Assembly (NCBI GenBank): GCA_021732845.1 | Contig: JAKFUF010000057.1 | Location: 1-64,000 of the forward strand | From: Planctomycetaceae bacterium | Lineage (GTDB): Bacteria > Planctomycetota > Planctomycetia > Planctomycetales > Planctomycetaceae | Reading direction: 5' to 3' | DNA length: 64,000 nt | In this document: in pieces, positions 1 through 64,000 of the stretch | Layout of the letters: each line of letters opens with the position of its first letter | How positions within the stretch are numbered: position 1 is the stretch's first letter | Position numbers and translations under genes: made by a program | Notes under the pieces: generated by a model | The model's database searches: none | What the model was told of the DNA's origin: nothing | What the model saw: the letters and a program-made list of their open reading frames with translations, nothing else

Positions 1-1
1 G

Positions 2-802
2 AATACGGGGGTGGGCGGCCCCATCGGCGCGGGATTTCTGGGGGTCGACTACGAACCGTTTGCGGTGCAGACGGCGGGGCAACTCCCCCGGAATGTCACC
101 ACCACGGTGGAATCGCCCCGCTATAAGCGGCGGCTCGGCCTGCTGGGCCAGCTTGAAGGCGAGTTCGCCGCGAATGGCGGGGATGTGGTCGTCGCCGATC
201 ACAAGAAGCTCTATGAGAAGACTTCAAAGCTGGTCCTGAGCCCCGATGTGAAGGCGTTTGACATCGCCGGCGAATCGGCGGAGACCGTCGCCAAATATGG
301 CGACAGCCAGTTTGGCAAAGGCTGCCTGCTCGCCCGGCGGCTGGTGGAATCGGGGGTGACGTTTGTCGAAGTTCGCGCCGGGAACTGGGACACCCACGAC
401 GATGTCTTCAACCGCACCAAAGCGCTCTCCGCCGACGTCGATCCGGGCATGGCGGCGCTGATCAGCGACCTGAAACAGCGGGGCATGCTGGAGCGCACGC
501 TGGTCTGCTGGATGGGTGAATTCGGCCGCACGCCACGGCTCAACCCCCGGACCGGCCGCGACCACTTCCCCCGCGCCTTCAACATGGCGCTGGCGGGTGC
601 CGGCATCAAGGGCGGCCAGGTGATCGGCAGTACCAACGCCGATGGCACATCGATCCAAGACGACCCGGTAACGGTGCCGCAGTTGTTCACCTCGATCTGC
701 AAGGCCCTCAAGGTGGACGCGACGAAAGAGAACATGAGCCCCATCGGCCGCCCCATCAAGATTGTCGATGGAGGAGAACCGGTGGCGAAGCTGTTTTCGT
801 GA
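2..802 (+). CDS. DUF1501 family protein, C-terminal part (5' truncated by window edge)
   Basis: The frame is open from base 2, so the gene starts left of the window; about 266 C-terminal residues are visible. The protein belongs to the DUF1501 family, secreted (usually Tat-exported) sulfatase/alkaline-phosphatase-fold proteins that are abundant in planctomycetes. Family hallmarks seen are GQGCLLARRL-like (GKGCLLARRLVESG), the NWDTHDD metal-site-like motif, and WMGEFGRTPRLN followed by GRDHFPRAFN. It resembles the complete copy at 48835-50160. In planctomycetes these genes usually follow a DUF1549/DUF1553 gene; here the upstream partner would lie outside the window. The enzymatic activity of the family is not established. 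Confidence 0.9.
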   Translation, partial: NTGVGGPIGAGFLGVDYEPFAVQTAGQLPRNVTTTVESPRYKRRLGLLGQLEGEFAANGGDVVVADHKKLYEKTSKLVLSPDVKAFDIAGESAETVAKYGDSQFGKGCLLARRLVESGVTFVEVRAGNWDTHDDVFNRTKALSADVDPGMAALISDLKQRGMLERTLVCWMGEFGRTPRLNPRTGRDHFPRAFNMALAGAGIKGGQVIGSTNADGTSIQDDPVTVPQLFTSICKALKVDATKENMSPIGRPIKIVDGGEPVAKLFS

Positions 803-1555
803 GGCTGCCTGGGATGGTGTGTTCCAACCAAGGCTTGTTCTTGGTTCAGTGAATGTCAGATTTGACGTTTCCGACAAAAGTTGGGCGTCTCAGTTTGACG
901 GAATTTCAAATTTCAGATTTCAAATTTCACAGTAAAATGTCTTTTGGCGACAGTCGATTTGTGGGGCGAGAATCATGCCCGGTGCTGCGCTGAGATGTTG
1001 CCGACCAGGCGGAACTTATCGAAGGCTCGATACAAGTCGATACAAGTCCGCTCGGGATCGCAACAATAACTGTGACATTTGTCTCCGTATCCAGGACCGC
1101 GGCAAGAATAACTGTCGACTTTTGACAAGCCATACAGCCAATGAGCCGGCGGGCCTTAGCCGGCCTTAGCCCCCGGTCGGGGGATCATCGGAAGACGCCA
1201 GCGCCACGAACCGGACGCTAACGCGTACCGGCTGATGAATCTGCCCTCAATCGGCGTCCATCCTAATCAACTTCACCATGTTATTATTGCCGCGATCCCC
1301 AGCAGCGAACGCCATCAAGGACAACGAATGAAGTAGTTGGTGAAGTCGACAGGCCTGGCAAAACGGTGCGGGAATCGTACGGTCATAAATTAACCACGAA
1401 TCTTACGAATTTCACGATTGATCAACCGGCAAGGCTTCGCGGGTGACGGAATCCTGCACGTTGTTATTCGTGGCATTCGTCTTATTCGTGAAAATTCGCG
1501 GTTCCCCCTTCTCGTTGCCTAAGACCGGCCTTCGGTTAGCACCTTGAAGCGTGCT
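803..1555. repeat. Gene-free 0.75 kb block made of nested dispersed repeats
   Basis: No convincing gene is present. From about 1050 to 1540 the sequence is a long copy of a dispersed element that recurs inverted at 59380-59820 and truncated at 25253-25404. Shared landmarks are a tract with aataactgtgacatttgtct (near 1065), a tract with gttggtgaagtcgacagg (near 1340), and the attcgtg-rich hairpin arms (1392-1500). A 205-bp mobile unit is nested inside it (listed separately). The segment around 903-932 carries repeated caaatttca words also found near 46520. Confidence 0.75.
1094..1298. mobile_element. 205-bp MITE-like element, copy 1
   Basis: The two ends form terminal inverted repeats of 19 bp that match GGAYCGCGGCAAKAATAAC. 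The element is flanked by CCA on both sides (1091-1093 and 1299-1301), which fits a 3-bp target duplication. The inverted relative of the surrounding element (59775-59800) reads straight through tatccagcag without this insert, giving a paralogous empty site. A second copy of identical length is at 25408-25612. It encodes no protein, so it would depend on a transposase elsewhere. Its centre contains arms of the common planctomycete-type hairpin repeat (ccggct...aaccgg). Confidence 0.75.
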
Positions 1556-4135
1556 TTATTCTTTGTCCGGTTCTTGCCGGCTCTCGCCGAGGCTGGCGGA
1601 CGGCGACTGGGTGACGCCCTCTACTTCAATCCGGCACGATTCCACGCGCCAGGTGAAATTGATCTGCCCCTCGCCGGCGTCGTTCTTCTTGGTTTCGCTC
1701 TCATCGCCAATGATGAGCCCCACGATCAGGCCTCCCTTGTCGTCCAGCTTCAGTGCGTCGGCCCGCGTGATCTTGATTTCGACGGTGCCAATCGGGTTGG
1801 CGATGGTCTCCAGCGGCATGGGCTTTTCGCCCGCGAGGCTCAGCACTTCGATTTTCTTGGCAGGTCCCGTGATCTGCAGCGTGATCCGGCATTGATCCAC
1901 CTTCATCGGCAGCACGGATTCGGGAACCTGCACCCGCAGCCACGAGCGCCCCATCCCCTGGCGTTCGTTCCACTCATCGCGCTGGTAGTTGTAGGGCGAC
2001 GACAGGCCGACATTTTCCGGCCCGGCAATGGAGCGAAATTTCAGGAATGGCGAGGGAATCTTCACTTGCGTGCCGGCCGGCGTGCGTTCAAACCGCAACG
2101 GCACGCTCACCAGTGCCGCCCCGCGCACCTGCAGTTCCTGGCCAAAGCTGAAGTCGGTCTTGAGCGGCGCGGTCCAAAACAACAACCGTGGCTCAGCCCA
2201 GATCAGCGTGTCCGCCTCGCTGATGTCCATCATCCGGACGCGGCTCAGGAACTGTTGAAGAACCTCCTGCCGACGCCTCTGCTCATCGGTGAGCAGGCTC
2301 CCGGCGATGTAGGATTCGGCGGCCTGCACGTCGCCGCTGCCCGCATGAAAACTTCCGTCGGGCTTGAGGACGGTCGACATCCGCCGGCGTCCCGATGCGG
2401 CGATCATCACATCGCTGATCTCCGTCAGCCCGGCCGCATGAAACCGGCCCACCAGTCCGTCAGGGCCAAACCGCGCCGTCACCGTCAGCGGCTCCGGAAG
2501 CCGCACCTGCGACGAAATGGTCGCGAGCCGCACCCCCGCGGGCAGGTTGAGGTTCTCCCACTTCCAGGCGTCCAGGTCTGTCCAGACCAGCCGCCGCGTG
2601 GTCCCCTCCAGGCCGCTCATGTCGGGAATCAAAATGCCGTGCGCGCCCGAGAGTGCCGAGGCACTGCCGTTGGGGCTGTAAATGGCCGTTGTTCCTTCCA
2701 CCACCAAATCGGGATTGTTCGGAGTCGCTTCAATCACCTGCAGCGTGGCGACCGTCGGAGGAATCGACCCGCGATTCAACTGGCTGACCCCCGCCAGGCC
2801 GGTTGCCGTTGCCAGCGCCAGCAGGCTGCCCCACAGCCCGAGCCACTCCAACTGCTGCCGGCGGAGCAGCACAAGACCAATCCCCAAGAGCCCCGCGCAG
2901 AACGCTCCCAGCATCAGCAGCACGGAGGCGCGCGAGGGGATCTGATAGCCGACCAGTTCTGTGGTGTAGGTCCGCTGAGCGGGCAGGTTCAGCAATGGCG
3001 GCGAATGGCGTGTCAGCAGCCGCGTGGCGAGGTCCGCGCCCGGTGGCTTCCCCACGAAGCGGGTGTCATCCAAGCTGTTGGGCGGCCTGCGATCCGTAGG
3101 CTGACGTTCGCGAATCCAGGCGGCCGGACCCACCGCCGTGTACATCACCGTGCCGCGGCCGTAGGGCTGCCAGAACGCCGCCGGCCAGCCGTTTGCCGTG
3201 TGGGTGACCTGGACATCATGCGGAATGACCCGGACCAGCGGAACGGGGACTTCAAATTCTTCCCGCGGCGAGGATTCGCCGCCGGGCAGGGCCGCCCGGA
3301 CTTCGACGTCGGTCAGGTCGACGGAATCGATGATTTCGCAGGCAAAGGCATCCTGCAGTACCGCTTCGACAGTGCTCTTTTGCAGCCGGTCCAACGGCAG
3401 CCACAGGGTGCCGCCTCCCTGAATCCAGTTGCGAAGTGCCGCCAGGCCAGCCGCATCATGCTGGATCTGGTCGGAGGCGAGGGCGAGCTGGTCCAGTGTG
3501 TCATAGTCTTGCGGAGAAGCGGGCAGGAAATCGTCGTTCAATTGCGAGACACGCCGGGGGTGATCCTTGGCGAATCGCAGCGCCACCAGCATCTCATAGG
3601 TCAAATCCAAATCGTCCGAAGGCGAGCCAGCATGAATGTAGCCGGTGGTCGAACTCCCCAGGGCGTGGTCCAGCGCCTGCATGGCCGTGTCGAGAATTTC
3701 GCCGTCGTCGCTGCGGCGCAACATTTCGCGGCCGGAGTCGTCCAGAAAGACGGATTTCAATTCGAGCCGCGACTGCGATTGTGGAATTGTCTTGGGGACG
3801 AGAAACGGGTGCGAAGTCACCCGGTGTGCCCCCGCCGGGACCCAGGCCCGACGGCCGTATTGAAGATTTGGCTGGCCCGCCACAAAGATTGCCGAGAGCA
3901 GGTCCACCGGCGATTTGGTGGGGTTCGCCATGTCAAGTTTCAACTGCGCCCACCTGCCGGGCCGGAACGTGCCCGCACCGGTCGCCCGCCCCCAACTGGC
4001 GAGGTAGGGCTCGGTCCGCTTCCCTGTCACCGCGTCCCGTGGCTGAGCCCAGGCCACCGAGGCACCAGCCCCGACCAGGAAGACAGCGCCCAGCAGGTAG
4101 GTCCAGCGGAAGAAATGCAGTGGCATCCGTCTCAA
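1556..4135 (-). CDS. Large secreted/membrane protein with two central membrane segments, function unknown
   Basis: This 859-residue protein begins with a basic tail and a hydrophobic signal segment ending near VAWAQ. A long extracytoplasmic region of about 350 residues follows, with a segment (LRNWIQGGGTLWLPLDRL, about residues 230-250) that resembles the class I glutamine amidotransferase-like fold seen in many planctomycete and BatA-type membrane proteins. Two hydrophobic stretches lie at about residues 385-435, and another roughly 420-residue soluble region follows. No catalytic triad is obvious. An almost equally long antisense frame exists, but only this strand gives a signal peptide and globular composition. 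The next gene is divergent. Exact function is not recognised. Confidence 0.8.
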   Translation of the reverse strand: MRRMPLHFFRWTYLLGAVFLVGAGASVAWAQPRDAVTGKRTEPYLASWGRATGAGTFRPGRWAQLKLDMANPTKSPVDLLSAIFVAGQPNLQYGRRAWVPAGAHRVTSHPFLVPKTIPQSQSRLELKSVFLDDSGREMLRRSDDGEILDTAMQALDHALGSSTTGYIHAGSPSDDLDLTYEMLVALRFAKDHPRRVSQLNDDFLPASPQDYDTLDQLALASDQIQHDAAGLAALRNWIQGGGTLWLPLDRLQKSTVEAVLQDAFACEIIDSVDLTDVEVRAALPGGESSPREEFEVPVPLVRVIPHDVQVTHTANGWPAAFWQPYGRGTVMYTAVGPAAWIRERQPTDRRPPNSLDDTRFVGKPPGADLATRLLTRHSPPLLNLPAQRTYTTELVGYQIPSRASVLLMLGAFCAGLLGIGLVLLRRQQLEWLGLWGSLLALATATGLAGVSQLNRGSIPPTVATLQVIEATPNNPDLVVEGTTAIYSPNGSASALSGAHGILIPDMSGLEGTTRRLVWTDLDAWKWENLNLPAGVRLATISSQVRLPEPLTVTARFGPDGLVGRFHAAGLTEISDVMIAASGRRRMSTVLKPDGSFHAGSGDVQAAESYIAGSLLTDEQRRRQEVLQQFLSRVRMMDISEADTLIWAEPRLLFWTAPLKTDFSFGQELQVRGAALVSVPLRFERTPAGTQVKIPSPFLKFRSIAGPENVGLSSPYNYQRDEWNERQGMGRSWLRVQVPESVLPMKVDQCRITLQITGPAKKIEVLSLAGEKPMPLETIANPIGTVEIKITRADALKLDDKGGLIVGLIIGDESETKKNDAGEGQINFTWRVESCRIEVEGVTQSPSASLGESRQEPDKE

Positions 4136-4224
4136 CTCCGGTCATGATTTTTTTTGCCGACCCGCTAAGATAGCGTGACGCACGCGAATCTTCACTCTTG
4201 AGCCACGGCAGAGCCACCGCAACC

Positions 4225-4845
4225 ATGGAAACGAACACGCTGACGGATGTCGCCGCACGCAAGACACAGATGCGGGCGCAGGCTCACGAGAATCGCAAGA
4301 ACCAGGTCGACAAGGATGAGGTCAGCCAAAAAATCTGTGCCAAGTTCATGTCGCTGCCCGAATACGCGGCCGCATCCACGGTGATGTTCTATGTCGATGT
4401 CCGCACCGAAGTCCGCACGCGGCACAACCTGCAGGAAGCCCTCGGCCACGGCAAACGGATCATCGTTCCGTGGTGCAACACGGATGGAGAGCTGGAGCTG
4501 TTCTGGCTGCAGGACATGGCCGAAATGGCGGTGGGGATGTACAAGATCCTTGAGCCACGGGAAGAGTTGCGGAGCGTGGCCGAACGTCACATCGACCCCA
4601 CCGAACTCGATCTCATCATGGTGCCCGGCGTCGGTTTCGACCGGCGGGGCGGCCGGATGGGCCACGGCAAGGGCTACTACGACAAGCTGCTCCAGCACGC
4701 CCGCCCGGATGCGCCGCTGGTGGCCCTGGCGTTCGAGTGCCAGTTGTTCCCGGAAATCCCCATGCAGTCGCATGACATTTACATGGACAAGGTGATTACC
4801 GAGGCGGCTGTGTACGAAGGACTGGGACGGTCTAAAATTGCGTGA
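4225..4845 (+). CDS. 5-formyltetrahydrofolate cyclo-ligase family protein
   Basis: The 206-residue product matches 5-formyltetrahydrofolate cyclo-ligase (5,10-methenyltetrahydrofolate synthetase), which converts 5-formyl-THF to 5,10-methenyl-THF using ATP in cytoplasmic one-carbon metabolism. The signature region VPGVGFDRRGGRMGHGKGYYD (quoted in part: GFDRRGGRMGHGKGYYD) holds the conserved nucleotide/folate-binding loop, and KTQMRAQAHENRK near the N terminus supplies the basic residues typical of the family. The ATG at 4225 is preferred over a TTG at 4198, because the extra nine residues are not conserved-looking. Length is normal for the family. Confidence 0.92.
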   Translation: METNTLTDVAARKTQMRAQAHENRKNQVDKDEVSQKICAKFMSLPEYAAASTVMFYVDVRTEVRTRHNLQEALGHGKRIIVPWCNTDGELELFWLQDMAEMAVGMYKILEPREELRSVAERHIDPTELDLIMVPGVGFDRRGGRMGHGKGYYDKLLQHARPDAPLVALAFECQLFPEIPMQSHDIYMDKVITEAAVYEGLGRSKIA

Positions 4846-4912
4846 TTCAGATTTCATCCGTGGCTGAGCAGCAAGAGCCATCCCCAGCGTCCTCCGTCCC
4901 GCCTCACGCCAC

Positions 4913-5572
4913 ATGATCGAAGTTGAAAACGTCGTCAAAACGTATCGTCGCGGGACGACGGATGTTCGGGCCTTGCGCGGCCTCGACTGCAAAATCGCGG
5001 GCCAGACACTGACGTTTATCGTTGGTCCCTCCGGCAGCGGCAAAAGCACTTTGCTCTATCTGCTGGGCTCGCTGGACCAGCCCAACAGTGGCGAGATCCG
5101 CGTGCAGGGGCGGACGCTTTCCAAGATGACGCGCAAGGAACGCGATGCCTTTCGCCGTCACGAGGTGGGGTTCATCTTTCAGAACTTCAACCTGCTGGGA
5201 AATCTCAACGCCATCGAGAACGTGCTGATCCCCTTCTTGCCGACGGGAGTCACCATCGACCAACGGAAAAACGCGCAGTTGATCTTGGAGCGTGTCGGCC
5301 TGGGCCAGCGGCTGGACCATCGCCCGCACCAGATGTCGGGCGGCGAACAGCAACGTGTCGCCATCGCCCGTGCGCTGATGAAGCGACCGCTGCTGGTGCT
5401 GGCCGATGAACCCACGGGGGAACTGGACAGCGAGAGCGGAGCGGAAGTCTACCGCTACCTGCGAGAACTGCGGGAAGAACATGGTTCAACCGTGGTCATT
5501 GTCACCCACGACCGGACCCACATCCTGCCGACGGACAGCTTGTTGTCGCTGCGGGATGGGAAGCTGGCTTGA
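4913..5572 (+). CDS. ABC transporter ATP-binding protein, LolD/MacB type
   Basis: This 219-residue ATPase carries every expected motif: Walker A GPSGSGKS (38-45), Q-loop FIFQN (Q90), signature [15 protein letters not shown] (from 141), Walker B LLVLADEP (160-167) and the switch histidine in VTHD (H199). The sequence is closest to the LolD/MacB/FtsE group that energises lipoprotein release, macrolide export or peptide-bond-type MacB permeases. No FtsX/MacB-like permease is adjacent. The upstream gene is the folate enzyme 67 bp away and the downstream gene is convergent hisG, so the membrane partner must be encoded elsewhere. Confidence 0.93.
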
Positions 5573-5643
5573 TGAAGCACCAGCAGGACAATGCCGCCTT
5601 TCGCGCCGCGCCGCCAAACTCTCGGCGCGGCCGCCGGCATGCC

Positions 5644-6513
5644 CTAATCGATGATCTTGTTGATCTGGTATTCCACGATTCCCCGCGCGCCGGCGGCCTT
5701 CAACTGGGGGACGATCACCCGCAGGAACGATTCGTCGACGATGGTGTTCACATCGACCCAGTCCGGATCGGACAGCGAGGAAACCGTCGGCTTCTGCAGT
5801 GCCGGCAGTTGTGCCAGCACGTCGTTCAATTCCGTGCGGCGGACATTCATCATCAGGCCGACTTTGCCTTCGGCGGCCAGGCAGGACTGGAGCATCAGCG
5901 CCAGGTTGTCGATTTTCGATTTCTTCCAGGGATCGGCGTAGGCCGCGTGGTTGGCGATGAACCGTGTCGTGCTCCGCAACACCTCGTCGATGATCCGCAG
6001 GTTGTTGGCCCGCAGCGAACTGCCGGTCTCCGTGACCTCAACGATCGCATCCGCCAGTTCCGGCGGCTTGACCTCCGTGGCTCCCCACGAGAACTCAATC
6101 TGAGCCTCGACGCCGTGCTTTGCCAGGTACGAGCGGGTCAGGCCCACCACTTCGGTGGCGATCCGTTTCCCCTGCAGATCCTTGACGGTCTTGATGGGAG
6201 AATCTTCCGGGACGCAGACGACCCACCGCACCGGGCGGCGGCTGACTTTGGAAAACATCAGCTCGCAGACTTCGTGAACGCTGGCATTGTTTTCCAGCAC
6301 CCAGTCATGCCCCGTGATCCCCGCATCCAGCACACCCTGCTCGACGTAGCGGGCCATTTCCTGGGCCCGGATCAAGAGGCAGGAAATCTCGGGATCGTCG
6401 ATTTCTGGGTAGTACGACCGCGAGGGAAACTTGATGTTGTAGCCGGCGCGCCGCAGCAGTTCGCCTGTGGATTCCTGGAGACTGCCCGCGGGGATGCCGA
6501 GTTTCAAAGACAT
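5644..6513 (-). CDS. hisG: ATP phosphoribosyltransferase (long form)
   Basis: HisG catalyses the first step of histidine biosynthesis, joining ATP and PRPP. The 289-residue product has the long-form length with a C-terminal ACT-like regulatory domain (ending [22 protein letters not shown], of which [14 protein letters not shown] is the typical tail). Other family signatures are [12 protein letters not shown] at the start, [10 protein letters not shown], and the PRPP-binding stretch [18 protein letters not shown]. The ATG at 6513 is chosen because the upstream extension only translates attttcgatt-type intergenic repeats. No other his genes are nearby, so hisG is detached from a his operon here. 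It is convergent with the ABC ATPase gene. Confidence 0.95.
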
Positions 6514-6651
6514 GACTGAGGATTTTCGATTTTCGATTGAGGATTTTCGATTGCGGTTCTGGCGGCCCGAAAAGACTTTCGAGCGCTCGCCAAGCCCCAA
6601 TTGAGACGGATTGTGCCCCAAAACACAATCGAAAATCCTAAATCGAAAATG
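6514..6651. repeat. Intergenic short repeats (attttcgatt words in both orientations)
   Basis: The gap between hisG and the DUF58 gene contains gattttcgattttcgattg words (6523-6552) and an inverted group aatcgaaaatcctaaatcga (6628-6647), which can pair into a hairpin. No gene is seen. The hairpin could terminate transcription of the DUF58 gene. Confidence 0.5.
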
Positions 6652-8070
6652 TCACTCATCGGCCATGAAGAAGTATTCGGCAAACTGGTCGGCCGCGATC
6701 ACCTGGAGCGGGGCGGCGGCGTGGAGGCCCGCGCCATTGGACGATTTGGCGGCGGGTGTCACCGCGCTGCCGCGCGTGCTGATCAGCACGCGACGGGTGG
6801 GGCCTTCGAGCCTCGATTCGAGGCTGTCGCACAGGTGATTGAGCCCCATCGCCGGGCCGGCCTCAACCAATCCCAGCAGTTCCAGCACGGGATCAATGGC
6901 CAGAGCCCCGGCCAGCCCCTGCCATTCCTGTTCCGTCCGGCCGCTGACGCCGAGCGACAGGCGGGATTCGCCCGCCTGCCGGCAATGCTCCAGACAGACG
7001 GTGGCGGCAAAGCTGACGGCCGTCTCCACCCGGGCCAGTTCCTGGGGCGTGGGCCGGTCGGGAAGGTACAGGTCGACAATAAGCTGCAGGTCCTGGTCAC
7101 GGTTCTGGTGAAACTCGCGGACCATCAATGTGTTGCGGCGGGCGGTCGTCCGCCAGTGGATGGCCCGCGGGTTGTCGCCCCGGCGGTACTCGCGCAACTG
7201 GTGAAATTCGTCGTCGAACGCCCCCTTCCGCGAGCGGGGCTGCGTCACCAGCTCATTGTTGAACGACGAGCTGTGGTGCCACAGCGTGGTGAGATGTCCG
7301 ACCTGGGGATACACGATCAGTTGCTGCACATCGCCCACATCGACGACGCGCTCCATCATCCCCATCGGGAACCGGCTGGAAACCTGCAGCGGCCCCAGTT
7401 CGTAGAGCCCCCGATACGCCAGCCGGAGCTGATAACTGCCCGTCCGCTGTGACTTCGGCGGCACGCGTGTGAACAGGATGGCCGGTTGCAGATGCTCGCG
7501 GGCACTGCGGAGCGAGTCATGGACTTCCATCATCCACGACGCGAACCAGCGCTTCCCGTTGTACAGCGTCAAATCCACGGAGAAGACATCGCCCGCCGAC
7601 GCCCGTTCGGGGACCACACGGTGGCACCGCGTCTTGCGGAGCATCGTCAGGGTGATGGAACCGTTCAGCACGAACGGCCCGGCCAGCAGGCCGAACACCA
7701 GCACCAGCATGTTCGCCTTGCCTAGGAGCGCCCCGAGGAACAGGACGATCATGATGCCGAGAAACACCGCCGCTTCGGCGGGCATGCGGACGTGATAGCC
7801 GGTCCAGCCATCCCGCGAAGAGCGGGAACGAACCTGGCCCACATCGTGGGCAATGGTCCACAGCCCCCACAGGATCAGCAGGCTCCCCAAGCCGGGATAG
7901 ATCGCCTTGGCCCACGGCCCGGCCCACAAGCTCGGCCGCTGGTTGTAAATGACAATCAACCCCGCGCCGACAACCATCAACACCAGCCCCCACCACGGAA
8001 ACGGCCGCGACCGCCGCAGCGTGGAGGACCGGGTGGAAACTTTGGAATTGGGGCGGGGCAGTTGGGACAT
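6652..8070 (-). CDS. DUF58 domain-containing protein
   Basis: The 472-residue protein has two pairs of hydrophobic segments in its first 160 residues, then a beta-rich region, then the DUF58 signature EFHQLREYRRGDNPRAIHW at about residue 300, followed by a vWA-like C-terminal part. DUF58 proteins are typically partners of MoxR-type AAA+ ATPases and of BatA/transglutaminase-like membrane proteins; none of these lies directly alongside here. The ATG at 8070 is preferred because an AGGAAG ribosome-binding-like sequence lies about 13 bases upstream. The cellular role of this family is not settled. Confidence 0.88.
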   Translation of the reverse strand: MSQLPRPNSKVSTRSSTLRRSRPFPWWGLVLMVVGAGLIVIYNQRPSLWAGPWAKAIYPGLGSLLILWGLWTIAHDVGQVRSRSSRDGWTGYHVRMPAEAAVFLGIMIVLFLGALLGKANMLVLVFGLLAGPFVLNGSITLTMLRKTRCHRVVPERASAGDVFSVDLTLYNGKRWFASWMMEVHDSLRSAREHLQPAILFTRVPPKSQRTGSYQLRLAYRGLYELGPLQVSSRFPMGMMERVVDVGDVQQLIVYPQVGHLTTLWHHSSSFNNELVTQPRSRKGAFDDEFHQLREYRRGDNPRAIHWRTTARRNTLMVREFHQNRDQDLQLIVDLYLPDRPTPQELARVETAVSFAATVCLEHCRQAGESRLSLGVSGRTEQEWQGLAGALAIDPVLELLGLVEAGPAMGLNHLCDSLESRLEGPTRRVLISTRGSAVTPAAKSSNGAGLHAAAPLQVIAADQFAEYFFMADE

Positions 8071-8399
8071 CAGTATTGGAAACTTCCTGCTGAGAGCCGG
8101 CACATCACAATGCTCTCCCTGAACCGTCAAGGTAAGCAGACAGAATTAAGAACAATATTCCACGATCATTTTGTTGAGGACGCTTCAGGTGAATCGGAAG
8201 CTCGGCAAGAACCACGAATCTCACGAATAACACGAATGTAGCTGATCGCCAGAACCACCCAGCTGAGTCAAAAGTCTTTTATTCGTGAGATTCGTCAGAT
8301 TCGTGGTTCCTCCTCTCTACTTGGAAAACAACAAACGCTCCGAATACATGTGTTGTTCATGTCTATCGCTGGACGGACTTTCTCTGACCAACCGATTCG
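8071..8399. repeat. Intergenic gap with attcgtg-type hairpin
   Basis: No gene is seen. Between 8208 and 8314 the sequence forms a long imperfect inverted repeat: accacgaatctcacgaat on the left and attcgtgagattcgt with attcgtggttc on the right. The same arms occur at 1392-1500, 46601-46703, 46941-47043 and 59423-59530. The hairpin lies downstream of the kinase gene (which reads leftward) and could act as its terminator. Confidence 0.65.
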
Positions 8400-12539
<4,140 letters not shown>

Positions 12540-12793
12540 GGAAGATCGTCCGAAGTGCGACAGGGTGGCTGCGGAGCATTTCGCCCTCCGCATCATCGCG
12601 CCGCAGCCACGTCATTGCAAATCACGGGGCTGGTCTCGCTGATCTCCTGCCCACCAATGGCGTCTCTCCAGACGAACCAGCACCTTTGGGCTGGGGTACG
12701 GGGCCACCTCAATGACCTCCGGCAGGTCAGCGGCCACCGCATCAAAGGTGGCTGCCCCCCGCGGGTCGAGCTGCGGAAAGTCGCCGTCCCCGC

Positions 12794-13462
12794 TCAAATG
12801 AGGTGACCAACCGTGCGCCTTGCGCTGGATTCGGCGCGTGACTGATGCTCGGAGAGCTTCTGAAACTGGGCGCTGTCCACGTCGTAGGCAAAGACTTCGC
12901 CCGTTTCGATCTTGTAGACCCACCCATGCAAATGCAGGTCGCCCCGGACCAGTCGCGAACCAACGGCAGGGAGGGTTCGCAGGTTTTCAAGCTGCACCAA
13001 AACATTCTCTTCGACCGTGGCGGTCAACAGTTGATCCCCACCCAGGTGGCCATAGTTCTCGCGCATGATGCGGCGGGTGGTCTCGGCGTGCGACAACCAT
13101 GACGACACGGCCGGGAGCGAGGCCACCTGGGCCGGATGCAGCAGGCCCTGCATCGCCCCGCAGTGGGAGTGGCCGCAGATGATGATGTCCTTGACCCCGA
13201 GTGCCGCCACGGCGAATTCAATCGTCGCGGCTTCACCGCCGTTGCCAGCTCCGTGCGGGGGGACAATGTTTCCCGCATTCCGCAGGATGAACAGGTCGCC
13301 GGGCCGGGATTGTGTCAGCAGGCTGGGATCGATGCGGGAATCGGAGCAGGTGATGAACAGGGTCTCGGGGTTCTGCCCCTTGGCCAACTGCTCAAACAGC
13401 CCCTGCAGTGGCTGGAAGAATGTTCCCTGGAACTGGTGAATCCCCTTGATCAGTTTTTGCAT
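12794..13462 (-). CDS. Beta-class carbonic anhydrase
   Basis: The 222-residue enzyme interconverts CO2 and bicarbonate. Zinc ligands are C39 (in TCSDSR), H98 and C101 (in GHSHCGA); the D41-R43 dyad is intact. Length is normal for the beta class. The ATG at 13462 has AAAGGCG about 9 bases upstream; a TTG six bases earlier is less likely. It lies 60 bp downstream of an ArsR-type regulator on the same strand, so the two are probably co-transcribed. No bicarbonate transporter is adjacent. Confidence 0.95.
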
Positions 13463-13522
13463 GTTCAATTCGCCTTTCTTGAAGAGCCTGCCGCGTTTCA
13501 GATCATCTTGTCAGGGGCCTGG

Positions 13523-13876
13523 TCATGGTCCTGCCCAGCCTTTGCGAGTCATGTCAATCGCTTTCCGAAGTTCCTCCGCCGCGATGGCCTCGGTCTCCAG
13601 AAAGCGCGTTGCCTCCAATAACCACGAGGCAATTTCAGGCTGGCGCAGTTGGTAAAACACCCGGCGTCCCTCCCGGCGTTCCGCAACAAGGCGGTGGGAA
13701 CGCAGAACCATCAGGTGCTGCGACACTCCGGAATGGCTGATGCCGAGAGCCTCCTGCAGTGAGTTCACATCGCGCTCCCCATCCCGCAGTTCCTCGACGA
13801 TGCGAATGCGATGAGGATGCGAAAGTGTTCCCAAAAAATCTGCCAGTTCCTTCGTGACCAGCTTGCGGTGGGGCAT
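13523..13876 (-). CDS. ArsR-type winged-helix transcriptional regulator
   Basis: This 117-residue protein has the ArsR winged-helix fold: helix FLGTLSHPHRIRIVEEL, recognition helix ISHSGVSQHLMVLRSHRLV and wing ERREGRRVFYQL. It has no cysteine at all, so the classical thiolate metal-sensing site is absent; the inducer cannot be predicted from the sequence. The ATG at 13876 is chosen; an upstream ATG at 13903 would place coding sequence over the palindromic operator. The gene likely represses itself and the downstream carbonic anhydrase. Confidence 0.88.
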   Translation of the reverse strand: MPHRKLVTKELADFLGTLSHPHRIRIVEELRDGERDVNSLQEALGISHSGVSQHLMVLRSHRLVAERREGRRVFYQLRQPEIASWLLEATRFLETEAIAAEELRKAIDMTRKGWAGP

Positions 13877-13899
13877 GATCGATCGCCACAAAGGTCTAT

Positions 13900-13919
13900 A
13901 CATTCAAACATTTGAATGT
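13900..13919 (-). promoter_or_regulatory. Probable ArsR-type operator (perfect inverted repeat)
   Basis: Nine-base arms acattcaaa and tttgaatgt are separated by two bases, 24 bp upstream of the regulator start codon. The arm-spacer layout and the TTGAA/TTCAA cores resemble ArsR/SmtB operators. On the leftward strand a TTGACG -35-like box (within the second perfect palindrome ttgacgcgtcaa at 13942-13953) stands upstream, so repressor binding here would cover the start region. Confidence 0.55.
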
Positions 13920-14109
13920 TACATATATTGCACTTAATGGATTGACGCGTCAAGAGCGCACTGGCGATCCTGGCGGCGATGCCACTCCGCCAGTCTGGCA
14001 CCGACGTCCCACAAAGTGGGACTTGTCTGCCTGCCAATAATTGTCCGGTGAACGACGACTTCAGGTGGATCAAGACGCCAACGCCCAGCCAAACCAAACC
14101 GCAAAACCC

Positions 14110-15390
14110 ATGAGGCTCACCATGTTGCCGCCGCGATTTTCCCGGATGCTGCTGCTGATCGGCACCATTACCCTGCTGGCCACCGGTCTTGCGAAGGGGC
14201 AGGAGGCGTCCGTCTGGAATCAATGGCGGGGGCCGACGCGCGACGGGCTGGTGCCCGGATCGGGCTGGCCCGCCTCGCTCTCGGAAGAATCGCTCACGCG
14301 GCTGTGGCGCGTGAAGCTGGATGCCAGCTACTCTGGTCCGATCGTGTCCAGTTCGGCGGTGTTTGTCACCGGAACCGCCGATGGCAAAACGGAGGTTGTG
14401 TCCGCGCTGGACCGAAAATCGGGCGCGGAACTGTGGCGTGTCGAATGGCCAGGCGCGGTATCCGTGCCCTTCTTCGCCGCCTCGAATGGCAGTTGGATCC
14501 GGTCGACGCCCGCCTTCGACGGCGAAAGCCTGTTCGTTGCCGGAATGCGCGATGTGCTCGTGTCGCTCAATGCCGGGACGGGAAAGGAGCAGTGGCGTGT
14601 CGATTTCGTGAAGGAATTTGGCAGTCCCCTTCCGGCCTTTGGATTCGTTTGCTCGCCCCTGCTGGATGGAGATTCACTCTACGTCCAGGCTGGCGCGTCG
14701 CTGGTGAGGCTCGATCGGAAGACTGGCCGAGTCCTGTGGCGCGTCCTCAAGGATGATGGCGGGATGATGGGAAGCGCCTTTGCCTCTTCGGTCATGGCGA
14801 CCTTGGCTGGGAAACGCCAGTTGGTCGTTCAAACCCGCGAGAAACTGGCTGGCGTGGAGCCGGATTCGGGTGACATCCTGTGGGAGCAGAAAGTGCCCAG
14901 CTTTCGTGGCATGAACATTCTGACACCGGTGGTGTACGGCGACGGGATCTTTACGAGCACCTACCAGAACAAGTCGTGGCTCTTCAACATCTCGAAATCG
15001 GAAGGCGCCTTCACTGTCGCGGAAAAGTGGAACAACAACGCCCAGGGCTATATGTCCACACCCGTCGTGATCGACGGTCACGCCTATCTGCATCTGCAGA
15101 ATCAGCGGTTGACCTGCATCGACCTGGCAACCGGCGCGCGGACCTGGACTTCGAAGCCCTTTGGCAAGTATTCCAGCCTCGTGGCACAAAAAAATCTGAT
15201 CCTGGCCCTCGACCAGCGCGGGGAACTCCTTCTGATACGGGCGAATCCAGAGAAATTCGAACTTCTGGGCCAGCGAAAGGTCAGCGAACAGGATACTTGG
15301 GCACACCTGGCTGTCTGCGATGAGGAGGTCTTCGTTCGGGAACTCAATGCGCTGAGCGTATTTCGCTGGAAAAAAGTGGACGAAAAATAG
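14110..15390 (+). CDS. Secreted PQQ-type beta-propeller repeat protein
   Basis: The 426-residue product begins with a signal peptide (hydrophobic LLLIGTITLLATGLA ending at AKGQ) and continues with WNQWRGPTRDG, the standard opening of planctomycete PQQ-binding-like propeller proteins. Repeated blade motifs such as LDRKSGAELWRVEW, LNAGTGKEQWRVDF, LDRKTGRVLWRV and IDLATGARTWTS show at least five to six blades. There is no sign of a dehydrogenase catalytic site, so a scaffold or binding role in the periplasm is more likely than catalysis. A second ATG at 14122 with TGAGG six bases upstream is an equally possible start and also precedes the signal peptide. Confidence 0.88.
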   Translation: MRLTMLPPRFSRMLLLIGTITLLATGLAKGQEASVWNQWRGPTRDGLVPGSGWPASLSEESLTRLWRVKLDASYSGPIVSSSAVFVTGTADGKTEVVSALDRKSGAELWRVEWPGAVSVPFFAASNGSWIRSTPAFDGESLFVAGMRDVLVSLNAGTGKEQWRVDFVKEFGSPLPAFGFVCSPLLDGDSLYVQAGASLVRLDRKTGRVLWRVLKDDGGMMGSAFASSVMATLAGKRQLVVQTREKLAGVEPDSGDILWEQKVPSFRGMNILTPVVYGDGIFTSTYQNKSWLFNISKSEGAFTVAEKWNNNAQGYMSTPVVIDGHAYLHLQNQRLTCIDLATGARTWTSKPFGKYSSLVAQKNLILALDQRGELLLIRANPEKFELLGQRKVSEQDTWAHLAVCDEEVFVRELNALSVFRWKKVDEK

Positions 15391-15436
15391 CACCAAGCTC
15401 AAGGGCAGCGTCCCGTCCCAGTGCTTGACGATTCGC

Positions 15437-17419
15437 CTATTCGCCCAAGGCCTTCAACCCGGCCTTGATCACCCGTTCAATTGCATCCACATCGTAGACG
15501 CAGCCGCCCCAGGTGCCGCCGCTGACCTGCTGCAGCAAGGCCCACAGCCGCGTGTCATTCGGCAGACGCGGGTCGGGCAGAAGCTCGGGAGCAGGCCGCG
15601 CGGCCAGCACCTTCGCCCCCTCGTCAGGGGTGAGCCGCGTGTCGGGGCTGCCGACGAAGTTCATCGTGCCGGTCAGATTCATGCGGTCAATGATGATCTC
15701 GATCAGGTCGCCATCGCGGAGCCTGCCGACGGGACCGCCAGCCAGGGCTTCCGGCCCGACATGCCCAATGCAGGCCCCCGTCGACACACCCGAAAACCGG
15801 GCATCGGTGATCACGGCGACCTCCTTGCCGAACTTCAGGTACCGCAGGGCCGAGGTGATCTGATAGATCTCTTCCATCCCGGTTCCCGAGGGACCCCGGC
15901 AGATGAGCACGATCACATCGCCCGCCTGAATCGGACGATGGCCCTCGCGGGCCTTGATCGCGCCGATCGCATCGCGTTCAGAGGTGAACACGCGGGCGGG
16001 ACCAAGCTTGCGATAGACACCGTCGGCCCCCACCACGGAGGGGTCAATCGCCGTGCTTTTGATCACCGAGCCCTCGGGGGCGATGTTCCCCACGGGGAAT
16101 GTCACCGTGCTGGTCAGGCCACGGCGGCGGGCCTCCTCGGGAGCCATGATCACGTCATCCGGATTGATCCCGTCCCGTTCCTGCAGCAGTTCCCGCAGGC
16201 GCGTGCGGCGGTGCGACTTCTCCCACCATTCCAGGTTCTCGCCCAGCGTGGCTCCCGTCACCGTCAGGGCATCAAGTTTCAGCAGCCCCATCTTCCGCAA
16301 ATGCAGCATCACTTCGGGAACGCCGCCCGCCAGGAAGAACTGCACGGTGGGATGGCCCTTGGGGCCGTTGGGCAGCACATCGACGAGCCGTGGCACCTGC
16401 CGGTTGATGTGGCTCCAGTCGTCGATGGTGGGACGCTTGAGCCCGGCGGCGAAGGCGATCGCGGTCAGGTGCAGCAGCAGATTGGTTGAGCCACCGCAGG
16501 CGGCGTGGAACACCATCGCATTGTGCAGCGCGGCGGGCGTCAGAATTTTGCCCATCGTGATGCCCGCCTCTTCGAGCTGCACCACGGCGTCGGCCGAACG
16601 TTTGGCCGCGTCCAGCCAGATCGGCTGGCCGGACGGAGCGAGCGCGGCATGCGTGAGCGTCATCCCCAGGGCTTCGGCAACCACCTGCGATGTTCCCGCC
16701 GTCCCCAGAAACTGGCAGCCACCGCCGGGACTGGCACAGGCGTGACACCCGACGTCCTGCGCATGCTCCAGCGTGATTTCACCATGCGCGAAGCGGGCAC
16801 CGATCGACTGCACCTTGCCGGCATCTTCGCCCACGATCGGCGGCAGGGTGACACCGCCGGGGATGAGTACACTGGCCAGTTCTGGGAAGGAGGCCAGGGC
16901 CAGCATGGAGGCCGGCAGCCCCTTGTCGCAGGTGGCGACCGCCAGGATCCCCTTGCGCTGCGGGAGCGAGCGGATCAGGCGGCGAAAAACTGTCGCCGCA
17001 TCGTTGCGAAACGGCAGGCTGTCCATCATCCCCACGGTTCCCTGCGTCCGTCCATCGCAGGGGTCGCTCACGAAAGCCGCGAATGGCAGTCGCTCCAGCG
17101 CATCCAGTCGTTTTGCCGCCGCCTGCATCAACAGGCCGACTTCCCAGTGGCCGGTGTGATACCCCAGCGCGATCGGGTGCCCGTCTTCCGCCCGGATCCC
17201 GCCCTGCGTGCTGATAATCAAAAACTGCTTCCGCCCGAGCTGTGACGGCTCCCACCCCATCCCCGCGTTCTGGCTCAGCCCGAACAGGTCGCCGCTGGGG
17301 CTGTCCAACAGCATCTCCGGCGTCAGCGGCAGCTTCCCCTCCGGCCCCGCGGCCTCCGTCTCGACCAGCTCCAAGACCTGCGGATCGGACTCCAACAGCG
17401 ACGCAACTGACAACGGCAT
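15437..17419 (-). CDS. yjhG: D-xylonate dehydratase, YjhG/YagF type (IlvD/Edd family)
   Basis: The 660-residue protein has the length and near-continuous similarity expected for the YjhG/YagF branch of the IlvD/Edd dehydratases, which convert D-xylonate to 2-dehydro-3-deoxy-D-pentonate. Signatures seen include [39 protein letters not shown] (iron-sulfur cysteines), [15 protein letters not shown] and [15 protein letters not shown]. The iron-sulfur cysteine set appears complete. No xylose dehydrogenase, lactonase or aldolase gene is next to it, so the pathway cannot be reconstructed from this window; related sugar acids are possible substrates. Confidence 0.92.
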
Positions 17420-17743
17420 GGCTTCAATTTCCGGGATCGGTGGGGACGATGTTCGTGGAGGGTGATCGTAACGATTCGGTGCGATGGCAGACAGGATTGT
17501 GATTCGGCGGCACAGGTGGGCTGATTGCGGCAGTCTGCCGTTTCGAGCAATTTGTGAAGTCTGGCTGACCCCTTCGTTACCTTCGTTTCCTTCTGTTCAA
17601 CTTTTCTTGAACCAGCCGTGAGCAGCAGAGCGCTCTTCGAAGATCCAGAGAATACTGGATGTCACACGTCCCGTAAAACTTTTGGAACAGAAGCAAACGA
17701 AGGTAACGAAGACCTCATTCGACGTTTTTGAGACCCGTCTTTC
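17420..17743. repeat. Gene-free gap with a long imperfect hairpin (cttcgttaccttcgttt arms)
   Basis: No gene is seen. The left arm at about 17573-17605 (cttcgttaccttcgtttc then cttctgttc) pairs with the right arm at about 17682-17713 (gaacagaag then caaacgaaggtaacgaag), leaving a loop of about 75 bases. The arms match over roughly 27 positions with one mismatch and a one-base bulge. It sits between two leftward genes and may end transcription of the HEAT/cytochrome gene. Confidence 0.65.
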
Positions 17744-18976
17744 TCAAGGCAGCGGCACCTGGCCGGGGCTGGCCAGGTAAGCGACAAGCTGGCGGACTTC
17801 GTCATCGGTCATCCGCGACAGCAGGCCTTCGGGCATCATCGAAACCGTCGAGCGGACGCGCTCTTCGATTTCAGACAAGGGCACGGTGACCAGGTCGTTG
17901 GGTGTCTGCAGGATCACGGCGTTGTCGTTCTCCTGACGCACGATGCCGTTGATCGTCCGGCCGTCGACCGTCACCACCTTCAGCACCTGATAGTCGCGTC
18001 CCACGACGGCACTGGGGTCCAACAGGTTTTCGAGTACGTAGTCGAGATTCGCCCGTTGGGCCCCGGTCAGTTCCGGTCCAATTTTGCCGCCGTCGTCAAA
18101 CAGCTTATGGCAGGCGGCGCACGACTTGGAAAAGACTTTTCGTCCTGCCGAGCGGTCGGCATTTTGCAGCGCGTCCGGGGTCAGCAATTGTTTGTACTTC
18201 GCCGACAGGGCGACCCGCTCCGCCGACGCCGGGCGGATTTCACCCCAGACGACATTGAGTTTTGCCGTCAGATCCGGATCCTGAAAGGCCACGATCTGGC
18301 GGGCGGTAAACGCCGAAACTTCCCCGCGTTTCACGGTTCCCGCCTCCATCGCGGCCAGCAAGGCCCGGGCATATTCCGGCCGCGAAGCGAGCGTGTTGAC
18401 CGCGTCGTCCCGTTCGGCATCGTTCAATTTCGCGTAATGTTTGAGAACGAGGGCCGGAGTTTGTGGGTCGGCATAGGCCGCCAGTCCGCGAATGGCCGCG
18501 CCCCGCATCGCGGTGTCGTCGAGCAGGGCCTGCAGCAGGCGCACCAGATCCTCCGGCCGCCGCTGCAACAGCACCGCCAGTGCCGCCTGCCGCGCTTCGG
18601 GTGCCGCCTTGGCGTCGACCAGCGTCGCCCGCACTTCGGCCAAGGCCGATTTGTCCCCAAACAGCACCGCCAGCGCCCGCGAGACCTCCCGAACCCGTGG
18701 CTCGGCACTCGCCTTCAACTTCGGATAGGCCGCCTCCCATCCAGCGGGCATCGGAATGTTCCGCCGCCCGTTGAGGGCCAGATGCATCCCCTGCAGCAGG
18801 TCGAGCTGAAACTGGGCATCGTCCACGGTTGTCAGCAGACCCACCAACGGACCCAGATTGTCGTCCTGTGCCACGGCTGGCTTCGGCTCCGGATCGGCCG
18901 AGGTCCCGACGGATGCCGCCAGGCTCAGGAAGTACAGAGAGAGAACGATCCGCGGCAAAGGGCTGGAAAGGCGCAT
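17744..18976 (-). CDS. HEAT-like repeat and cytochrome c domain protein
   Basis: The 410-residue protein has a signal peptide, about 220 residues of alpha-helical HEAT-like repeats, and a C-terminal planctomycete-type haem domain. The haem attachment site is CAACH in FSKSCAACHKLFDDGGKIGPELTG; a distal methionine could be supplied by MMPEG in the segment RSTVSMMPEGLLSRMT. The tail segment LVAYLASPGQVP is typical of these domains. In many planctomycetes this module is the C-terminal end of much longer membrane-bound dehydrogenase-like proteins; here it stands as a shorter protein. Role: probable periplasmic electron carrier. Confidence 0.87.
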   Translation of the reverse strand: MRLSSPLPRIVLSLYFLSLAASVGTSADPEPKPAVAQDDNLGPLVGLLTTVDDAQFQLDLLQGMHLALNGRRNIPMPAGWEAAYPKLKASAEPRVREVSRALAVLFGDKSALAEVRATLVDAKAAPEARQAALAVLLQRRPEDLVRLLQALLDDTAMRGAAIRGLAAYADPQTPALVLKHYAKLNDAERDDAVNTLASRPEYARALLAAMEAGTVKRGEVSAFTARQIVAFQDPDLTAKLNVVWGEIRPASAERVALSAKYKQLLTPDALQNADRSAGRKVFSKSCAACHKLFDDGGKIGPELTGAQRANLDYVLENLLDPSAVVGRDYQVLKVVTVDGRTINGIVRQENDNAVILQTPNDLVTVPLSEIEERVRSTVSMMPEGLLSRMTDDEVRQLVAYLASPGQVPLP

Positions 18977-19069
18977 CGGGCATTCAAAACGCGAGAATTC
19001 GGAGTGGTCGAGATCCCCACGATGATGGCAGATCTGCCGGCAGGGGCAAAGTCAGTGGGGCAGCCTGTG

Positions 19070-19576
19070 TTAACCGACATGCACATGCGGGTGATGGTCC
19101 TTGAGCCAAAGTTCAAGCTGCTCCGCCAAGGCCTCATAGTCCGCAGGCATCATTGGCTTCACAAACAAGTTTCGAATCGGCTTGGATGGTCCGCGGCTTC
19201 TCAACAGAAACCGCACTCCGACCCGATCCCAAGCTTGGGATTGGTTATAAATGGTGTCGACGATTTCCCAGGGGTAGGTCAAGCCACCCGTGGTCACTCC
19301 AAAAGAGTCAATTCGCGTCTGCGAGACGGGGTTAAAAACGAGCCCCCAGCCCATCCAGATTGCAAACGACCCTGTCACCAGCAGCCCCAAAGTTTCGGCG
19401 AGGCACCCGAATGACAGAATGTCCCCCGTAAGAATGGTGCGGACTAACGCTCCGAGCAGAAACAGGCCGGCGATTCCAACAACAATCACGAGCAGGATGA
19501 CAACCGGGTAACGAACATCGTACTCCTCCTCCAAAAAGACCTCTGCCGGACCTTCCTCGTTTTGGCAGGCGTTCAT
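19070..19576 (-). CDS. Small two-segment membrane protein, unknown
   Basis: From the ATG at 19576 the product has 168 residues. Two hydrophobic segments (about residues 26-50 and 60-85) are followed by a soluble region resembling a bacterial PH-like/photosystem-assembly-type domain (FNPVSQTRIDSFGVT, then TYPWEIVDTIYNQSQ). A much longer frame runs upstream but overlaps the divergent O-antigen-ligase gene and has no protein-like features there. Not assigned to a named family. Confidence 0.65.
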   Translation of the reverse strand: MNACQNEEGPAEVFLEEEYDVRYPVVILLVIVVGIAGLFLLGALVRTILTGDILSFGCLAETLGLLVTGSFAIWMGWGLVFNPVSQTRIDSFGVTTGGLTYPWEIVDTIYNQSQAWDRVGVRFLLRSRGPSKPIRNLFVKPMMPADYEALAEQLELWLKDHHPHVHVG

Positions 19577-19688
19577 CGGACTGCTCCACTCAGGGTGATT
19601 TCCATTGTATTCGATATATTCGATCAGCCCAAAACATTCGGCTGCCGACGCAGTTTGCTTTTCCTTCGATGAATGACCGCACGTGAAC

Positions 19689-22031
19689 ATGACCGAGCGA
19701 ATCCTGCACTGGCTGACCCTGGTGCTGCTGGGAGCCACGGTGGCTTGCCGGCTAGTGACCGCGACCGATGGCGCGGTGCAGGGGATCACCTGCTGGATTC
19801 CGCCGCTGGCACTGCTGGCTGTGGGTGCATACTTGCTCTGGCAGTGGATGACGGAGCCCGGCCAGCGGATCCGGCTGGGCTGGAACCTGTTTGACGTGTC
19901 GCTGGCGCTGTTGATTGGCGGGCATATTGTCGGCGCGATCATGATCCTCAAGGGGGCCGGTGACAAGCGGGCCGCGCTGAACATGCTGTGCGAATGGATT
20001 GGCGTGGGAGCCACGGCGTTTCTGTTCCGCCAATTGTGCAGTCCGGCTCCTGAACCGGCTGTGGACGTGGCGGCGGCTGCTCACCGCACTTTGTTCGGCG
20101 GGATGATCGTCGCCCTGGCCATGTCGATTTCGGGGCTGGGGATCTACCAGCATCTTGTGGTCTATGCGGAACTGGGGAAAGAGTTTCGCGAGATTGAACA
20201 GAAATGGGACCGGCTGCAGGCCAAACAGACCTCCAGTGATCCCCGCGTGGCGGCCGAACGGGCACAACTGCAACTGAAGATGGCCCAGCTTCAGATTCCG
20301 GAGGATCCCAACGACCGCGAAACGTGGCGCAACCGCGTCCTCAACAGCAGCGAACCCTACGGGCTGTTCGCGCTGACCAATACATTGGCGGGGCTCTTGC
20401 TGCCGGTCGAACTGTTGCTGCTGAGCTTGTTTTGGCACGGGGCCCGCCGGCGCGAGCCATTGTGGATGCTGGTGTCCACCGCCGTGGCTGCGGCGGTCGT
20501 GGGGTATTGCCTGCTGCTCACCAAAAGCCGCACCGCCTATGTCGGATTGGGCGTGGGACTCATCGCCTGGACCCTTGGCGAACTGTGGACTTGGTGGCTT
20601 GCCCGTGGCATCCCAGTTTCTGCAGCGGCTGGCCCGGTCGCGGTCCGTCGCCCATTTGCGCGACGGGCCGGAATGCTCACGCTGGCGGGGTTTCTGCTGG
20701 TCGCGGCCATGATCGCCGCGGCTTGGCAAAGCGGTGGGCTGGACCGGCTGGTTCTGTCGGAATCGGGAAAATCGCTGCGCTACCGGTTGGAATGGTGGCG
20801 GTCGACGGTGGAAATGCTCAAAGAGCGGCGGGAAAACTGGGTCTGGGGGATCGGTCCGGGAAATTTCCGACAGAACTATCTGCCGCACAAGCTCCCCGAA
20901 TCCAGTGAAGAAATCGCCGACCCGCACAACCTTGTGCTGGATGTCTGGGCCAACGGCGGGCTTATGGCGCTTCTGGGCCTGCTAGGTCTCGGACTGGCCA
21001 CGATTCAAGCGGTGGCTCAGGGATCGGTCCAACGCGCGGGAGCCGATCCGCGTAAGGACGGACGGGCTGATCAACCGGTCCGCGCGGAGGGTCCGCGCTG
21101 GCGGTTGCCGTTCCACCCCGTTGTCTGGGGCTTGGTATTCGGGATCTTCGGCGCGTTGACGTTGGATGGAAACGAGGATCTCTCGGCGGTGCTGGCGGGG
21201 GCACTGGTTGCCCTCCTGCTGGTCATGCCGCTGTTGGAACGGGTGGGCTGGCCGGTCGTGGCCTCCTTTGCCGCGGCGGCTGCCTTGGCGGTGCATTTGT
21301 GTGGGGCGGGGGGGATTGCACTGCCCGCAATCAATCAGTGGCTCATCTTGCTGGCCGCCTGTGTTGTGCCACGGGGAGAGGCTCGGGCAGGTGCCGAACG
21401 GTTGGCGGGGTGGATTCGAAGTGTTGCGGGAGTGTGTGTGGTGTGCCTGTTTTCGCTGTGCTGGTGGAATTTTTCGACGCTGGTAACCACCGAGGGGCAT
21501 GTCGCCGCCGGGCGGGAACGCCTGTACCGCGACCACGATCCAGAGCGAGCCACATCTGCGTTTCGGGCCGCGGCGAAGAGCGATCCGTGGGCTGCCTTGC
21601 CGCACGAACTGCTGGCCGCCGTCAGCGCCCAGCGCGCGGGGGATCCCCGTCAGCCGGACGCGGCGCTGTTCGATCGGGCTGTGGAGGAGCAACAGGCGGC
21701 CATCGCCCGCGATCCGCTCGGCTTCACCGGGTATCGCGCCCTGGGGCTGATGTACTTGCAGCGGTTTTCCCGCACCAACGATTCCGCCGACGCGCGGCTT
21801 GCCGCCCGGTGGCTGTCCGAGGCGGGACGACGATACCCCAACCTCGCTGCCCTGCAGGCGGAGCGGGCGGAGACACTGTGGAAGGGCGAACTGAAACTGG
21901 AGGCCAGCCTGGTGGCTCAGCGGGCACTGGACCTGCACGCCGCCTCGGTGAAGGCCGGTCACCCCGACAAACAGCTCAAACCCGAGCGTTTGCGGAGGAT
22001 CCAGGCGATCAAGAACCAAATCGAACCTTGA
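19689..22031 (+). CDS. O-antigen ligase-like membrane protein with C-terminal TPR-like region
   Basis: The 780-residue protein has at least ten hydrophobic segments and the Wzy_C/O-antigen-ligase signature: WWRSTVEMLKERRENWVWG leading into GIGPGNFRQNYL and then DPHNLVLDVWANGGL. After the membrane core (about residue 600) come TPR-like helices (AAKSDPWAALPHELLAAVSA and others). A polar periplasmic loop of about 55 residues (about 165-220) contains a charged helix. The family transfers or polymerises glycans on the outer membrane face, or links glycans to proteins. The ATG at 19689 is preferred over GTG at 19683. No glycosyltransferase cluster surrounds it. Confidence 0.88.
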   Translation: MTERILHWLTLVLLGATVACRLVTATDGAVQGITCWIPPLALLAVGAYLLWQWMTEPGQRIRLGWNLFDVSLALLIGGHIVGAIMILKGAGDKRAALNMLCEWIGVGATAFLFRQLCSPAPEPAVDVAAAAHRTLFGGMIVALAMSISGLGIYQHLVVYAELGKEFREIEQKWDRLQAKQTSSDPRVAAERAQLQLKMAQLQIPEDPNDRETWRNRVLNSSEPYGLFALTNTLAGLLLPVELLLLSLFWHGARRREPLWMLVSTAVAAAVVGYCLLLTKSRTAYVGLGVGLIAWTLGELWTWWLARGIPVSAAAGPVAVRRPFARRAGMLTLAGFLLVAAMIAAAWQSGGLDRLVLSESGKSLRYRLEWWRSTVEMLKERRENWVWGIGPGNFRQNYLPHKLPESSEEIADPHNLVLDVWANGGLMALLGLLGLGLATIQAVAQGSVQRAGADPRKDGRADQPVRAEGPRWRLPFHPVVWGLVFGIFGALTLDGNEDLSAVLAGALVALLLVMPLLERVGWPVVASFAAAAALAVHLCGAGGIALPAINQWLILLAACVVPRGEARAGAERLAGWIRSVAGVCVVCLFSLCWWNFSTLVTTEGHVAAGRERLYRDHDPERATSAFRAAAKSDPWAALPHELLAAVSAQRAGDPRQPDAALFDRAVEEQQAAIARDPLGFTGYRALGLMYLQRFSRTNDSADARLAARWLSEAGRRYPNLAALQAERAETLWKGELKLEASLVAQRALDLHAASVKAGHPDKQLKPERLRRIQAIKNQIEP

Positions 22032-22245
22032 GAACCAACCGTTTCGTCCCCGTCAACTGGCTTTTAAAAGGACAAAGCTCAGCCTGCCGGGTACAATTCC
22101 GATGGACGAATCTGGCTGGCCGGCGGGCGACATGAGCGGCATTGAGCAATTCCGGATCAATCTTTAGCATACCGGTGCGCAGGTCTGGATGGGGCGGAAA
22201 GGTCGCCTGATGCCAGTCACGGCGTGCGTTTTGGAGTCTTCAATC

Positions 22246-23421
22246 ATGAAAATCGCCACAGTCCTGTTTGCGACGATCTTCGCCTCGCTGGCGATCGGGC
22301 TGGCGGTCTGGCTGGTCAAAGCGGCTCCGCCTCCGGCCATTCCCTCGGTGCCCGGGCCGGTTGTTCGTACTGGCTTGGAAATTCCGCCCACGGGTCCGTA
22401 CCCGAAGGCGGTCGTCTCCGAGCGGGAGTTTATCTTCGGCACCATGGAAGTGGGCGAAGAGCGGACGCACGTCTTTAAGATCAAGAATGAGGGCAAGGCC
22501 CTCTTGAAGCTCAAAAAGGGCGAAACCACCTGCCAATGCACTCTCAGCGACCTGGCACGGAAGGAAATCCCTGTCGGCGAGACAGCCGAAGTGACACTGA
22601 CCTGGAAACCCACCGGCATCACGGAGTCGTTTCACAAAGGGGCCGAAATCCACACCAACGACCCCGAGGCACAAACCATCAAGCTGAGCCTCTCGGGCAA
22701 GGTCTTCGGGCGGGTTGGCATTCATCCGGTGGACAACTGGCGGATGCTGGAAGTCAACGAGAAGGAGCCCTCGACATTCACCGGGTACATCTATTCGCCG
22801 ACGCTGGCCGACTTCAAGGTTGTCGAGGTCTCCACGGGTTCCAAGGAGATTACGGCGAAGGTGGAGCCATTCACAAAAGACAGTCCCTATCTGGACCGAT
22901 CCAAGTGTGGCTACACCATCACGGTGACTGTGCCGGCAGAGAGCAAGGCTGGACCGTTCTCATACCCGATCGTGGTCAAGACGAACGTGCCGGAGCGAAA
23001 CGCGGATGGCACGCTCGCCACGAAGCTGATTGAGCAGAAAGTGACGCTGAGCGGCAGCCGCAAAGGCCCGATGCGGATGTTCGGCAGCGATTATGACGAA
23101 GAAACGTCGGCCGTGAAGATGGGCCAGTTCGACGCCAGCGAGGGCGGGTCGAAGAAATACATCCTCCTGGCCAATGACTGCCCGCCTGACATGAAGCTGA
23201 TCAAGACGGATGTCGACCCCCAGGAGTTGAAGGTCAGCCTGACTCCCCTCAAGGGGCAGACCAACCAGGGCGGCACGCAAAAGTTCGAACTGATTTTCGA
23301 ATACCCGAAGGGTTCCAAGCGGATGATTCGCACCGGCGACGAGCCGGCCAAAGTCCGGCTGACCACGAACCACCCGAATTTGAAGGAAATCTATTTCGAG
23401 GTCTTCTTCAACGCATATTGA
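22246..23421 (+). CDS. DUF1573 domain-containing secreted protein
   Basis: The 391-residue protein starts with a signal peptide or anchor (KIATVLFATIFASLAIGLAV) and then a DUF1573/ASPM-like Ig-type domain: FIFGTMEVGEERTHVFKIKN, then CQCTLSDLA and VTLTWKP. A second and third beta-sandwich region make up the rest. The paired cysteines in TTCQCT are typical. It lies 128 bp upstream of the tetrahaem cytochrome gene on the same strand, a pairing that suggests a shared extracytoplasmic role. Start at the ATG immediately before the signal sequence. Confidence 0.88.
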   Translation: MKIATVLFATIFASLAIGLAVWLVKAAPPPAIPSVPGPVVRTGLEIPPTGPYPKAVVSEREFIFGTMEVGEERTHVFKIKNEGKALLKLKKGETTCQCTLSDLARKEIPVGETAEVTLTWKPTGITESFHKGAEIHTNDPEAQTIKLSLSGKVFGRVGIHPVDNWRMLEVNEKEPSTFTGYIYSPTLADFKVVEVSTGSKEITAKVEPFTKDSPYLDRSKCGYTITVTVPAESKAGPFSYPIVVKTNVPERNADGTLATKLIEQKVTLSGSRKGPMRMFGSDYDEETSAVKMGQFDASEGGSKKYILLANDCPPDMKLIKTDVDPQELKVSLTPLKGQTNQGGTQKFELIFEYPKGSKRMIRTGDEPAKVRLTTNHPNLKEIYFEVFFNAY

Positions 23422-23549
23422 AACCGTCCGAAGGGTTGCTTCGGTTCATCATCGGGCAGCAGAAGCCAGAACCACCGCCGGTTTAAAGTGTCGCCCGCGC
23501 CGGGTGGCGCAAATCCGGTGGGACGACTCACCTGAGAAGGGATTCTTGA

Positions 23550-25238
23550 ATGTCGAACCGGGTCTTCGCCGTCGTGATCCTCGCGGCGGTCGCCGCCCTC
23601 GGTGGGTTCTGGTATTACACCTCGCAACAGCCAATCGCGCCGCCGATGGGTGCCGCGGGCAACGCCTTGGAATCTGGCGACACTCCGAAAGACCAGCCCA
23701 AGCCCATTCTCCAAGGCTGGAAGCGCCCGGCCGCGATGCTCGTCATCTCGGGCGAGATGCACGGCTACATCGAGCCCTGTGGCTGCTCGCAGAATCAACT
23801 CGGCGGTCTGTCACGCCGGGCGGATTTGTTCGAAAAACTGCGGACACGCGCCTGGGCGGACGAAACCGACTCCGCCGAAGCTGGCAAGGAAAAGTCGGGC
23901 GCGCAACAGCCACCGGTGGAGGTGGTTGGTTTTGACCTCGGCGGGGTGATCAACAACAGCCGTCCGTCACGCGCCCAGGCGAAGCTCAAATCGGCGGCGA
24001 TCATTTCGTCGCTCAAGGCGATGCACTACACGATTCTGGGGTTCGGCCGCGAAGAACTGCAGCTTGACGAAGACAAACTTGTCGAACTCGTGAACCCCAC
24101 GGAAGGGTTTAAGTATGTTTCAGCCAATGTGATGCTTTTCCCCAATGGGCCGGTCTCCGTGGCCGATGTGGTCGCCAATGAAATGGGGCGGGTCCCCTGG
24201 ACACTGGCGACCGTTGGCAGTGTCAAGATTGCCGTGACATCCATCGTGGGCAAGCAACAGATCAGCGAGACCCTGGGCGATGCCAGCCGGAACGACATGA
24301 TCATCGCCGTCGATCCCGCCGCCGCCCTGAAGGAGGTCATGCCGAAACTGCTGGAGGCCAAGGCCGACTTGCGTGTGCTCTTGTCACATGCCTCGCTCAA
24401 AGAGACCGAGGCGCTGATCGACCAGTTTCCCGATTTTGATGTCGTCATTTCCGTGGGCGGGCCGGAAGACCCAGACCCCAAACCGACACGCATCGGTCAC
24501 ACCCTGCTGGCCACCGTCGGCGAGAAGGGCAAACATGTCGGCCTGGTGGGGGTCTACCCGGGAGCCGAGGAGCCCGCGCGGTATGAAGGGATCAGCATTG
24601 ATGGGCGGATGTTCCAGAAAACCGAGCGTCTCGAAGAGATCATGCGTGACTATCAGAAGAAGCTTGAGCAGGAAAAAATCGCGCGGAATCAAAAGCCTGT
24701 TCAACACCCCGGCCGCGGCGACGTGACTCCGGCCAACGCGACTTTTGTGGGTGCCAAACGCTGCGGGGAGTGCCACTCGAAAGCCTACGACAAATGGAAA
24801 ACCTCCGGCCATGCCCATGCGATGGAAAGCCTGAGCAAGGGCCGCAAAGGCGAGGAAGCCACGTGGATCGACCGCGCCCAGGATCCAGAATGCCTGGCCT
24901 GCCACGTGACCGGTTGGGAGGCCAAGATCATGGTGCCCTACGAATCCGGCTACCTGTTTGAAAAGGCATACAAGGATCGGAAGGGCAAGGACGTGGTCCC
25001 CGATCTGGCGGGGCAGCAGTGCGAAAACTGCCACGGCCCCGGCAGCGAGCATGCCTTGAAGGAGCAGGCCGGCAAGGGGCAGATCACTGACGAAGTGCAG
25101 AAATGGCGGAAGTTCATGCACCTCGACATGTCCGTCGCCGAACAGGTCTGCATCCGCTGCCACGACGGCGACAACAGCCCCAAGTTCAAATTCCCCGAGT
25201 ACTGGAAAAAGATCGACCACAAGGGGATGAAGGACTGA
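23550..25238 (+). CDS. Tetrahaem cytochrome c554-like protein with degenerate 5'-nucleotidase-like N-terminal domain
   Basis: The 562-residue protein has an N-terminal membrane anchor (VFAVVILAAVAALGGFWYY), then about 330 residues that resemble the calcineurin/UshA metallophosphatase fold (GYIEPCGCSQNQLGGLSRRA; VVGFDLGGVINNS; VLLSHASLKETEALI) without the full metal-binding set. The C-terminal quarter has four CxxCH haem sites: CGECH, CLACH, CENCH and CIRCH, in a cytochrome c554-like arrangement. It probably faces the periplasm and carries electrons. An AGAAGG sequence precedes the ATG at 23550. Likely in one operon with the DUF1573 gene. Confidence 0.88.
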   Translation: MSNRVFAVVILAAVAALGGFWYYTSQQPIAPPMGAAGNALESGDTPKDQPKPILQGWKRPAAMLVISGEMHGYIEPCGCSQNQLGGLSRRADLFEKLRTRAWADETDSAEAGKEKSGAQQPPVEVVGFDLGGVINNSRPSRAQAKLKSAAIISSLKAMHYTILGFGREELQLDEDKLVELVNPTEGFKYVSANVMLFPNGPVSVADVVANEMGRVPWTLATVGSVKIAVTSIVGKQQISETLGDASRNDMIIAVDPAAALKEVMPKLLEAKADLRVLLSHASLKETEALIDQFPDFDVVISVGGPEDPDPKPTRIGHTLLATVGEKGKHVGLVGVYPGAEEPARYEGISIDGRMFQKTERLEEIMRDYQKKLEQEKIARNQKPVQHPGRGDVTPANATFVGAKRCGECHSKAYDKWKTSGHAHAMESLSKGRKGEEATWIDRAQDPECLACHVTGWEAKIMVPYESGYLFEKAYKDRKGKDVVPDLAGQQCENCHGPGSEHALKEQAGKGQITDEVQKWRKFMHLDMSVAEQVCIRCHDGDNSPKFKFPEYWKKIDHKGMKD

Positions 25239-25252
25239 TGGCACTGAATCAA

Positions 25253-25404
25253 GGTGTTGATCAACTCGATTGGTCCGGCAAAACGGTGAGTGAATCGTAC
25301 GGTCATTAACTTAACCACGAATCGCCACAAATAAAACGAATCTCACGATTCATCAACCGCCTTCCCGTCGCTGGTGATGGAATCCATTTTGTTGTCTCTG
25401 GTCC
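25253..25404. repeat. Truncated copy of the 1050-1540 dispersed element
   Basis: This stretch follows the cytochrome gene and aligns with 1330-1450 in the same orientation: shared words are ggcaaaacggtg, gaatcgtacggtcat and ttaaccacgaat, followed by cacgatt and tcaacc. It ends directly at the second MITE-like element. Confidence 0.7.
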
Positions 25405-25407
25405 TTA

Positions 25408-25612
25408 GGCCCGCGGCAAGAATAACTGTCGACTTTTGACAAGCCGTACACCCAATGAGCCGGAGGGCCTTAGCCGGCCTTAGCCCACGGTTGGAGGATA
25501 ATCGGAAGACGCCAGCGCCACGAACCGGACGCTAACGCGTGCCGGCTGAAGAATCTGCCCTCAATCAGCGTCCATCCCAATCAACTTAACCATGTTATTA
25601 TTGCCGCGATCC
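25408..25612. mobile_element. 205-bp MITE-like element, copy 2
   Basis: It has the same length as copy 1 and the same ends: left end GGCCCGCGGCAAGAATAAC, right end the inverse of GGATCGCGGCAATAATAAC. TTA flanks both sides (25405-25407 and 25613-25615), giving a 3-bp target duplication. The right-hand TTA is the complement of the TAA stop codon of the leftward MBL gene, so the element sits exactly at the end of that gene. Internal sequence is highly similar to copy 1, indicating fairly recent spread. Confidence 0.78.
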
Positions 25613-27208
25613 TTACCGACCCTGCTGCCCAATTTCGCTCGCCGCGCGAAAGTTCTTGTCCAGCATTGTCTTCCAGGTAGCCTCCGTCATGGTGGCGTTC
25701 TGGGCGTCGACGGGGAGGAAGGGGAGCCACAGGTCGGGTTGGATCTGGGCCAGCTTTCGCAGCGAATTGATGTAATCGGTGGCACCCGATTCGGACTGTG
25801 TCAGTTCGGCCTGGAGCGCCGCACGGGACTGCGCATCGATCACGATCGGCGTCTGGCCGGAAATCAGCACGGTGTTGCCGGCCCAGCGAATCTGATAGGC
25901 GATGGGAGCCACGCCCCGTCCGTGCAGCGGCACCGCTGTCAGTGAGAGCTGGTTCTTGTCGGGCATCTGGTCGATGGTCGTGACGGTGGTGCCCGGCGGA
26001 CACAGTTTCTTGACCGTGTCCACCGCGGATGGTGCGGCGATCACGTTGACCGGTCCAGTCACGACGAGTTGCGGGAGTCCGGCGGTTTCCATTTTGCCGC
26101 AGTCCGTGAGCAGCACGGCGGTGGGTTCGGTCGGTTTGAGCCCGAGTGTCTCAAGCTGCTGTTTCAGGAATTCGCGCAGTCCAGAACCATCGGGACCGCC
26201 CGGCGCATTGAACAGGAAGAACTGCGAGCTGCTGAACAAGCCATACACCGCCGCGCCGTGAAAGTCGCCAAAATAATACAGGTCGGGCAGAAGCCGCTTC
26301 GGCACACCGTCCAGAAAGCGAGCACCGCCGGCGGCGTAGCGCGCGGTGAGCACCTCCATGTCACGAATCCCCTCGTCCAGCATCGTCTCCCATTGCTCTT
26401 GGTCGAGCTGGGGGCTTTGCGGTCCGACACTGGCATTCGGATGGCCGGGGAGGATCAGGTCTGGAACGGGAAGGGTCCGCAGCTTCTGCAACGATTCGAG
26501 GTAGGCTTGGGCGTTGCCGCCAAACCGCGGCGCGAGGTATGTCGAGTAGGTTCCCAAAGGAGTTTCCCCCATACGGACAATCACATCGCCCGAGAACAAC
26601 AGACGCAGCCCGTCGCGTTCGACGAGATAACAGGTGCTGCCGGCCGTGTGGCCGGGGGTGGCCAGCACCTGCAGCCGCACGTCGCCGAAGGTCATGATCT
26701 CTTGGCCCCGCAGCGCGACATCGACCGTCGTGGGGTGCAGGGATTGGTTCGGCATTTTGAACGTGCTGAAGAACGCATCGCGGGGGCCGCCGGCCACCAG
26801 CATGGGCGCGTCGGCCTGTCCGGCGTGGATCCGCGCGCCGGTTTCCGTCCGCAGGTGCTGGGCTCCGCCGCTATGGTCCCCATGCACGTGCGTCAGAAAC
26901 ACGGCCCGGGTCTTCTTCCAATCGAGACCCTGCGCCGCCAGCTCGGCTTTGAGCCGCTGTGCATCCTCGTCCAGGCCGGTGTCGATCTGAATCAGCCCGT
27001 CCGCGGTCTCGACGGCGTAGGCGGCAGAGGGGCCGATGCCGCCCAGCAGATGCACACCAGGCACGACAGTCACGGTCGAACCGTCCAGCAGGGGAACATT
27101 CAGCTCCGCTTTGCGCCGTCCAAACGCATAACAGGCGACTCCCACCGCTGCGGCGAGCAGCACGGCCAGTCCCGCGAGTTGCCGTGTTCGTCCATCGCGA
27201 CGCTCCAT
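25613..27208 (-). CDS. Membrane-anchored MBL-fold metallo-hydrolase
   Basis: The 531-residue protein has an N-terminal anchor (LAGLAVLLAAAVGVACYAF), then a metallo-beta-lactamase fold: THVHGDHSGG (H107, H109, D111, H112), ATPGHTAGS (H187) and LFSGDVI (D208). The metal site is therefore complete for two zinc ions. The roughly 230 C-terminal residues form an extra region not recognised, with a weak second MBL-like layout (VPLHGRGVAPIAYQIRWAG). The ATG at 27208 is preceded by GAAGAGG. The stop codon coincides with the target duplication of the adjacent mobile element. Substrate unknown. Confidence 0.87.
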   Translation of the reverse strand: MERRDGRTRQLAGLAVLLAAAVGVACYAFGRRKAELNVPLLDGSTVTVVPGVHLLGGIGPSAAYAVETADGLIQIDTGLDEDAQRLKAELAAQGLDWKKTRAVFLTHVHGDHSGGAQHLRTETGARIHAGQADAPMLVAGGPRDAFFSTFKMPNQSLHPTTVDVALRGQEIMTFGDVRLQVLATPGHTAGSTCYLVERDGLRLLFSGDVIVRMGETPLGTYSTYLAPRFGGNAQAYLESLQKLRTLPVPDLILPGHPNASVGPQSPQLDQEQWETMLDEGIRDMEVLTARYAAGGARFLDGVPKRLLPDLYYFGDFHGAAVYGLFSSSQFFLFNAPGGPDGSGLREFLKQQLETLGLKPTEPTAVLLTDCGKMETAGLPQLVVTGPVNVIAAPSAVDTVKKLCPPGTTVTTIDQMPDKNQLSLTAVPLHGRGVAPIAYQIRWAGNTVLISGQTPIVIDAQSRAALQAELTQSESGATDYINSLRKLAQIQPDLWLPFLPVDAQNATMTEATWKTMLDKNFRAASEIGQQGR

Positions 27209-27364
27209 AAAACCTCTTCGTTTGCATGCGCAACCGTGGTGTGCTTTGATAAACCATTCTCCCTCAAAATCATACACTGTCTGATTTCGCCATTCTCCAA
27301 TCAATCGGCCGAAACATACCGGCTGTCAGTGGGGCGCGATCACAAGAACCACGGGCCAAAACGA

Positions 27365-28309
27365 ATGCCACAAACGCCGATCTTGGGCGATGGATTGCCA
27401 CCCGCGCTGGTTTCCATGCTGGGGCCGGAGTTCGAGATCATCCCCTGGAACGTCAAAGATGACGCCGGGCTGGCCCGCGTGGAGGCGGCCATCACCTATG
27501 GGCATCCCCTGCTGGACGGCCCCTTGATGGACCGGATGCCCAAGCTGAAGATGATCAGCAATCATGGGGTGGGCGTCGACCATATCGACGTGGCTGCGGC
27601 TGTGGCCCGCAAGATCCCCGTGGGCAACACGCCCGGCTGCCTCGACAATTCGACGGCCGACATGACGATGGCCCTGTTGCTGGCCGCCGCCCGCAATGTC
27701 GTCACCGGCGACCGTTTCGCGCACAGTGCCGAGTTCACGCACTACGACCCGGCCTTCATGATCGGCCAGGAAGTGACCGGCAGCGTCCTGGGGATCATCG
27801 GCCTCGGTCGGATTGGCCGGCAGGTGGCCAAGCGGGCCAGGGCGTTCGACATGCGGATCATGTACTTCAACCGCAACCGCGACGCCGCCTCCGAGCAGAC
27901 GTTGGGTGTTGAATACATGCCGTTCGAGACGGTGTTGTCCAAGTCCGACTTCGTGACGCTCAACTGCCCGCTGACTCCGGAAACCCGCGGGCTGATGAGC
28001 CACGCCCAGTTCGATCTGATGAAGCCCACGGGAATTCTGATCAACATGGCGCGGGGTCCGGTGGTCGACCCCGAGGCCCTGTACGCCGCGCTGAGCGGCG
28101 GACGGATCGCCTGCGCGGCGACCGATGTGACCGATCCCGAGCCGCTGCCACGCGACCACAAGCTGCTCTCGCTGCCGAACCTGATCATCACGCCGCATCT
28201 GGGCAGCGCCTCGAACCGCACCCGCCACCGGATGTTGGAAATGACCGTGGCTAACCTCCGCGCCGGCCTGCGGGGTGAACCGCTGTTCTGGCAGGTGTTC
28301 AAGAACTGA
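27365..28309 (+). CDS. D-isomer-specific 2-hydroxyacid dehydrogenase (glyoxylate/glycerate type)
   Basis: The 314-residue enzyme has the NAD(P)-binding motif GLGRIGRQ (146-153) and the catalytic set R230 (MARGPVV), E259 (DPEP) and H278 (TPHLGSAS). It is closest in layout to glyoxylate/hydroxypyruvate reductases and D-glycerate dehydrogenases. The frame is open far upstream (to 26069), but that part is antisense to the MBL gene and is rejected; the ATG at 27365 starts the conserved fold. The preceding 150 bp is the shared divergent promoter region with the MBL gene. Confidence 0.92.
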   Translation: MPQTPILGDGLPPALVSMLGPEFEIIPWNVKDDAGLARVEAAITYGHPLLDGPLMDRMPKLKMISNHGVGVDHIDVAAAVARKIPVGNTPGCLDNSTADMTMALLLAAARNVVTGDRFAHSAEFTHYDPAFMIGQEVTGSVLGIIGLGRIGRQVAKRARAFDMRIMYFNRNRDAASEQTLGVEYMPFETVLSKSDFVTLNCPLTPETRGLMSHAQFDLMKPTGILINMARGPVVDPEALYAALSGGRIACAATDVTDPEPLPRDHKLLSLPNLIITPHLGSASNRTRHRMLEMTVANLRAGLRGEPLFWQVFKN

Positions 28310-28413
28310 AACGCCGCCGGGCCACCGACATCGTGATCGACGAGCCTGGCGCGAAGGTCGGCGGCTGACCTACTGGACCAAGCTGGCAACAAGCCGGAGG
28401 TTGCGTCCGCAAC

Positions 28414-29568
28414 TCAGCGCACCTTGATGCCACCGATGAACCGCAGGTACTGCGCTTCCAGCAGGGGGATGTTGTCGCCGAAGGCCGCCTTGAAATCGGC
28501 GAGCCGGGCGGCGGCGGTGTAGGTGGCCAGTGGATCCCGTTTGGCCATGATCTGCAGGTATTTCGAATACTCGCGGGAACGGGTCTCGAACAGGAAAAAG
28601 GTCAGCGCCCAGGACTCGCTGTAGGCATCGAGCGCGTTGCCTTCAAACAAGGCATCGCTGGCAATCACGCTTTCCAGCGACTTGGGTTTTCTGCGCTCCT
28701 TCAAATAATTGCCGAACCACAGAAACCGCTCGGGGTTGATCCGCTTGTCGGGTCCAATGCCCGAACCGGTGTTGCGGATCCCAGGGGCTTCAAACACGGT
28801 GGCCAGCCCTTCGACGACCCATTTGGGATTCTGGCCCCAGCGGGTGTGCAGCCCGGTGTTGAACGCGAGTTGGTGCGTGGCTTCGTGAATCACCGTGTCC
28901 CGCGTGCTGCCGTTGATGGAACCAAAGGCGAACCCGTCCAGGTCGATGTCCGGCCCTTCGTCCTCGTCAGCGTTCAACGTCACGCCGGGGGCCTGCTCCT
29001 CGAACATCGCCACGCGGTTGGTGGTGGAGATGTAGTAGCCCTTCATGCCGGTGCTGATCTTCACGCCGTCCGTTTCGGCATATTTGGCGAAACTGGCGCG
29101 ATCGGGAAAAACAATCGCCACCAGCCCAAATTCGGGCTCGGGAATGGTGAAGCCGCGGACCGAAAAGTACCGCTGGTAGGAGCGGTACAGATCTTCGAAG
29201 ACGTTGGCGTACTGCTGAGCCACGCGTTCATTGCGGGCGAAGACGGCGTAATGCCGCGTTGTCGCCGCCGCGAACTTGTCACCCAGTTCGCGCCGCACCT
29301 GGTCACGGATGAGTGTGACTGACAGCCCTTTGAACTGCGGATCGATGTCCCGCTGCTTCTTGATCTGCGCGGGTTCGACCGGATGAATCTGGCCGTCACG
29401 CGACAGCAGGAAGACGCGGTTGCTGGCCCGAGCCACCTCACGGCCGACGATGGTTTCGCGGTCGACCAAGAACTCCACGGTCGCCTTGGAGCCGGCGAGC
29501 AGCGAGTTCGCAAATGCCAGACTGAAGAGTGCCGCTGCCAAGGCGGCCAAAACGGTCGTTTGACGCAT
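28414..29568 (-). CDS. DUF1570 family secreted protein with HExxH motif
   Basis: The 384-residue protein has a signal peptide (VLAALAAALFSLAFANSLLAG) and a gluzincin-like motif IHEATHQLAFNTGL, followed by WVVEGLATVFE, in which the downstream glutamate fits a third zinc ligand. This is the DUF1570 pattern found widely in planctomycetes. An N-terminal SLA1-homology-like segment (FLLSRDGQIHPVEPAQIKK) is also visible. Peptidase activity is plausible but not shown. ATG at 29568 preferred to GTG at 29580. Confidence 0.87.
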   Translation of the reverse strand: MRQTTVLAALAAALFSLAFANSLLAGSKATVEFLVDRETIVGREVARASNRVFLLSRDGQIHPVEPAQIKKQRDIDPQFKGLSVTLIRDQVRRELGDKFAAATTRHYAVFARNERVAQQYANVFEDLYRSYQRYFSVRGFTIPEPEFGLVAIVFPDRASFAKYAETDGVKISTGMKGYYISTTNRVAMFEEQAPGVTLNADEDEGPDIDLDGFAFGSINGSTRDTVIHEATHQLAFNTGLHTRWGQNPKWVVEGLATVFEAPGIRNTGSGIGPDKRINPERFLWFGNYLKERRKPKSLESVIASDALFEGNALDAYSESWALTFFLFETRSREYSKYLQIMAKRDPLATYTAAARLADFKAAFGDNIPLLEAQYLRFIGGIKVR

Positions 29569-29637
29569 GGTGTTGCTCACGGCTGGAATTCAACGTGTCC
29601 AGTGCAAGCTTAGGTCACAAAAACGCGTCTGGCGGAA

Positions 29638-30696
29638 TCAAAACAACCGCAGTTGTCCCGAGCGTGGTTTCGGCGGAACAAACTGGCTGAAGTCCTGTTC
29701 TGGCAGAGACTTCGTCAGTCCGAGTTTCTGGGAAAACACCTTGAACAACCGGGCGATCTGTTCGGCGATCGGCCCTGAGCCACGCATCCGTTCGCCCCAG
29801 GCGGACTGGCTGAGCTTGCCGCCGCGCGTTTCGCGAATCAGCCCCTCCACCCGTGCGGCCTTCAACGGCTGCGAACGCCGCAGCCACTCCAGAAACACCG
29901 GCTCGACGGTCAGCGGGAGCCGCAGCAGGACATATCCGGCGGATGTCGCCCCCGCATCGCGGGCGGCTTCCAGCAGGGCGGGAATCTCGGAGTCATTCAG
30001 CCCCGGAATAATCGGAGCGGTCATCACCCGTGCCGGAACCCCCGCGTCAGCCAGCATTTTTATCGCCCGCAGTCGTGCGGCGGGCGTGCTCGTCCGTGGC
30101 TCCATGTCCCGCGCCAGTGCCGGATCCAGCGTCGTGATCGACAGGTTGACATACACCAGCCGCAGTGCCGCCATTCGCTGCAGCAAATCGAGATCGCGGA
30201 CGACCAAAGCGTTCTTGGTAATAACCCCAATCGGCTGCCGCGCTTCGAGGGCCACTTCCAGGCAGCCACGGGTGAGACGAAACTCACGCTCCGCCGGTTG
30301 GTAACAGTCCGTCACCCCCGAGAACGTGATGGCTTCGGGTTGCCAGGCATCGCGTGCCAAAAAGTCCCGGAAGAGCGCCGGAGCATCATGCTTGACGAGG
30401 ATCTTGGTTTCGAAGTCCAGACCGGCGTTGAACCCCAGATACTCATGACTGTTCCGGGCATAGCAGTAGGAGCAGCCGTGCTGGCAGCCACGATACGGGT
30501 TCAGGCTGTAACGAAACGGGACATCCGGCGAGTCGTTCTCGCTGATGATGCTCTTCGATGTGTCCGGGGAATACTCGACCGGCCGGTGGTCGAGGCTCTG
30601 CAGGTACTCGTCGTCCCACTCGCAGTGCTCAAGCGTGGCTTCGTGGTGGGTCTTGTCGAAACGGTTGGGAGGATCAATCCCGGCCCCATGTCGCAT
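29638..30696 (-). CDS. PA0069 family radical SAM protein
   Basis: The 352-residue protein has the radical SAM cysteine motif in YRGCQHGCSYCYARNSHEYL (C71, C75, C78), then TFSGVTDCYQPAE and TKNALVVRDLDLL, which define the PA0069/SplB-like group. The function of this group is uncertain; DNA-photoproduct-lyase-like or other radical chemistry has been suggested. It lies alone between a DUF1570 gene and a MoaD-like gene on the same strand. Confidence 0.92.
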   Translation of the reverse strand: MRHGAGIDPPNRFDKTHHEATLEHCEWDDEYLQSLDHRPVEYSPDTSKSIISENDSPDVPFRYSLNPYRGCQHGCSYCYARNSHEYLGFNAGLDFETKILVKHDAPALFRDFLARDAWQPEAITFSGVTDCYQPAEREFRLTRGCLEVALEARQPIGVITKNALVVRDLDLLQRMAALRLVYVNLSITTLDPALARDMEPRTSTPAARLRAIKMLADAGVPARVMTAPIIPGLNDSEIPALLEAARDAGATSAGYVLLRLPLTVEPVFLEWLRRSQPLKAARVEGLIRETRGGKLSQSAWGERMRGSGPIAEQIARLFKVFSQKLGLTKSLPEQDFSQFVPPKPRSGQLRLF

Positions 30697-30841
30697 GCCG
30701 GCGGCTCCCGCACTAAGATGTGGACATTTGCACCTTTATGTTAGCAGGGCGAATTGGGAAGTGCAAAGGCCGAGTGATCATATGATCAAACACTGTGACA
30801 AGTTCTTGAAACCGCGGCAACAACGTGCTTCCAAGCCAAAG

Positions 30842-31105
30842 TCAGCCGCCGCCGAGGGCGGGCAAGAAGTGGACTTCGGCGTTGTCGGGCACTTTGGTCA
30901 GCAGCCCCAGCGAACTCACCGTGCCGTTGATCGCCACGGCGAGGCTGGGCAGCAAGGCGTCGTTGGCGCACAACCGCTGCTGGAGGCCGGGGAACCGCTG
31001 CTCCAAATCCTCAATGACGCGCCGCACCGACGTGCCGGCGGCGGTCACCTGCGCCTGGCCCTGCGTCAAGGCACGCAATTGCGGGGGGATGAAGACGGTC
31101 GCCAT
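30842..31105 (-). CDS. MoaD/ThiS-like sulfur carrier protein
   Basis: The 87-residue protein has the beta-grasp pattern of MoaD/ThiS carriers (VFIPPQLRALTQGQ at the start, VHFLPALGGG at the end). The C-terminal diglycine needed for adenylation and thiocarboxylation is present, with one extra glycine. Such carriers supply sulfur for molybdopterin, thiamine or cysteine synthesis. No MoeB/ThiF or synthase gene is adjacent, so the pathway is open. Confidence 0.87.
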   Translation of the reverse strand: MATVFIPPQLRALTQGQAQVTAAGTSVRRVIEDLEQRFPGLQQRLCANDALLPSLAVAINGTVSSLGLLTKVPDNAEVHFLPALGGG

Positions 31106-31177
31106 GAGGGTGGTCTGAAAACGAGATTGGGATGCCGCCCCCTTTGAGCGACATCCACAACCTTACCCGAGCGACAC

Positions 31178-31204
31178 AAAGTTGCCGAGTCACTCCGTGA
31201 CTCG
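31178..31204. repeat. Palindromic repeat after the NtrC-type gene
   Basis: The palindrome cgagtcactccgtgactcg occupies 31186-31204 and is preceded by aaagttgc. It lies 6 bp beyond the stop codon of the leftward regulator gene, where it could form a terminator hairpin. The same unit occurs three times inside reading frames at the right edge of the window (63219, 63511, 63649). Confidence 0.75.
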
Positions 31205-31210
31205 ATCGCG

Positions 31211-32608
31211 TCAGCTTTGCAACTGCCGCTCGAACGAGATGCCGTACTTCTTCATCTTCTTGTACAGCGTCGTGCGATTGATCCCCAAGAGGTCGGCGGT
31301 TTCCTGGCGGTTCCAACCGTTGGATTCCAGGGCTTCCAGAATCAAAGTCTTTTCCGGGTTGGCGAGTGCGGCCTTGAGGCTGCCGCTCAGGCTGCGGGAC
31401 TGCATCGCCTCGGGGGTTGTGCCACGGCGGACGCACTCGGGCAGGTCTTCGACCCCGATGATCGGGCGTTTGGACAGCACGACGGAGCGTTCAACGATGT
31501 TGACCAGTTCGCGGACGTTGCCCGGCCAGTTGTAGCGCTGCAGCATCTGCACCGCCTGTTCGCTGAAGCCATGCACCGTCTTGTTCGACTGCTTGCGGAA
31601 CTCTTCGAGGTAGTGTTCCAGCAGCAGGGGGATGTCGCCCATCCGCTCCCGCAGGGCGGGTTGCTCCAGCATGATGACATTGATGCGGTAGTACAGATCC
31701 TGGCGGAAGGTGCCCTTGGCGACCGCGTCTTCCAGGTCGACGTTGGTGGCGAGAATCAGCCGGATGTCGACCTTGTGTGTTTTGTTGCCGCCCACCGGTT
31801 CGAACTCGCGGTCCTGCAGCACGCGCAGCAGCTTGACCTGCAGATTTGGCGAGGCGGTGGCGATTTCGTCGAGGAAGATCGTGCCCCCGTCGGCCTGCAG
31901 GAACTTTCCGATTTTGTCATGCACGGCGCCTGTAAAACTGCCGGCGACATGGCCGAACAGTTCGCTTTCGAGGAGTGAATCGGGAAGTGAGCCACAGGCC
32001 ATTTCGACGAACGGCTTTTGGCGGCGGCTGGACAACTGGTGAATCGAGCGGGCCGTCATCGTCTTGCCCGTGCCGCTTTCACCGAGGATCAAGACAGTCG
32101 TCCGGGTGTCGGCGACGCTCTCGATCAGGTCGAACATCTTCAGCATCTTGTAGTCGTGGCCGATGATGTTGCCCAGGCCGAAACGCTGGTCAAGCTGCCG
32201 CTTCAGGGTCCGGTTTTCGGCAATGATCTCGCGTTGTCCGAGTGCCCGCTGGATGCACAGCGACAAGTCATCGTCGATCAACGGCTTGGTCAAATAGTCA
32301 AACGCGCCCAGTCGGATCGCTTCGACGGCGTTTTCAATCGTCCCAAAGCCGGTGATCAGCACGACCGCCGTTTCCGGGGCCGCCGCCTTGATCGTTTCCA
32401 GCACATGGAACCCGTCGTCATCCTGCAAATTGACGTCGCACAGAACCACGTCAAACGGATACGTGGCTCCGCGGGAGATGGCCTCCCGTGCCGTCTGGCA
32501 GGTTTCGACGCGATGCCCGAAGCTGCGCAGAAAGTCTGCCATCGCTTCCAGGATATACTGATCGTCGTCAACGAGAAGCAGGTTGCCCGTGGTGAGCGTG
32601 GTATTCAT
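31211..32608 (-). CDS. Sigma-54-dependent response regulator, NtrC family
   Basis: The 465-residue protein has a receiver domain (D15/D16 acidic pair region, phosphoacceptor D58 in LCDVNL, K108), an AAA+ sigma-54 activator domain (Walker A GESGTGKT 176-183; GSFTGA 213-218 in place of GAFTGA; Walker [10 protein letters not shown] 231-239) and a Fis-type helix-turn-helix ([20 protein letters not shown]) at the C terminus. It activates transcription from -24/-12 promoters. No histidine kinase is adjacent. The ATG at 32608 is used; the upstream frame extension has no receiver-like sequence. Confidence 0.94.
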
Positions 32609-33208
32609 CGGAAATCTCGAGGCAGGCGAATCTGGGTGAGTAGCGAGAGTTTTCGTAGGACGGCAGCGTGTCCCTTTTCGACAACCCGGCGGAACGAGTT
32701 TGATGCCTGTTCCGCACAGGGAAGCCGGTGCGATTACGCAAACATAGGCCACAGTTGCCGCCGGTCAACATTTTGCGGCAACTCGCCGTTGATTTCCGGC
32801 AACTTTCGGTTTTGGGCGGAACGCTTCGACCACGTGGTATCCTGTCGCGGAGCTTCTTGATTCCTTGATGAAACAACCGCGCACAAAGGACATGAGGCGC
32901 ATGAAATGGGTTCGATACAAGTCCGCACACCAGGCTCGGCGCGAAGGCAGCCTTTCCACCGGGGGATCCTGGTCCCGGATGGGTGAAGTTCAGTCCCACC
33001 AGATCTGCGTCGCCAAGCGGTAAGAACGCGGCACGTCCAAGGTTCGGCTCAGGCGACATTTCCACCTATTCCGGTTGCTTGAAACCGGCCTTGGGAAATT
33101 CGCGGGCGGCCGGGCGAAATCCTGAAGCTGCGCCAAATCGTGTGCTAGGCTTCGACCGGGGCTGTTGCCCCCAGCATGACACATGGCGGTTTACGCGAGG
33201 ATCCAGGC
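32609..33208. other. 600-bp gap without a convincing gene; stacked short hairpins
   Basis: No conserved protein is seen. Upstream of the NtrC-type gene, gttgccg (32754-32760) can pair with either of two cggcaac copies (32776-32782 and 32797-32803), giving mutually exclusive hairpins. A 15-mer (tcgatacaagtccgc, 32912-32926) also occurs at 1037-1051 in the repeat block. The segment presumably holds the divergent promoters of the regulator and the glycine-rich protein. Confidence 0.5.
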
Positions 33209-33874
33209 ATGTTTCGATGGCACCCTTGGACGCTGCTGTTGATGGGCGCGGTTTCGATGGGCAGTGTGGCACAGGCGCAGGACGACATGCTGCCGCCGGG
33301 CGACCTGCCAGAGCCGGAATACCGGGCACCGGCGGCTCCGCTCGCCAAAGAGGGTGTGTGGCTGCCTTCCAGGGCGTGGTACGGAGCCACTAATCCGCCC
33401 GTGGGACAGGCCACCGGCGGCTCCTACGCGGGGGGCACCCACATCGGGTCGCCGTACAATTGGAGCGGACCGGGCTCCGCGCCCGTCGGAGCCAACGGCG
33501 GCACCTTTGGCTGGAATGGCAACGGTTGGAACGGTTACGGATCGGCCTCTGGCACAGGCGGCTACGGCTGGAACACAAACGGTTACGGCGGAAACGGCTA
33601 CGGATACGGCTGGGGTGAGAGCGGTTACGGTCAGGGTCAGGGTTCGAACTGCCAGGCCCTTGGTGCAGGAACAATCCCCGGTCCTGGAACTGGCCTTGGC
33701 TCTGGTGGTGCCGGATCTGGGAATCCCAATGATCCCTACGTCTACCATTTCGGCCCGGGCTTTCACCGGCATTCGAACTACGGGCACTACCGGTTCCCCT
33801 ACTACAACTACCGCGCGCCCTGGTACTTCAGCGGCTCGCCCTCGTACCACCGGGATACGAACCATCCCTGGTAG
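33209..33874 (+). CDS. Secreted Gly/Tyr/Asn-rich protein
   Basis: From the ATG at 33209 the product has 221 residues: a signal peptide (WTLLLMGAVSMGSVAQAQ), a Pro-rich linker, a central low-complexity region of about 90 residues rich in Gly, Tyr, Asn and Trp (GWNGNGWNGYG, YGGNGYGYGWG), and a His/Tyr-rich tail (HFGPGFHRHSNYGHYRF). It resembles structural cell-surface or matrix proteins; no family is recognised. The strong codon bias and the signal peptide make a real gene likely. Confidence 0.75.
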   Translation: MFRWHPWTLLLMGAVSMGSVAQAQDDMLPPGDLPEPEYRAPAAPLAKEGVWLPSRAWYGATNPPVGQATGGSYAGGTHIGSPYNWSGPGSAPVGANGGTFGWNGNGWNGYGSASGTGGYGWNTNGYGGNGYGYGWGESGYGQGQGSNCQALGAGTIPGPGTGLGSGGAGSGNPNDPYVYHFGPGFHRHSNYGHYRFPYYNYRAPWYFSGSPSYHRDTNHPW

Positions 33875-34050
33875 TCGCCGCTGACGGCTCTTCCGCATCC
33901 GCCAGAGACCCGGCGTCAGCCGGCCATCGGTGGCTGGTTTCGCGGAAGAGTTGCAAACGGATGGATTTTGATTGCCAATCCCCGTTGAGTCGTCGTACGA
34001 TAGGGCGTTGCGGTCTTATCCCATCCGCAATCCATTGCTGAGACGATCCC

Positions 34051-34977
34051 ATGCCAACGGAACAGTTCGTCGAACACTGCCAACGGGCGCGGGAATTGAT
34101 GCGCGGCGGCAAGCTTTCGGCTGCGGTCGAGGCGTTCGAGGCCGCCCGCAAGATCGACGACGAGGACGTCGCCCTGCACGAACAACTGGCGGTCCTGCAC
34201 TTCCAGATGGGTCAATACGAGCCTGCCATCGAACGGTTCGAGCATGTGCTGCGGCTGGATCCCAAGCACAACTCCGCGATGATCAACCTGGGGGCGGTCC
34301 ACAACAAGCAGGGGAACTACACGCGGTCGATTGAGGTGCTGCGCAAAGCGATCGCCATGAACCGCAAGTCGGCCGAGGGGTTTTACAACCTCGGCCTGGC
34401 GCATCGCAAACTGAAGCAGTGGAACATGGCGATTCCCGCCTACAAGGAAGCGATCCGGCTGGAGCCGACCATGGCCGAGGCCTACCAAAATCTCGGCAAC
34501 GTCTACCTCGATATGGGAAACCCCACGCAGGCGATTTCGCAGTTCAAAAAAGCGTTGGAAATTCGGCCAGATTTTGAGCGTGCCCGCCGTGGCTTGGCGA
34601 AGGCCGAATTGACGATCAGCGATCAACGCAAAAACGAGAATCCGTTTGGCAGGCTGGTCAAGCCCCCCACGGGAGAAGCGGTCGACCACACGTCGCAACA
34701 GCAGAAGCAGCTCAGCGACGACGACCGCGAGTCCGACCGCCACCTGTTGCATCAACTTTCAGAAGAACTCGAACTCGAGGCGCGGGCTCTGCAGGAGATG
34801 TTGCTGGAGCGGATGGAGCCATCGCTTAAGCTCCTTGGCAAGGCCATTTCCGACGAGAACAACGTCGCCGCCGCCCGCCGCAAGTTTCAGCAGGCCTATG
34901 CCGAATTCGCCCCGAGGGTGAAACGCATCAGCCGCCTGATGAAGCATTTGCGCACGCATGAAACTGAGATGCGATAA
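34051..34977 (+). CDS. TPR repeat protein
   Basis: The 308-residue protein consists of about five TPR units between residues 5 and 180 (for example LHEQLAVLHFQMGQYEPAIE, GFYNLGLAHRKLKQWNMAI, AYQNLGNVYLDMGNPTQAI), followed by a charged linker and a C-terminal helical region likely to form a coiled coil. There is no signal peptide, so it acts in the cytoplasm, presumably as an interaction scaffold. It is convergent with the YdcF-like gene. Confidence 0.88.
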   Translation: MPTEQFVEHCQRARELMRGGKLSAAVEAFEAARKIDDEDVALHEQLAVLHFQMGQYEPAIERFEHVLRLDPKHNSAMINLGAVHNKQGNYTRSIEVLRKAIAMNRKSAEGFYNLGLAHRKLKQWNMAIPAYKEAIRLEPTMAEAYQNLGNVYLDMGNPTQAISQFKKALEIRPDFERARRGLAKAELTISDQRKNENPFGRLVKPPTGEAVDHTSQQQKQLSDDDRESDRHLLHQLSEELELEARALQEMLLERMEPSLKLLGKAISDENNVAAARRKFQQAYAEFAPRVKRISRLMKHLRTHETEMR

Positions 34978-34995
34978 TCGACCCCGTTCCGGCGG

Positions 34996-36099
34996 TCATC
35001 CCTGGGCAGGCCCCACGGGCCGGATGTAGTACCACCACCAGGCAGCCACTTCGCGTGCCATGAAATAGGGCAGTGCGCGAAACCTGTAAATGGGCGTCGT
35101 CGGCACGGTGTAGACTTCCGCCCCATGTCGGTGGAAGGCGAGTTTGATGCGCGGCAGATGATAGAACTGGCTGACCGCCAGGATTTTTTGCCAACCCTGT
35201 TCCTGCGCCAGCCGGAGCGTTGTGGCAGCAGTTGCCTCGGTGTCCAGTCCCGCGTTGTCAACCAGAATCGCTTCGGCGGGCACGCCAAGTTCCAGCGCCC
35301 GCCGACGCATCGCTGCGGTCTCGTGAACGCTCCCCTTGCCCGGGCCGCCGGAGAACAGGATCCGTGGCGCGAGCTGTTGATGATACAGCTCGCAGCCCGT
35401 TTGCACGCGTTCTTCGAGGATCGAGGACAGTCGGCCGTTTGCATGGACCCCCGCCCCAAAGACCACGATCACATCGGCCGGACGGCGGTAGTCGGTCAAC
35501 CCGAAGCAGTACATCTGCCCGAGCGGGAATCCCACGGCACACCCCAGGCAAACCGCCACCAGCGCTGCATGATAGAGCCAGCCTGAGCCGGCCATTCTGC
35601 CGGCCGGACTCGACCGCCAGATGCCCAGAATCAAGAGGCCGAGGCTCAGCGTCACCAGCAATGAAAACGGCAGCGGAAAGCGCGTCTCGAAGGAGTGCGT
35701 GGCGAGCAGTTGGTAGTACCGCACGGTGTTCCACAGGCTGCCGGCCATCAGCAGACAAAACGTTCCAGGCAGCACCAGCCGCGCCAGCTTGGAGAACTGC
35801 TGGTGCGTGGCCACCCAGAGCAGGCAGCCGCCCGCCCAGGCCAGCAGCAGGTCTTCCACGTACTGCCCGCGAATGGGCAGGCGAATCCACCACAAGTTTG
35901 CATCAAAGCCACGCGTTCTCAGGTCGCCCAGAACATTCAAGACAACGAACAGGCCCAGAAACAGAGCCACACCACGGCAGACTGCCGACAGAGCCAGGCC
36001 CCACGGAATGGATCCAAGACTCAGCCCGCGCGGCGCGGCCGTGGCTGGGAGGGCGCGGCTCGAAGCATCCAGATGCAGGTGTGTGGAAAAATTGTTCAT
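34996..36099 (-). CDS. YdcF/SanA/ElyC family membrane protein (DUF218)
   Basis: The 367-residue protein has five or six membrane segments in the first 200 residues, then a DUF218 domain: ADVIVVFGAGVHANGRLSSI, then ILFSGGPGKGSVHETAAMRRR and AVSQFYHLPRIKLAFHRHG. Family members act at the envelope in peptidoglycan or polysaccharide maintenance. Its start codon overlaps the stop codon of the upstream GT39-like gene by four bases (ATGA), so the two are translationally coupled. Confidence 0.9.
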   Translation of the reverse strand: MNNFSTHLHLDASSRALPATAAPRGLSLGSIPWGLALSAVCRGVALFLGLFVVLNVLGDLRTRGFDANLWWIRLPIRGQYVEDLLLAWAGGCLLWVATHQQFSKLARLVLPGTFCLLMAGSLWNTVRYYQLLATHSFETRFPLPFSLLVTLSLGLLILGIWRSSPAGRMAGSGWLYHAALVAVCLGCAVGFPLGQMYCFGLTDYRRPADVIVVFGAGVHANGRLSSILEERVQTGCELYHQQLAPRILFSGGPGKGSVHETAAMRRRALELGVPAEAILVDNAGLDTEATAATTLRLAQEQGWQKILAVSQFYHLPRIKLAFHRHGAEVYTVPTTPIYRFRALPYFMAREVAAWWWYYIRPVGPAQG

Positions 36100-38300
36100 T
36101 TCGTGGGTTTCGCCGGTTCGTCCTTCTTCGGTTCATCCTTCGCGGGAAGCGTGGCTTCGCCCGTCGGCGGGCTCTCGGGGGCGGTGGGTGTCGGCTGCAG
36201 CGGTGGGACCTCGGTGGCGGCGACCGGTTCGTAGATCTCGCTCACTTTCGTGGCTGTCAGACGTTGCTTCGACAGGATCGTTCCACTGACCGGGTCGATG
36301 ACGCTGTCTTCAATCTGCAAGACACCGAACGGAACGTCATCGCAGAGCCACACATCCCGTCGGTAGCGGTATTTCGGGCCGCCATCGACCGGGCGATGGT
36401 CGACGGTCGCCACGGCCTGCCGGCAGCGGAAGGCGTCGGTGCGAAGCGGTGTCTTGAGGTACTTGATCGCCCGCACATGGTAGGTGGCCGGTGCCATCAG
36501 CCCCTGCAGAAATTCAATTCCCTGGGGCAACTGTTCGTCGGTTTCGAATTTCAGGCATTCTTCGGGCGAAGCCCCCGCATTCACCGCCTCCTCCCAGAGG
36601 TGCAGCGTCTGGGTCAGCGACTTCTCGTTCTCTTTGAACCACCGCATGCGCACCATGACTTCGCCGTTCTCGTCGGCACCCGGCATGCTCTCCAGCCGCA
36701 GATAGACGGCGGAGCGCGGCCCCGGACCGGTCAGTTCGATCCACGCACCATTGGTTTTCGGCCAGCCACCGAGCCAGATCTTTCGGTCCGCGAAGACTTC
36801 TCCCGGCGACTTGTAGTTGACCCAGCCCGCCTGCTCCATCAGTTTTTGGAGCCACGGTGGCTGCCACGGATTGTCGTGCGGCACGGCCGCCGAGAAGACC
36901 GCCAGAATCAACAACACGCCACTGCTCACCCGCATCGACCACAGGTGCCCCCAATGATCCAAGGCGGGAACGAGCGCCATCAGCCACAGGGGAATGAGCC
37001 AGAACGCCCACCGCAAGCCAGAGGTGTTGCCGCCGTAGTTGTAGTTTTCCGTCCGCCACAGATAGAACCCGAGCACCCACAGGGTGAGCCCCAGCCCCAG
37101 CCCGCAGACCATCCGCCAGGGCGTTTTTTCCCGGATGCCTACCCACCAGCCGGGCAGCATCAAGAGAAAGATGGGAGATAGCGAGAGGATCCCGTGATGC
37201 CCCACGACACAGTGCATCAGGTACACCCAAAACGTCTCGTGGCTCTGGTCGATGCCGCCCGGATTCATCCAGTAACTGGGGATCCCTTCATACACATACC
37301 GATAAATCGGGGTTCCATACTGCGACTGAAACGGCTTCCAAGTTCCGGTGCAGATCCATGTCGTGGCGAAGTAACCCGCGATCGGGATGAGGGCCGCGGG
37401 CACAAACACGAGCCACGCGCGAAACGAATTCTGCCGCATCAGAATGAGAAACAGCGCCACGCCGAACAGCGCCGCGGGAATCTCGTTGCAGACGGTGTAG
37501 GCGGCGGCAAAGCCGGACAGTGCGAAGTAGTCCCAGCGTGTCTGCTTGTCGTAAACAATCCGCATGGCCGGGTAGATGGCGAATGTCAGGCAGATCGCCG
37601 CCAGTGTGTGATTATTGAACGTGATCAGAAACGGCGTGAGGAACGTGCCATACGCCGCGGCGAACACGACAAAGATCCGGCTCCAGTCGGTGCGGGCGTA
37701 GCGCTCCACCAGTGCCGCGAGAAGGATCAGGCAGGCGACCCACGGCAGCCAGTTGAAGACGATCATCAACACGGCGACGGTGGTGTGCGTGTTTCGCAGC
37801 AGGTCCAGTCCGGCGGTGCGTTTCAGCACCCAGTAGCCACCGGCCACGATCGTGGGGTACAGCGGCGGCTTGGTGGAGTAGAAATGCTCGCGATACCGGA
37901 CCTTGTCGATCGAGTCCCAGCCGGGAACCTTGATGATCTCGTCAATGATGTAGGTGCCGCGCTCCGTCAATGACCAGACGGTACACCACCGCGAGCGGTC
38001 GTTGGCGCTTTGCAGTGGCTCGGGCATCGTCAGGATCGCCGACAGGCCCATCGCCGCGGCGGTGCCGATGATCAAAAAATAGACGAACCGGCGCAGCGGG
38101 GCATTGCCCACGGCGGCGGGGGCCTTGGGAGCCTGGCCTTTGGCTGCTGCCGCCGGACCCGCTCCGCCACCCTGTGTCCCGCCGGTTGTCGGTGCCGCCG
38201 GACGGTTTCCGCCACCCACGGCCACTCCCGACACGTTTCCAGGCATGGAAACCGCCGGGGTTCCGGAGCGGTCGGGCGGATGATCAGGCGGAGGCGGCAT
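36096..38300 (-). CDS. GT39/ArnT-like polytopic membrane glycosyltransferase candidate
   Basis: The 734-residue protein has an N-terminal Pro/Gly/Ala-rich cytoplasmic tail (about 70 residues), ten or more membrane segments, and a C-terminal soluble region of about 220 residues. The sequence RYREHFYSTKPPLYPTIVAGG (quoted in part: FYSTKPPLYPTIVAGG) is the loop typical of GT-C/GT39 polyprenyl-phosphate-dependent glycosyltransferases. The C terminus is rich in Pro, Lys and Glu. It is coupled to the YdcF-like gene, which suggests an envelope glycan function. Exact donor and acceptor unknown. Confidence 0.8.
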   Translation of the reverse strand: MPPPPDHPPDRSGTPAVSMPGNVSGVAVGGGNRPAAPTTGGTQGGGAGPAAAAKGQAPKAPAAVGNAPLRRFVYFLIIGTAAAMGLSAILTMPEPLQSANDRSRWCTVWSLTERGTYIIDEIIKVPGWDSIDKVRYREHFYSTKPPLYPTIVAGGYWVLKRTAGLDLLRNTHTTVAVLMIVFNWLPWVACLILLAALVERYARTDWSRIFVVFAAAYGTFLTPFLITFNNHTLAAICLTFAIYPAMRIVYDKQTRWDYFALSGFAAAYTVCNEIPAALFGVALFLILMRQNSFRAWLVFVPAALIPIAGYFATTWICTGTWKPFQSQYGTPIYRYVYEGIPSYWMNPGGIDQSHETFWVYLMHCVVGHHGILSLSPIFLLMLPGWWVGIREKTPWRMVCGLGLGLTLWVLGFYLWRTENYNYGGNTSGLRWAFWLIPLWLMALVPALDHWGHLWSMRVSSGVLLILAVFSAAVPHDNPWQPPWLQKLMEQAGWVNYKSPGEVFADRKIWLGGWPKTNGAWIELTGPGPRSAVYLRLESMPGADENGEVMVRMRWFKENEKSLTQTLHLWEEAVNAGASPEECLKFETDEQLPQGIEFLQGLMAPATYHVRAIKYLKTPLRTDAFRCRQAVATVDHRPVDGGPKYRYRRDVWLCDDVPFGVLQIEDSVIDPVSGTILSKQRLTATKVSEIYEPVAATEVPPLQPTPTAPESPPTGEATLPAKDEPKKDEPAKPTK

Positions 38301-38529
38301 GCGGTGTGAAACTCCAGGACGCTCCGGTCAACGGCTTTTTGCAGGCTATCCCATCCGTTTTGCAGATCAGACCAGATTTTCGCCTTCGGCGACTTTTCGT
38401 CAACGCCGGTCTTGAGATCAGCGACTTTTGCGAATATGGCTCGATTGGGCGAACCGAAACCGCCAAGATCTCTCGGAAGAGAAGATTTCGAAACGACGAG
38501 CAACTCCTGCGAATCCCCGTGGCTCAAGA

Positions 38530-39930
38530 ATGCTGCTGACCCTCTCCACCACCCACGCGCCCGCGACCGATCTGGGCTACCTGCTGCACAAGCATCCCGA
38601 CAAGTTTCAGACGTTCAATCTGAGCTTCGGGCAGGCACACGTCTTCTACCCGGAGGTCGGCGCCGAACGAACGACGGCGTCGCTGTTGCTGGACGTGGAC
38701 CCGGTGGCGATGGTTCGAGGAAAGACCCGTGAGCAGAGTTTTCTGCTCGGGCAGTACGTGAACGACCGGCCTTACGTGGCTTCTTCCTTCCTCAGTGTCG
38801 CCATCGCCCAGGTCTATGGATCGGCCCTTGGCGGGCGCTGCAAGGAGCGCGAGGAACTGGTTCAGACGCCGCTCCCGTTGACCGCGCGGATCGAACTGTT
38901 GCCTGTTCGCGGCGGCGGCGCGGAACTGGTGCGACGGCTGTTCGAGCCCCTCGGCTACCAGGTGGAAACGGTCCGGCACCCGCTCGATGAACAGTTCCCG
39001 GAATGGGGCGAAAGTCCGTACTTCACCGTGACCCTCACGAACACGACAACGCTGGCGGAGCTGCTCGCACATCTCTACGTGCTCATCCCCGTCTTCGACA
39101 ACGGGAAGCACTATTTCGTGGGCGATGACGAACTGGAAAAGCTGCTGGAGAAAGGTGCCGGGTGGCTCGCCCATCATCCCGAAAAGGATCAGATCACGCG
39201 GCGCTACCTGGGACACCGGCCCAACCTCTACCGTGAGGCCCTGGCTCGGCTCTTGGAGGAGGCGACACCCGACGAAGGCGAAGAGGATTTTACTGGCCTC
39301 GGACCGGAATCGACGCTCGAACGCACGGTCAGTCTCAACGAACAGCGGCACGGCACGGTCCTGGCCGCGCTGCGGGCCAGCGGTGCCCGCAGCGTCCTCG
39401 ACCTCGGCTGCGGCGAAGGGAAACTGCTCCGGGAACTGCTCGCCGAGCGGCAGTTTGAAAAGATCGTGGGGATGGATGTCTCCGTCCGGTCCTTGGAAAT
39501 TGCCAGCCGTCGGCTCCGACTCGAACGCCTTCCCGATCGCCAAGCCGAACGGATCAGCCTGATCCACGGTTCGCTAACCTATCGTGACCAGCGGCTGGCG
39601 AACTTCGATGCGGCCGCCGTTGTCGAAGTCATTGAACACCTCGATCCGCCCCGCCTGACCGCCTTTGAACGCGTCCTCTTTGAATTCGCCCGCCCCGGGA
39701 TCGTCGTCCTCACCACTCCCAACCGCGACTACAACATCAAGTGGGAAACCCTGCCCGCCGGCAACTTCCGCCACCCCGACCACCGCTTCGAATGGACCCG
39801 TGCCGAGTTCGAGGCCTGGGCCACGCGGATCGCCACCCAGCACGGTTACACAGTCGGCTTCCTGCCGGTGGGGCCGGTGGATGAAGTGGTGGGAAGCCCG
39901 ACGCAGATGGGGGTGTTTGAACGGGAGTAG
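38530..39930 (+). CDS. hen1: 3'-terminal RNA ribose 2'-O-methyltransferase Hen1
   Basis: The 466-residue protein matches bacterial Hen1, which methylates the 2'-OH at the 3' end of RNA to protect repaired RNA from further damage. The N-terminal ligase-activating region (MLLTLSTTHAPATDLGYLLH; HVFYPEV; LLLDVDPV) is complete. The methyltransferase domain has LDLGCGEGK (290-298) and the metal-binding set E366, E369, H370 (EVIEH) and H418 (HPDHRFEW), at the same numbers known for the Clostridium thermocellum enzyme. Its usual operon partner Pnkp is absent: a DUF1883 gene follows instead. The ATG at 38530 starts the conserved N terminus. Confidence 0.95.
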   Translation: MLLTLSTTHAPATDLGYLLHKHPDKFQTFNLSFGQAHVFYPEVGAERTTASLLLDVDPVAMVRGKTREQSFLLGQYVNDRPYVASSFLSVAIAQVYGSALGGRCKEREELVQTPLPLTARIELLPVRGGGAELVRRLFEPLGYQVETVRHPLDEQFPEWGESPYFTVTLTNTTTLAELLAHLYVLIPVFDNGKHYFVGDDELEKLLEKGAGWLAHHPEKDQITRRYLGHRPNLYREALARLLEEATPDEGEEDFTGLGPESTLERTVSLNEQRHGTVLAALRASGARSVLDLGCGEGKLLRELLAERQFEKIVGMDVSVRSLEIASRRLRLERLPDRQAERISLIHGSLTYRDQRLANFDAAAVVEVIEHLDPPRLTAFERVLFEFARPGIVVLTTPNRDYNIKWETLPAGNFRHPDHRFEWTRAEFEAWATRIATQHGYTVGFLPVGPVDEVVGSPTQMGVFERE

Positions 39931-40004
39931 TTTGGATTACCGGAATCCGACGGTAAAAATACCGGCTATGGTGTTAACGGTGTGCGCCCGGAGGGCAATT
40001 CGTC

Positions 40005-40274
40005 ATGAACTTCCTTCATCAAGAATTCGATGCCGGTCCAACGGATGTCATAGAAGTCACACTCGATGGACAAGCGAACGTAATGCTCTTGGATCCGTCA
40101 AATTATGCCTTCTACCGGCAAGGGCAGCGATTTCGGTATTATGGCGGGCATGCCAAAACTTCATCTTTCCGGCTCATTCCTCCCGAACAGGGCCATTGGC
40201 ATGTCGTTGTAGATCTCGGCGGCTATGCGGGACGGGTGCGGGCTGGCGTTTGGCTGCTTCAGCACTCGAACTGA
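40005..40274 (+). CDS. DUF1883 domain protein
   Basis: The 89-residue protein is essentially one DUF1883 domain (NFLHQEFDAGPTDVIEVTLD at the start, then NVMLLDPSNY, YYGGHA and GHWHVVVDLGGYAGRVRA). The domain has no known function; family knowledge links it in some bacteria to TIR-domain proteins, but no TIR domain is present here. It lies 74 bp downstream of hen1 on the same strand. The gap has a small palindrome (cggtaaaaataccg). Confidence 0.85.
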   Translation: MNFLHQEFDAGPTDVIEVTLDGQANVMLLDPSNYAFYRQGQRFRYYGGHAKTSSFRLIPPEQGHWHVVVDLGGYAGRVRAGVWLLQHSN

Positions 40275-40346
40275 GCAGTTTTCGTGGCCGAGAAACTCAC
40301 GTCAGTTCGGCACGACCGTTATTAGACGGCGATGGTTTCGGCCGCC

Positions 40347-42029
40347 TTACTCCCCCCACGCCGCCTTGGCAAACGCCTCCAAGTCATCGAAGTTCGACTG
40401 CCACGTCGTGTACATCACACCGGTGACGCGGTTGCCGTGGCTGGCTTTGAGCCACGCCTTGATGGCGGCGGGGTCGGAGTCGTAGTAGCCAGCGAGGACT
40501 TGGGAGTGACCGCGGTCGCCGAAGAACTTGGTGCTTTCGGCGGGCTTGCCGCTGTTCCAGTTGATGATGAGCGTGTCTTTGGTCAGCCCTTCCCAAGAGC
40601 CGGTCAGGTCGCCGTTGACCAGGTAGAACGGTCCTTTCTGGGCGTTGTGGTGCGGGTCGAACATGTCGCTCCAAATGGCAGTTTTTGCCTGAGGATTGAG
40701 TTCGTGGACCAGTTCCAGGCAGCGCCGCACGTTGTTCGCCAGCACCGCGCCCGCTGTTTCCTTGGCCCGCGTTTCGTCGGCGCTCCAGTTCGCCACCCGG
40801 ATCTCGTCGTGGCTCAAAAAGTACCGCTGGGGCTTCAAGAGCTTGTCGACGCGCTGCAACTGGTCACGGACGAGTTCAAACACCCGTGGATCGGTCAGTG
40901 AGGCCGGCACCTGTTCATCGTAGATGGTCACGGCGTGGTAAAAGCTGGCGTTGAGTTCGGCACCCTCCTTTACCCGTGTGCCGGGCAACAGCTTCAAAAC
41001 CGGTGGCTCGTGGTACACATCAAAGTGGCCGACTGAGCCACGGTTGGTGAGGACGGGATCGTGCAGTTCGGCAAAGTCTTTGCCTTCCACCAGAGGCTTC
41101 CCCTCGGCATCGGCAATGACCAGCGGGCATCCCGGGCGGCGGACCAGATTCACAAACGGGGCCTCTTCAATCTGCGCGTCATCCATCCAGAGCTGGCCCG
41201 CGCCAGCGTCCCACACACCGAGATAGAAGCCGACCTCGTCGGCCTCGAGGCTGTTGAACATGATGTGGTGCTGCGTCCAGTCCTGATCCCGTTTAACGCC
41301 GAGGTTGCTGTGCGACAGCGTGCGGCCTTTGGCACCGAGCGCGAACAGCCGCACGTCGCGGGCGGATTCGAAATTGGCCGTGCGGATCCACACCGAGGCG
41401 TGATACGCGGTCCACGGCTGGACCTTCAGCCGCTTCGAGACCCGGCGGTTTCCGCGGACACCCTTGGGGTTCTCAATCCGTAGTGAACTCTCGCCGCCAT
41501 GCTTGATGACGGTGTCGGCAAATGTTCCGGTACCCGGTTCATCCTGAAAGCCCCAGCCGGTGAACTGGTGCTCCTTGCGCCTTTCGAAGCCACCGGGAAT
41601 CGCTTCCGCCGAAAGTCTTGGGTGGGGCAGCGCCGTGTCCCCCTGCACTTTGAGCCGCATGTTCCGCACCGGCAGCCCTTCGGCCAGGTTGGGGTCGTGT
41701 GACAGCAGGCCTTCGCTGTAGCCGAAGGGAGCGACACAGGGGATGAGTTCGATTTTCAGTTCGTCGGCGAGGGCTTTGAACTGAGCCATGTTGCTGAAGT
41801 AGTGTTCTGGAACGCGGCCCAGAATGTTCAGCTTGTAGTCGGCCAGAACAATGCCGTTGTAGCCCGCTTTGGCAGCCCGGCGCAGCAGCGCTTCCGCCTT
41901 GGGGACGTTCTCCTTGACCTGAAAGTTATGCTGCAGGTAGAGCCACCGCTGCTCGAGTTCGGCAGCGCTCGCTGTACCGGCAAGCAAAACGAGAGACACG
42001 AGGGCGGCGCGAAGCAGAGGGACGTGCAT
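40347..42029 (-). CDS. Secreted GH20-like TIM-barrel protein with central carbohydrate-binding-like domain
   Basis: The 560-residue protein has a signal peptide (LLRAALVSLVLLAGTASA). Residues about 25-125 look like the first half of a TIM barrel (YNGIVLADYKLNILGRVP, then LKIELIPCVAPFGYS), interrupted by a roughly 150-residue jelly-roll-like insert (SLRIENPKG, then YHASVWIRTANFE and FYLGVWDAGAGQLWMDDAQI), and then the barrel resumes with RYFLSHDEIR, reminiscent of the GH20 Asp-Glu pair. Substrate unknown. The ATG at 42029 precedes the signal peptide; the upstream frame only reads through a repeat. Confidence 0.75.
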   Translation of the reverse strand: MHVPLLRAALVSLVLLAGTASAAELEQRWLYLQHNFQVKENVPKAEALLRRAAKAGYNGIVLADYKLNILGRVPEHYFSNMAQFKALADELKIELIPCVAPFGYSEGLLSHDPNLAEGLPVRNMRLKVQGDTALPHPRLSAEAIPGGFERRKEHQFTGWGFQDEPGTGTFADTVIKHGGESSLRIENPKGVRGNRRVSKRLKVQPWTAYHASVWIRTANFESARDVRLFALGAKGRTLSHSNLGVKRDQDWTQHHIMFNSLEADEVGFYLGVWDAGAGQLWMDDAQIEEAPFVNLVRRPGCPLVIADAEGKPLVEGKDFAELHDPVLTNRGSVGHFDVYHEPPVLKLLPGTRVKEGAELNASFYHAVTIYDEQVPASLTDPRVFELVRDQLQRVDKLLKPQRYFLSHDEIRVANWSADETRAKETAGAVLANNVRRCLELVHELNPQAKTAIWSDMFDPHHNAQKGPFYLVNGDLTGSWEGLTKDTLIINWNSGKPAESTKFFGDRGHSQVLAGYYDSDPAAIKAWLKASHGNRVTGVMYTTWQSNFDDLEAFAKAAWGE

Positions 42030-42132
42030 GATCGACAGACCGCCTTGCAGGCTTGGCAGGAACTGAACGGGCGCTGGGATTGGATCTGGCGAGATTCTAC
42101 CGACCCTTGAAGGACAGCACACGGTTCGAAGA

Positions 42133-42224
42133 ATCAGCCGGCGGCCGTTAGGCCCCGGTTCTGGCCTAACGAGCCTCCAGAGATTGTTGAGTTCGGAACC
42201 GGACGCGAATGCGTTCCGGCTGAT
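42133..42224. repeat. 92-bp palindromic intergenic element
   Basis: The left arm atcagccgg...ccggtt and right arm aaccgg...ccggctgat are inverted repeats of 28 bp with several mismatches in the middle, separated by about 36 bases. It lies in the divergent promoter region between the GH20-like gene and the discoidin-like gene. A second intact 92-bp copy is at 63341-63432 inside a reading frame, and its arms also occur within both MITE-like elements. Confidence 0.7.
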
Positions 42225-42341
42225 TTGTCGAAATTTGGCCAACCCAGAATTCAGAACTCTCCGCTTGAAGACATTTTGTCTACACGGTAATTTGGCCCAC
42301 GTTGGCAGCATTTCTCTTCGGTTCTGCAGCGGAGACAGCGC

Positions 42342-43565
42342 ATGGCCCGTTCCCTCCCACGCCGGTTGATGACGGCGATCTCGCTGGTGGCGTTGCTGGT
42401 CGCCACATTCGTGCCCGATTCGTGGGTCCAGGGCGAAGTTGTGGTAGTCGAAGAGGTGCGGCTGGTCCGCGCCCGTTTGGTGCGGCCGGAGGCTTCATCA
42501 AAACGCAGTTGGGGGCCGGAGCAGGTGGAAGGGGCACCGGACACGCCCGGCTCGGGCGACAGTCCCACCGCTTGGGCTTCGCTCTCGCAGGATGGCCAGG
42601 AAGAGTGGCTCGTGTGCGAGTATGCCCAACCGGTTGAGCCACGGGCCGTTGTTGTGCATGCCTCTTACAATCCCGGGGCCCTGATCAGAGTCTCGGCGTT
42701 CAATGCCGCGGGTGATGAAGTGGTGGCATGGGAAGGGGAAGATCCCACGCCCAAATCCAGCCCACGCGGCGTCTCCGTCATCCCCGTGAAACTCAAATTC
42801 CCCGTGCAGCGGATCAAGGTCACGCTCGATTCGCAAGGCGTTTCGGGCTGGAACGAGATCGACGCGATTGGGCTGGAAGACAAGGCGGGAAAGCCACACT
42901 GGGCGACGAAGGTGGAAACCAGCACCACTTACGCCGTGCGCGAAAGTCCAGCACCGGTCAGCACGAAACCGTCCTATGCCCCGAGTCAGGCGACGGGTGC
43001 CCCTGACTGTCCGCAGCCGGGCGACCAAGGTGTTGCCTGGGCTCCCGCAACGCCCGACGGCCAAGCCGAGTGGATGGTGTGCCAGTACGAAACCGCACAA
43101 CAGCCGTTTGAAATTGTGGTCCATGAGAACACCGCCCCCGGCGCGATCCACAAGATCTCGGCCTTCAATGGCAAGGATGAAGAGGTTGTCGTGTGGGAGG
43201 GCGTTGACCCAACGCCGCGCGATCAGCCCTGGGGTGTCTCGGTCTTCCCCATCAACACGGAGTTCGCCTTCAAGAAACTCAAGCTCTACATCAATTCGCC
43301 CGCCGTCTCCGGCTACAACGAAATCGACGCCGTCGGCCTGCGGGCTCTGAATGGCGACACCCAATGGGCCAAAGAGGCGCAGGCCAGTTCGTCCTACGGG
43401 ATGGCTCAGGCGGCCATGCCTGCTGCTGTCCAACCGGCGGTGGAAGAAGAGCCAAAAGAAGAAAAAAGTATGAAAATGTCTGCGGATCAGCAATCCGAAA
43501 TCAAGCAGTTGCGCAAAGAACTGGATGAGTTGAAGGCGCAGCTCAAAGAGCTGAAGAAGAAGTAG
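42342..43565 (+). CDS. Secreted protein with two discoidin-like domains and C-terminal coiled coil
   Basis: The 407-residue protein has a signal peptide followed by two homologous domains of about 140 residues (roughly 50-190 and 205-345). Each starts with a discoidin-type motif (EQVEGAPDTPGSGDSPTAWA; SQATGAPDCPQPGDQGVAWA), has EW(L/M)VC(E/Q)Y, and ends with SGWNEIDAIGL or SGYNEIDAVGL. The tail is a charged coiled coil (IKQLRKELDELKAQLKELKKK, quoted in part: KQLRKELDELKAQLKELK). It is first in a run of three co-directional secreted proteins and may bind surface glycans or proteins. Confidence 0.85.
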   Translation: MARSLPRRLMTAISLVALLVATFVPDSWVQGEVVVVEEVRLVRARLVRPEASSKRSWGPEQVEGAPDTPGSGDSPTAWASLSQDGQEEWLVCEYAQPVEPRAVVVHASYNPGALIRVSAFNAAGDEVVAWEGEDPTPKSSPRGVSVIPVKLKFPVQRIKVTLDSQGVSGWNEIDAIGLEDKAGKPHWATKVETSTTYAVRESPAPVSTKPSYAPSQATGAPDCPQPGDQGVAWAPATPDGQAEWMVCQYETAQQPFEIVVHENTAPGAIHKISAFNGKDEEVVVWEGVDPTPRDQPWGVSVFPINTEFAFKKLKLYINSPAVSGYNEIDAVGLRALNGDTQWAKEAQASSSYGMAQAAMPAAVQPAVEEEPKEEKSMKMSADQQSEIKQLRKELDELKAQLKELKKK

Positions 43566-43614
43566 CCGGAATGTGTTGTCAGCCGCCTCGGAGCAACTGG
43601 TGAGGGATCGACGG

Positions 43615-45006
43615 ATGTCTGCATTCCGCTGCCGCATCGTGGTGGCATGGCTCGTGATGATTGTCGTGGCTTCGTTCAGTCGGTGCTGCCAGGCTCAGGA
43701 CAAGCTGCCGACGCAGCGTGTGGCGGTGCAGTACGGAGGCCGCTCGTATGAATGTGAGTTGCCGGGAAATGGAACCATACTTTCCTGTATGGCGGTGGCA
43801 AATCGTGCGACGTCCGAGGGTGAGCAAACCACGCTCATGTTCAGTTCAACGAGGCGGTGGGGAGCAAAAGGCGAGGAGATTAAATTCCAGAAGCTTGCAG
43901 ATCCTGGGGATCGGGTCGTCTTCCTCGATACTGCAACCGGGGTTGCGGAATTTGCGTCGAATCTACAGCCGGGGCCAACCGAAGTCGCCGTCTCTCCAGA
44001 TGGACTGTACGTCGCATTTGCCAGTCACAGCGGTTGGCCCAACCTCGATCCGCGATGGGACGATGATCCTGGACATGCCCTGTTGAAAAAAACCGACAAC
44101 GCGAAGGGAGCCACCAAACCGGCCGGCACCATCGCCTGCTCTGTGTGGGGACTCAAGCCCTTGCGGCTGGAATGGGAACTGCGACTCGCGGCCGGACCTT
44201 CTAAGGAAGAAGTCGCTGAATTCAAGCGTCCCTGGAATAATGGTGCGATTCTCACGATTCCCTGGTGGCAAGCAGATCTGCATTGCGAGTTCATCCACAC
44301 TCAACTGACGTTTTCGCCAGATTCAAAATACCTCGTGGCACTGGACCATCACTCCGGGACGAGGGTTTTGAATGTTGCGGATGGACGCCAATTCGTCCGT
44401 TGCGTCGGCCGTGTCGGATCGCGTCCGGTTTCGGTGATGTTTCCGGAAGCCAATCTGGTGGACATTTTGACGAGCGACGGGACACTTCGGCAATATGCAT
44501 TAGACACCGGCCGACTCGGTTCTACACGCACGCTTCCCATTCCGCTGAAAGTCAGCACTGATGAACCGCACTATTTTCGGCCAGATTTTGGTGTCAGTTG
44601 CGGTCGCGATTTGATCGTCAGGGCAGATGCACATCTGCGGTTCGCCACCAATCTTAGAAGCACCAAGAACCACGAATTCACAATGCCTCTCAAAAAGAAC
44701 CCGCAGGGAAATGCATTGGTTCCCTGCCACTTCGAATTGTCCCGTGACGGTCGGCGGTTGGGCATTGGATATCACTATGTCGCGGACGAGATCGGGTCCC
44801 GATTCTCCACATTTAGCAACTTTATCTCCTTCGAAATCTGGGATGTGCCGTCCCAAATGTTGGTGCGACGCGCCATTGTTCCTGGGTCCGATTTAGACCT
44901 GCCGGCCGATGAGGCCCCTGCGATTAAGATCGAATCCGATTTCACCGCCTGCATGGACACGGACGGTGAAGAGATCATCTATGCTCACCGACTCAAACGA
45001 CCATAG
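43615..45006 (+). CDS. Secreted WD40-like propeller protein
   Basis: The 463-residue product has a signal peptide (VVAWLVMIVVASFSRCCQAQ) and beta-propeller-like repeats such as VAVSPDGLYVAFASHSG and LTFSPDSKYLVALDHHSG, with a later ELSRDGRRLGIGYH. No catalytic motif is seen. The gene starts 49 bp after the discoidin-like gene and ends 19 bp before the EF-hand gene, so the three probably form one operon. ATG at 43615 chosen because the signal peptide begins there. Confidence 0.8.
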   Translation: MSAFRCRIVVAWLVMIVVASFSRCCQAQDKLPTQRVAVQYGGRSYECELPGNGTILSCMAVANRATSEGEQTTLMFSSTRRWGAKGEEIKFQKLADPGDRVVFLDTATGVAEFASNLQPGPTEVAVSPDGLYVAFASHSGWPNLDPRWDDDPGHALLKKTDNAKGATKPAGTIACSVWGLKPLRLEWELRLAAGPSKEEVAEFKRPWNNGAILTIPWWQADLHCEFIHTQLTFSPDSKYLVALDHHSGTRVLNVADGRQFVRCVGRVGSRPVSVMFPEANLVDILTSDGTLRQYALDTGRLGSTRTLPIPLKVSTDEPHYFRPDFGVSCGRDLIVRADAHLRFATNLRSTKNHEFTMPLKKNPQGNALVPCHFELSRDGRRLGIGYHYVADEIGSRFSTFSNFISFEIWDVPSQMLVRRAIVPGSDLDLPADEAPAIKIESDFTACMDTDGEEIIYAHRLKRP

Positions 45007-45025
45007 GTAAACTTGCGAGGCAACC

Positions 45026-46489
45026 ATGTGGCGGTCGCTCTTCTGCATAATGTTTTTCGCCGGAGTAGTCGCCTTGCCGATTCAGGCAGAGGACGCACAG
45101 GTCCCGTTGCGCGTCCTGCTCATCACGGGCGGGCCGCAGCCGGTGCGGGTTGCCGTGAATGTCACGATGAATGGGCGGCCGTGGCCGGAGTATTTTGAGG
45201 CGGCCCAACAGCGGCAGATGGAGGCGATCTTTTCCCAACTGGATCGCGATCAGGACGGGAAGGTTTCGGCGGAGGAATCGCGGCGGTTTCCGCAGCCACG
45301 GCTGCAGTCCTCCAAGCCGGCGGGTGATGTCCACGTCGCCTTCAATTACCGGGTCATCGACGCCGACGATGACGGTCAGGTTTCGCTCACGGAATATGAA
45401 CAGTATGCCCGGTCGTTTGGCGACCTGCCGGTGTGGACGACGGCGATTCGAGGTTCGCGACCTGATGCCGATTTGTTCCGGGCCTTGGATGCCAATCGCG
45501 ACCGGGTAGTCACCGAGGCGGAATGGTCCGCCGCCGACAAACTGTTTTCGAGCGACCGCGATGGCAACCGGGTGTTGTCGGTCGATGAACTGCGTCCGTC
45601 GATGGCGACAGCCGGACCACCGGAATTTGTGGCCGGAGCCGCAATCCGCCGCAAGCCACTGGTCATTGAATGGCAGGAACCGGGCAACGAACCCGTGCAG
45701 GCGACCGTTTCGATCAATTTTGTGGAAGACGCGGCGGTGGCCCCGACGGTCTCGGTCAAGCTGCAACCTGGCGCGGCGGAACGAGCTGTCGGCATCGAAC
45801 AGGGGCTTGAGCGCGAACCGGTCTTGGTCTGCGACGGCTGCCGGATTGTCCTGCGGCTGCAACTTCCGGTCCTCCGCGCCACCGTGGCTCAGCAGCAGCA
45901 ACTCCGGCAGGACTACGAGGCCGCCCGCGAACGAGCCGGCGGTGCGGTCGGGCCGAAGACGGAAATGTCACCGAGGCTCAAGCAGGCGTTCCTGCTCGCC
46001 GACAGCAACGAAGACAATGACCTGGAACCGGCCGAGTTTGAATCCTATCTGGACAAGGTGGTTCCGCTCGAAGCCGCCACCGATGCTGCGCGGCTGCGGT
46101 TTGTCAGCTTCCAGGAACGGCCCGGCCTGCTGCCACTGGTTGACTTGAACCTGGATGGTCGGTTGAGCCTGCGCGAGATTCAAACGATCCCCACGAAGCT
46201 CAAATTTGTGGCGGGGCAGATGGGCAAACTTGTGCGTGACCAAGTGCCATCAACGCTGGTGATTGTGCTGCAACGGGCGCCGAGCGGTGACGCCACGGAA
46301 CAATCGATCCTGCAGAATGCCGGTCCACCGTGGTTCTTCCGCGCGGACCGCAATCAAGACGGCGACCTCGACCGCGACGAGTTCCTGGGCAACCCAGAAG
46401 ACTTCGCCCGGCTCGATGTCAACAAGGACGGCTGGATTGAACTGGACGAAGCCGTGCGAGGGGACATGCCGAGTCCGGGCGGGAGATAA
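45026..46489 (+). CDS. Secreted multi-EF-hand protein
   Basis: The 487-residue protein has a signal peptide (FCIMFFAGVVALPIQA) and about eight EF-hand-like calcium loops: DRDQDGKVSAEE, DADDDGQVSLTE, DANRDRVVTEAE, DRDGNRVLSVDE, DSNEDNDLEPAE, DLNLDGRLSLRE, DRNQDGDLDRDE and DVNKDGWIELDE. Two are degenerate at ligand positions (DANRDRVV, and the shorter DRDGNRVL). A beta-rich region of about 120 residues separates the first four loops from the last four. Likely calcium-binding envelope protein; third gene of the local operon. Confidence 0.88.
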   Translation: MWRSLFCIMFFAGVVALPIQAEDAQVPLRVLLITGGPQPVRVAVNVTMNGRPWPEYFEAAQQRQMEAIFSQLDRDQDGKVSAEESRRFPQPRLQSSKPAGDVHVAFNYRVIDADDDGQVSLTEYEQYARSFGDLPVWTTAIRGSRPDADLFRALDANRDRVVTEAEWSAADKLFSSDRDGNRVLSVDELRPSMATAGPPEFVAGAAIRRKPLVIEWQEPGNEPVQATVSINFVEDAAVAPTVSVKLQPGAAERAVGIEQGLEREPVLVCDGCRIVLRLQLPVLRATVAQQQQLRQDYEAARERAGGAVGPKTEMSPRLKQAFLLADSNEDNDLEPAEFESYLDKVVPLEAATDAARLRFVSFQERPGLLPLVDLNLDGRLSLREIQTIPTKLKFVAGQMGKLVRDQVPSTLVIVLQRAPSGDATEQSILQNAGPPWFFRADRNQDGDLDRDEFLGNPEDFARLDVNKDGWIELDEAVRGDMPSPGGR

Positions 46490-47117
46490 CGCTCAGTCGC
46501 CACATTTCGGTTTAAATAATGTCAAATTTCAAATTTCACAGTCTGTAGAGTGGCTTCGAACTGTCTGCCCGAGCATCGGTGATTGGGAAGAAAAAGGTGG
46601 AACCACGAATCTCACGAATAACATGAATAAAGGAGATTGCGAGGATCGCTCGCGGCGTGGCGTAACAACTGTTATTCGTGAGATTCGTGTTATTCGTGGT
46701 TCCTCTCCACTCGTCCGGTCAATGTGAAGTGTTGTCAGTAGGGCGGAGAAAGTTTTTGGACAGGATTCAAAGGATGAACCAGGATACGAAAGGATGTTCT
46801 CTCCCTGTCTCATCCTTTTTCATCCTGTTCAACATCCCTTACACCTCGATTTTCAAAGTCTGAAGTTCGCACTCGAACTGTCCGCTGGGATGTCTCGCTG
46901 GAACACGGGAGTATAGGAAGAACAAGGAAGAACAAGGAGGAACCATGAATCTCACGAATAACACGAATAAAGGAGATTGCGAGGATCACTTGCGGCGTGG
47001 CGTAAAAACTTTTATTCGTGATATTCGTGCTATTCGTGGTTCATCTCCACTCGTCCGGTCAATGTGCAGTGTTGTCAGTAGGGTGGTGAGAGTTTTAGGA
47101 CAGGTTGAGGGGACGAA
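46490..47117. repeat. Gene-free gap: diverged tandem duplication of hairpin repeats
   Basis: Copy 1 (46597-46763) and copy 2 (46937-47105) share the same order of words: accacgaatctcacgaata..., ataaaggagattgcgagg, gcggcgtggcgta, an attcgtggtt arm, and ctcgtccggtcaatgtg followed by gttgtcagtaggg. Each copy folds into a long hairpin through its attcgtg arms. Between them (46765-46835) is another inverted pair with aaaggatg and catcctttttcatcctg arms. No gene is seen. The last 15 bases provide the GAGGGGA-type ribosome-binding sequence of the DUF1549 gene. Confidence 0.75.
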
Positions 47118-48764
47118 ATGATGAACAACCTGAGTTGGCTACGATTGGTCGCCGTGGCGTTCGCCGTCCTCGGTGGCCCTGGGCTGTGTCGTGCAGCAGA
47201 TCCCGCCAGAGACAGTGCTTCAACGGCGGTGGTTACGGCGCAGATTGATGCCATTTTTGAACAGGAATGGCAGGCGGCGAAGGTTTCGCCGCAGATGGCC
47301 GATGATGCGATGTTTTTGCGGCGAGCCACGCTGGACCTGACGGGGCTGATTCCCACGGTCGGCGAGGTGCGGGGCTACCTCAGTGAGCGAGGAACCCCGA
47401 TAGCGGATGAGGAAGGGGGCGCAAGCCACCCATCCGCGCCAGGGGTTCCGCAGCGAGCAGGACTTACCAGCGACTCCCGCCCGGACAAACGCGCGAAGCT
47501 CATTGCGGAACTCTTGCGGCGGCCGCGGCATGCGCGGCTGATGGCCGGCGTCTGGCGCGATGTGCTGTTGCCGCACAACACGCCGGAAACGGCAGCGGTG
47601 GCGTTTGAGAACTGGCTGCAGGGGCGGTTTCGCGACAATGTTTCCTACGACGCCCTGGTGCGAGAAATCTTGACAGCCCAGGGAACGAGCAATCAGTCGG
47701 TGCCGGTGGTGTTTTTCGCGTCGAACCACACCAAGCCGGAAGAGCTGGCGGCGAGTGCCTCGCAGGCGTTTCTCGGGTTGCAGGTCCGTTGTGCGCAGTG
47801 CCATGATCATCCGTTTACGCAGTGGAAGCAGGCGGATTTCTGGGGCTTTGCCGCCTTCTTTGCCCGCACCCAGGGGCCGTCGAATGTCGGCGAACTTGTC
47901 CCCGTGGCGGACCGCGCGGATGGGGAGGTGCGGCATCCAAAGACGCTGAAGGTGCTGCTGCCGAAGCCGATGGACGGGCCGGAGATGGCCGCAACCACGA
48001 GTGAGCCACGCCGCGCGGTGCTGGCCCGGTGGGTGACGGCGGGAGAGAACCCGTTTTTCGCCCGCGCCGCGGTGAACCGGGCGTGGTGGGTGCTCTTCGG
48101 CCGGGGCCTGGTGCAGCCGGTCGATGACCTCGGCCCGCACAACCCCAGCACGCACGAGGCGGTGCTGACCCTGCTGGCCAACGATTTCGTGCAGCACGAT
48201 TTCGACCTGCGGCGAACCTTGGAGATCATTGCCGGGACCAAAGCCTATCAAACGAGCAGCACGCCGCATCAGCCGGGGACGGCAGCGGACCCTGATGAGA
48301 ATTATGCCACGATGGCCGTCCGCAGTTTGTCGCCGCAGCAGGTGTACGACGCCCTGCTGCAGGCGGCGGGCGAGCGCGAATCGCTGGAGCGGCCCGGCCC
48401 CGAGGCCGTTGCCGAGCGGCGGGCGTTTCTGGCCCAGCTCGATGCACCCACCCGCCAGCCGACGGAGTATCAGGGCGGCATCCCGCAGGCACTGATGCTG
48501 CTGAACGGCCCCCTGGTCGCCCGCCTGACCAACCCAACGACAGGTGATTTTCTCGCCGCCCTGATCGACAGCCCGTTTCTTAAGGACGAACAGCGGGTTG
48601 AGACACTGTTCCTCGCCACGCTGTCACGTCTGCCCCGCCTTGAAGAGCGCGAACGGATGCAGAAGTTGCTGGCGTCAAAGCCGACGGCAGCCGCCCGCGC
48701 TCAGGCACTGGGCGACCTGCAGTGGGCACTGTTGAATTCGACGGAATTTGTGTTGAACCGGTAG
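47118..48764 (+). CDS. DUF1549/DUF1553 domain-containing protein
   Basis: The 548-residue protein has a signal peptide and the planctomycete DUF1549 domain (FLRRATLDLTGLIPTVGEV; LVREILTAQGTSNQ; VRCAQCHDHPFTQWKQADFW, quoted in part with the CAQCH haem-like site), followed by DUF1553 (RRAVLARWVTAGENPFFARA; VNRAWWVLFGRGLVQPVDD). About 24 residues (roughly 93-116) are inserted where the family normally runs straight into PDKRAKLI; the DNA there is a palindrome (see the separate entry). It is followed 70 bp later by a DUF1501 gene, the standard pairing. Biochemical role unknown. Confidence 0.92.
   Translation: MMNNLSWLRLVAVAFAVLGGPGLCRAADPARDSASTAVVTAQIDAIFEQEWQAAKVSPQMADDAMFLRRATLDLTGLIPTVGEVRGYLSERGTPIADEEGGASHPSAPGVPQRAGLTSDSRPDKRAKLIAELLRRPRHARLMAGVWRDVLLPHNTPETAAVAFENWLQGRFRDNVSYDALVREILTAQGTSNQSVPVVFFASNHTKPEELAASASQAFLGLQVRCAQCHDHPFTQWKQADFWGFAAFFARTQGPSNVGELVPVADRADGEVRHPKTLKVLLPKPMDGPEMAATTSEPRRAVLARWVTAGENPFFARAAVNRAWWVLFGRGLVQPVDDLGPHNPSTHEAVLTLLANDFVQHDFDLRRTLEIIAGTKAYQTSSTPHQPGTAADPDENYATMAVRSLSPQQVYDALLQAAGERESLERPGPEAVAERRAFLAQLDAPTRQPTEYQGGIPQALMLLNGPLVARLTNPTTGDFLAALIDSPFLKDEQRVETLFLATLSRLPRLEERERMQKLLASKPTAAARAQALGDLQWALLNSTEFVLNR
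47391..47449. repeat. 59-bp palindromic repeat inside the DUF1549 reading frame
   Basis: Nested stems ggaacccc/ggggttcc, gcggatg/catccgc and ggggc-gcaa-gcc form a hairpin with internal mismatches. It is translated in frame as part of an extra segment (IADEEGGASHPSAPGVP) not expected in DUF1549 proteins. Confidence 0.65.
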
Positions 48765-48834
48765 TCGCGTTTAACAAATCAGGTCCTGTCACCTTTATCA
48801 CACGTTTCACCTGCTCTCCCAAAAGGTGATTGTC

Positions 48835-50160
48835 ATGTCCAACCTCAATCGTCGCACCCTGCTCAAATCTTTGATGGCCAGTTTTGGCGGGCTGGGCACC
48901 TGCGGGATTCTTCCCGCGCTGGCAGAGACCACGGCAGGGACACCGAAGGGTAAGTCACGGCATTGTGTGCTGCTGTGGATGAATGGCGGGCCGACGCAGA
49001 CCGACACATTCGACATGAAGCCGGAGCACGCCAACGGCGGGGAGTTCAAACCGATCGCCACGTCGGCGAAGGGGCTGGAAATCAGCGAGCACTTCCCGAA
49101 GCTCGCGCGGCATGGGCATCAACTGGCGGTGCTGCGGGGCCTGAGCACGCGGGAGGGGGACCATGGCCGGGGCACCTTCACGATGCACATGGGCCGGCAG
49201 CCCGATCCGCTGGTGCGGTTTCCCACGCTGGGCGCGATGCTCTCCAAGGAACTCGCGCAGTCGGAGGCGATGCTGCCGGAGTTTGTGGCGGTCAATCCGT
49301 ACCTGGGGTTCGATGCCACGGCTTGGGAAGCCGGATTTCTCGGCGCGCGGTTCGCCCCGTTGACCATCAAGTCGCGGGCAGCGCGGCAAGTGACAGGTCC
49401 GGCGTCGGCCGCGGCGTTTGCCGAACTGGGCGTGGACGACCTGAAGGCCACGCAGCCGGTTTCCGCCCAGCGGGCCAGCGACCGGCTCGGGCTCCTGCAG
49501 GGGTTCCAATCGCAGCTCGTGGCTGAGAGTCCCCAGTCGCCGGTGCTGGCCCATGACACCATGCTCCAACGGGCGATTCAGCTTGTCAGCAGCGATGCCG
49601 GCAAGGTGTTCGATTTGTCGCAGGAGTCGGCCGCCACGCGCGAAAAGTACGGCCGTGGCTCATTCGGCCAGGGCTGCCTGTTGGCGCGGCGGCTGATCGA
49701 AAAGGGGGTCTCGTTCGTCGAGGTCTCACTGGGCGACAGCGGACGCTGGGACACCCACGGCAACAACTTTGCCACGGTGCGGGAGCTGTCGACCGAACTC
49801 GATGCCGGCTGGAGCGCGCTGCTGGACGACCTGGAGGCGCGGGGCCTCCTGGAATCGACCACGATCCTGTGGATGGGTGAATTCGGCCGGACACCGAAGA
49901 TCAACGGCGGCGCGGGTCGGGATCATTTCCCCAATGCCTGGTCGGCGGTGCTGGCCGGCGGCGGGATCCGTGGCGGCCAGACCTATGGCCGCACGAGCAT
50001 TGATGGCATGACCGTCGAGTCGGGGAAGATGGACGTGGGCGACCTGTTTGCCACGCTGTGCGGCGCGCTGCAGATCGACCACCGGATGCTGAACACGTCC
50101 AACATCGGCCGTCCGTTCCGCATCGCCGAGGGACAGCCGGTGAAGGAGGTCCTGGGCTGA
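48835..50160 (+). CDS. DUF1501 domain-containing protein (complete)
   Basis: The 441-residue protein starts with a Tat-like leader (NLNRRTLLKSLMASFGGLG) and has the whole DUF1501 domain: CVLLWMNGGPTQTDTFDMKP, LRGLSTREGDHGRGT, GQGCLLARRLIEKGVSF, RWDTHGNNF, WMGEFGRTPKIN and GRDHFPNAWS. The fold is that of the alkaline phosphatase/sulfatase superfamily. AAAAGGTG seven bases before the ATG at 48835 supports this start over the GTG at 48826. Partner of the DUF1549/1553 gene. Confidence 0.93.
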   Translation: MSNLNRRTLLKSLMASFGGLGTCGILPALAETTAGTPKGKSRHCVLLWMNGGPTQTDTFDMKPEHANGGEFKPIATSAKGLEISEHFPKLARHGHQLAVLRGLSTREGDHGRGTFTMHMGRQPDPLVRFPTLGAMLSKELAQSEAMLPEFVAVNPYLGFDATAWEAGFLGARFAPLTIKSRAARQVTGPASAAAFAELGVDDLKATQPVSAQRASDRLGLLQGFQSQLVAESPQSPVLAHDTMLQRAIQLVSSDAGKVFDLSQESAATREKYGRGSFGQGCLLARRLIEKGVSFVEVSLGDSGRWDTHGNNFATVRELSTELDAGWSALLDDLEARGLLESTTILWMGEFGRTPKINGGAGRDHFPNAWSAVLAGGGIRGGQTYGRTSIDGMTVESGKMDVGDLFATLCGALQIDHRMLNTSNIGRPFRIAEGQPVKEVLG

Positions 50161-50258
50161 GGTCGCCGCCAGCGGATCCGTGACAGGTCCCGGTATCACG
50201 CAATGTTGACGTGTCCGGCGTGTCCGACAGAAGCCCACTCGCCAGGCCAACCATTGCA

Positions 50259-51149
50259 TCATTCAGCCCGCGCTGCCGCATGCTGAATCGGCCTTCGCGG
50301 AATGCGTTCCAGCAGCCCATCGCCGAAGGTTTGTTCCAAGTTGAGATGCGGCATGTGGATGTAGCCGATGTGGCAGCCACAGGTGCGGTTCGGACAGGGT
50401 TCGTCGCGCAGCAGGGATTGCCAGTTGTCCTGGTAGATGGAGCCGAGCGGCTGCCGAATGAAGTGGCAGCGGCGGATCGTGCCATCGCCATCAATGCTCA
50501 GGACCTCCGTGCCGCAGCGGCAGGCGCGGCCGAGGCTGGCATGGTATTCGGTGTTGATGCGGAACAGCGGGTCGAGGGTTTCGAAACGCGCGACATCCTC
50601 ATCGGTGTAGTATGCGGGTTGCTGCTTGTAGGCATTGATCCACAGATAAATCTCGGCCGGGAGTTCCTCCCGTAGTCGAGAGATCTCATCGGCGTCTTCT
50701 TTCAAGCCGACGGCCCCCACGCTGTAGGGAACCGAAAATTGATCCAACTGCCGACACTGGCTGAGAAATACAGGGCGCGTCGTTTGCGAAGGATGAAACG
50801 TGCACCACAGCCCCAGCCGTGAAACATTGGCTTCCGTCAGCCACTCCAGCGAACAGGAGAGGTTGGTTTGAATGGCAACTTTTTCGACATGCGGCTGGTG
50901 GCTCAACTCGATCAAAGCCCGCTGGTACCAACGGCGAACAAGCGCCTCGCCCCAAGGGGTAAAAAACAGCCGCAGCTTCCTGCCCGGAATCTCGGTGGCT
51001 TGGCGGCGAACCCAGGCAACAAATCTTTCGAGGGCGGCTCGATCCACCGCCAGTTCTTTCGCCGTTTCGTGATGTTTGGCGAACGGGCAGTAGTGGCACT
51101 CGTAGTTGCAGCTCGACAACGGACCGCGGTACAGCAATGTCAGCGACAT
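50259..51149 (-). CDS. STM4011 family radical SAM protein
   Basis: The 296-residue protein starts with a radical SAM motif in GPLSSCNYECHYCPFAKH (CxxxCxxC) and ends with a cysteine-rich region (RACRCGT, RRCHF, PNRTCGCHIGYIHM) that may bind further iron-sulfur clusters. The pattern matches the STM4011 group. Its start overlaps the end of the STM4012-type gene by ten bases, so they are co-translated. The function of the STM4011-4014 system is not established. Confidence 0.85.
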   Translation of the reverse strand: MSLTLLYRGPLSSCNYECHYCPFAKHHETAKELAVDRAALERFVAWVRRQATEIPGRKLRLFFTPWGEALVRRWYQRALIELSHQPHVEKVAIQTNLSCSLEWLTEANVSRLGLWCTFHPSQTTRPVFLSQCRQLDQFSVPYSVGAVGLKEDADEISRLREELPAEIYLWINAYKQQPAYYTDEDVARFETLDPLFRINTEYHASLGRACRCGTEVLSIDGDGTIRRCHFIRQPLGSIYQDNWQSLLRDEPCPNRTCGCHIGYIHMPHLNLEQTFGDGLLERIPRRPIQHAAARAE

Positions 51150-52522
51150 GCGGCGGTCTCCATCAAGTGCCGCACCCGTTCGGAGTAGAGCCACGGGCCG
51201 ATGGTGTCGGAACGTTCCAAGCCGGCAGCGTTCAATCGCAATTGGCGGACCTCCGTGTCGAACGCCGCCAAGTCCAGGTCCAGAAGTTCGGCGAGTGCCG
51301 GCAGATCGTCCCAGAGGTTGGACTTGAACTGCCGGGAATAGTCATCCAGCGACAGCCCGGCACTTTGCAGCAGCGACAGCAGCACGAACCGCCGGCGCTG
51401 CTCATCCTCAGTCAGAGCAATCCCATAACTCGCCGCCGCGAATTGGTCGGGAGACCGCTTCAAATAGTCCGCGAGGATCGACTGCACACCGGAACGCCCG
51501 ACGGCATATTCGGTGGAGTAATGCAGGGCCGGTGCATAAGACCGGGCACCGCAGCCCAGGCCGATCATGCCATCGCGCTGGCAGCAGTAGGCCGGAGCGG
51601 GCGGTTGCCGTTCTCGTTCAGGGTCCGCAGCCCGGCGGCAGAACATCCGCATGGAGACCTGCTCGTAGCCACGCTCCAGCAGAAAGTCGCGGCCGGCGCG
51701 GTAGGCCTCCAGCCGTTGGTCATCCCAGTCGTGTTCACGGCGGCCCAGGCCGGTCAGCGGGCGGACATAGAGCGGGTAGAGATAGATTTCTTCCGGCTCG
51801 TATCGGAGCACGGTGCGGATCGATTCGAGCCAACTGGCGACGGTTTGCCCTTCACCGCCATAGATCAGGTCCACATTCAAAACCGGCAGTCCTGCGGCGC
51901 GAACCATCTCCAGCGCGCGATGGACTTGTTCCACACGCTGCGGCCGGCCGAGTCCGGAAGACTCCGCATCGCTCAGCGTCTGCACCCCGAGGCTCAGCCG
52001 TTCGACGCCCCTCTCGCGGATCAAGGCGAGCTTGGCGGGATCCAGCGTTGCCGGGGACGCCTCCATGGAAGTGGGGATGCCCTTGGGGTCGGCTCCCATG
52101 ACATCGACCGCGATGCTGAACAGCGACTCCAGTTCCTGCTGGTTTAGAAAGGTGGGTGTGCCTCCCCCAAACGCCAGCCGCGCGAAGTGAGAGAAGCCGA
52201 GCGCGGCCTTCACGGTTTCGGCTTCAGACCGCAGGACTTTCAGATATTGCGTGACCCAGCCTGCTGCTGGCTGAGCCTGGGTGAACAGATTGCAGAAGCC
52301 GCAGCGGTACTCGCAGAACGGCACATGCAGATACAGGGAGAGGGCCTCGTCCGGCGTAGCCCAGAGCCGGTCCAGGGGCTGAGCCACGGCGAGGGGCCGA
52401 TAGGCGGTTTTGTGGGGATAGCCGTAGGTGTAGCCCACATACGGCGACCCGCCGAGCCACGCCGCCAGAGGCCGCGGAGCGGGCGTCCCGGTTACTGGTT
52501 GTGTATGAATGGAAAGACCCAT
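51140..52522 (-). CDS. STM4012 family radical SAM protein (HemN-like)
   Basis: The 460-residue protein begins GGSPYVGYTYGYPHKTAYRP, the signature opening of the STM4012 group, followed by the radical SAM motif in LHVPFCEYRCGFCNLF and HemN-like features (FGGGTPTFL; ERLSLGVQTLSD; LIYGGEGQT). It resembles coproporphyrinogen dehydrogenase but belongs to a separate group of unknown reaction. STM4013 and STM4014 partners are not next to this pair: the upstream neighbour is a DUF1559 gene. ATG at 52522 chosen over an earlier start. Confidence 0.88.
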   Translation of the reverse strand: MGLSIHTQPVTGTPAPRPLAAWLGGSPYVGYTYGYPHKTAYRPLAVAQPLDRLWATPDEALSLYLHVPFCEYRCGFCNLFTQAQPAAGWVTQYLKVLRSEAETVKAALGFSHFARLAFGGGTPTFLNQQELESLFSIAVDVMGADPKGIPTSMEASPATLDPAKLALIRERGVERLSLGVQTLSDAESSGLGRPQRVEQVHRALEMVRAAGLPVLNVDLIYGGEGQTVASWLESIRTVLRYEPEEIYLYPLYVRPLTGLGRREHDWDDQRLEAYRAGRDFLLERGYEQVSMRMFCRRAADPERERQPPAPAYCCQRDGMIGLGCGARSYAPALHYSTEYAVGRSGVQSILADYLKRSPDQFAAASYGIALTEDEQRRRFVLLSLLQSAGLSLDDYSRQFKSNLWDDLPALAELLDLDLAAFDTEVRQLRLNAAGLERSDTIGPWLYSERVRHLMETAACR

Positions 52523-52678
52523 GCCACGCCGCCGAACCTGCAAACTTCGTTCGGCTCGATGGTATCACGGCGCGGACCTGTCTAGCCATCACGCTCAGGT
52601 CATCTGGTCAATTGCGACCATGCGGAGTCAGGATGCCACAAAAAGTAGAATCTTGCTCCGGGGCACACCCTACGGACT

Positions 52679-53710
52679 TTAGAATTCACCGGGAACTTCA
52701 CCCTTGTTGCGGCTGCCCAGCGCCTGCCATGTGGCCAGACTGATGCTGTTGCCGATGAACTGCACATGGCCATCGCAGAACAGGGAATGCACTCCGCCCG
52801 TGTGGCGGCTGTGGCTCGCGACATTCAGCGAGAGCCGGTCCCAGGCGGCATTGGTGCGGATGCTGTGCGGCAGTCCGCCGCGGCAATCGACATCGCGATC
52901 GTTCGGACCGCGGATGTGGTTGTACATCGAATGTCCCGGGGCTCCGTAGAGCCAGCGGCTGCCGCGCGTCTGCTGAAGCAGCAGACCATTGCCATGACAC
53001 TGAGAGGCGTAATCGGTGAGTTCGGGGCCGTTGGAGGTGTTGTCGTTGCCGCTGGTCAGTACAAACCCGCGTGTCGGGCTGAATCCATCCCACAGTGACG
53101 GGCCTCCCTCCGACTTGATCGTCTCGCTGATGCAAACCGTGGAGCTTGAGCCATCCAGGATGTCGGCGAACTTCACCGAGGAGTTCTCGAAGAAGATGCC
53201 TGTCACGGCCACGCCGCCGGGGTTCCGCAGCGACAAGGGGTAGGTGGTGCCGGTGTTCAGCGGATAGTTATGGACGCCGCTGTTGACCACGACGCCGTTG
53301 ACTGTGTTTGTCTGCAGCACCCGCACGCCATCGCTGGGACAGAGCAGGAATTGAACGTTCTGGCCCAGCGCTGCGCCATTCAGGGCGGGGTCGTCCGGGT
53401 CGGCATTGAAGTTGATCTGGTTGTAAAGCGGTGCCTGATCGAGATACGGCAGCAGATGCGCGTAGGCGGAATAACAACGGCCCGCGCCGTCGCTCATGCT
53501 CCGCAGGCGGCCGGGCGGAAACAACTTGTGGGCTTCGGCATAGCTTTGCAGCCCAAGACCTATTTGCTTCAGGTTGTTCCGGCACTGGGTGCGGCGGGCG
53601 GACTCCCGCGCCTGCTGCACCGCCGGGAGCAGCAACGCCACCAGGATGGCGATGATGGCGATCACCACCAGAAGTTCGATGAGGGTGAAGCCACGGCGGG
53701 AGTGTTTCAT
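52679..53710 (-). CDS. DUF1559 domain protein with prepilin-type N terminus
   Basis: The 343-residue protein has a type IV pilin-like leader (RRGFTLIELLVVIAIIAILVA), with cleavage expected between G and F, then the DUF1559 domain with QARESARRTQCRNNLKQIGL near the N terminus and the C-terminal HSLFCDGHVQFI motif. Planctomycetes carry dozens of these pseudopilin-like proteins. The ATG at 53710 directly precedes KHSRRGF. Confidence 0.94.
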   Translation of the reverse strand: MKHSRRGFTLIELLVVIAIIAILVALLLPAVQQARESARRTQCRNNLKQIGLGLQSYAEAHKLFPPGRLRSMSDGAGRCYSAYAHLLPYLDQAPLYNQINFNADPDDPALNGAALGQNVQFLLCPSDGVRVLQTNTVNGVVVNSGVHNYPLNTGTTYPLSLRNPGGVAVTGIFFENSSVKFADILDGSSSTVCISETIKSEGGPSLWDGFSPTRGFVLTSGNDNTSNGPELTDYASQCHGNGLLLQQTRGSRWLYGAPGHSMYNHIRGPNDRDVDCRGGLPHSIRTNAAWDRLSLNVASHSRHTGGVHSLFCDGHVQFIGNSISLATWQALGSRNKGEVPGEF

Positions 53711-53730
53711 GAGGTCGGTCACGATATGCC

Positions 53731-53736
53731 ATTATA
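53731..53736 (-). promoter_or_regulatory. Possible -10 box of the DUF1559 gene
   Basis: On the leftward strand a perfect TATAAT lies about 20 bases before the start codon. The -35 position is only weakly matched. A neighbouring short palindrome (catgatcatg) is at 53751-53760. Confidence 0.3.
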
Positions 53737-53811
53737 ATGCCATACATGGGCATGATCATGACATTTCGGCTGACAGTCTTCAACCGTATTGGCATCCGCC
53801 CCGTGCTGGGT

Positions 53812-54419
53812 TCAAGCCTGGCTGCCAGCGGCGAGGGCGAAGATCACCAGGATGAGCATCCAGATGACGCCCAGGGCGTGCCAGAACCAGGCACAGACCG
53901 TCACCCCCACGAGTACTCGTGGTCGTACCGGTCGGAGCAGGCCTGCAGCGTCACCCAGACCAGCAGCATCATCGCCAGCGTGAAGTGCATTGCGTGCAGG
54001 GCGGTCAGGCAGGTGACAAAGGCATTGGCCCCGGTCTCGACCGCTTCGGGCTGCTGATGGCGGACGAGCCACGCGATGCCGTAGGTTTGAACGGCGACAA
54101 AGGCGGTCCCCGCCACGAGGGCGAGAAGCAGGGCGCGCCGAAACGGCCGCTGCCGTTCCAGCCGCACCGAGTTTTGCGCGTGCTGCAGCAGCACGCTGCC
54201 GGCAACCAGCAGCAGCGTTGTCCCCCAGAACACCGGGGGGAAGCCGGCGTCCCGGCTGCCCGGAACATGCGCCGGCGCGGCAGGCGGCGGCCACAACCGG
54301 TACATGCCTGCCGCCAGGGAAAAAGCCACGCCAAACAACACGCTGCACGCGACGATGAAGCGCACGGTGACCGTGCTGTTCGGTGGTTTCCGCAGGTGGA
54401 TGACCGGGCTCTGGGACAT
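53812..54419 (-). pseudogene. Haem-copper oxidase subunit III-like gene with a one-base frameshift
   Basis: Reading from ATG 54419 gives 172 residues with four or five membrane segments and the subunit III pattern (TALHAMHFTLAMMLLVW), ending DRYDHEYSWG at a stop (53901-53903). The normal family continuation, VTVCAWFWHALGVIW to the C terminus, is present immediately downstream in the next frame. The break falls at a run of five G (53904-53908 on this strand); a sixth G would join the two into about 202 residues. No other oxidase subunits are nearby; the start is 13 bp after the sensor kinase stop, so they may share a transcript. A sequencing slip, a real mutation or a programmed shift are all possible. 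Confidence 0.75.
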
Positions 54420-54432
54420 GAAACGACGGCCG

Positions 54433-56394
54433 TCAGGGGTTGAGCGTTTTACCCGAAAGATTGCGGTCGATCCGCTTGAGCTGGACCGCGTCGGCGGAGG
54501 TCAGGCCGAGCACCTCGCCCAGCGGGCGCGGCTGGTCTTTCAGCACCAGGGGCACACGCAGGGTGAAGATGCTGCCCTTGCCCACCTCGCTCTGCACGCT
54601 CACCTCGCCGCCCAGCAGTTTTGAGAGTTCTTTCACGATCGACAGCCCCAACCCGGTGCCGGCATATTCCCTCGTCAGGGAACTTGACCGGCCGGCGCGG
54701 CTGGTGTTTCCCTGGCGGAATTTTTCGAAGATCGTTTCCTGGTCCTCCAGCGGGATCCCCACGCCGGTGTCCTCCACCAGAATCTCGGCCTCGTCGTTTT
54801 CAACGCGGCGGGTTACGACCTGCACCCGGCCCCCTTCCGGCGTGAACTTCACGGCGTTGGACAACAAATTGTAGAGAATCTGCTGCAGCTTGCCCTGGTC
54901 CTGCGTCAACTGGACCAGCGTGTCATCGGTTTCGCACGACACGTCGATGCTGCGCTTTTCGGCCAGCGGGCGCATCATGCCGATGAGCCGTTCAATCAGG
55001 TCGTTCAGCGAAAAGTCCGTCAGGTGCAGGTCCATCTTTCCGGCCTCGATCTTGGCCAGGTCGAGGATGTCGTTGACCAGGACCAGCAGATCCTTCCCGG
55101 AACTCTGGATATTGCGGGCGTACCGCTGCTCCTTGTCGTTGAGCGTGGTGATTCCCGCCAGGACCTCGCTGAACCCCAGAATGCTGTTGAGCGGCGTCCG
55201 CAGTTCGTGCGTCATCGTCGCCAAGAAGTCATTCTTGAGGTTGTTCAGCTCGAACAGCCGCATGTTCGCCTGGGCCAGTTCGTCCACCTTGGCGTCGAGT
55301 TCTCCGTTCACCTGCCGCAGCTCTTCCTGCGCAGCCACGAGATGCCGCAGCATGCGGTTGAACGCCTGGCTCAGTTCCTCGTACTCGTCGCCGGTGCGGA
55401 TGTCGGCCCGCTGGTCGAGGTTCCCCCGCGAAATCGCGTCGCTCACGTCTTTCAGGTGCAACACCGGCTTGACGATCACATACCGCACGATGGCATAGGC
55501 GCCGGTCATCGCCAGAAAGGCCGTCACAATGGCGGTGGCAATCAGGATGGCATTGTTCCAGGCGACATCCCGTTCGGTCGCCTCCAGTGGAAAGGCCACC
55601 TTCACCATCCCCAGCAGATCCCCCTCCTTGACCAGTGGCTCACCCATCTGGACGACCTTGCAGGGGACTTTCTGCATGCCCGCCTCCCGCGCTGCCTGGA
55701 GCCGGCGCTCTCCGGCGATCAACTCGTAGCCACCCTTTTTGGGACGGACCATCAGCGGGTCGATCATTTCGCTTTCGGCCACCGCCTGCACAAGTGCGCG
55801 AAACGCGTCGGAATCGAGATTGCGGGTGGAGTTCTGGTAGGGGTTGGGGGAGATCTTGGCGATGTCGATGCTGACCGTCTGCCCCTCCCGCGCGGTGACG
55901 GTGCTCTCATCGCTGCGGGTGTGGCACCGCAGGCACGACTTGGCGGCCCGCACCGCGCCATAGTACTGGTACTCGCGCTTGTCGCGCTGGATGCGGGTGA
56001 CTTCGTCGCCCTTGCCCAGCCCCATTTCGTGCAGGACTTCGTGATCCACCTGGTCCTTCGGCTGCCGCCGCCCGTCGGAATTGCCCATCGGACGGACGAG
56101 GTCCCAGTGATAGTCCTGCAGGTCGACCGGCTTCACATCCTTGGCCAGGGAATCGATGACGTCCGAGAACTCGCCGTCGGTCTCGAACCATTTCCAGTGG
56201 CTCTCCAGAATAATCGGAGCGATCAGTTGCCGCCCGGTCATCCGGTTCTGATCATACACGAGGCCGACCGTCAGCCGGCCGTAGACATAAAAACTGCCGG
56301 TGATCAGCAGCATCAGCCCGCCGCCAAACAGGAAGCGGCATTTCCGCTCCAAGCTGGCTTCACCCAGCAGGCGTTTGAACGTGCGATAAGACAT
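54433..56394 (-). CDS. Sensor histidine kinase: DUF3365-like haem sensor interrupted by a ParB N-terminal-like domain
   Basis: From ATG 56394 the protein has 653 residues. Order: membrane segment 1 (20-41); an extracytoplasmic DUF3365-like domain with a haem site SCLRCH (153-158); a ParB/Spo0J N-terminal-like domain (about 173-249) with SISPNPYQ-type box (IAKISPNPYQ), IDPLMVRPKKGGYELIAGERR and AAREAGMQKVPCKV; the end of the DUF3365 domain (GDLLGMVKVAFPLEAT); membrane segment 2 (281-303); HAMP; coiled coil; HisKA with H396 in MTHELRTPLNS; HATPase with NLLSNAVKF, DTGVGI and GTGLGLSIV. The kinase core is intact. No response regulator is adjacent. The upstream TTG at 56433 is less likely. The ParB-like insert is unexpected in this position. 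Confidence 0.9.
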   Translation of the reverse strand: MSYRTFKRLLGEASLERKCRFLFGGGLMLLITGSFYVYGRLTVGLVYDQNRMTGRQLIAPIILESHWKWFETDGEFSDVIDSLAKDVKPVDLQDYHWDLVRPMGNSDGRRQPKDQVDHEVLHEMGLGKGDEVTRIQRDKREYQYYGAVRAAKSCLRCHTRSDESTVTAREGQTVSIDIAKISPNPYQNSTRNLDSDAFRALVQAVAESEMIDPLMVRPKKGGYELIAGERRLQAAREAGMQKVPCKVVQMGEPLVKEGDLLGMVKVAFPLEATERDVAWNNAILIATAIVTAFLAMTGAYAIVRYVIVKPVLHLKDVSDAISRGNLDQRADIRTGDEYEELSQAFNRMLRHLVAAQEELRQVNGELDAKVDELAQANMRLFELNNLKNDFLATMTHELRTPLNSILGFSEVLAGITTLNDKEQRYARNIQSSGKDLLVLVNDILDLAKIEAGKMDLHLTDFSLNDLIERLIGMMRPLAEKRSIDVSCETDDTLVQLTQDQGKLQQILYNLLSNAVKFTPEGGRVQVVTRRVENDEAEILVEDTGVGIPLEDQETIFEKFRQGNTSRAGRSSSLTREYAGTGLGLSIVKELSKLLGGEVSVQSEVGKGSIFTLRVPLVLKDQPRPLGEVLGLTSADAVQLKRIDRNLSGKTLNP

Positions 56395-56503
56395 GGGCTG
56401 CTGCCAGAAAACCGGGAACGTAGCGATTGCCAAGTAATTCTACGATTCTGACGTTTCCACGTCATCGTCAGTCGGCTAAGCGAAACAGGACACAGGACGA
56501 CGC

Positions 56504-56956
56504 ATGCAACTCCTTCGCAAAATCATGGCCGTGGTCATCGGGATTGTCGCGGGCAGCGTGTTCAACATGGCGGTCGTGACGGCGTCCCATGCCGTCTTTC
56601 CGCTGCCGCCAGGCGTTGATCCCAACGATTTCGAGGCGTTCAAGGCTCATGTCGAGGCTCACGGATTGCCAGCGGGCGCCCTGATCCTGGTGCTCATCGC
56701 GCACGCTGGCGGCAGCTTCGTGAGCGGCTTTGTCTGCGGGCTCATCGCCAGACGACCCTGGCATGCCGCCGCCATCGGCCTGGGGCTTTTGTGGACCTGC
56801 GGGGGCGCGGCCATGCTGTTCATGCTCCCCGCCCCGGCCTGGTTTGCCGTGGCGGACATCGCCCTGTACATCCCGGCGGCTGTGTTGGGAGTCCGCATGG
56901 GTGGAGCATTGACCGCCAGTCGTCCCCCGCGACCCGCAGAGTCAGCCGGCAGTTGA
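56504..56956 (+). CDS. Small four-segment membrane protein
   Basis: The 150-residue protein has four hydrophobic segments (MAVVIGIVAGSVFNMAVV; ALILVLIAHAGGSFVSGFV; AAIGLGLLWTCGGAAMLFM; FAVADIALYIPAAVLGV) with a short acidic loop after the first. It resembles small conserved membrane proteins of unknown function found in many bacteria. Divergent from the sensor kinase gene, with 109 bp between them. Confidence 0.75.
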   Translation: MQLLRKIMAVVIGIVAGSVFNMAVVTASHAVFPLPPGVDPNDFEAFKAHVEAHGLPAGALILVLIAHAGGSFVSGFVCGLIARRPWHAAAIGLGLLWTCGGAAMLFMLPAPAWFAVADIALYIPAAVLGVRMGGALTASRPPRPAESAGS

Positions 56957-57054
56957 CGCGCCGGCGTCGAGAATTCGCGCTCCCTCCGCTGCCGCAATGC
57001 GATATGATGCAACTTAGATGCGGAGTGTCGAACACGCCCCTCAGGAGCGAGCCG

Positions 57055-58131
57055 GTGTTCTTACGAACAATTGCAGGAGTGCTGATCGGTGCCGGGCTCG
57101 GCGTGGCCCTGTCCGCCGATCTCTTTGCCGCGGATGCTCCACCCGCTCCCGGCAACGCGGGCATCACGGGTGTCTCTTCAGACATGCCGGCAACCGTGAG
57201 GCGCGCACCGACACCTCCCGCTCAGCCGCCGGCTGTGCCCTCGCCGAACTCATCCGCGGCTGCCGTGGCTGACGCACCTTCTGCAGAAGCGGTGGGAATC
57301 TGGATCGAGGCGCTGGGGGCGGCGGAATTTGACGTGCGTGAAGACGCCACCGAGCGGTTGTCCAAGGCCGGGCTCGTGGCCATCGACGCCTTGAAGAAGG
57401 CCGCCGAAGGTCCGGATCTGGAGGTCTCGTCGCGTGCGATCCAAATCTTGCGGACGATGTATACCGACGCCGGAGACGAAGCGTTCGATGCCGTGGATTC
57501 GGCCCTGTTCCAATTGGCGATGAGCAGCAGCAAACCCGCAGCGCGGCGGTCCGAGCTGGCCTTGTCCACGCGTGAAGCCGACCGCGATGAACGGCTGGGC
57601 GCGAAGCTGCGGGGAATGGGTGCCGAAACTGCCCCCCCGCAACTCCCGCAGATCGCCGTCAACATGGTGATCAACCGCAATGCCGTCGGGCGGATCCTGA
57701 TCGGGGACGACTGGAAGGGGGGCAACGCCGGACTGCAAACGGTCAAACGGCTGGTCTATCTTGAAACCATTTATGTCACCCGTGGTGCGAATCTAACGCC
57801 AGAGGCATTGGCCGACCTGCAGGGTGCGCTGCCCGGCGTCGAAATCCAGATGCGCGGCCCGGCCATGCTGGGAATCTCCTGCCCACGCGAGGAACTGCTT
57901 ATTGAAAAAATCCAGCCGGATTCGGCGGCCGAGAAGGCCGGTCTCGAGCTGGGTGACAAGATCCTCAAGTACGACGACAAGCCGATTGAAACCTTCGATG
58001 AGCTGATCGAACTGACAAAGGACAAAAAAGTCGGCGACAGCTTGAAACTGGAGATCCTGCGGGATGGTATGACCGTTGTCAAAGAGATCAAACAACTTGG
58101 CAAATGGACGCTGCAAGAAAGCAAGCCATGA
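57055..58131 (+). CDS. Secreted PDZ-domain protein with HEAT-like region
   Basis: The GTG at 57055, with AGGAG seven bases upstream, opens a 358-residue product with a signal peptide (LIGAGLGVALSADLFAA). A Pro/Ala-rich linker, a helical HEAT-like region (AAEFDVREDATERLSKAGLV, about 85-180) and a C-terminal PDZ domain follow (PDSAAEKAGLELGDKILKYD). No protease domain is present, so it probably binds peptides or partners. Earlier ATGs near 57004 would add residues ahead of the signal peptide. The stop overlaps the next start (ATGA). Confidence 0.83.
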   Translation: MFLRTIAGVLIGAGLGVALSADLFAADAPPAPGNAGITGVSSDMPATVRRAPTPPAQPPAVPSPNSSAAAVADAPSAEAVGIWIEALGAAEFDVREDATERLSKAGLVAIDALKKAAEGPDLEVSSRAIQILRTMYTDAGDEAFDAVDSALFQLAMSSSKPAARRSELALSTREADRDERLGAKLRGMGAETAPPQLPQIAVNMVINRNAVGRILIGDDWKGGNAGLQTVKRLVYLETIYVTRGANLTPEALADLQGALPGVEIQMRGPAMLGISCPREELLIEKIQPDSAAEKAGLELGDKILKYDDKPIETFDELIELTKDKKVGDSLKLEILRDGMTVVKEIKQLGKWTLQESKP

Positions 58132-59351
58132 GATTCTCCCGCCGGCGCTTTCTCTCCACATCCGCCGCCCTGGCCCTGCCCTGCACCCCGCACTTTTGGC
58201 AGCGGATCGCCCAGGCAGCCGACCCGGCGGAGGGCACAGGTGGAGAAACCGTGCTGGTTGTCATCCAGCTCTCCGGCGGCAACGACGGCCTGAACACAGT
58301 CGTACCCTTCCGCGATCCCGCTTACGCCGCCGCCCGGCCAACCCTCAAACTGCCGGCCGACAAACTGCTGAAGATCAACGGCGATCTCGCCTTCCATCCG
58401 TCGATGACGGGCTTTGCCAAGCTCCTGGAGAAGTCGCAATTGGCAGTCGTGCAGGGCGTGGGCTACCCCAAGCCGAACCGCTCGCACTTCACCTCCATGG
58501 ACTTCTGGCACCGCGGAAAACTCTCCGAAACAGAGCCGTTCGGCTGGATCGGTCGCGGCACCGAGCATCTTCCCGCCGGCAGCACCGCCGTCCATGTCGC
58601 CAACGGCGATTCGCCCCTCGCCCTGCGCGGCCCCTCCTCCCGCAACATCACCGTCCGTTCGCTTCAGGAATTCCAACTTCGCGTGGCTCTCAAGGGCGAT
58701 GACCCGGCCCGCCGCAAAGTCATGAGCCGCTTTGCCGAAACCTCCGCGGCCACGCCTGCTGGCAATTCCCCCCTGCTGGACCGCATCAAGTTGACGGCCC
58801 AGGAAACTTACCGGTCGGCGGACAAGCTGCGCGAAGTGTCTCCCGACTACAAGACCTCTGTCTCATACCCCGACACGCCGCTCGGAAAGCAGTTGAAGCT
58901 GATTGCTCAGTTGATCGCCGCTGGTGTTCGCGAACGGTTGTATTACGCCGAAATCGGTGGCTTCGACACGCATGCCGACCAGCTCGACCAGCATGCGTCG
59001 CTGTTGACGCAGGTCTCCGCGGCGATGACCGCCTTCCAAGACGACATCGTGGCTCACGGCCAGCAGTCGCGAGTGCTGACGATGGCCTTCTCTGAATTCG
59101 GCCGCCGCGTGAAGGAGAACGGTTCGGGCACCGACCACGGTGCCGCCTCGTCCCTGTTCCTGATGGGCGACAAGGTCGTCGCCGGCCCCGTTGGTGCCTG
59201 TCCCTCGCTGACCGACCTTGATGACGGCGACCTCAAGTTTCACACCGACTTCCGCAGCGTCTACACCACGCTGCTGGACGACTGGCTGAAGCTTCCCGCC
59301 GCCGAAATCCTCGGTGCCAGTTTCCCCAAGGCGGCCCTGCTCAAAGCTTAG
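58128..59351 (+). CDS. DUF1501 domain-containing protein with Tat leader
   Basis: The 407-residue protein starts with a clear twin-arginine leader (RFSRRRFLSTSAALALP). The DUF1501 domain is a more distant variant: VVIQLSGGNDGLNTVVPFRD, VQGVGYPKPNRSHFTSMDFW, GGFDTHADQLDQH and FSEFGRRVKENGSGTDHG. It is translationally coupled to the PDZ protein (ATGA overlap), which suggests they work together in the periplasm. No DUF1549 partner is next to it, unlike the other DUF1501 copy. This version resembles the group often paired with DUF1800 proteins. Confidence 0.92.
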   Translation: MRFSRRRFLSTSAALALPCTPHFWQRIAQAADPAEGTGGETVLVVIQLSGGNDGLNTVVPFRDPAYAAARPTLKLPADKLLKINGDLAFHPSMTGFAKLLEKSQLAVVQGVGYPKPNRSHFTSMDFWHRGKLSETEPFGWIGRGTEHLPAGSTAVHVANGDSPLALRGPSSRNITVRSLQEFQLRVALKGDDPARRKVMSRFAETSAATPAGNSPLLDRIKLTAQETYRSADKLREVSPDYKTSVSYPDTPLGKQLKLIAQLIAAGVRERLYYAEIGGFDTHADQLDQHASLLTQVSAAMTAFQDDIVAHGQQSRVLTMAFSEFGRRVKENGSGTDHGAASSLFLMGDKVVAGPVGACPSLTDLDDGDLKFHTDFRSVYTTLLDDWLKLPAAEILGASFPKAALLKA

Positions 59352-59379
59352 GACCGGAGGAAAATTAAAGCACCCGTCA

Positions 59380-59820
59380 AGATGCTGACCGAAGGCCGGT
59401 CTTAGGCAACGAGAAGGGGGAACCACGAATTTTCACGAATCAGTCGAATGTCACGAATGACAACGAGAAGGATTCGATCGCCCGCGATCCCATGCCGGTT
59501 GATGATTCGTGAAATTCGTGAAATTCGTACTACTAACCGTCAGGTTGTTGGCGTGCCGCGACGATTTCGCCAGCGTGTGCTGGAAATCAGTGATCAATAG
59601 CGGGTTCTGCCCCGTTGGGGCTGACGATGCGATACTCCGCGGTGTTGGGTTTCGGGCAAGCCCGCGCCATGAAAATTCGTGGTTAATTTAAGACCGTACG
59701 ACTTCCGCACGGTCTTGCCATGCCTGTCGACTTCACCAACAAATCCATTCGTTGTCCCTGGTGGCGCTCGCTGCTGGATAGGGAGACAAATGTCACAGTT
59801 ATTGTGGCTGCGATCCTTAG
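59380..59820. repeat. Inverted copy of the 1050-1540 dispersed element, with an internal 130-bp insert
   Basis: Read on the opposite strand, 59690-59820 matches 1055-1395 without the nested MITE-like unit, and 59380-59530 matches 1392-1540 (shared words accggccttcggt, cttctcgttgcctaagacc and the attcgtg arms). About 130 bp (59534-59664) interrupts it here. The gap holds no convincing gene; a 78-residue open frame inside (59594-59830) only translates the repeat. Confidence 0.75.
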
Positions 59821-59857
59821 GCATCGGCATCAGTGGACGTGAATAATCGTGTGCGGA

Positions 59858-60943
59858 TCACTTGCCGATCCGCAGGTGGCTTAACGGAAACCGCTGCTGG
59901 AGCACGACGGCCCCTTTCTCGTCCCGCACCTGCAGGCGAACGAGGGGGTCGGGCTGCGTCCAGTCGACATGGACCGAGCCGAAGTTGGTGTCGAAGTAGG
60001 TCAGGCCGATGCGGTAGGAGTTGATCTCGTTGGCGAACCGCGTGCCGGCCTTGGTAATGTTGCCGCTGGGGGCGTTGAGGCTGCTGCTGGTCACGTCGTA
60101 CAGCGGGTAACCGGGGCTGTCGGGGTGGTTGACTGGGAGCCGGGCGATCTCGGACAGGTGCCGGTCGCCGCTGAGGATCACCACGCCCTCCGCCCGAGAG
60201 TCGCGGATGAGCTGGAACAGACGCTGGCGCTCGCGCGGAAAGTTGCCCCACATCTCGGAGCCATGCTCGTCGGCCACCACCTGGACGCCCGTACCAATGA
60301 TCCGCAGTTGGGCCGGGACCTTGAGTTGCTCGGCGAGCCACCGCCACTGCGTTTCGCCCAGCACCGTGGCCCCCTCGTCGGTGTTCGGCACGTAGATGCC
60401 GCGACGGCCGTCACCCGGTTCGCCCGGCTGAAAGCCCTTTTTCAGCGGGCTGCGGAAATACCGGGCATCCAGCAGGATCAACTGAATCCGCTTCCCCACC
60501 GGACCGTAAACCTTTGCCGAATACACGCCCTCCTGCGTCCGCCGCGGATCCTCCTTGGGCACGCCAAAGAAGTCCAAAAACACCTGTTGAGACTCACGCT
60601 TCTTTGGATATTCCGCCCCGGCGTCATTCGCGCCATAGTCGTGGTCGTCCCAGGTGCCGGTCACTGGACAGGTGGCCCGCAGTTTGAGAAACCCCGCGTC
60701 CTTGGCGGTCATGGCGTACTTCGACGCCAGAACACCCATGTCGTCCGAGTCGCCATAAATGTTGTCACCCAGAAACACAAACAGCTCGGGCTGTGTTTCA
60801 ACCACCGCCTCCCAAATCGGCTGTGGCTTGTCCTGCTTGAGGCACGACCCGAAGGCGATGCGCGACAGGGGAGCTTCGTCCGCGCAGAGCGGCGACGCGG
60901 GCAGCAGGACGATGGCGACGATAACCCAGAACAGACGCGGCAT
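59858..60943 (-). CDS. PhoD-like (alkaline phosphatase D) metallophosphatase, secreted
   Basis: The 361-residue protein has a signal peptide (LFWVIVAIVLLPASPLCA) and the PhoD-type metallophosphatase core: IAFGSCLKQDKPQPIWEAV, FLGDNIYGD, TWDDHDYGAND, and VVILSGDRHLSEIA. Metal-binding Asp/Asn/His residues are in place. PhoD enzymes hydrolyse phosphodiesters or phosphomonoesters outside the cytoplasm; no phosphate-regulation site is obvious. Confidence 0.9.
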   Translation of the reverse strand: MPRLFWVIVAIVLLPASPLCADEAPLSRIAFGSCLKQDKPQPIWEAVVETQPELFVFLGDNIYGDSDDMGVLASKYAMTAKDAGFLKLRATCPVTGTWDDHDYGANDAGAEYPKKRESQQVFLDFFGVPKEDPRRTQEGVYSAKVYGPVGKRIQLILLDARYFRSPLKKGFQPGEPGDGRRGIYVPNTDEGATVLGETQWRWLAEQLKVPAQLRIIGTGVQVVADEHGSEMWGNFPRERQRLFQLIRDSRAEGVVILSGDRHLSEIARLPVNHPDSPGYPLYDVTSSSLNAPSGNITKAGTRFANEINSYRIGLTYFDTNFGSVHVDWTQPDPLVRLQVRDEKGAVVLQQRFPLSHLRIGK

Positions 60944-61076
60944 GCGGAGACTCGCTTGAAGGATTTTGCGGTTGGCGTCGGTGGCAGGCGGGTGGGGTCA
61001 GGCCATCGAACCGATCAGGTTGTTTTTCCACTTTGAAAAGGAACGGGACCACATTGTGGGCAGCCAGCAAGGATTC

Positions 61077-62147
61077 TCAATCCTTGCTCTTGGCTCCCAT
61101 ACTCGCCGGCGGCTGGCTGGCGAGTTGAACCAGCGCCTCACGGGTCCGCGCGATCTGCTCGGCGTTGACGGTCAGGTAGCGATGCTTCGCGGGCCGCGCG
61201 GCACTGGGGACCGCGGGAGCGAACCGGGTGACATCGCCGTCGTCGACCGAGATGATTCCGTACTCCGAAACGCCGAAGTAGCCCCGGCTGGGCCGGACGG
61301 CGTACAACACCGCCGTCAGATCCCAGGTCTCGCGGTCGTAGGGGAACTTCTGGTAGACCACATAGGCATCGAACAGCGGATGGTGCGGGACATAGCTCAA
61401 GTCCTGCTCGATGCTGACAGCGGGGTACTTGATCGCCAGGCCAATCTCAAAGCCACTGGTGACCAGCGGCGTGGGCCAGTCGGCGAAGACTTTCTTGGCG
61501 GCGGGAGCATCAATGAAGACGTTGTACTCCTTGGTGCTGTTGGGCGTGAACATCCCCGCCATCATCACCAGCTCGCGGCATTTTTTGGCGACGAGGTCAC
61601 GGCCGCCCAGTGGCGAGATGTCATCGGCGGGCGAGTCCAGCAGCCGCGCCAGGTTGGTCGAGAAACCGACGACGACAATCGTCACGGTGCCATCGGGTCG
61701 CCCGGCCAGCGTCTTGCGCAGTAGAGCCACGGCTTCGGGGGCATCTTTGCCGGAAAGGAGCGAACGCGGGTAGCGGGGCTTGCCACTGTCCACGGCGTCG
61801 ACGACAGCCTTCAGGTAGGGGCTGTCTTCAGGCGTCTTGCCCTTGCGGACCACGCCAATGGGAATCTCTCCCCGCCCGTAAAAGGTGTTCACCGCGTTGC
61901 AAAAGGGGCCGGCCTGGTCGTTGTCTTTGCTGAGCGTCACCGCCAGCAGACGGCATTCGCCGCGTGTCTCCAGGGCGTGCAGCACACCCAGCGCCAGGGC
62001 GTCGTCGATGTCGTTGCCCATGTCGGTGTCGAAAATGATTTCGACCGGGGCCTTGCGCATCGGTTCAGCCGCCAGGCCATTGTCCGCCAGGATGTTCATC
62101 GCCGCGACACACAGGCCCAGGCAACAGGTAAGACGCAGCAGCACCAT
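61077..62147 (-). CDS. Secreted nucleoside hydrolase family protein
   Basis: The 356-residue protein carries a signal peptide (LTCCLGLCVAAMNILADNG) and the calcium-binding Asp cluster DTDMGNDIDDALAL that defines inosine-uridine nucleoside hydrolases. Later family features include MMAGMFTPNSTKEYNVFID and WDLTAVLYAVRPSRGYF. Being secreted is common for planctomycete members, where it may salvage nucleosides from the medium. Substrate range unknown. Confidence 0.92.
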   Translation of the reverse strand: MVLLRLTCCLGLCVAAMNILADNGLAAEPMRKAPVEIIFDTDMGNDIDDALALGVLHALETRGECRLLAVTLSKDNDQAGPFCNAVNTFYGRGEIPIGVVRKGKTPEDSPYLKAVVDAVDSGKPRYPRSLLSGKDAPEAVALLRKTLAGRPDGTVTIVVVGFSTNLARLLDSPADDISPLGGRDLVAKKCRELVMMAGMFTPNSTKEYNVFIDAPAAKKVFADWPTPLVTSGFEIGLAIKYPAVSIEQDLSYVPHHPLFDAYVVYQKFPYDRETWDLTAVLYAVRPSRGYFGVSEYGIISVDDGDVTRFAPAVPSAARPAKHRYLTVNAEQIARTREALVQLASQPPASMGAKSKD

Positions 62148-62346
62148 TTTGGGGATCCAGGCATGTAAAAAATCGAAGCGGGGATCAGTTTCAGATTGAC
62201 CTGTATGTCAGAACTGGCGGGCGATTGTCAACGCAACCGGGACACCTGTCGCGAATCCGCTCTCTGGCGCTCACTCCCGATCCGCCGGCGGTGTCCCGCA
62301 ATCACGCCAGGCCACCTGGCTCCAAAGAAAATAATATGTTGTGTCA

Positions 62347-62431
62347 ATGTGATATAAAAATTATAGTTTTTACCATTGACTCCCGCGCGCTGCGGCGATA
62401 CCGTGATGTGGACATCGGTTTAGTATCACAT
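62347..62431 (+). promoter_or_regulatory. Candidate promoter region with inverted repeat, upstream of HTH gene
   Basis: An AT-rich stretch holds TTGACT (62376-62381) and, 17 bases later, TACCGT (62399-62404) as possible -35/-10 boxes. They are framed by inverted arms atgtgata (62347-62354) and tatcacat (62424-62431), a possible operator. The rest of the 62148-62451 gap holds no gene. Confidence 0.35.
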
Positions 62432-62451
62432 GTCAGGCGGGGAGACGGGTC

Positions 62452-63417
62452 GTGGACGGTTGCAATCAGGGTTCGGCGGCGGAAGGTGTGGTGACGGACG
62501 GTGTTTCCCTCGATCAGCGGGTGGCCGCGGGTCGCGGGCGGAAGGCGCGCAGCGACTGCAAGGTGAGTGACCTTGAGATCTATGTCGCGATCGTCACGCA
62601 CATGGGAATCATCAAATCCGTGGCTCTCGCGCTGGGGATCGTCCGGTCGACGCTGTACCGGCGGATTGAGCGGGCACCGCAGCTCAAGGCGTGCTTCGAT
62701 GCGGCGCGGGCTGTCATGGTTCACTACGCCTGGGAGCAGTTCGACGAAGCGGTGAAGGCGAAGGCCCGTTGGGCGATCATTTTTGGAGTGAGCCGCATGC
62801 ATGGGGTCCCGATGTCGCCTGCCGGGCCGAGCGCATCCGGGTCGGCGGCTGCGGCTGCGGCCGCGAAAAAGAAAGCCACGGAACTCGTGCCTCAACCTGA
62901 CGTGGCCGACGCTTGGACCCTGCGGCTCGTGCTGGGGGTTGAAAACGGCGAGCCGTGGGCGATCAAGTATTGTCTGAGCCACCTGGACCCGAACGGGCCG
63001 TGTGGCATCAACCAGGTTCGCGGGAGGAAGGATGACGCTGAAGAAGAGGACTCTGCGGATGAACTCGAAGAGGAGTTGGATGAGGAGCAACAAGAACTGC
63101 AAAAGGAGATCGATGCCGAAGATGCCCATGATTACGAGGTGGCGTCCGGACATGTCCAGCAGCAGCATGGGATATTGACGGGCAGGATCAAGTTGCGGCC
63201 GGTGCCGCCGATCGTTGCCGAGTCACTCCGTGACTCGAACTCGTCCGAACAACCGAACGCGAGTGCCTTACGGATGATGACCGAGGAAGCGCCGCCTCTC
63301 GTAAAAGCGGAGCCTCGGACCGACGCGCTATTCAATCCCCATCAGCCGGCGGACGTTAGTCCCCGGTTCAAACAGAACATCGACGACCACCGTGTCGACG
63401 AACCGGACGCTAACTAA
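62452..63417 (+). CDS. Helix-turn-helix protein with acidic tail and repeat-derived C terminus
   Basis: From GTG 62452 the product has 321 residues. Residues about 38-90 hold a helix-turn-helix (IIKSVALALGIVRSTLYRRI) followed by QLKACFDAARAVMVHYAWEQF, a layout seen in phage terminase small-subunit-like proteins; DAWTLRLVLGVENGEPWAIKY fits that too. A very acidic coiled coil follows (about 198-225). The last 65 residues come from repeats: VAESLRDSNSSEQPN from the cgagtcac palindrome unit, and HQPADVSPRF...DEPDAN from the 92-bp element, whose sequence supplies the stop codon. Possibly the front part of a longer gene continued by the next frame. Confidence 0.65.
   Translation: MDGCNQGSAAEGVVTDGVSLDQRVAAGRGRKARSDCKVSDLEIYVAIVTHMGIIKSVALALGIVRSTLYRRIERAPQLKACFDAARAVMVHYAWEQFDEAVKAKARWAIIFGVSRMHGVPMSPAGPSASGSAAAAAAAKKKATELVPQPDVADAWTLRLVLGVENGEPWAIKYCLSHLDPNGPCGINQVRGRKDDAEEEDSADELEEELDEEQQELQKEIDAEDAHDYEVASGHVQQQHGILTGRIKLRPVPPIVAESLRDSNSSEQPNASALRMMTEEAPPLVKAEPRTDALFNPHQPADVSPRFKQNIDDHRVDEPDAN
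63216..63302 (+). repeat. 87-bp coding direct repeat, unit 1 (unit 2 at 63506-63592)
   Basis: Both units start gttgccgagtcactccgtga, continue through gaacaaccg and cggatgatgaccgagg, and end at ccgcct. They are translated in their respective frames as VAESLRDSNS, EQP(N/D)A and RMMTE(E/A)APP. The palindrome is present in inverted orientation at 63649-63667. Confidence 0.75.
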
Positions 63418-63432
63418 GGCGTTCCGGCTGAT
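63341..63432. repeat. 92-bp palindromic element inside a reading frame
   Basis: It has the same arms (atcagccgg...ccggtt and aaccgg...ccggctgat) and the same total length as the copy at 42133-42224. The TAA stop of the helix-turn-helix gene (63415-63417) lies in the right arm, in a stretch with four extra bases compared with the related unit at 63540. Confidence 0.7.
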
Positions 63433-63982
63433 TTTGGAACGCGAGGCTGATCCACCGGCGGCACCGCCTGTCGAAGGGGCGAACCCGCCAACCGGAGCGT
63501 ACAAAGTTGCCGAGTCACTCCGTGACTCGAACTCTGCCGAACAACCGGACGCGAACGCCTTCCGGATGATGACCGAGGCAGCACCGCCTGTCGTGAACTC
63601 AGAGCTGGAGTCGAGCTTGGGGGCGTCAACGGGAGTGAGCCACGGGTTCGAGTCACGGAGTGACTCGGCAACTTTGCGACCCGCAGCGCGGGAACAATCT
63701 GACGCGCTTGTCGCCAGCCGTTCGCGTTCTTTTGCTGAGAAAAAGACGACTTTACGCCGTCCAGACGGCAGCATTGGCAGCGCGAAGCAGGCAGCGCCGC
63801 CTGTCGCATATGACGATTTCGACGACGACGCAGCCACCGACGAATTGTTCCGGCAGATCAAGGAAATGACGAGAAAGTTCCAAGCTCTCGAAGCGCCGCC
63901 TGTCCCCGCGGACGTTGCCGCATTCCGACTGCTGCTGGAACAGGCACGCATCCGCCTGCCGCCAGCGCCGCCTGTCACGTGA
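63392..63982 (+). CDS. Repeat-rich open frame, likely 3' continuation of the HTH gene
   Basis: This 196-residue frame overlaps the end of the previous gene in another frame and has no clear own start (a GTG inside the 92-bp repeat). It repeats the same peptide units: AFRLILEREADPPAAPPV, VAESLRDSNSAEQPDANAF with RMMTEAAPPV, and FESRSDSATL from the inverted palindrome. Proline motifs APPV recur five times (near 63466, 63585, 63796, 63896 and 63970). Removing the four extra bases near 63412 would join it to the upstream gene as one protein of about 510 residues. It may be a decayed or recently split gene. Confidence 0.45.
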   Translation: MSTNRTLTKAFRLILEREADPPAAPPVEGANPPTGAYKVAESLRDSNSAEQPDANAFRMMTEAAPPVVNSELESSLGASTGVSHGFESRSDSATLRPAAREQSDALVASRSRSFAEKKTTLRRPDGSIGSAKQAAPPVAYDDFDDDAATDELFRQIKEMTRKFQALEAPPVPADVAAFRLLLEQARIRLPPAPPVT

Positions 63983-64000
63983 GCGGACTGCGCAGTCGAG

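Follow-up and report, generated by a model that had tools for sequence, protein, structure and literature searches.

What is a domain of partition proteins doing inside the haem sensor of a membrane-bound histidine kinase? The question is raised by a gene on the minus strand of a 64,000-nucleotide stretch (hereafter the window) of a Planctomycetaceae genome. According to the original prediction, made from the letters of the DNA, a ParB N-terminal domain is nested between the CxxCH haem site and the last strand of the sensor domain, and is either a nucleotide or small-molecule sensor acquired by insertion or an in-frame selfish insert. We find a complete ParB/Srx-type N-terminal domain of ~82 residues in frame inside the haem sensor kinase. 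The features on which the argument turns are collected in Table 1.

Table 1. The kinase gene and its parts, with positions in the window.
Feature	Residues	Position	Strand	Basis
Whole gene, sensor histidine kinase, 653 aa		54433..56394	(-)	ORF search, translation, Pfam
First membrane helix (TM1)	~21-43	56266..56334	(-)	Read from sequence
N-terminal part of haem sensor (Tll0287-like / sCache_heme)	44-171	55882..56265	(-)	Pfam PF11845 (below cut-off), orthologue profile
CLRCH, predicted haem c attachment motif	154-158	55921..55935	(-)	Motif search
Inserted ParB N-terminal (ParB/Srx) domain	~172-253 (edges within a few residues)	55636..55881	(-)	Pfam PF02195, PDB ParB/Spo0J, predicted fold, Foldseek
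NPYQ of box I (P-motif 1)	184-187	55834..55845	(-)	Alignment, motif search
AVAESEMIDP, region of the cytosine-recognising C-motif		55756..55785	(-)	Alignments to ParBs
GERR, box II / P-motif 2, intact	228-231	55702..55713	(-)	Motif search
C-terminal part of haem sensor (GDLLGMVKVAFPL strand)	254-280	55555..55635	(-)	Orthologue profile, alignment
Second membrane helix (TM2)	~277-308	55471..55566	(-)	Hydropathy windows
HAMP	306-353	55336..55479	(-)	Pfam
HisKA	387-452	55039..55236	(-)	Pfam
HATPase_c	499-616	54547..54900	(-)	Pfam

The open reading frame of the kinase starts with an ATG at 56394, and a possible upstream TTG at 56433 would extend the protein to 666 amino acids. Its parts follow one another as TM1, a Tll0287-like/DUF3365 haem domain, TM2, HAMP, HisKA and HATPase_c; the last three, recognized by Pfam, are those of a HAMP sensor histidine kinase, and a His box, HELRTP, is found at residues 396-401. 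The haem domain carries the CxxCH motif of the sCache_heme/Tll0287-like family, at which covalent attachment of haem c is predicted. Its Pfam match (residues 110-165) ends at profile position 115 of 144 and scores 22.3 bits against a cut-off of 24.1, or 24.1 bits when scored with the neighbouring domains in frame. Scores in four orthologues fall on both sides of the same cut-off (25.1 and 28.3 bits above, 20.4 and 22.3 below). The match runs to profile position 144 of 144 in three of them and ends at 116 in the fourth, which has a 67-residue loop.

The identity of the inserted domain is supported by profile, database and model comparisons. Pfam ParB_N (PF02195) matches residues 175-256 with E=5.5e-16 and 58.8 bits, compared with a curated cut-off of 26.3, and the closest PDB sequences found by phmmer are Spo0J/ParB proteins (6sdk, 2.3e-14; 1vz0, 6.8e-14; 4umk, 5.6e-11). 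In an AlphaFold2 model of residues 41-285, for which the alignment consisted of 18 ParB fragments only, the insert is predicted to fold as beta-alpha-beta-beta-alpha-beta, with a block pLDDT of 78-94; the haem-domain flanks are poorly modelled (model mean pLDDT 57.9, with 148 of the 245 residues below 50). Foldseek matched the insert model to chains of ParB, Noc, KorB, sulfiredoxin and PadC, among them 6sdk, 7bnk and 7bm8. The alignment with 7bnk gives 1.9 A over 81 columns and that with 6sdk_A 2.0 A over 82, the one with 6sdk_B being longer and poorer (11.1 A over 114 columns); the model thus superposes on CDP-bound ParB at 1.9-2.0 A. Chance similarity to ParB is ruled out by the Pfam and PDB matches, the predicted fold and Foldseek. 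The ParB N-terminal domain of the original prediction is thus real, and similarity to the ParB_N profile, the lack of which would have told against it, is strong. The overall fold is shared with sulfiredoxin as well (Foldseek 6ky4, 1.9 A over 79 columns), but the sequence of the insert is closer to ParB, and we take it to lack the catalytic cysteine loop of Srx.

The rest of a partition protein is missing. A Pfam scan of the kinase found neither the HTH parS-binding domain nor the C-terminal dimerisation domain that mark a ParB partition protein, nor any other DNA-binding domain. A box III-like motif was not found in the kinase by a pattern that is an imperfect test, detecting 22 of 30 ParBs of the family. 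That neither box III nor a DNA-binding helix-turn-helix follows the insert had been foreseen correctly.

The possibility that the segment is an ordinary part of the sensor fold is ruled out by insert-free orthologues, by the alignment and by the profile. A strong kinase match (E 7e-180 to 3e-105; 51-74% identity, starting at residues 244-263) was obtained in 55 of the 58 other genomes of the relatives search, weaker ones only in the remaining three (G014, G017 and G036). The N-terminal half matches separately among the matches listed; in G008, for example, residues 1-159 match at 53% identity, directly upstream of 251-630. Aligned with 29 orthologues, the insert segment faces a gap, bar a few loop residues in some. 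All 58 orthologue rows (50 different sequences) have a C-x2/3-CH motif, and the loop from there to the GDLLG strand is 5-67 residues long (at most 20 in 54 of the 58, with the strand alignment loose in the rows with the longest loops), compared with 99 in the insert-bearing kinase. A profile of the 50 orthologues fits the whole protein in two pieces, positions 19-200 on residues 1-182 and positions 180-559 on residues 248-627. With fragments that we cut at residues 171 and 254, positions 19-189 fall on the N-terminal flank and 188-243 on the C-terminal flank (fitted residues 1-169 and from 255 on). The flanks joined at these cuts give a single match of 273 bits to the orthologue profile, which runs through the joint; the insert alone scores -3 bits.

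These results fit the limits first given for the insert, residues 173-249, to within a few residues, and the insert is absent from all orthologues examined. The proposal of a nested insertion is therefore borne out; what it had overlooked is how variable the host site is. Since the length of the loop varies among orthologues, it is a likely site to accommodate a domain, and the stretch that follows CxxCH appears to be a hot spot for insertions. Two orthologous kinases have a long loop of another composition at this position, one of 67 residues that is acidic and proline-rich (L109, G052:C1) and one of 40 residues rich in K, E and A (L095, G146:C103).

Where the insert came from can be narrowed down in part. 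Its best relatives in the family search are the genome's own ParB (45% identity) and the ParB of G008 (49%). A recent copy of the genome's own parB is ruled out by the identity of only 45% of the best match within the assembly. Records of phages (best identity 43%, among the best 8 of 21) and plasmids (46%, among the best 8 of 253) come no closer than the ParBs of the family. A tree of 46 rows, built with whole ParBs and without L081, L077, L079 and L072, places the insert as sister to 30 family ParBs (29 relatives and the genome's own), apart from 15 others. The support for this grouping is 91/89, below the starred level, in a tree where the branch of the insert is long and the insert fills only 27% of the columns. 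A first tree, made from the short domain only and distorted by a very long row (L081), left the insert outside the other 48 ParBs without a clear placement. In the region 55500-56000 no repeat of at least 8 bases flanks the insert on both sides, and a target-site duplication of that length is therefore not supported.

The degree to which the insert has been preserved was compared with 900 neutral-drift runs, started from three parB genes and run to the identity level of the insert. It scores 92.5 bits against the family ParB profile, where the maximum across the runs is 65.2, and because of this excess it must have changed under a demand to stay ParB-like, before or after insertion. It also keeps 26 of the 41 positions that are at least 90% identical among the 30 family ParBs (many of which are closely related to each other); the neutral runs keep 18-19 on average with a maximum of 26, reached once in 900, so that the count by itself barely exceeds what drift produces. 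The constraint on the ParB fold may predate the insertion. As judged from these sequence comparisons, the insert is related to ParB and has stayed closer to the ParB fold than neutral drift would have left it.

The nucleotide pocket was mapped on Caulobacter crescentus ParB by counting along the alignment from Q58, and the S, G and GERR positions agree with published numbering (PMC8367383). Three positions are replaced in the insert (S74 by A204, G79 by E209 and Q82 by D212). In box I, the PR at 59-60 has become ST after an extra N (NST), and an arginine, R191, lies one place past the position of R60, where it could possibly make a shifted contact. The equivalents of Q58, G101, E102, R103 and R104 are kept, such that NPxQ and GERR are intact. 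Elsewhere the changed residues are nearly invariant, the equivalents of R60, S74 and G79 being present in all 30 family ParBs and, among 19 others, in 18, 18 and 19, respectively. C. crescentus ParB variants R60A, S74A and G79S are described as binding CTP weakly or not at all, and the same holds for R103A, R104A, N136A and R139A (PMC8367383). Compared with a ParB CTPase, the insert keeps box II; its S74 and G79 equivalents are changed, R60 is displaced by one, and box III, in which N136 and R139 are located, was not found. Moreover, CTP is not expected outside the cytoplasm. On these grounds the nucleotide or small-molecule sensor proposed at the outset does not hold up as a CTP sensor of the ParB type; a different ligand is still conceivable.

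The compartment is suggested by the architecture of the kinase. HAMP-HisKA following the second helix must be cytoplasmic, and attachment of haem c at CxxCH takes place outside the cytoplasm, so the topology suggests that the ParB-like domain is periplasmic, where it would lie beside the haem. TM2 is clear by hydropathy, TM1 stays below the Kyte-Doolittle threshold of 1.6, and the N-terminus is basic (6 K/R compared with 2 D/E in residues 1-22). The placement outside the cytoplasm that was proposed originally is supported to this extent. In a preprint that treats DUF3365 and Tll0287 as one family, sCache_heme domains are placed in the periplasm, and their CxxCH belongs to an insertion that separates strands 3 and 4 (PMC12889525). 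Of the two sCache_heme proteins studied there, the one that carries a signalling part showed sensor-like NO binding and no stable complex with O2 (PMC12889525).

The fusion of a ParB domain into a kinase is known from a single draft genome in 262 contigs. No second fused copy was seen among the matches listed with the insert as query in the family (170 genomes) and the phylum (392), or with residues 90-330 as query in the class (397 genomes, 394 with a match), the class and phylum genomes being samples from larger groups. Among the matches listed in the class search, all rows except the kinase's own start at query residue 129 or beyond. One that starts at 129, in G146, was rejected as a second fusion; its 40-residue loop is rich in K, E and A and is not ParB. 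In the family and phylum searches, 14 listed ParB-like matches lie in frames of at least 450 aa, none with CxxCH or kinase similarity, and 29 matches in shorter frames (L036-L064) were aligned as ParBs beside the genome's own ParB. Viral contigs gave one distant kinase, at 30% identity. Within the assembly the insert as query matches only itself and the genome's own ParB; two proteins of more distant similarity come in addition from a search for the ParB_N family. ParB_N is also found within a 453-aa frame of this genome (L004, G000:C72:38603-38842), which is presumably a ParB_N fusion to a DNA methylase. Such ParB-DNA methylase fusions are described as frequent in phages (PMC12704722).

The ORFs adjoining the kinase (53904-54419 and 56504-56953) have no match in 58 orthologue loci, which reach only ~1-2 kb on each side of the kinase and in which the kinase itself, as a control, was found in 58 of 58. 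The first of them, on the minus strand, begins 13 bases after the kinase stop and encodes 172 aa with hydrophobic stretches; its sequence resembles cytochrome oxidase subunit III, but its sole Pfam match is a weak one to Salyut (E=0.0064). A radical SAM protein with a HemN_C match below cut-off is encoded at 51143-52489 (minus strand). Two further Tll0287-like domains occur on one contig of the same genome (G000:C5:38803-39306, L115, and 31358-31747, L116), in frames of 673 and 196 aa. DUF1559 (PF07596), a mark of planctomycetes, has 62 matches in the genome, one of them in the window at 52742-53617, and 0 in 14 control genomes. Rfam had no match within the 64,000-nucleotide window.

The explanation that we favour, with a confidence evenly poised between belief and doubt, is that the insert, derived from ParB and lodged next to the haem in a loop that tolerates additions, serves as an accessory module, is no longer a CTP switch and tunes a kinase of the NO/redox type. 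The ParB-like domain would sit in the periplasm next to the sensor haem and would be neither a clamp nor a switch operated by CTP. It may bind a small ligand or a protein, or serve the sensor as a rigid spacer, and could alter haem access or the packing of the sensor dimer, thereby tuning the response of the kinase to the haem ligand. By analogy with other sCache_heme proteins, the signal of that ligand may be NO or redox state. Should the insert have a ligand of its own, the kept phosphate-binding GERR loop would be the likely contact. In a further-reaching form, which we regard as rather unlikely, the ParB fold would be an extracytoplasmic sensory module with the GERR loop kept and the base pocket re-shaped, and the receptor would integrate two signals, the second coming from a phosphorylated ligand or a partner protein. 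The main rival, tentative and less probable than the accessory module, is that a ParB fragment entered a permissive surface loop by illegitimate recombination, folds on its own and is tolerated as a passenger with no role. The loop lengths of the orthologues indicate that added length is tolerated, no second genome has the fusion among the matches listed, and the changes at the CTP site are as expected after release from ParB duty. The profile fit above all 900 neutral runs argues against a mere passenger, though the same fit could result from a need to fold or from constraint that acted before the insertion.

The other rivals fare less well than the accessory module and the passenger. A sensor outside the cytoplasm for a nucleotide or some other phosphorylated ligand, with the base pocket re-shaped and the ligand signalling to the kinase, would agree with the intact GERR and NPxQ and the changed C-motif, but we consider it improbable in view of the displaced R60, the absent box III and the scarcity of free nucleotides outside cells. 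Experience with other ParB folds cuts both ways: many noncanonical ones are described as lacking box III, binding of ATP or GTP is known for some, the sequence did not reveal which nucleotide is chosen, and 17 of 28 ParB-fold proteins bound no NTP when tested (PMC12704722). A misjoin in the draft assembly would account for a fusion seen in one genome with no second genome confirming it; it is very hard to reconcile with two joints that are in frame at the loop borders with no stop codon, with a GC3 of 0.83 for residues 168-254 like that of the flanks (0.83-0.86), and with a best match elsewhere in the assembly of 45% (the own ParB), which leaves no copy of another gene there. That the sensor domain lies inside the cell and reads cytoplasmic CTP has in its favour the usual cytoplasmic role of ParB domains and the weak hydropathy signal of the first membrane helix; with haem c attached outside, HAMP-HisKA inside, a basic N-terminus and altered CTP contacts, we give it almost no credence. 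Hardly any is left, either, for the selfish in-frame element of the original prediction, whether intein-like or a mobile cassette. The insertion is in frame and clean, yet the Pfam scan revealed no splicing, endonuclease or transposition domain, the flanking repeats sought are absent, and with the insert as query nothing but itself and the genome's own ParB was matched.

Each part of the protein has known counterparts. With the N-terminal domain of chromosomal ParB/Spo0J the insert has the fold, NPxQ and GERR in common, and its best matches are ParBs of the same family; it differs in the missing box III, HTH and dimerisation domain, in the three altered CTP contacts and in its location inside a membrane kinase. 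PadC of Myxococcus xanthus and other non-partition ParB-fold proteins use the ParB fold in another role, as here. PadC is reported to bind CTP and to recruit ParA to the bactofilin cytoskeleton (PMC12704722), without noticeable CTPase activity (PMC8367383), whereas in the insert the residues in contact with CTP are changed. With the sCache_heme (Tll0287/DUF3365) histidine kinases the protein shares the CxxCH haem sensor, TM2 and HAMP-HisKA-HATPase_c, and it differs in having a ParB domain where 50 different orthologues have a loop. A 2025 survey gives as fusion partners of ParB folds HTH, dimerisation, HNH, UPF0020, DUF3850, DUF4417, methyltransferase, CBS, ASCH and MT-A70 domains, that is, DNA- and RNA-related partners and CBS (PMC12704722). 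Its main text does not contain the words "periplasm", "transmembrane" or "extracellular", the kinases that we met there are not histidine kinases, and we came across no ParB fusion to a histidine kinase and none that is membrane-spanning or periplasmic (PMC12704722). In the literature, supplements and subscription journals aside, we found no report of ParB/ParBc fused to a histidine kinase; one paper mentions both PF02195 and PF00512, naming ParBc as a domain of the neighbourhood.

In conclusion, the fold and the kinase family are both known, we found no report of their combination or of the fold in this probable compartment, and we regard the case as real and unusual. ParB folds have been studied as cytoplasmic nucleotide switches. 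If true, its presence in a haem sensor outside the cytoplasm would bring the ParB fold into a further compartment and into signalling across the membrane. The insert-bearing kinase and its insert-free orthologues form a natural with/without pair for the effect of a domain insertion on a sensor. The finding further points to the loop following CxxCH as a site that tolerates insertions; it is in this stretch that sCache_heme itself is proposed to have arisen through insertion of a cytochrome fragment (PMC12889525, preprint).

Follow-up and report, generated by a model that had tools for sequence, protein, structure and literature searches.

Short palindromes that are read as protein have already been described in bacterial genomes, both as intragenic REP elements, many of which lie within replication and repair genes (REP survey PMC3733652), and as the palindromic elements of Rickettsia (Ogata et al., in PMC3733652). 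REPs are also known to supply stop codons to the ORFs that flank them (PMC3733652, PMC3116915, PMC2817692). The Rickettsia elements pose the question of how palindromes gain in-frame entry to genes and whether their presence is tolerated or useful, a question that becomes testable in the bacterium considered here, a member of the Planctomycetaceae with a 9 Mb genome. Protein domains such as PSCyt2/PSD1 likewise point to a planctomycete. The ‘window’ that was analysed is a stretch of 64,000 nucleotides (positions 1 to 64,000 of contig JAKFUF010000057.1, assembly GCA_021732845.1), and the gene of concern lies close to its end. The reading favoured in what follows, to which a probability of about 75% is assigned, is that this gene, cut short by a frameshift, belongs to a family of about 58 genes confined to one species, and that its tail has been colonised by mobile palindromes. 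Intragenic REPs and Rickettsia-type elements are known; what is new is the scale, the restriction of a probably terminase-derived family to one species and, possibly, a 12-bp word (GCGCCSCCTGTC) that marks most of the joints between tail modules. An amplified family of such derivation and a joint word kept at the level of DNA have, to our knowledge, not been described before.

The truncated ORF occupies positions 62452 to 63417 (321 aa; all features are on the forward strand unless stated otherwise), opens with a GTG that aligns with the ATG of its paralogues, and belongs to an amplified family of small-terminase-like proteins with a helix-turn-helix (HTH) region. Its N-terminal region (62524 to 63093), conserved across the family, shows two W-A...F/Y-C-L segments and a weak similarity to HTH_8, from which DNA binding is predicted. 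In the assembled sequence the frame is lost at 63410 to 63417, where CTAACTAA is a tandem duplication of CTAA; the intact units of paralogues show just one CTAA, CTCA or CTAC at that point. The duplication makes an in-frame TAA stop (63415 to 63417), which sits in the right arm of a 92-bp palindromic element. Read from 63416 onward, the sequence gives KAFRLILERE..., identical in peptide to intact units of the paralogues, and the downstream frame encodes the peptide VAESLRDSNSAEQPDANAF. What is left of the gene continues in the original frame as a detached 3' ORF at 63392 to 63982 (196 aa in a mechanically made ORF list), which ends in ...LPPAPPVT. The initial annotation, which had placed a 4-bp difference near 63412 and a stop codon in the right arm of an intergenic element, was thus correct on both counts.

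The closest paralogue (C38) has 98% amino-acid identity to the window gene in the N-terminal region and is colinear with it, except that precisely the 292 bp lying between two direct REP copies (63214 to 63505) are missing; the frame of C38 is unbroken to ...LPPAPPVM (443 aa, counted from stop to stop). A length of 292 bp is a multiple of three plus one, and without the 4-bp repeat it becomes 288 bp, or 96 codons. On the simplest reading, the window gene gained an extra REP-bounded module by recombination between REPs (loss of that module in C38 being less likely), and a short duplication in tandem, located in the module's palindrome arm, produced the stop. The gene is flanked by two copies of a further palindromic element of about 76-85 bp (GGGACACCTGTCGCG...GGTGTCCC), one at 62237 to 62312 and one past the window at 64142 to 64224 (in L076); this element recurs in the neighbourhood of other paralogues (L017, L004).

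The main palindrome is a REP element. Its core, CGAGTCACTCCGTGACTCG, is present in about 350 copies in the genome (352 sites at two mismatches or fewer, against 2 for a reversed control, so that its occurrence is not a matter of chance), and among 40 genomes searched, including its own, each of the 39 relatives holds at most one site. Three copies lie in the gene, and their coordinates and peptides agree with the initial claim of a palindrome always read as protein: REP 1 (63214 to 63240, core 63219-63237) is read VAESLRDSN in the frame of ORF 62452-63417, REP 2 (63502 to 63532, core 63511-63529) is read VAESLRDSNS in that of ORF 63392-63982, and REP 3, inverted on the minus strand (63646 to 63676, core 63649-63667), is read FESRSDSATL in the latter frame. 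REPs 2 and 3 together form a perfect inverted repeat of 31 nt. A lone core elsewhere in the window (31186 to 31204) stands directly downstream of a minus-strand response-regulator gene (31211-32752). Four of the six reading frames of the REP contain no stops, so in-frame reading comes easily by chance, and the family copies that bear REPs are few (C31, C38, C150, C169 and the near-identical C8, C48 and C78), which implies few independent insertion events. The element is predicted to fold as a hairpin (z=-4.35). Among the 151 exact cores within the fetched stretches, the four bases one position upstream are GTAG in 69, GTTG in 64 and GTCG in 11 (that is, GTNG), and 52 are accompanied within 45 bp by a degenerate inverted partner, an arrangement seen in REPINs. 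Two identical RAYT-like ORFs of 236 aa (C58, C63), with an HVH motif, are set between inverted copies of the REP, and match the NCBIfam model REP_Tyr_transpos (NF047646) with E=3e-15, under the cut-off of that model (56 of 80 bits). It is presumably these REP-flanked, RAYT-like transposases by which the REPs are spread.

The tail of the gene is built of modules, consisting of in-frame REPs and of units homologous to the 92-bp palindrome, an element of intergenic type. The copy in the gene (63341 to 63432) is read QPADVSPRF...DEPDA(K)AFRLI and is predicted to fold, as single-stranded DNA, into a hairpin with z=-4.4; a non-coding copy lies in the window at 42133 to 42224, upstream of the inferred signal-peptide start of a minus-strand ORF (40347-42311). 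The left-arm pattern of the element has 76 matches genome-wide and none in the control. When the coding type (CAGCCGGCGGACGTTAGTCCCCGGTT...GAACCGGACGCTAAGGCGTTCCGGCTGATT, translated QPADVSPRF...DEPDAKAFRLI) is aligned with the non-coding type (CAGCCGGAGGCCGTTAGGCCCCGGTT...GGAACCGGACGCTAACGCGTTCCGGCTGATT), both arms and part of the centre are homologous. Three paralogues (C56, C138, C23) carry tandem arrays of 3 to 6 such units with a period of 171 or 174 bp, always in frame. The proposal that the 3' half had been assembled from intergenic repeats stands for the REP and 92-bp modules, but not for other modules, such as those at 63680-63790 and 63806-63892, which have no known intergenic counterpart. 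In the tail of another paralogue (C150; L018, ORF 5345-7315) a further in-frame, palindrome-like pair of peptides was seen, WREGEAPAEP ... ARGSAGASPSRH.

Most tail modules of the family start and end at the 12-bp word GCGCCSCCTGTC, read as APPV, of which the genome holds 176 copies against 19 in the control. In the window gene it is found as the variant GCGCCGCCTCTC (APPL) at 63289 to 63300, as the variant GCACCGCCTGTC (APPV) at 63461 to 63472 and 63581 to 63592, and as GCGCCGCCTGTC (APPV) at 63794 to 63805, 63893 to 63904 and 63965 to 63976, the last at the extreme C terminus. Outside the HTH family, the APPV/GCGCCSCCTGTC word bounds tandem repeats at L121 (3077-3257), L125 (2924-3320), L124 (3214-3532) and L132 (3294), one example being a 12-aa unit, SAASASRSAPPV.

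A tblastn search with the window protein found about 58 paralogues, which are spread over more than 45 contigs of its own genome. By profile, the gene family was not found among 397 genomes from the class and 170 from the taxonomic family, where only distant single-domain matches were obtained, and the 69 pattern matches from an orthologue search of genome contigs included no relatives. Distant orthologues sharing the C-terminal repeats, which the initial annotation had named as evidence against itself, were thus sought in the genomes of the class and family and none was found; nor do the other species searched offer an empty insertion site for this family. Across the 17 genes of the largest subfamily, dN/dS averages 0.06 for the N-terminal region and 0.56 for the tail: the former is under strong purifying selection and functioning, whereas the latter is only loosely constrained. 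Three copies (C8, C48, C78; loci L020, L021, L019) are 99% identical over the stretch that opens with the start codon and closes with the final APPV, including a frame break, and differ in their flanks, which points to a recent copying event confined to coding sequence. A transposon origin of such copies was considered and set aside, as the flanks differ and neither terminal repeats nor target duplications were seen in the aligned ends; for the trio, gene conversion among older paralogues is the preferred explanation. Just upstream of many paralogues lie tandem repeats of about 431 bp with REP pairs 113-115 bp apart, at which the assembly breaks (L030, 229-1479, and the other subfamily-B loci L031, L032 and L047); these could be arrays for binding.

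The family probably descended from the small subunit of a phage terminase, to judge from its relatives in sequence. The nearest of these in the genomes of the class and family are single-domain, phage small-terminase-like proteins; two profile relatives (L142, L151) match PHROG small terminases (both PHROG 309), and a large terminase adjoins distant relatives at the two loci checked (L144, L151). The connection runs through the profile of the paralogues, since the window protein itself gave weak HTH matches only and no match to a terminase family in PHROG. A scan of the fetched paralogue loci with a P-loop pattern, which would miss divergent members, found no terminase-like ATPase, and a comparison of the family profile with solved structures gave a match at chance level only.

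Palindromes are also read as protein in other genes of this bacterium. One REP is set in frame within a uvrA-type gene that encodes a double UvrA of 2376 aa. The genome also holds at least 95 copies, often head-to-tail, of a third element ((S)ERGTPTADEEGGASHPSAPGVPQRAKLT, 87 bp), of which a search of 296 other genomes from the class gave none; the copy in the window (47378-47475) is read ERGTPIADEEGGASHPSAPGVPQRAGLTS, in frame, in a DUF1549/DUF1553 protein (gene 47118-48764), where it splits the Pfam match. Further in-frame copies (L163, L173, L176, L185) occur in an iron alcohol dehydrogenase, a ClpB-like ATPase, a GDPD/DUF885 protein and a DUF5682 protein, and the domain match falls in two stretches around the element in the PSCyt2, Fe-ADH and DUF5682 proteins. 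Rickettsia-like behaviour is therefore a property of the genome and not of this gene alone. The likeness to Rickettsia that was first noticed holds for the in-frame palindromes in unrelated genes; it overlooks that the main palindrome is a REP accompanied by RAYT-like transposases and that intragenic REPs are known (PMC3733652).

Several other explanations of the split, and of the relation between palindromes and peptides, deserve to be weighed. It is unlikely that the CTAA duplication arose through faulty assembly or sequencing of an intact gene, even though this is a draft genome of 262 contigs in which the family breaks contigs and several paralogues stand at contig ends, the contig of the window terminates in a shared repeat, and the closest paralogue is in frame. 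The stretch bears no sign of misassembly, a clean 4-bp tandem duplication is atypical of short-read error, and the CTAACTAA step recurs in one intergenic copy (L138). Moreover, breaks do occur in the family: the near-identical C8, C48 and C78 have a different one, soon after the REP, so that frame breaks in the tail arose at least twice. Translation of both frames, through programmed frameshifting or as two separate proteins, would account for the 196 open codons of the downstream frame and for its retention of the C-terminal modules of the family, but is very hard to credit: inspection by eye shows no slippery motif, the closest paralogue is read without a shift, and the start of the downstream ORF falls within the repeat, a sigma-70-like site not having been found on that strand. 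A truncated gene with a stranded 3' end is preferred to both.

That the peptide units came first, and that the intergenic palindromes are fragments of genes, has scarcely any probability. Coding and non-coding copies are homologous along the whole element, as this order of events would have it, but intergenic copies are more numerous than coding copies and occur in both orientations on the two strands, and the RAYT-like genes are flanked by REPs; furthermore, the relative G012 has 12 copies of the 92-bp-type element and no member of the gene family was found there, for which reason the element is taken as the older partner. A direction from intergenic palindrome into gene is thereby supported. 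As to the 12-bp word, it is possible, if doubtful, that it is a mere peptide motif under protein selection with codons homogenised by gene conversion, since it is read in the APPV frame throughout the family and near-identical stretches are common to paralogues. Against this, the rare codon CCT is used for the second proline in 31 of 35 modules with dissimilar flanks (less than 60% identical), as compared with 10% of the other prolines of the tail; information, at about 1-2 bits over the twelve positions, falls immediately beyond them to about 0.2 (134 contexts); and the word also borders repeats in unrelated ORFs (at C2, C70, C67 and C51). The word is thus conserved at the level of DNA, and shared descent of the modules remains a partial explanation. 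The identity of C8, C48 and C78, ending at the last APPV, fits recombination between conserved anchors, with a recombinase site as a candidate only. An active recombination site that shuffles coding modules among the roughly 58 paralogues and some unrelated genes is an improbable extension of this; if true, GCGCCSCCTGTC would mark a cassette-like system, fed by mobile palindromes, that diversifies tails on a conserved DNA-binding domain.

The favoured account of truncation and colonisation can then be put as a sequence of events. A phage terminase small subunit would have given rise to the species-restricted family, in which selection keeps the putative DNA-binding region and leaves the tail as a tolerant zone. 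Into that zone short mobile palindromes (GTAG-type REPs and the MITE-like 92-bp element) would have entered in frame and multiplied as modules, to be gained, lost and swapped among paralogues by recombination between repeated REPs and at the 12-bp word. In the window copy, the 288-bp module and the 4-bp CTAA duplication in its palindrome arm would have shifted the frame, so that the product is probably the 321-aa protein and the 3' ORF a stranded remainder. If so, one genome displays selfish palindromes becoming protein in several settings (between genes, as tandem coding units in a tolerant family, and in conserved genes), with frame-broken and unbroken copies visible side by side.

Each part of this system resembles something described and departs from it. 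Like phage terminase small subunits (PHROG 309, 4044), the profile relatives in the class have a single domain and match these PHROGs or adjoin large terminases; unlike them, the family here comprises about 58 stand-alone genes that carry a second W-A...Y-C-L segment and long tails of repeats, and no terminase-like ATPase was seen beside the paralogues. The variation between paralogues in the copy number of the 171/174-bp unit recalls intragenic tandem repeats and minisatellites, whereas a single 12-bp joint word common to unrelated modules does not. With GTAG-type REPs and REPINs and their RAYTs (PMC3733652, PMC3116915, PMC2817692) the palindrome shares its hairpin core, GTAG-like tag, hundreds of copies, inverted pairs and flanked RAYT-like genes, but its tag is GTNG, with GTTG about as frequent as GTAG, and it lies inside the tandem modules of a large gene family. 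Finally, palindromes are read as peptide in unrelated conserved genes here as in Rickettsia (Ogata et al., as cited in PMC3733652), the 87-bp element in particular behaving alike; the sequences presumably differ, and the likeness is one of behaviour, with no claim of membership in the same family. In contrast to the Rickettsia elements, however, the 87-bp element has also been amplified head-to-tail in frame, and it has done so in a 9 Mb genome rather than in a reduced, intracellular one.
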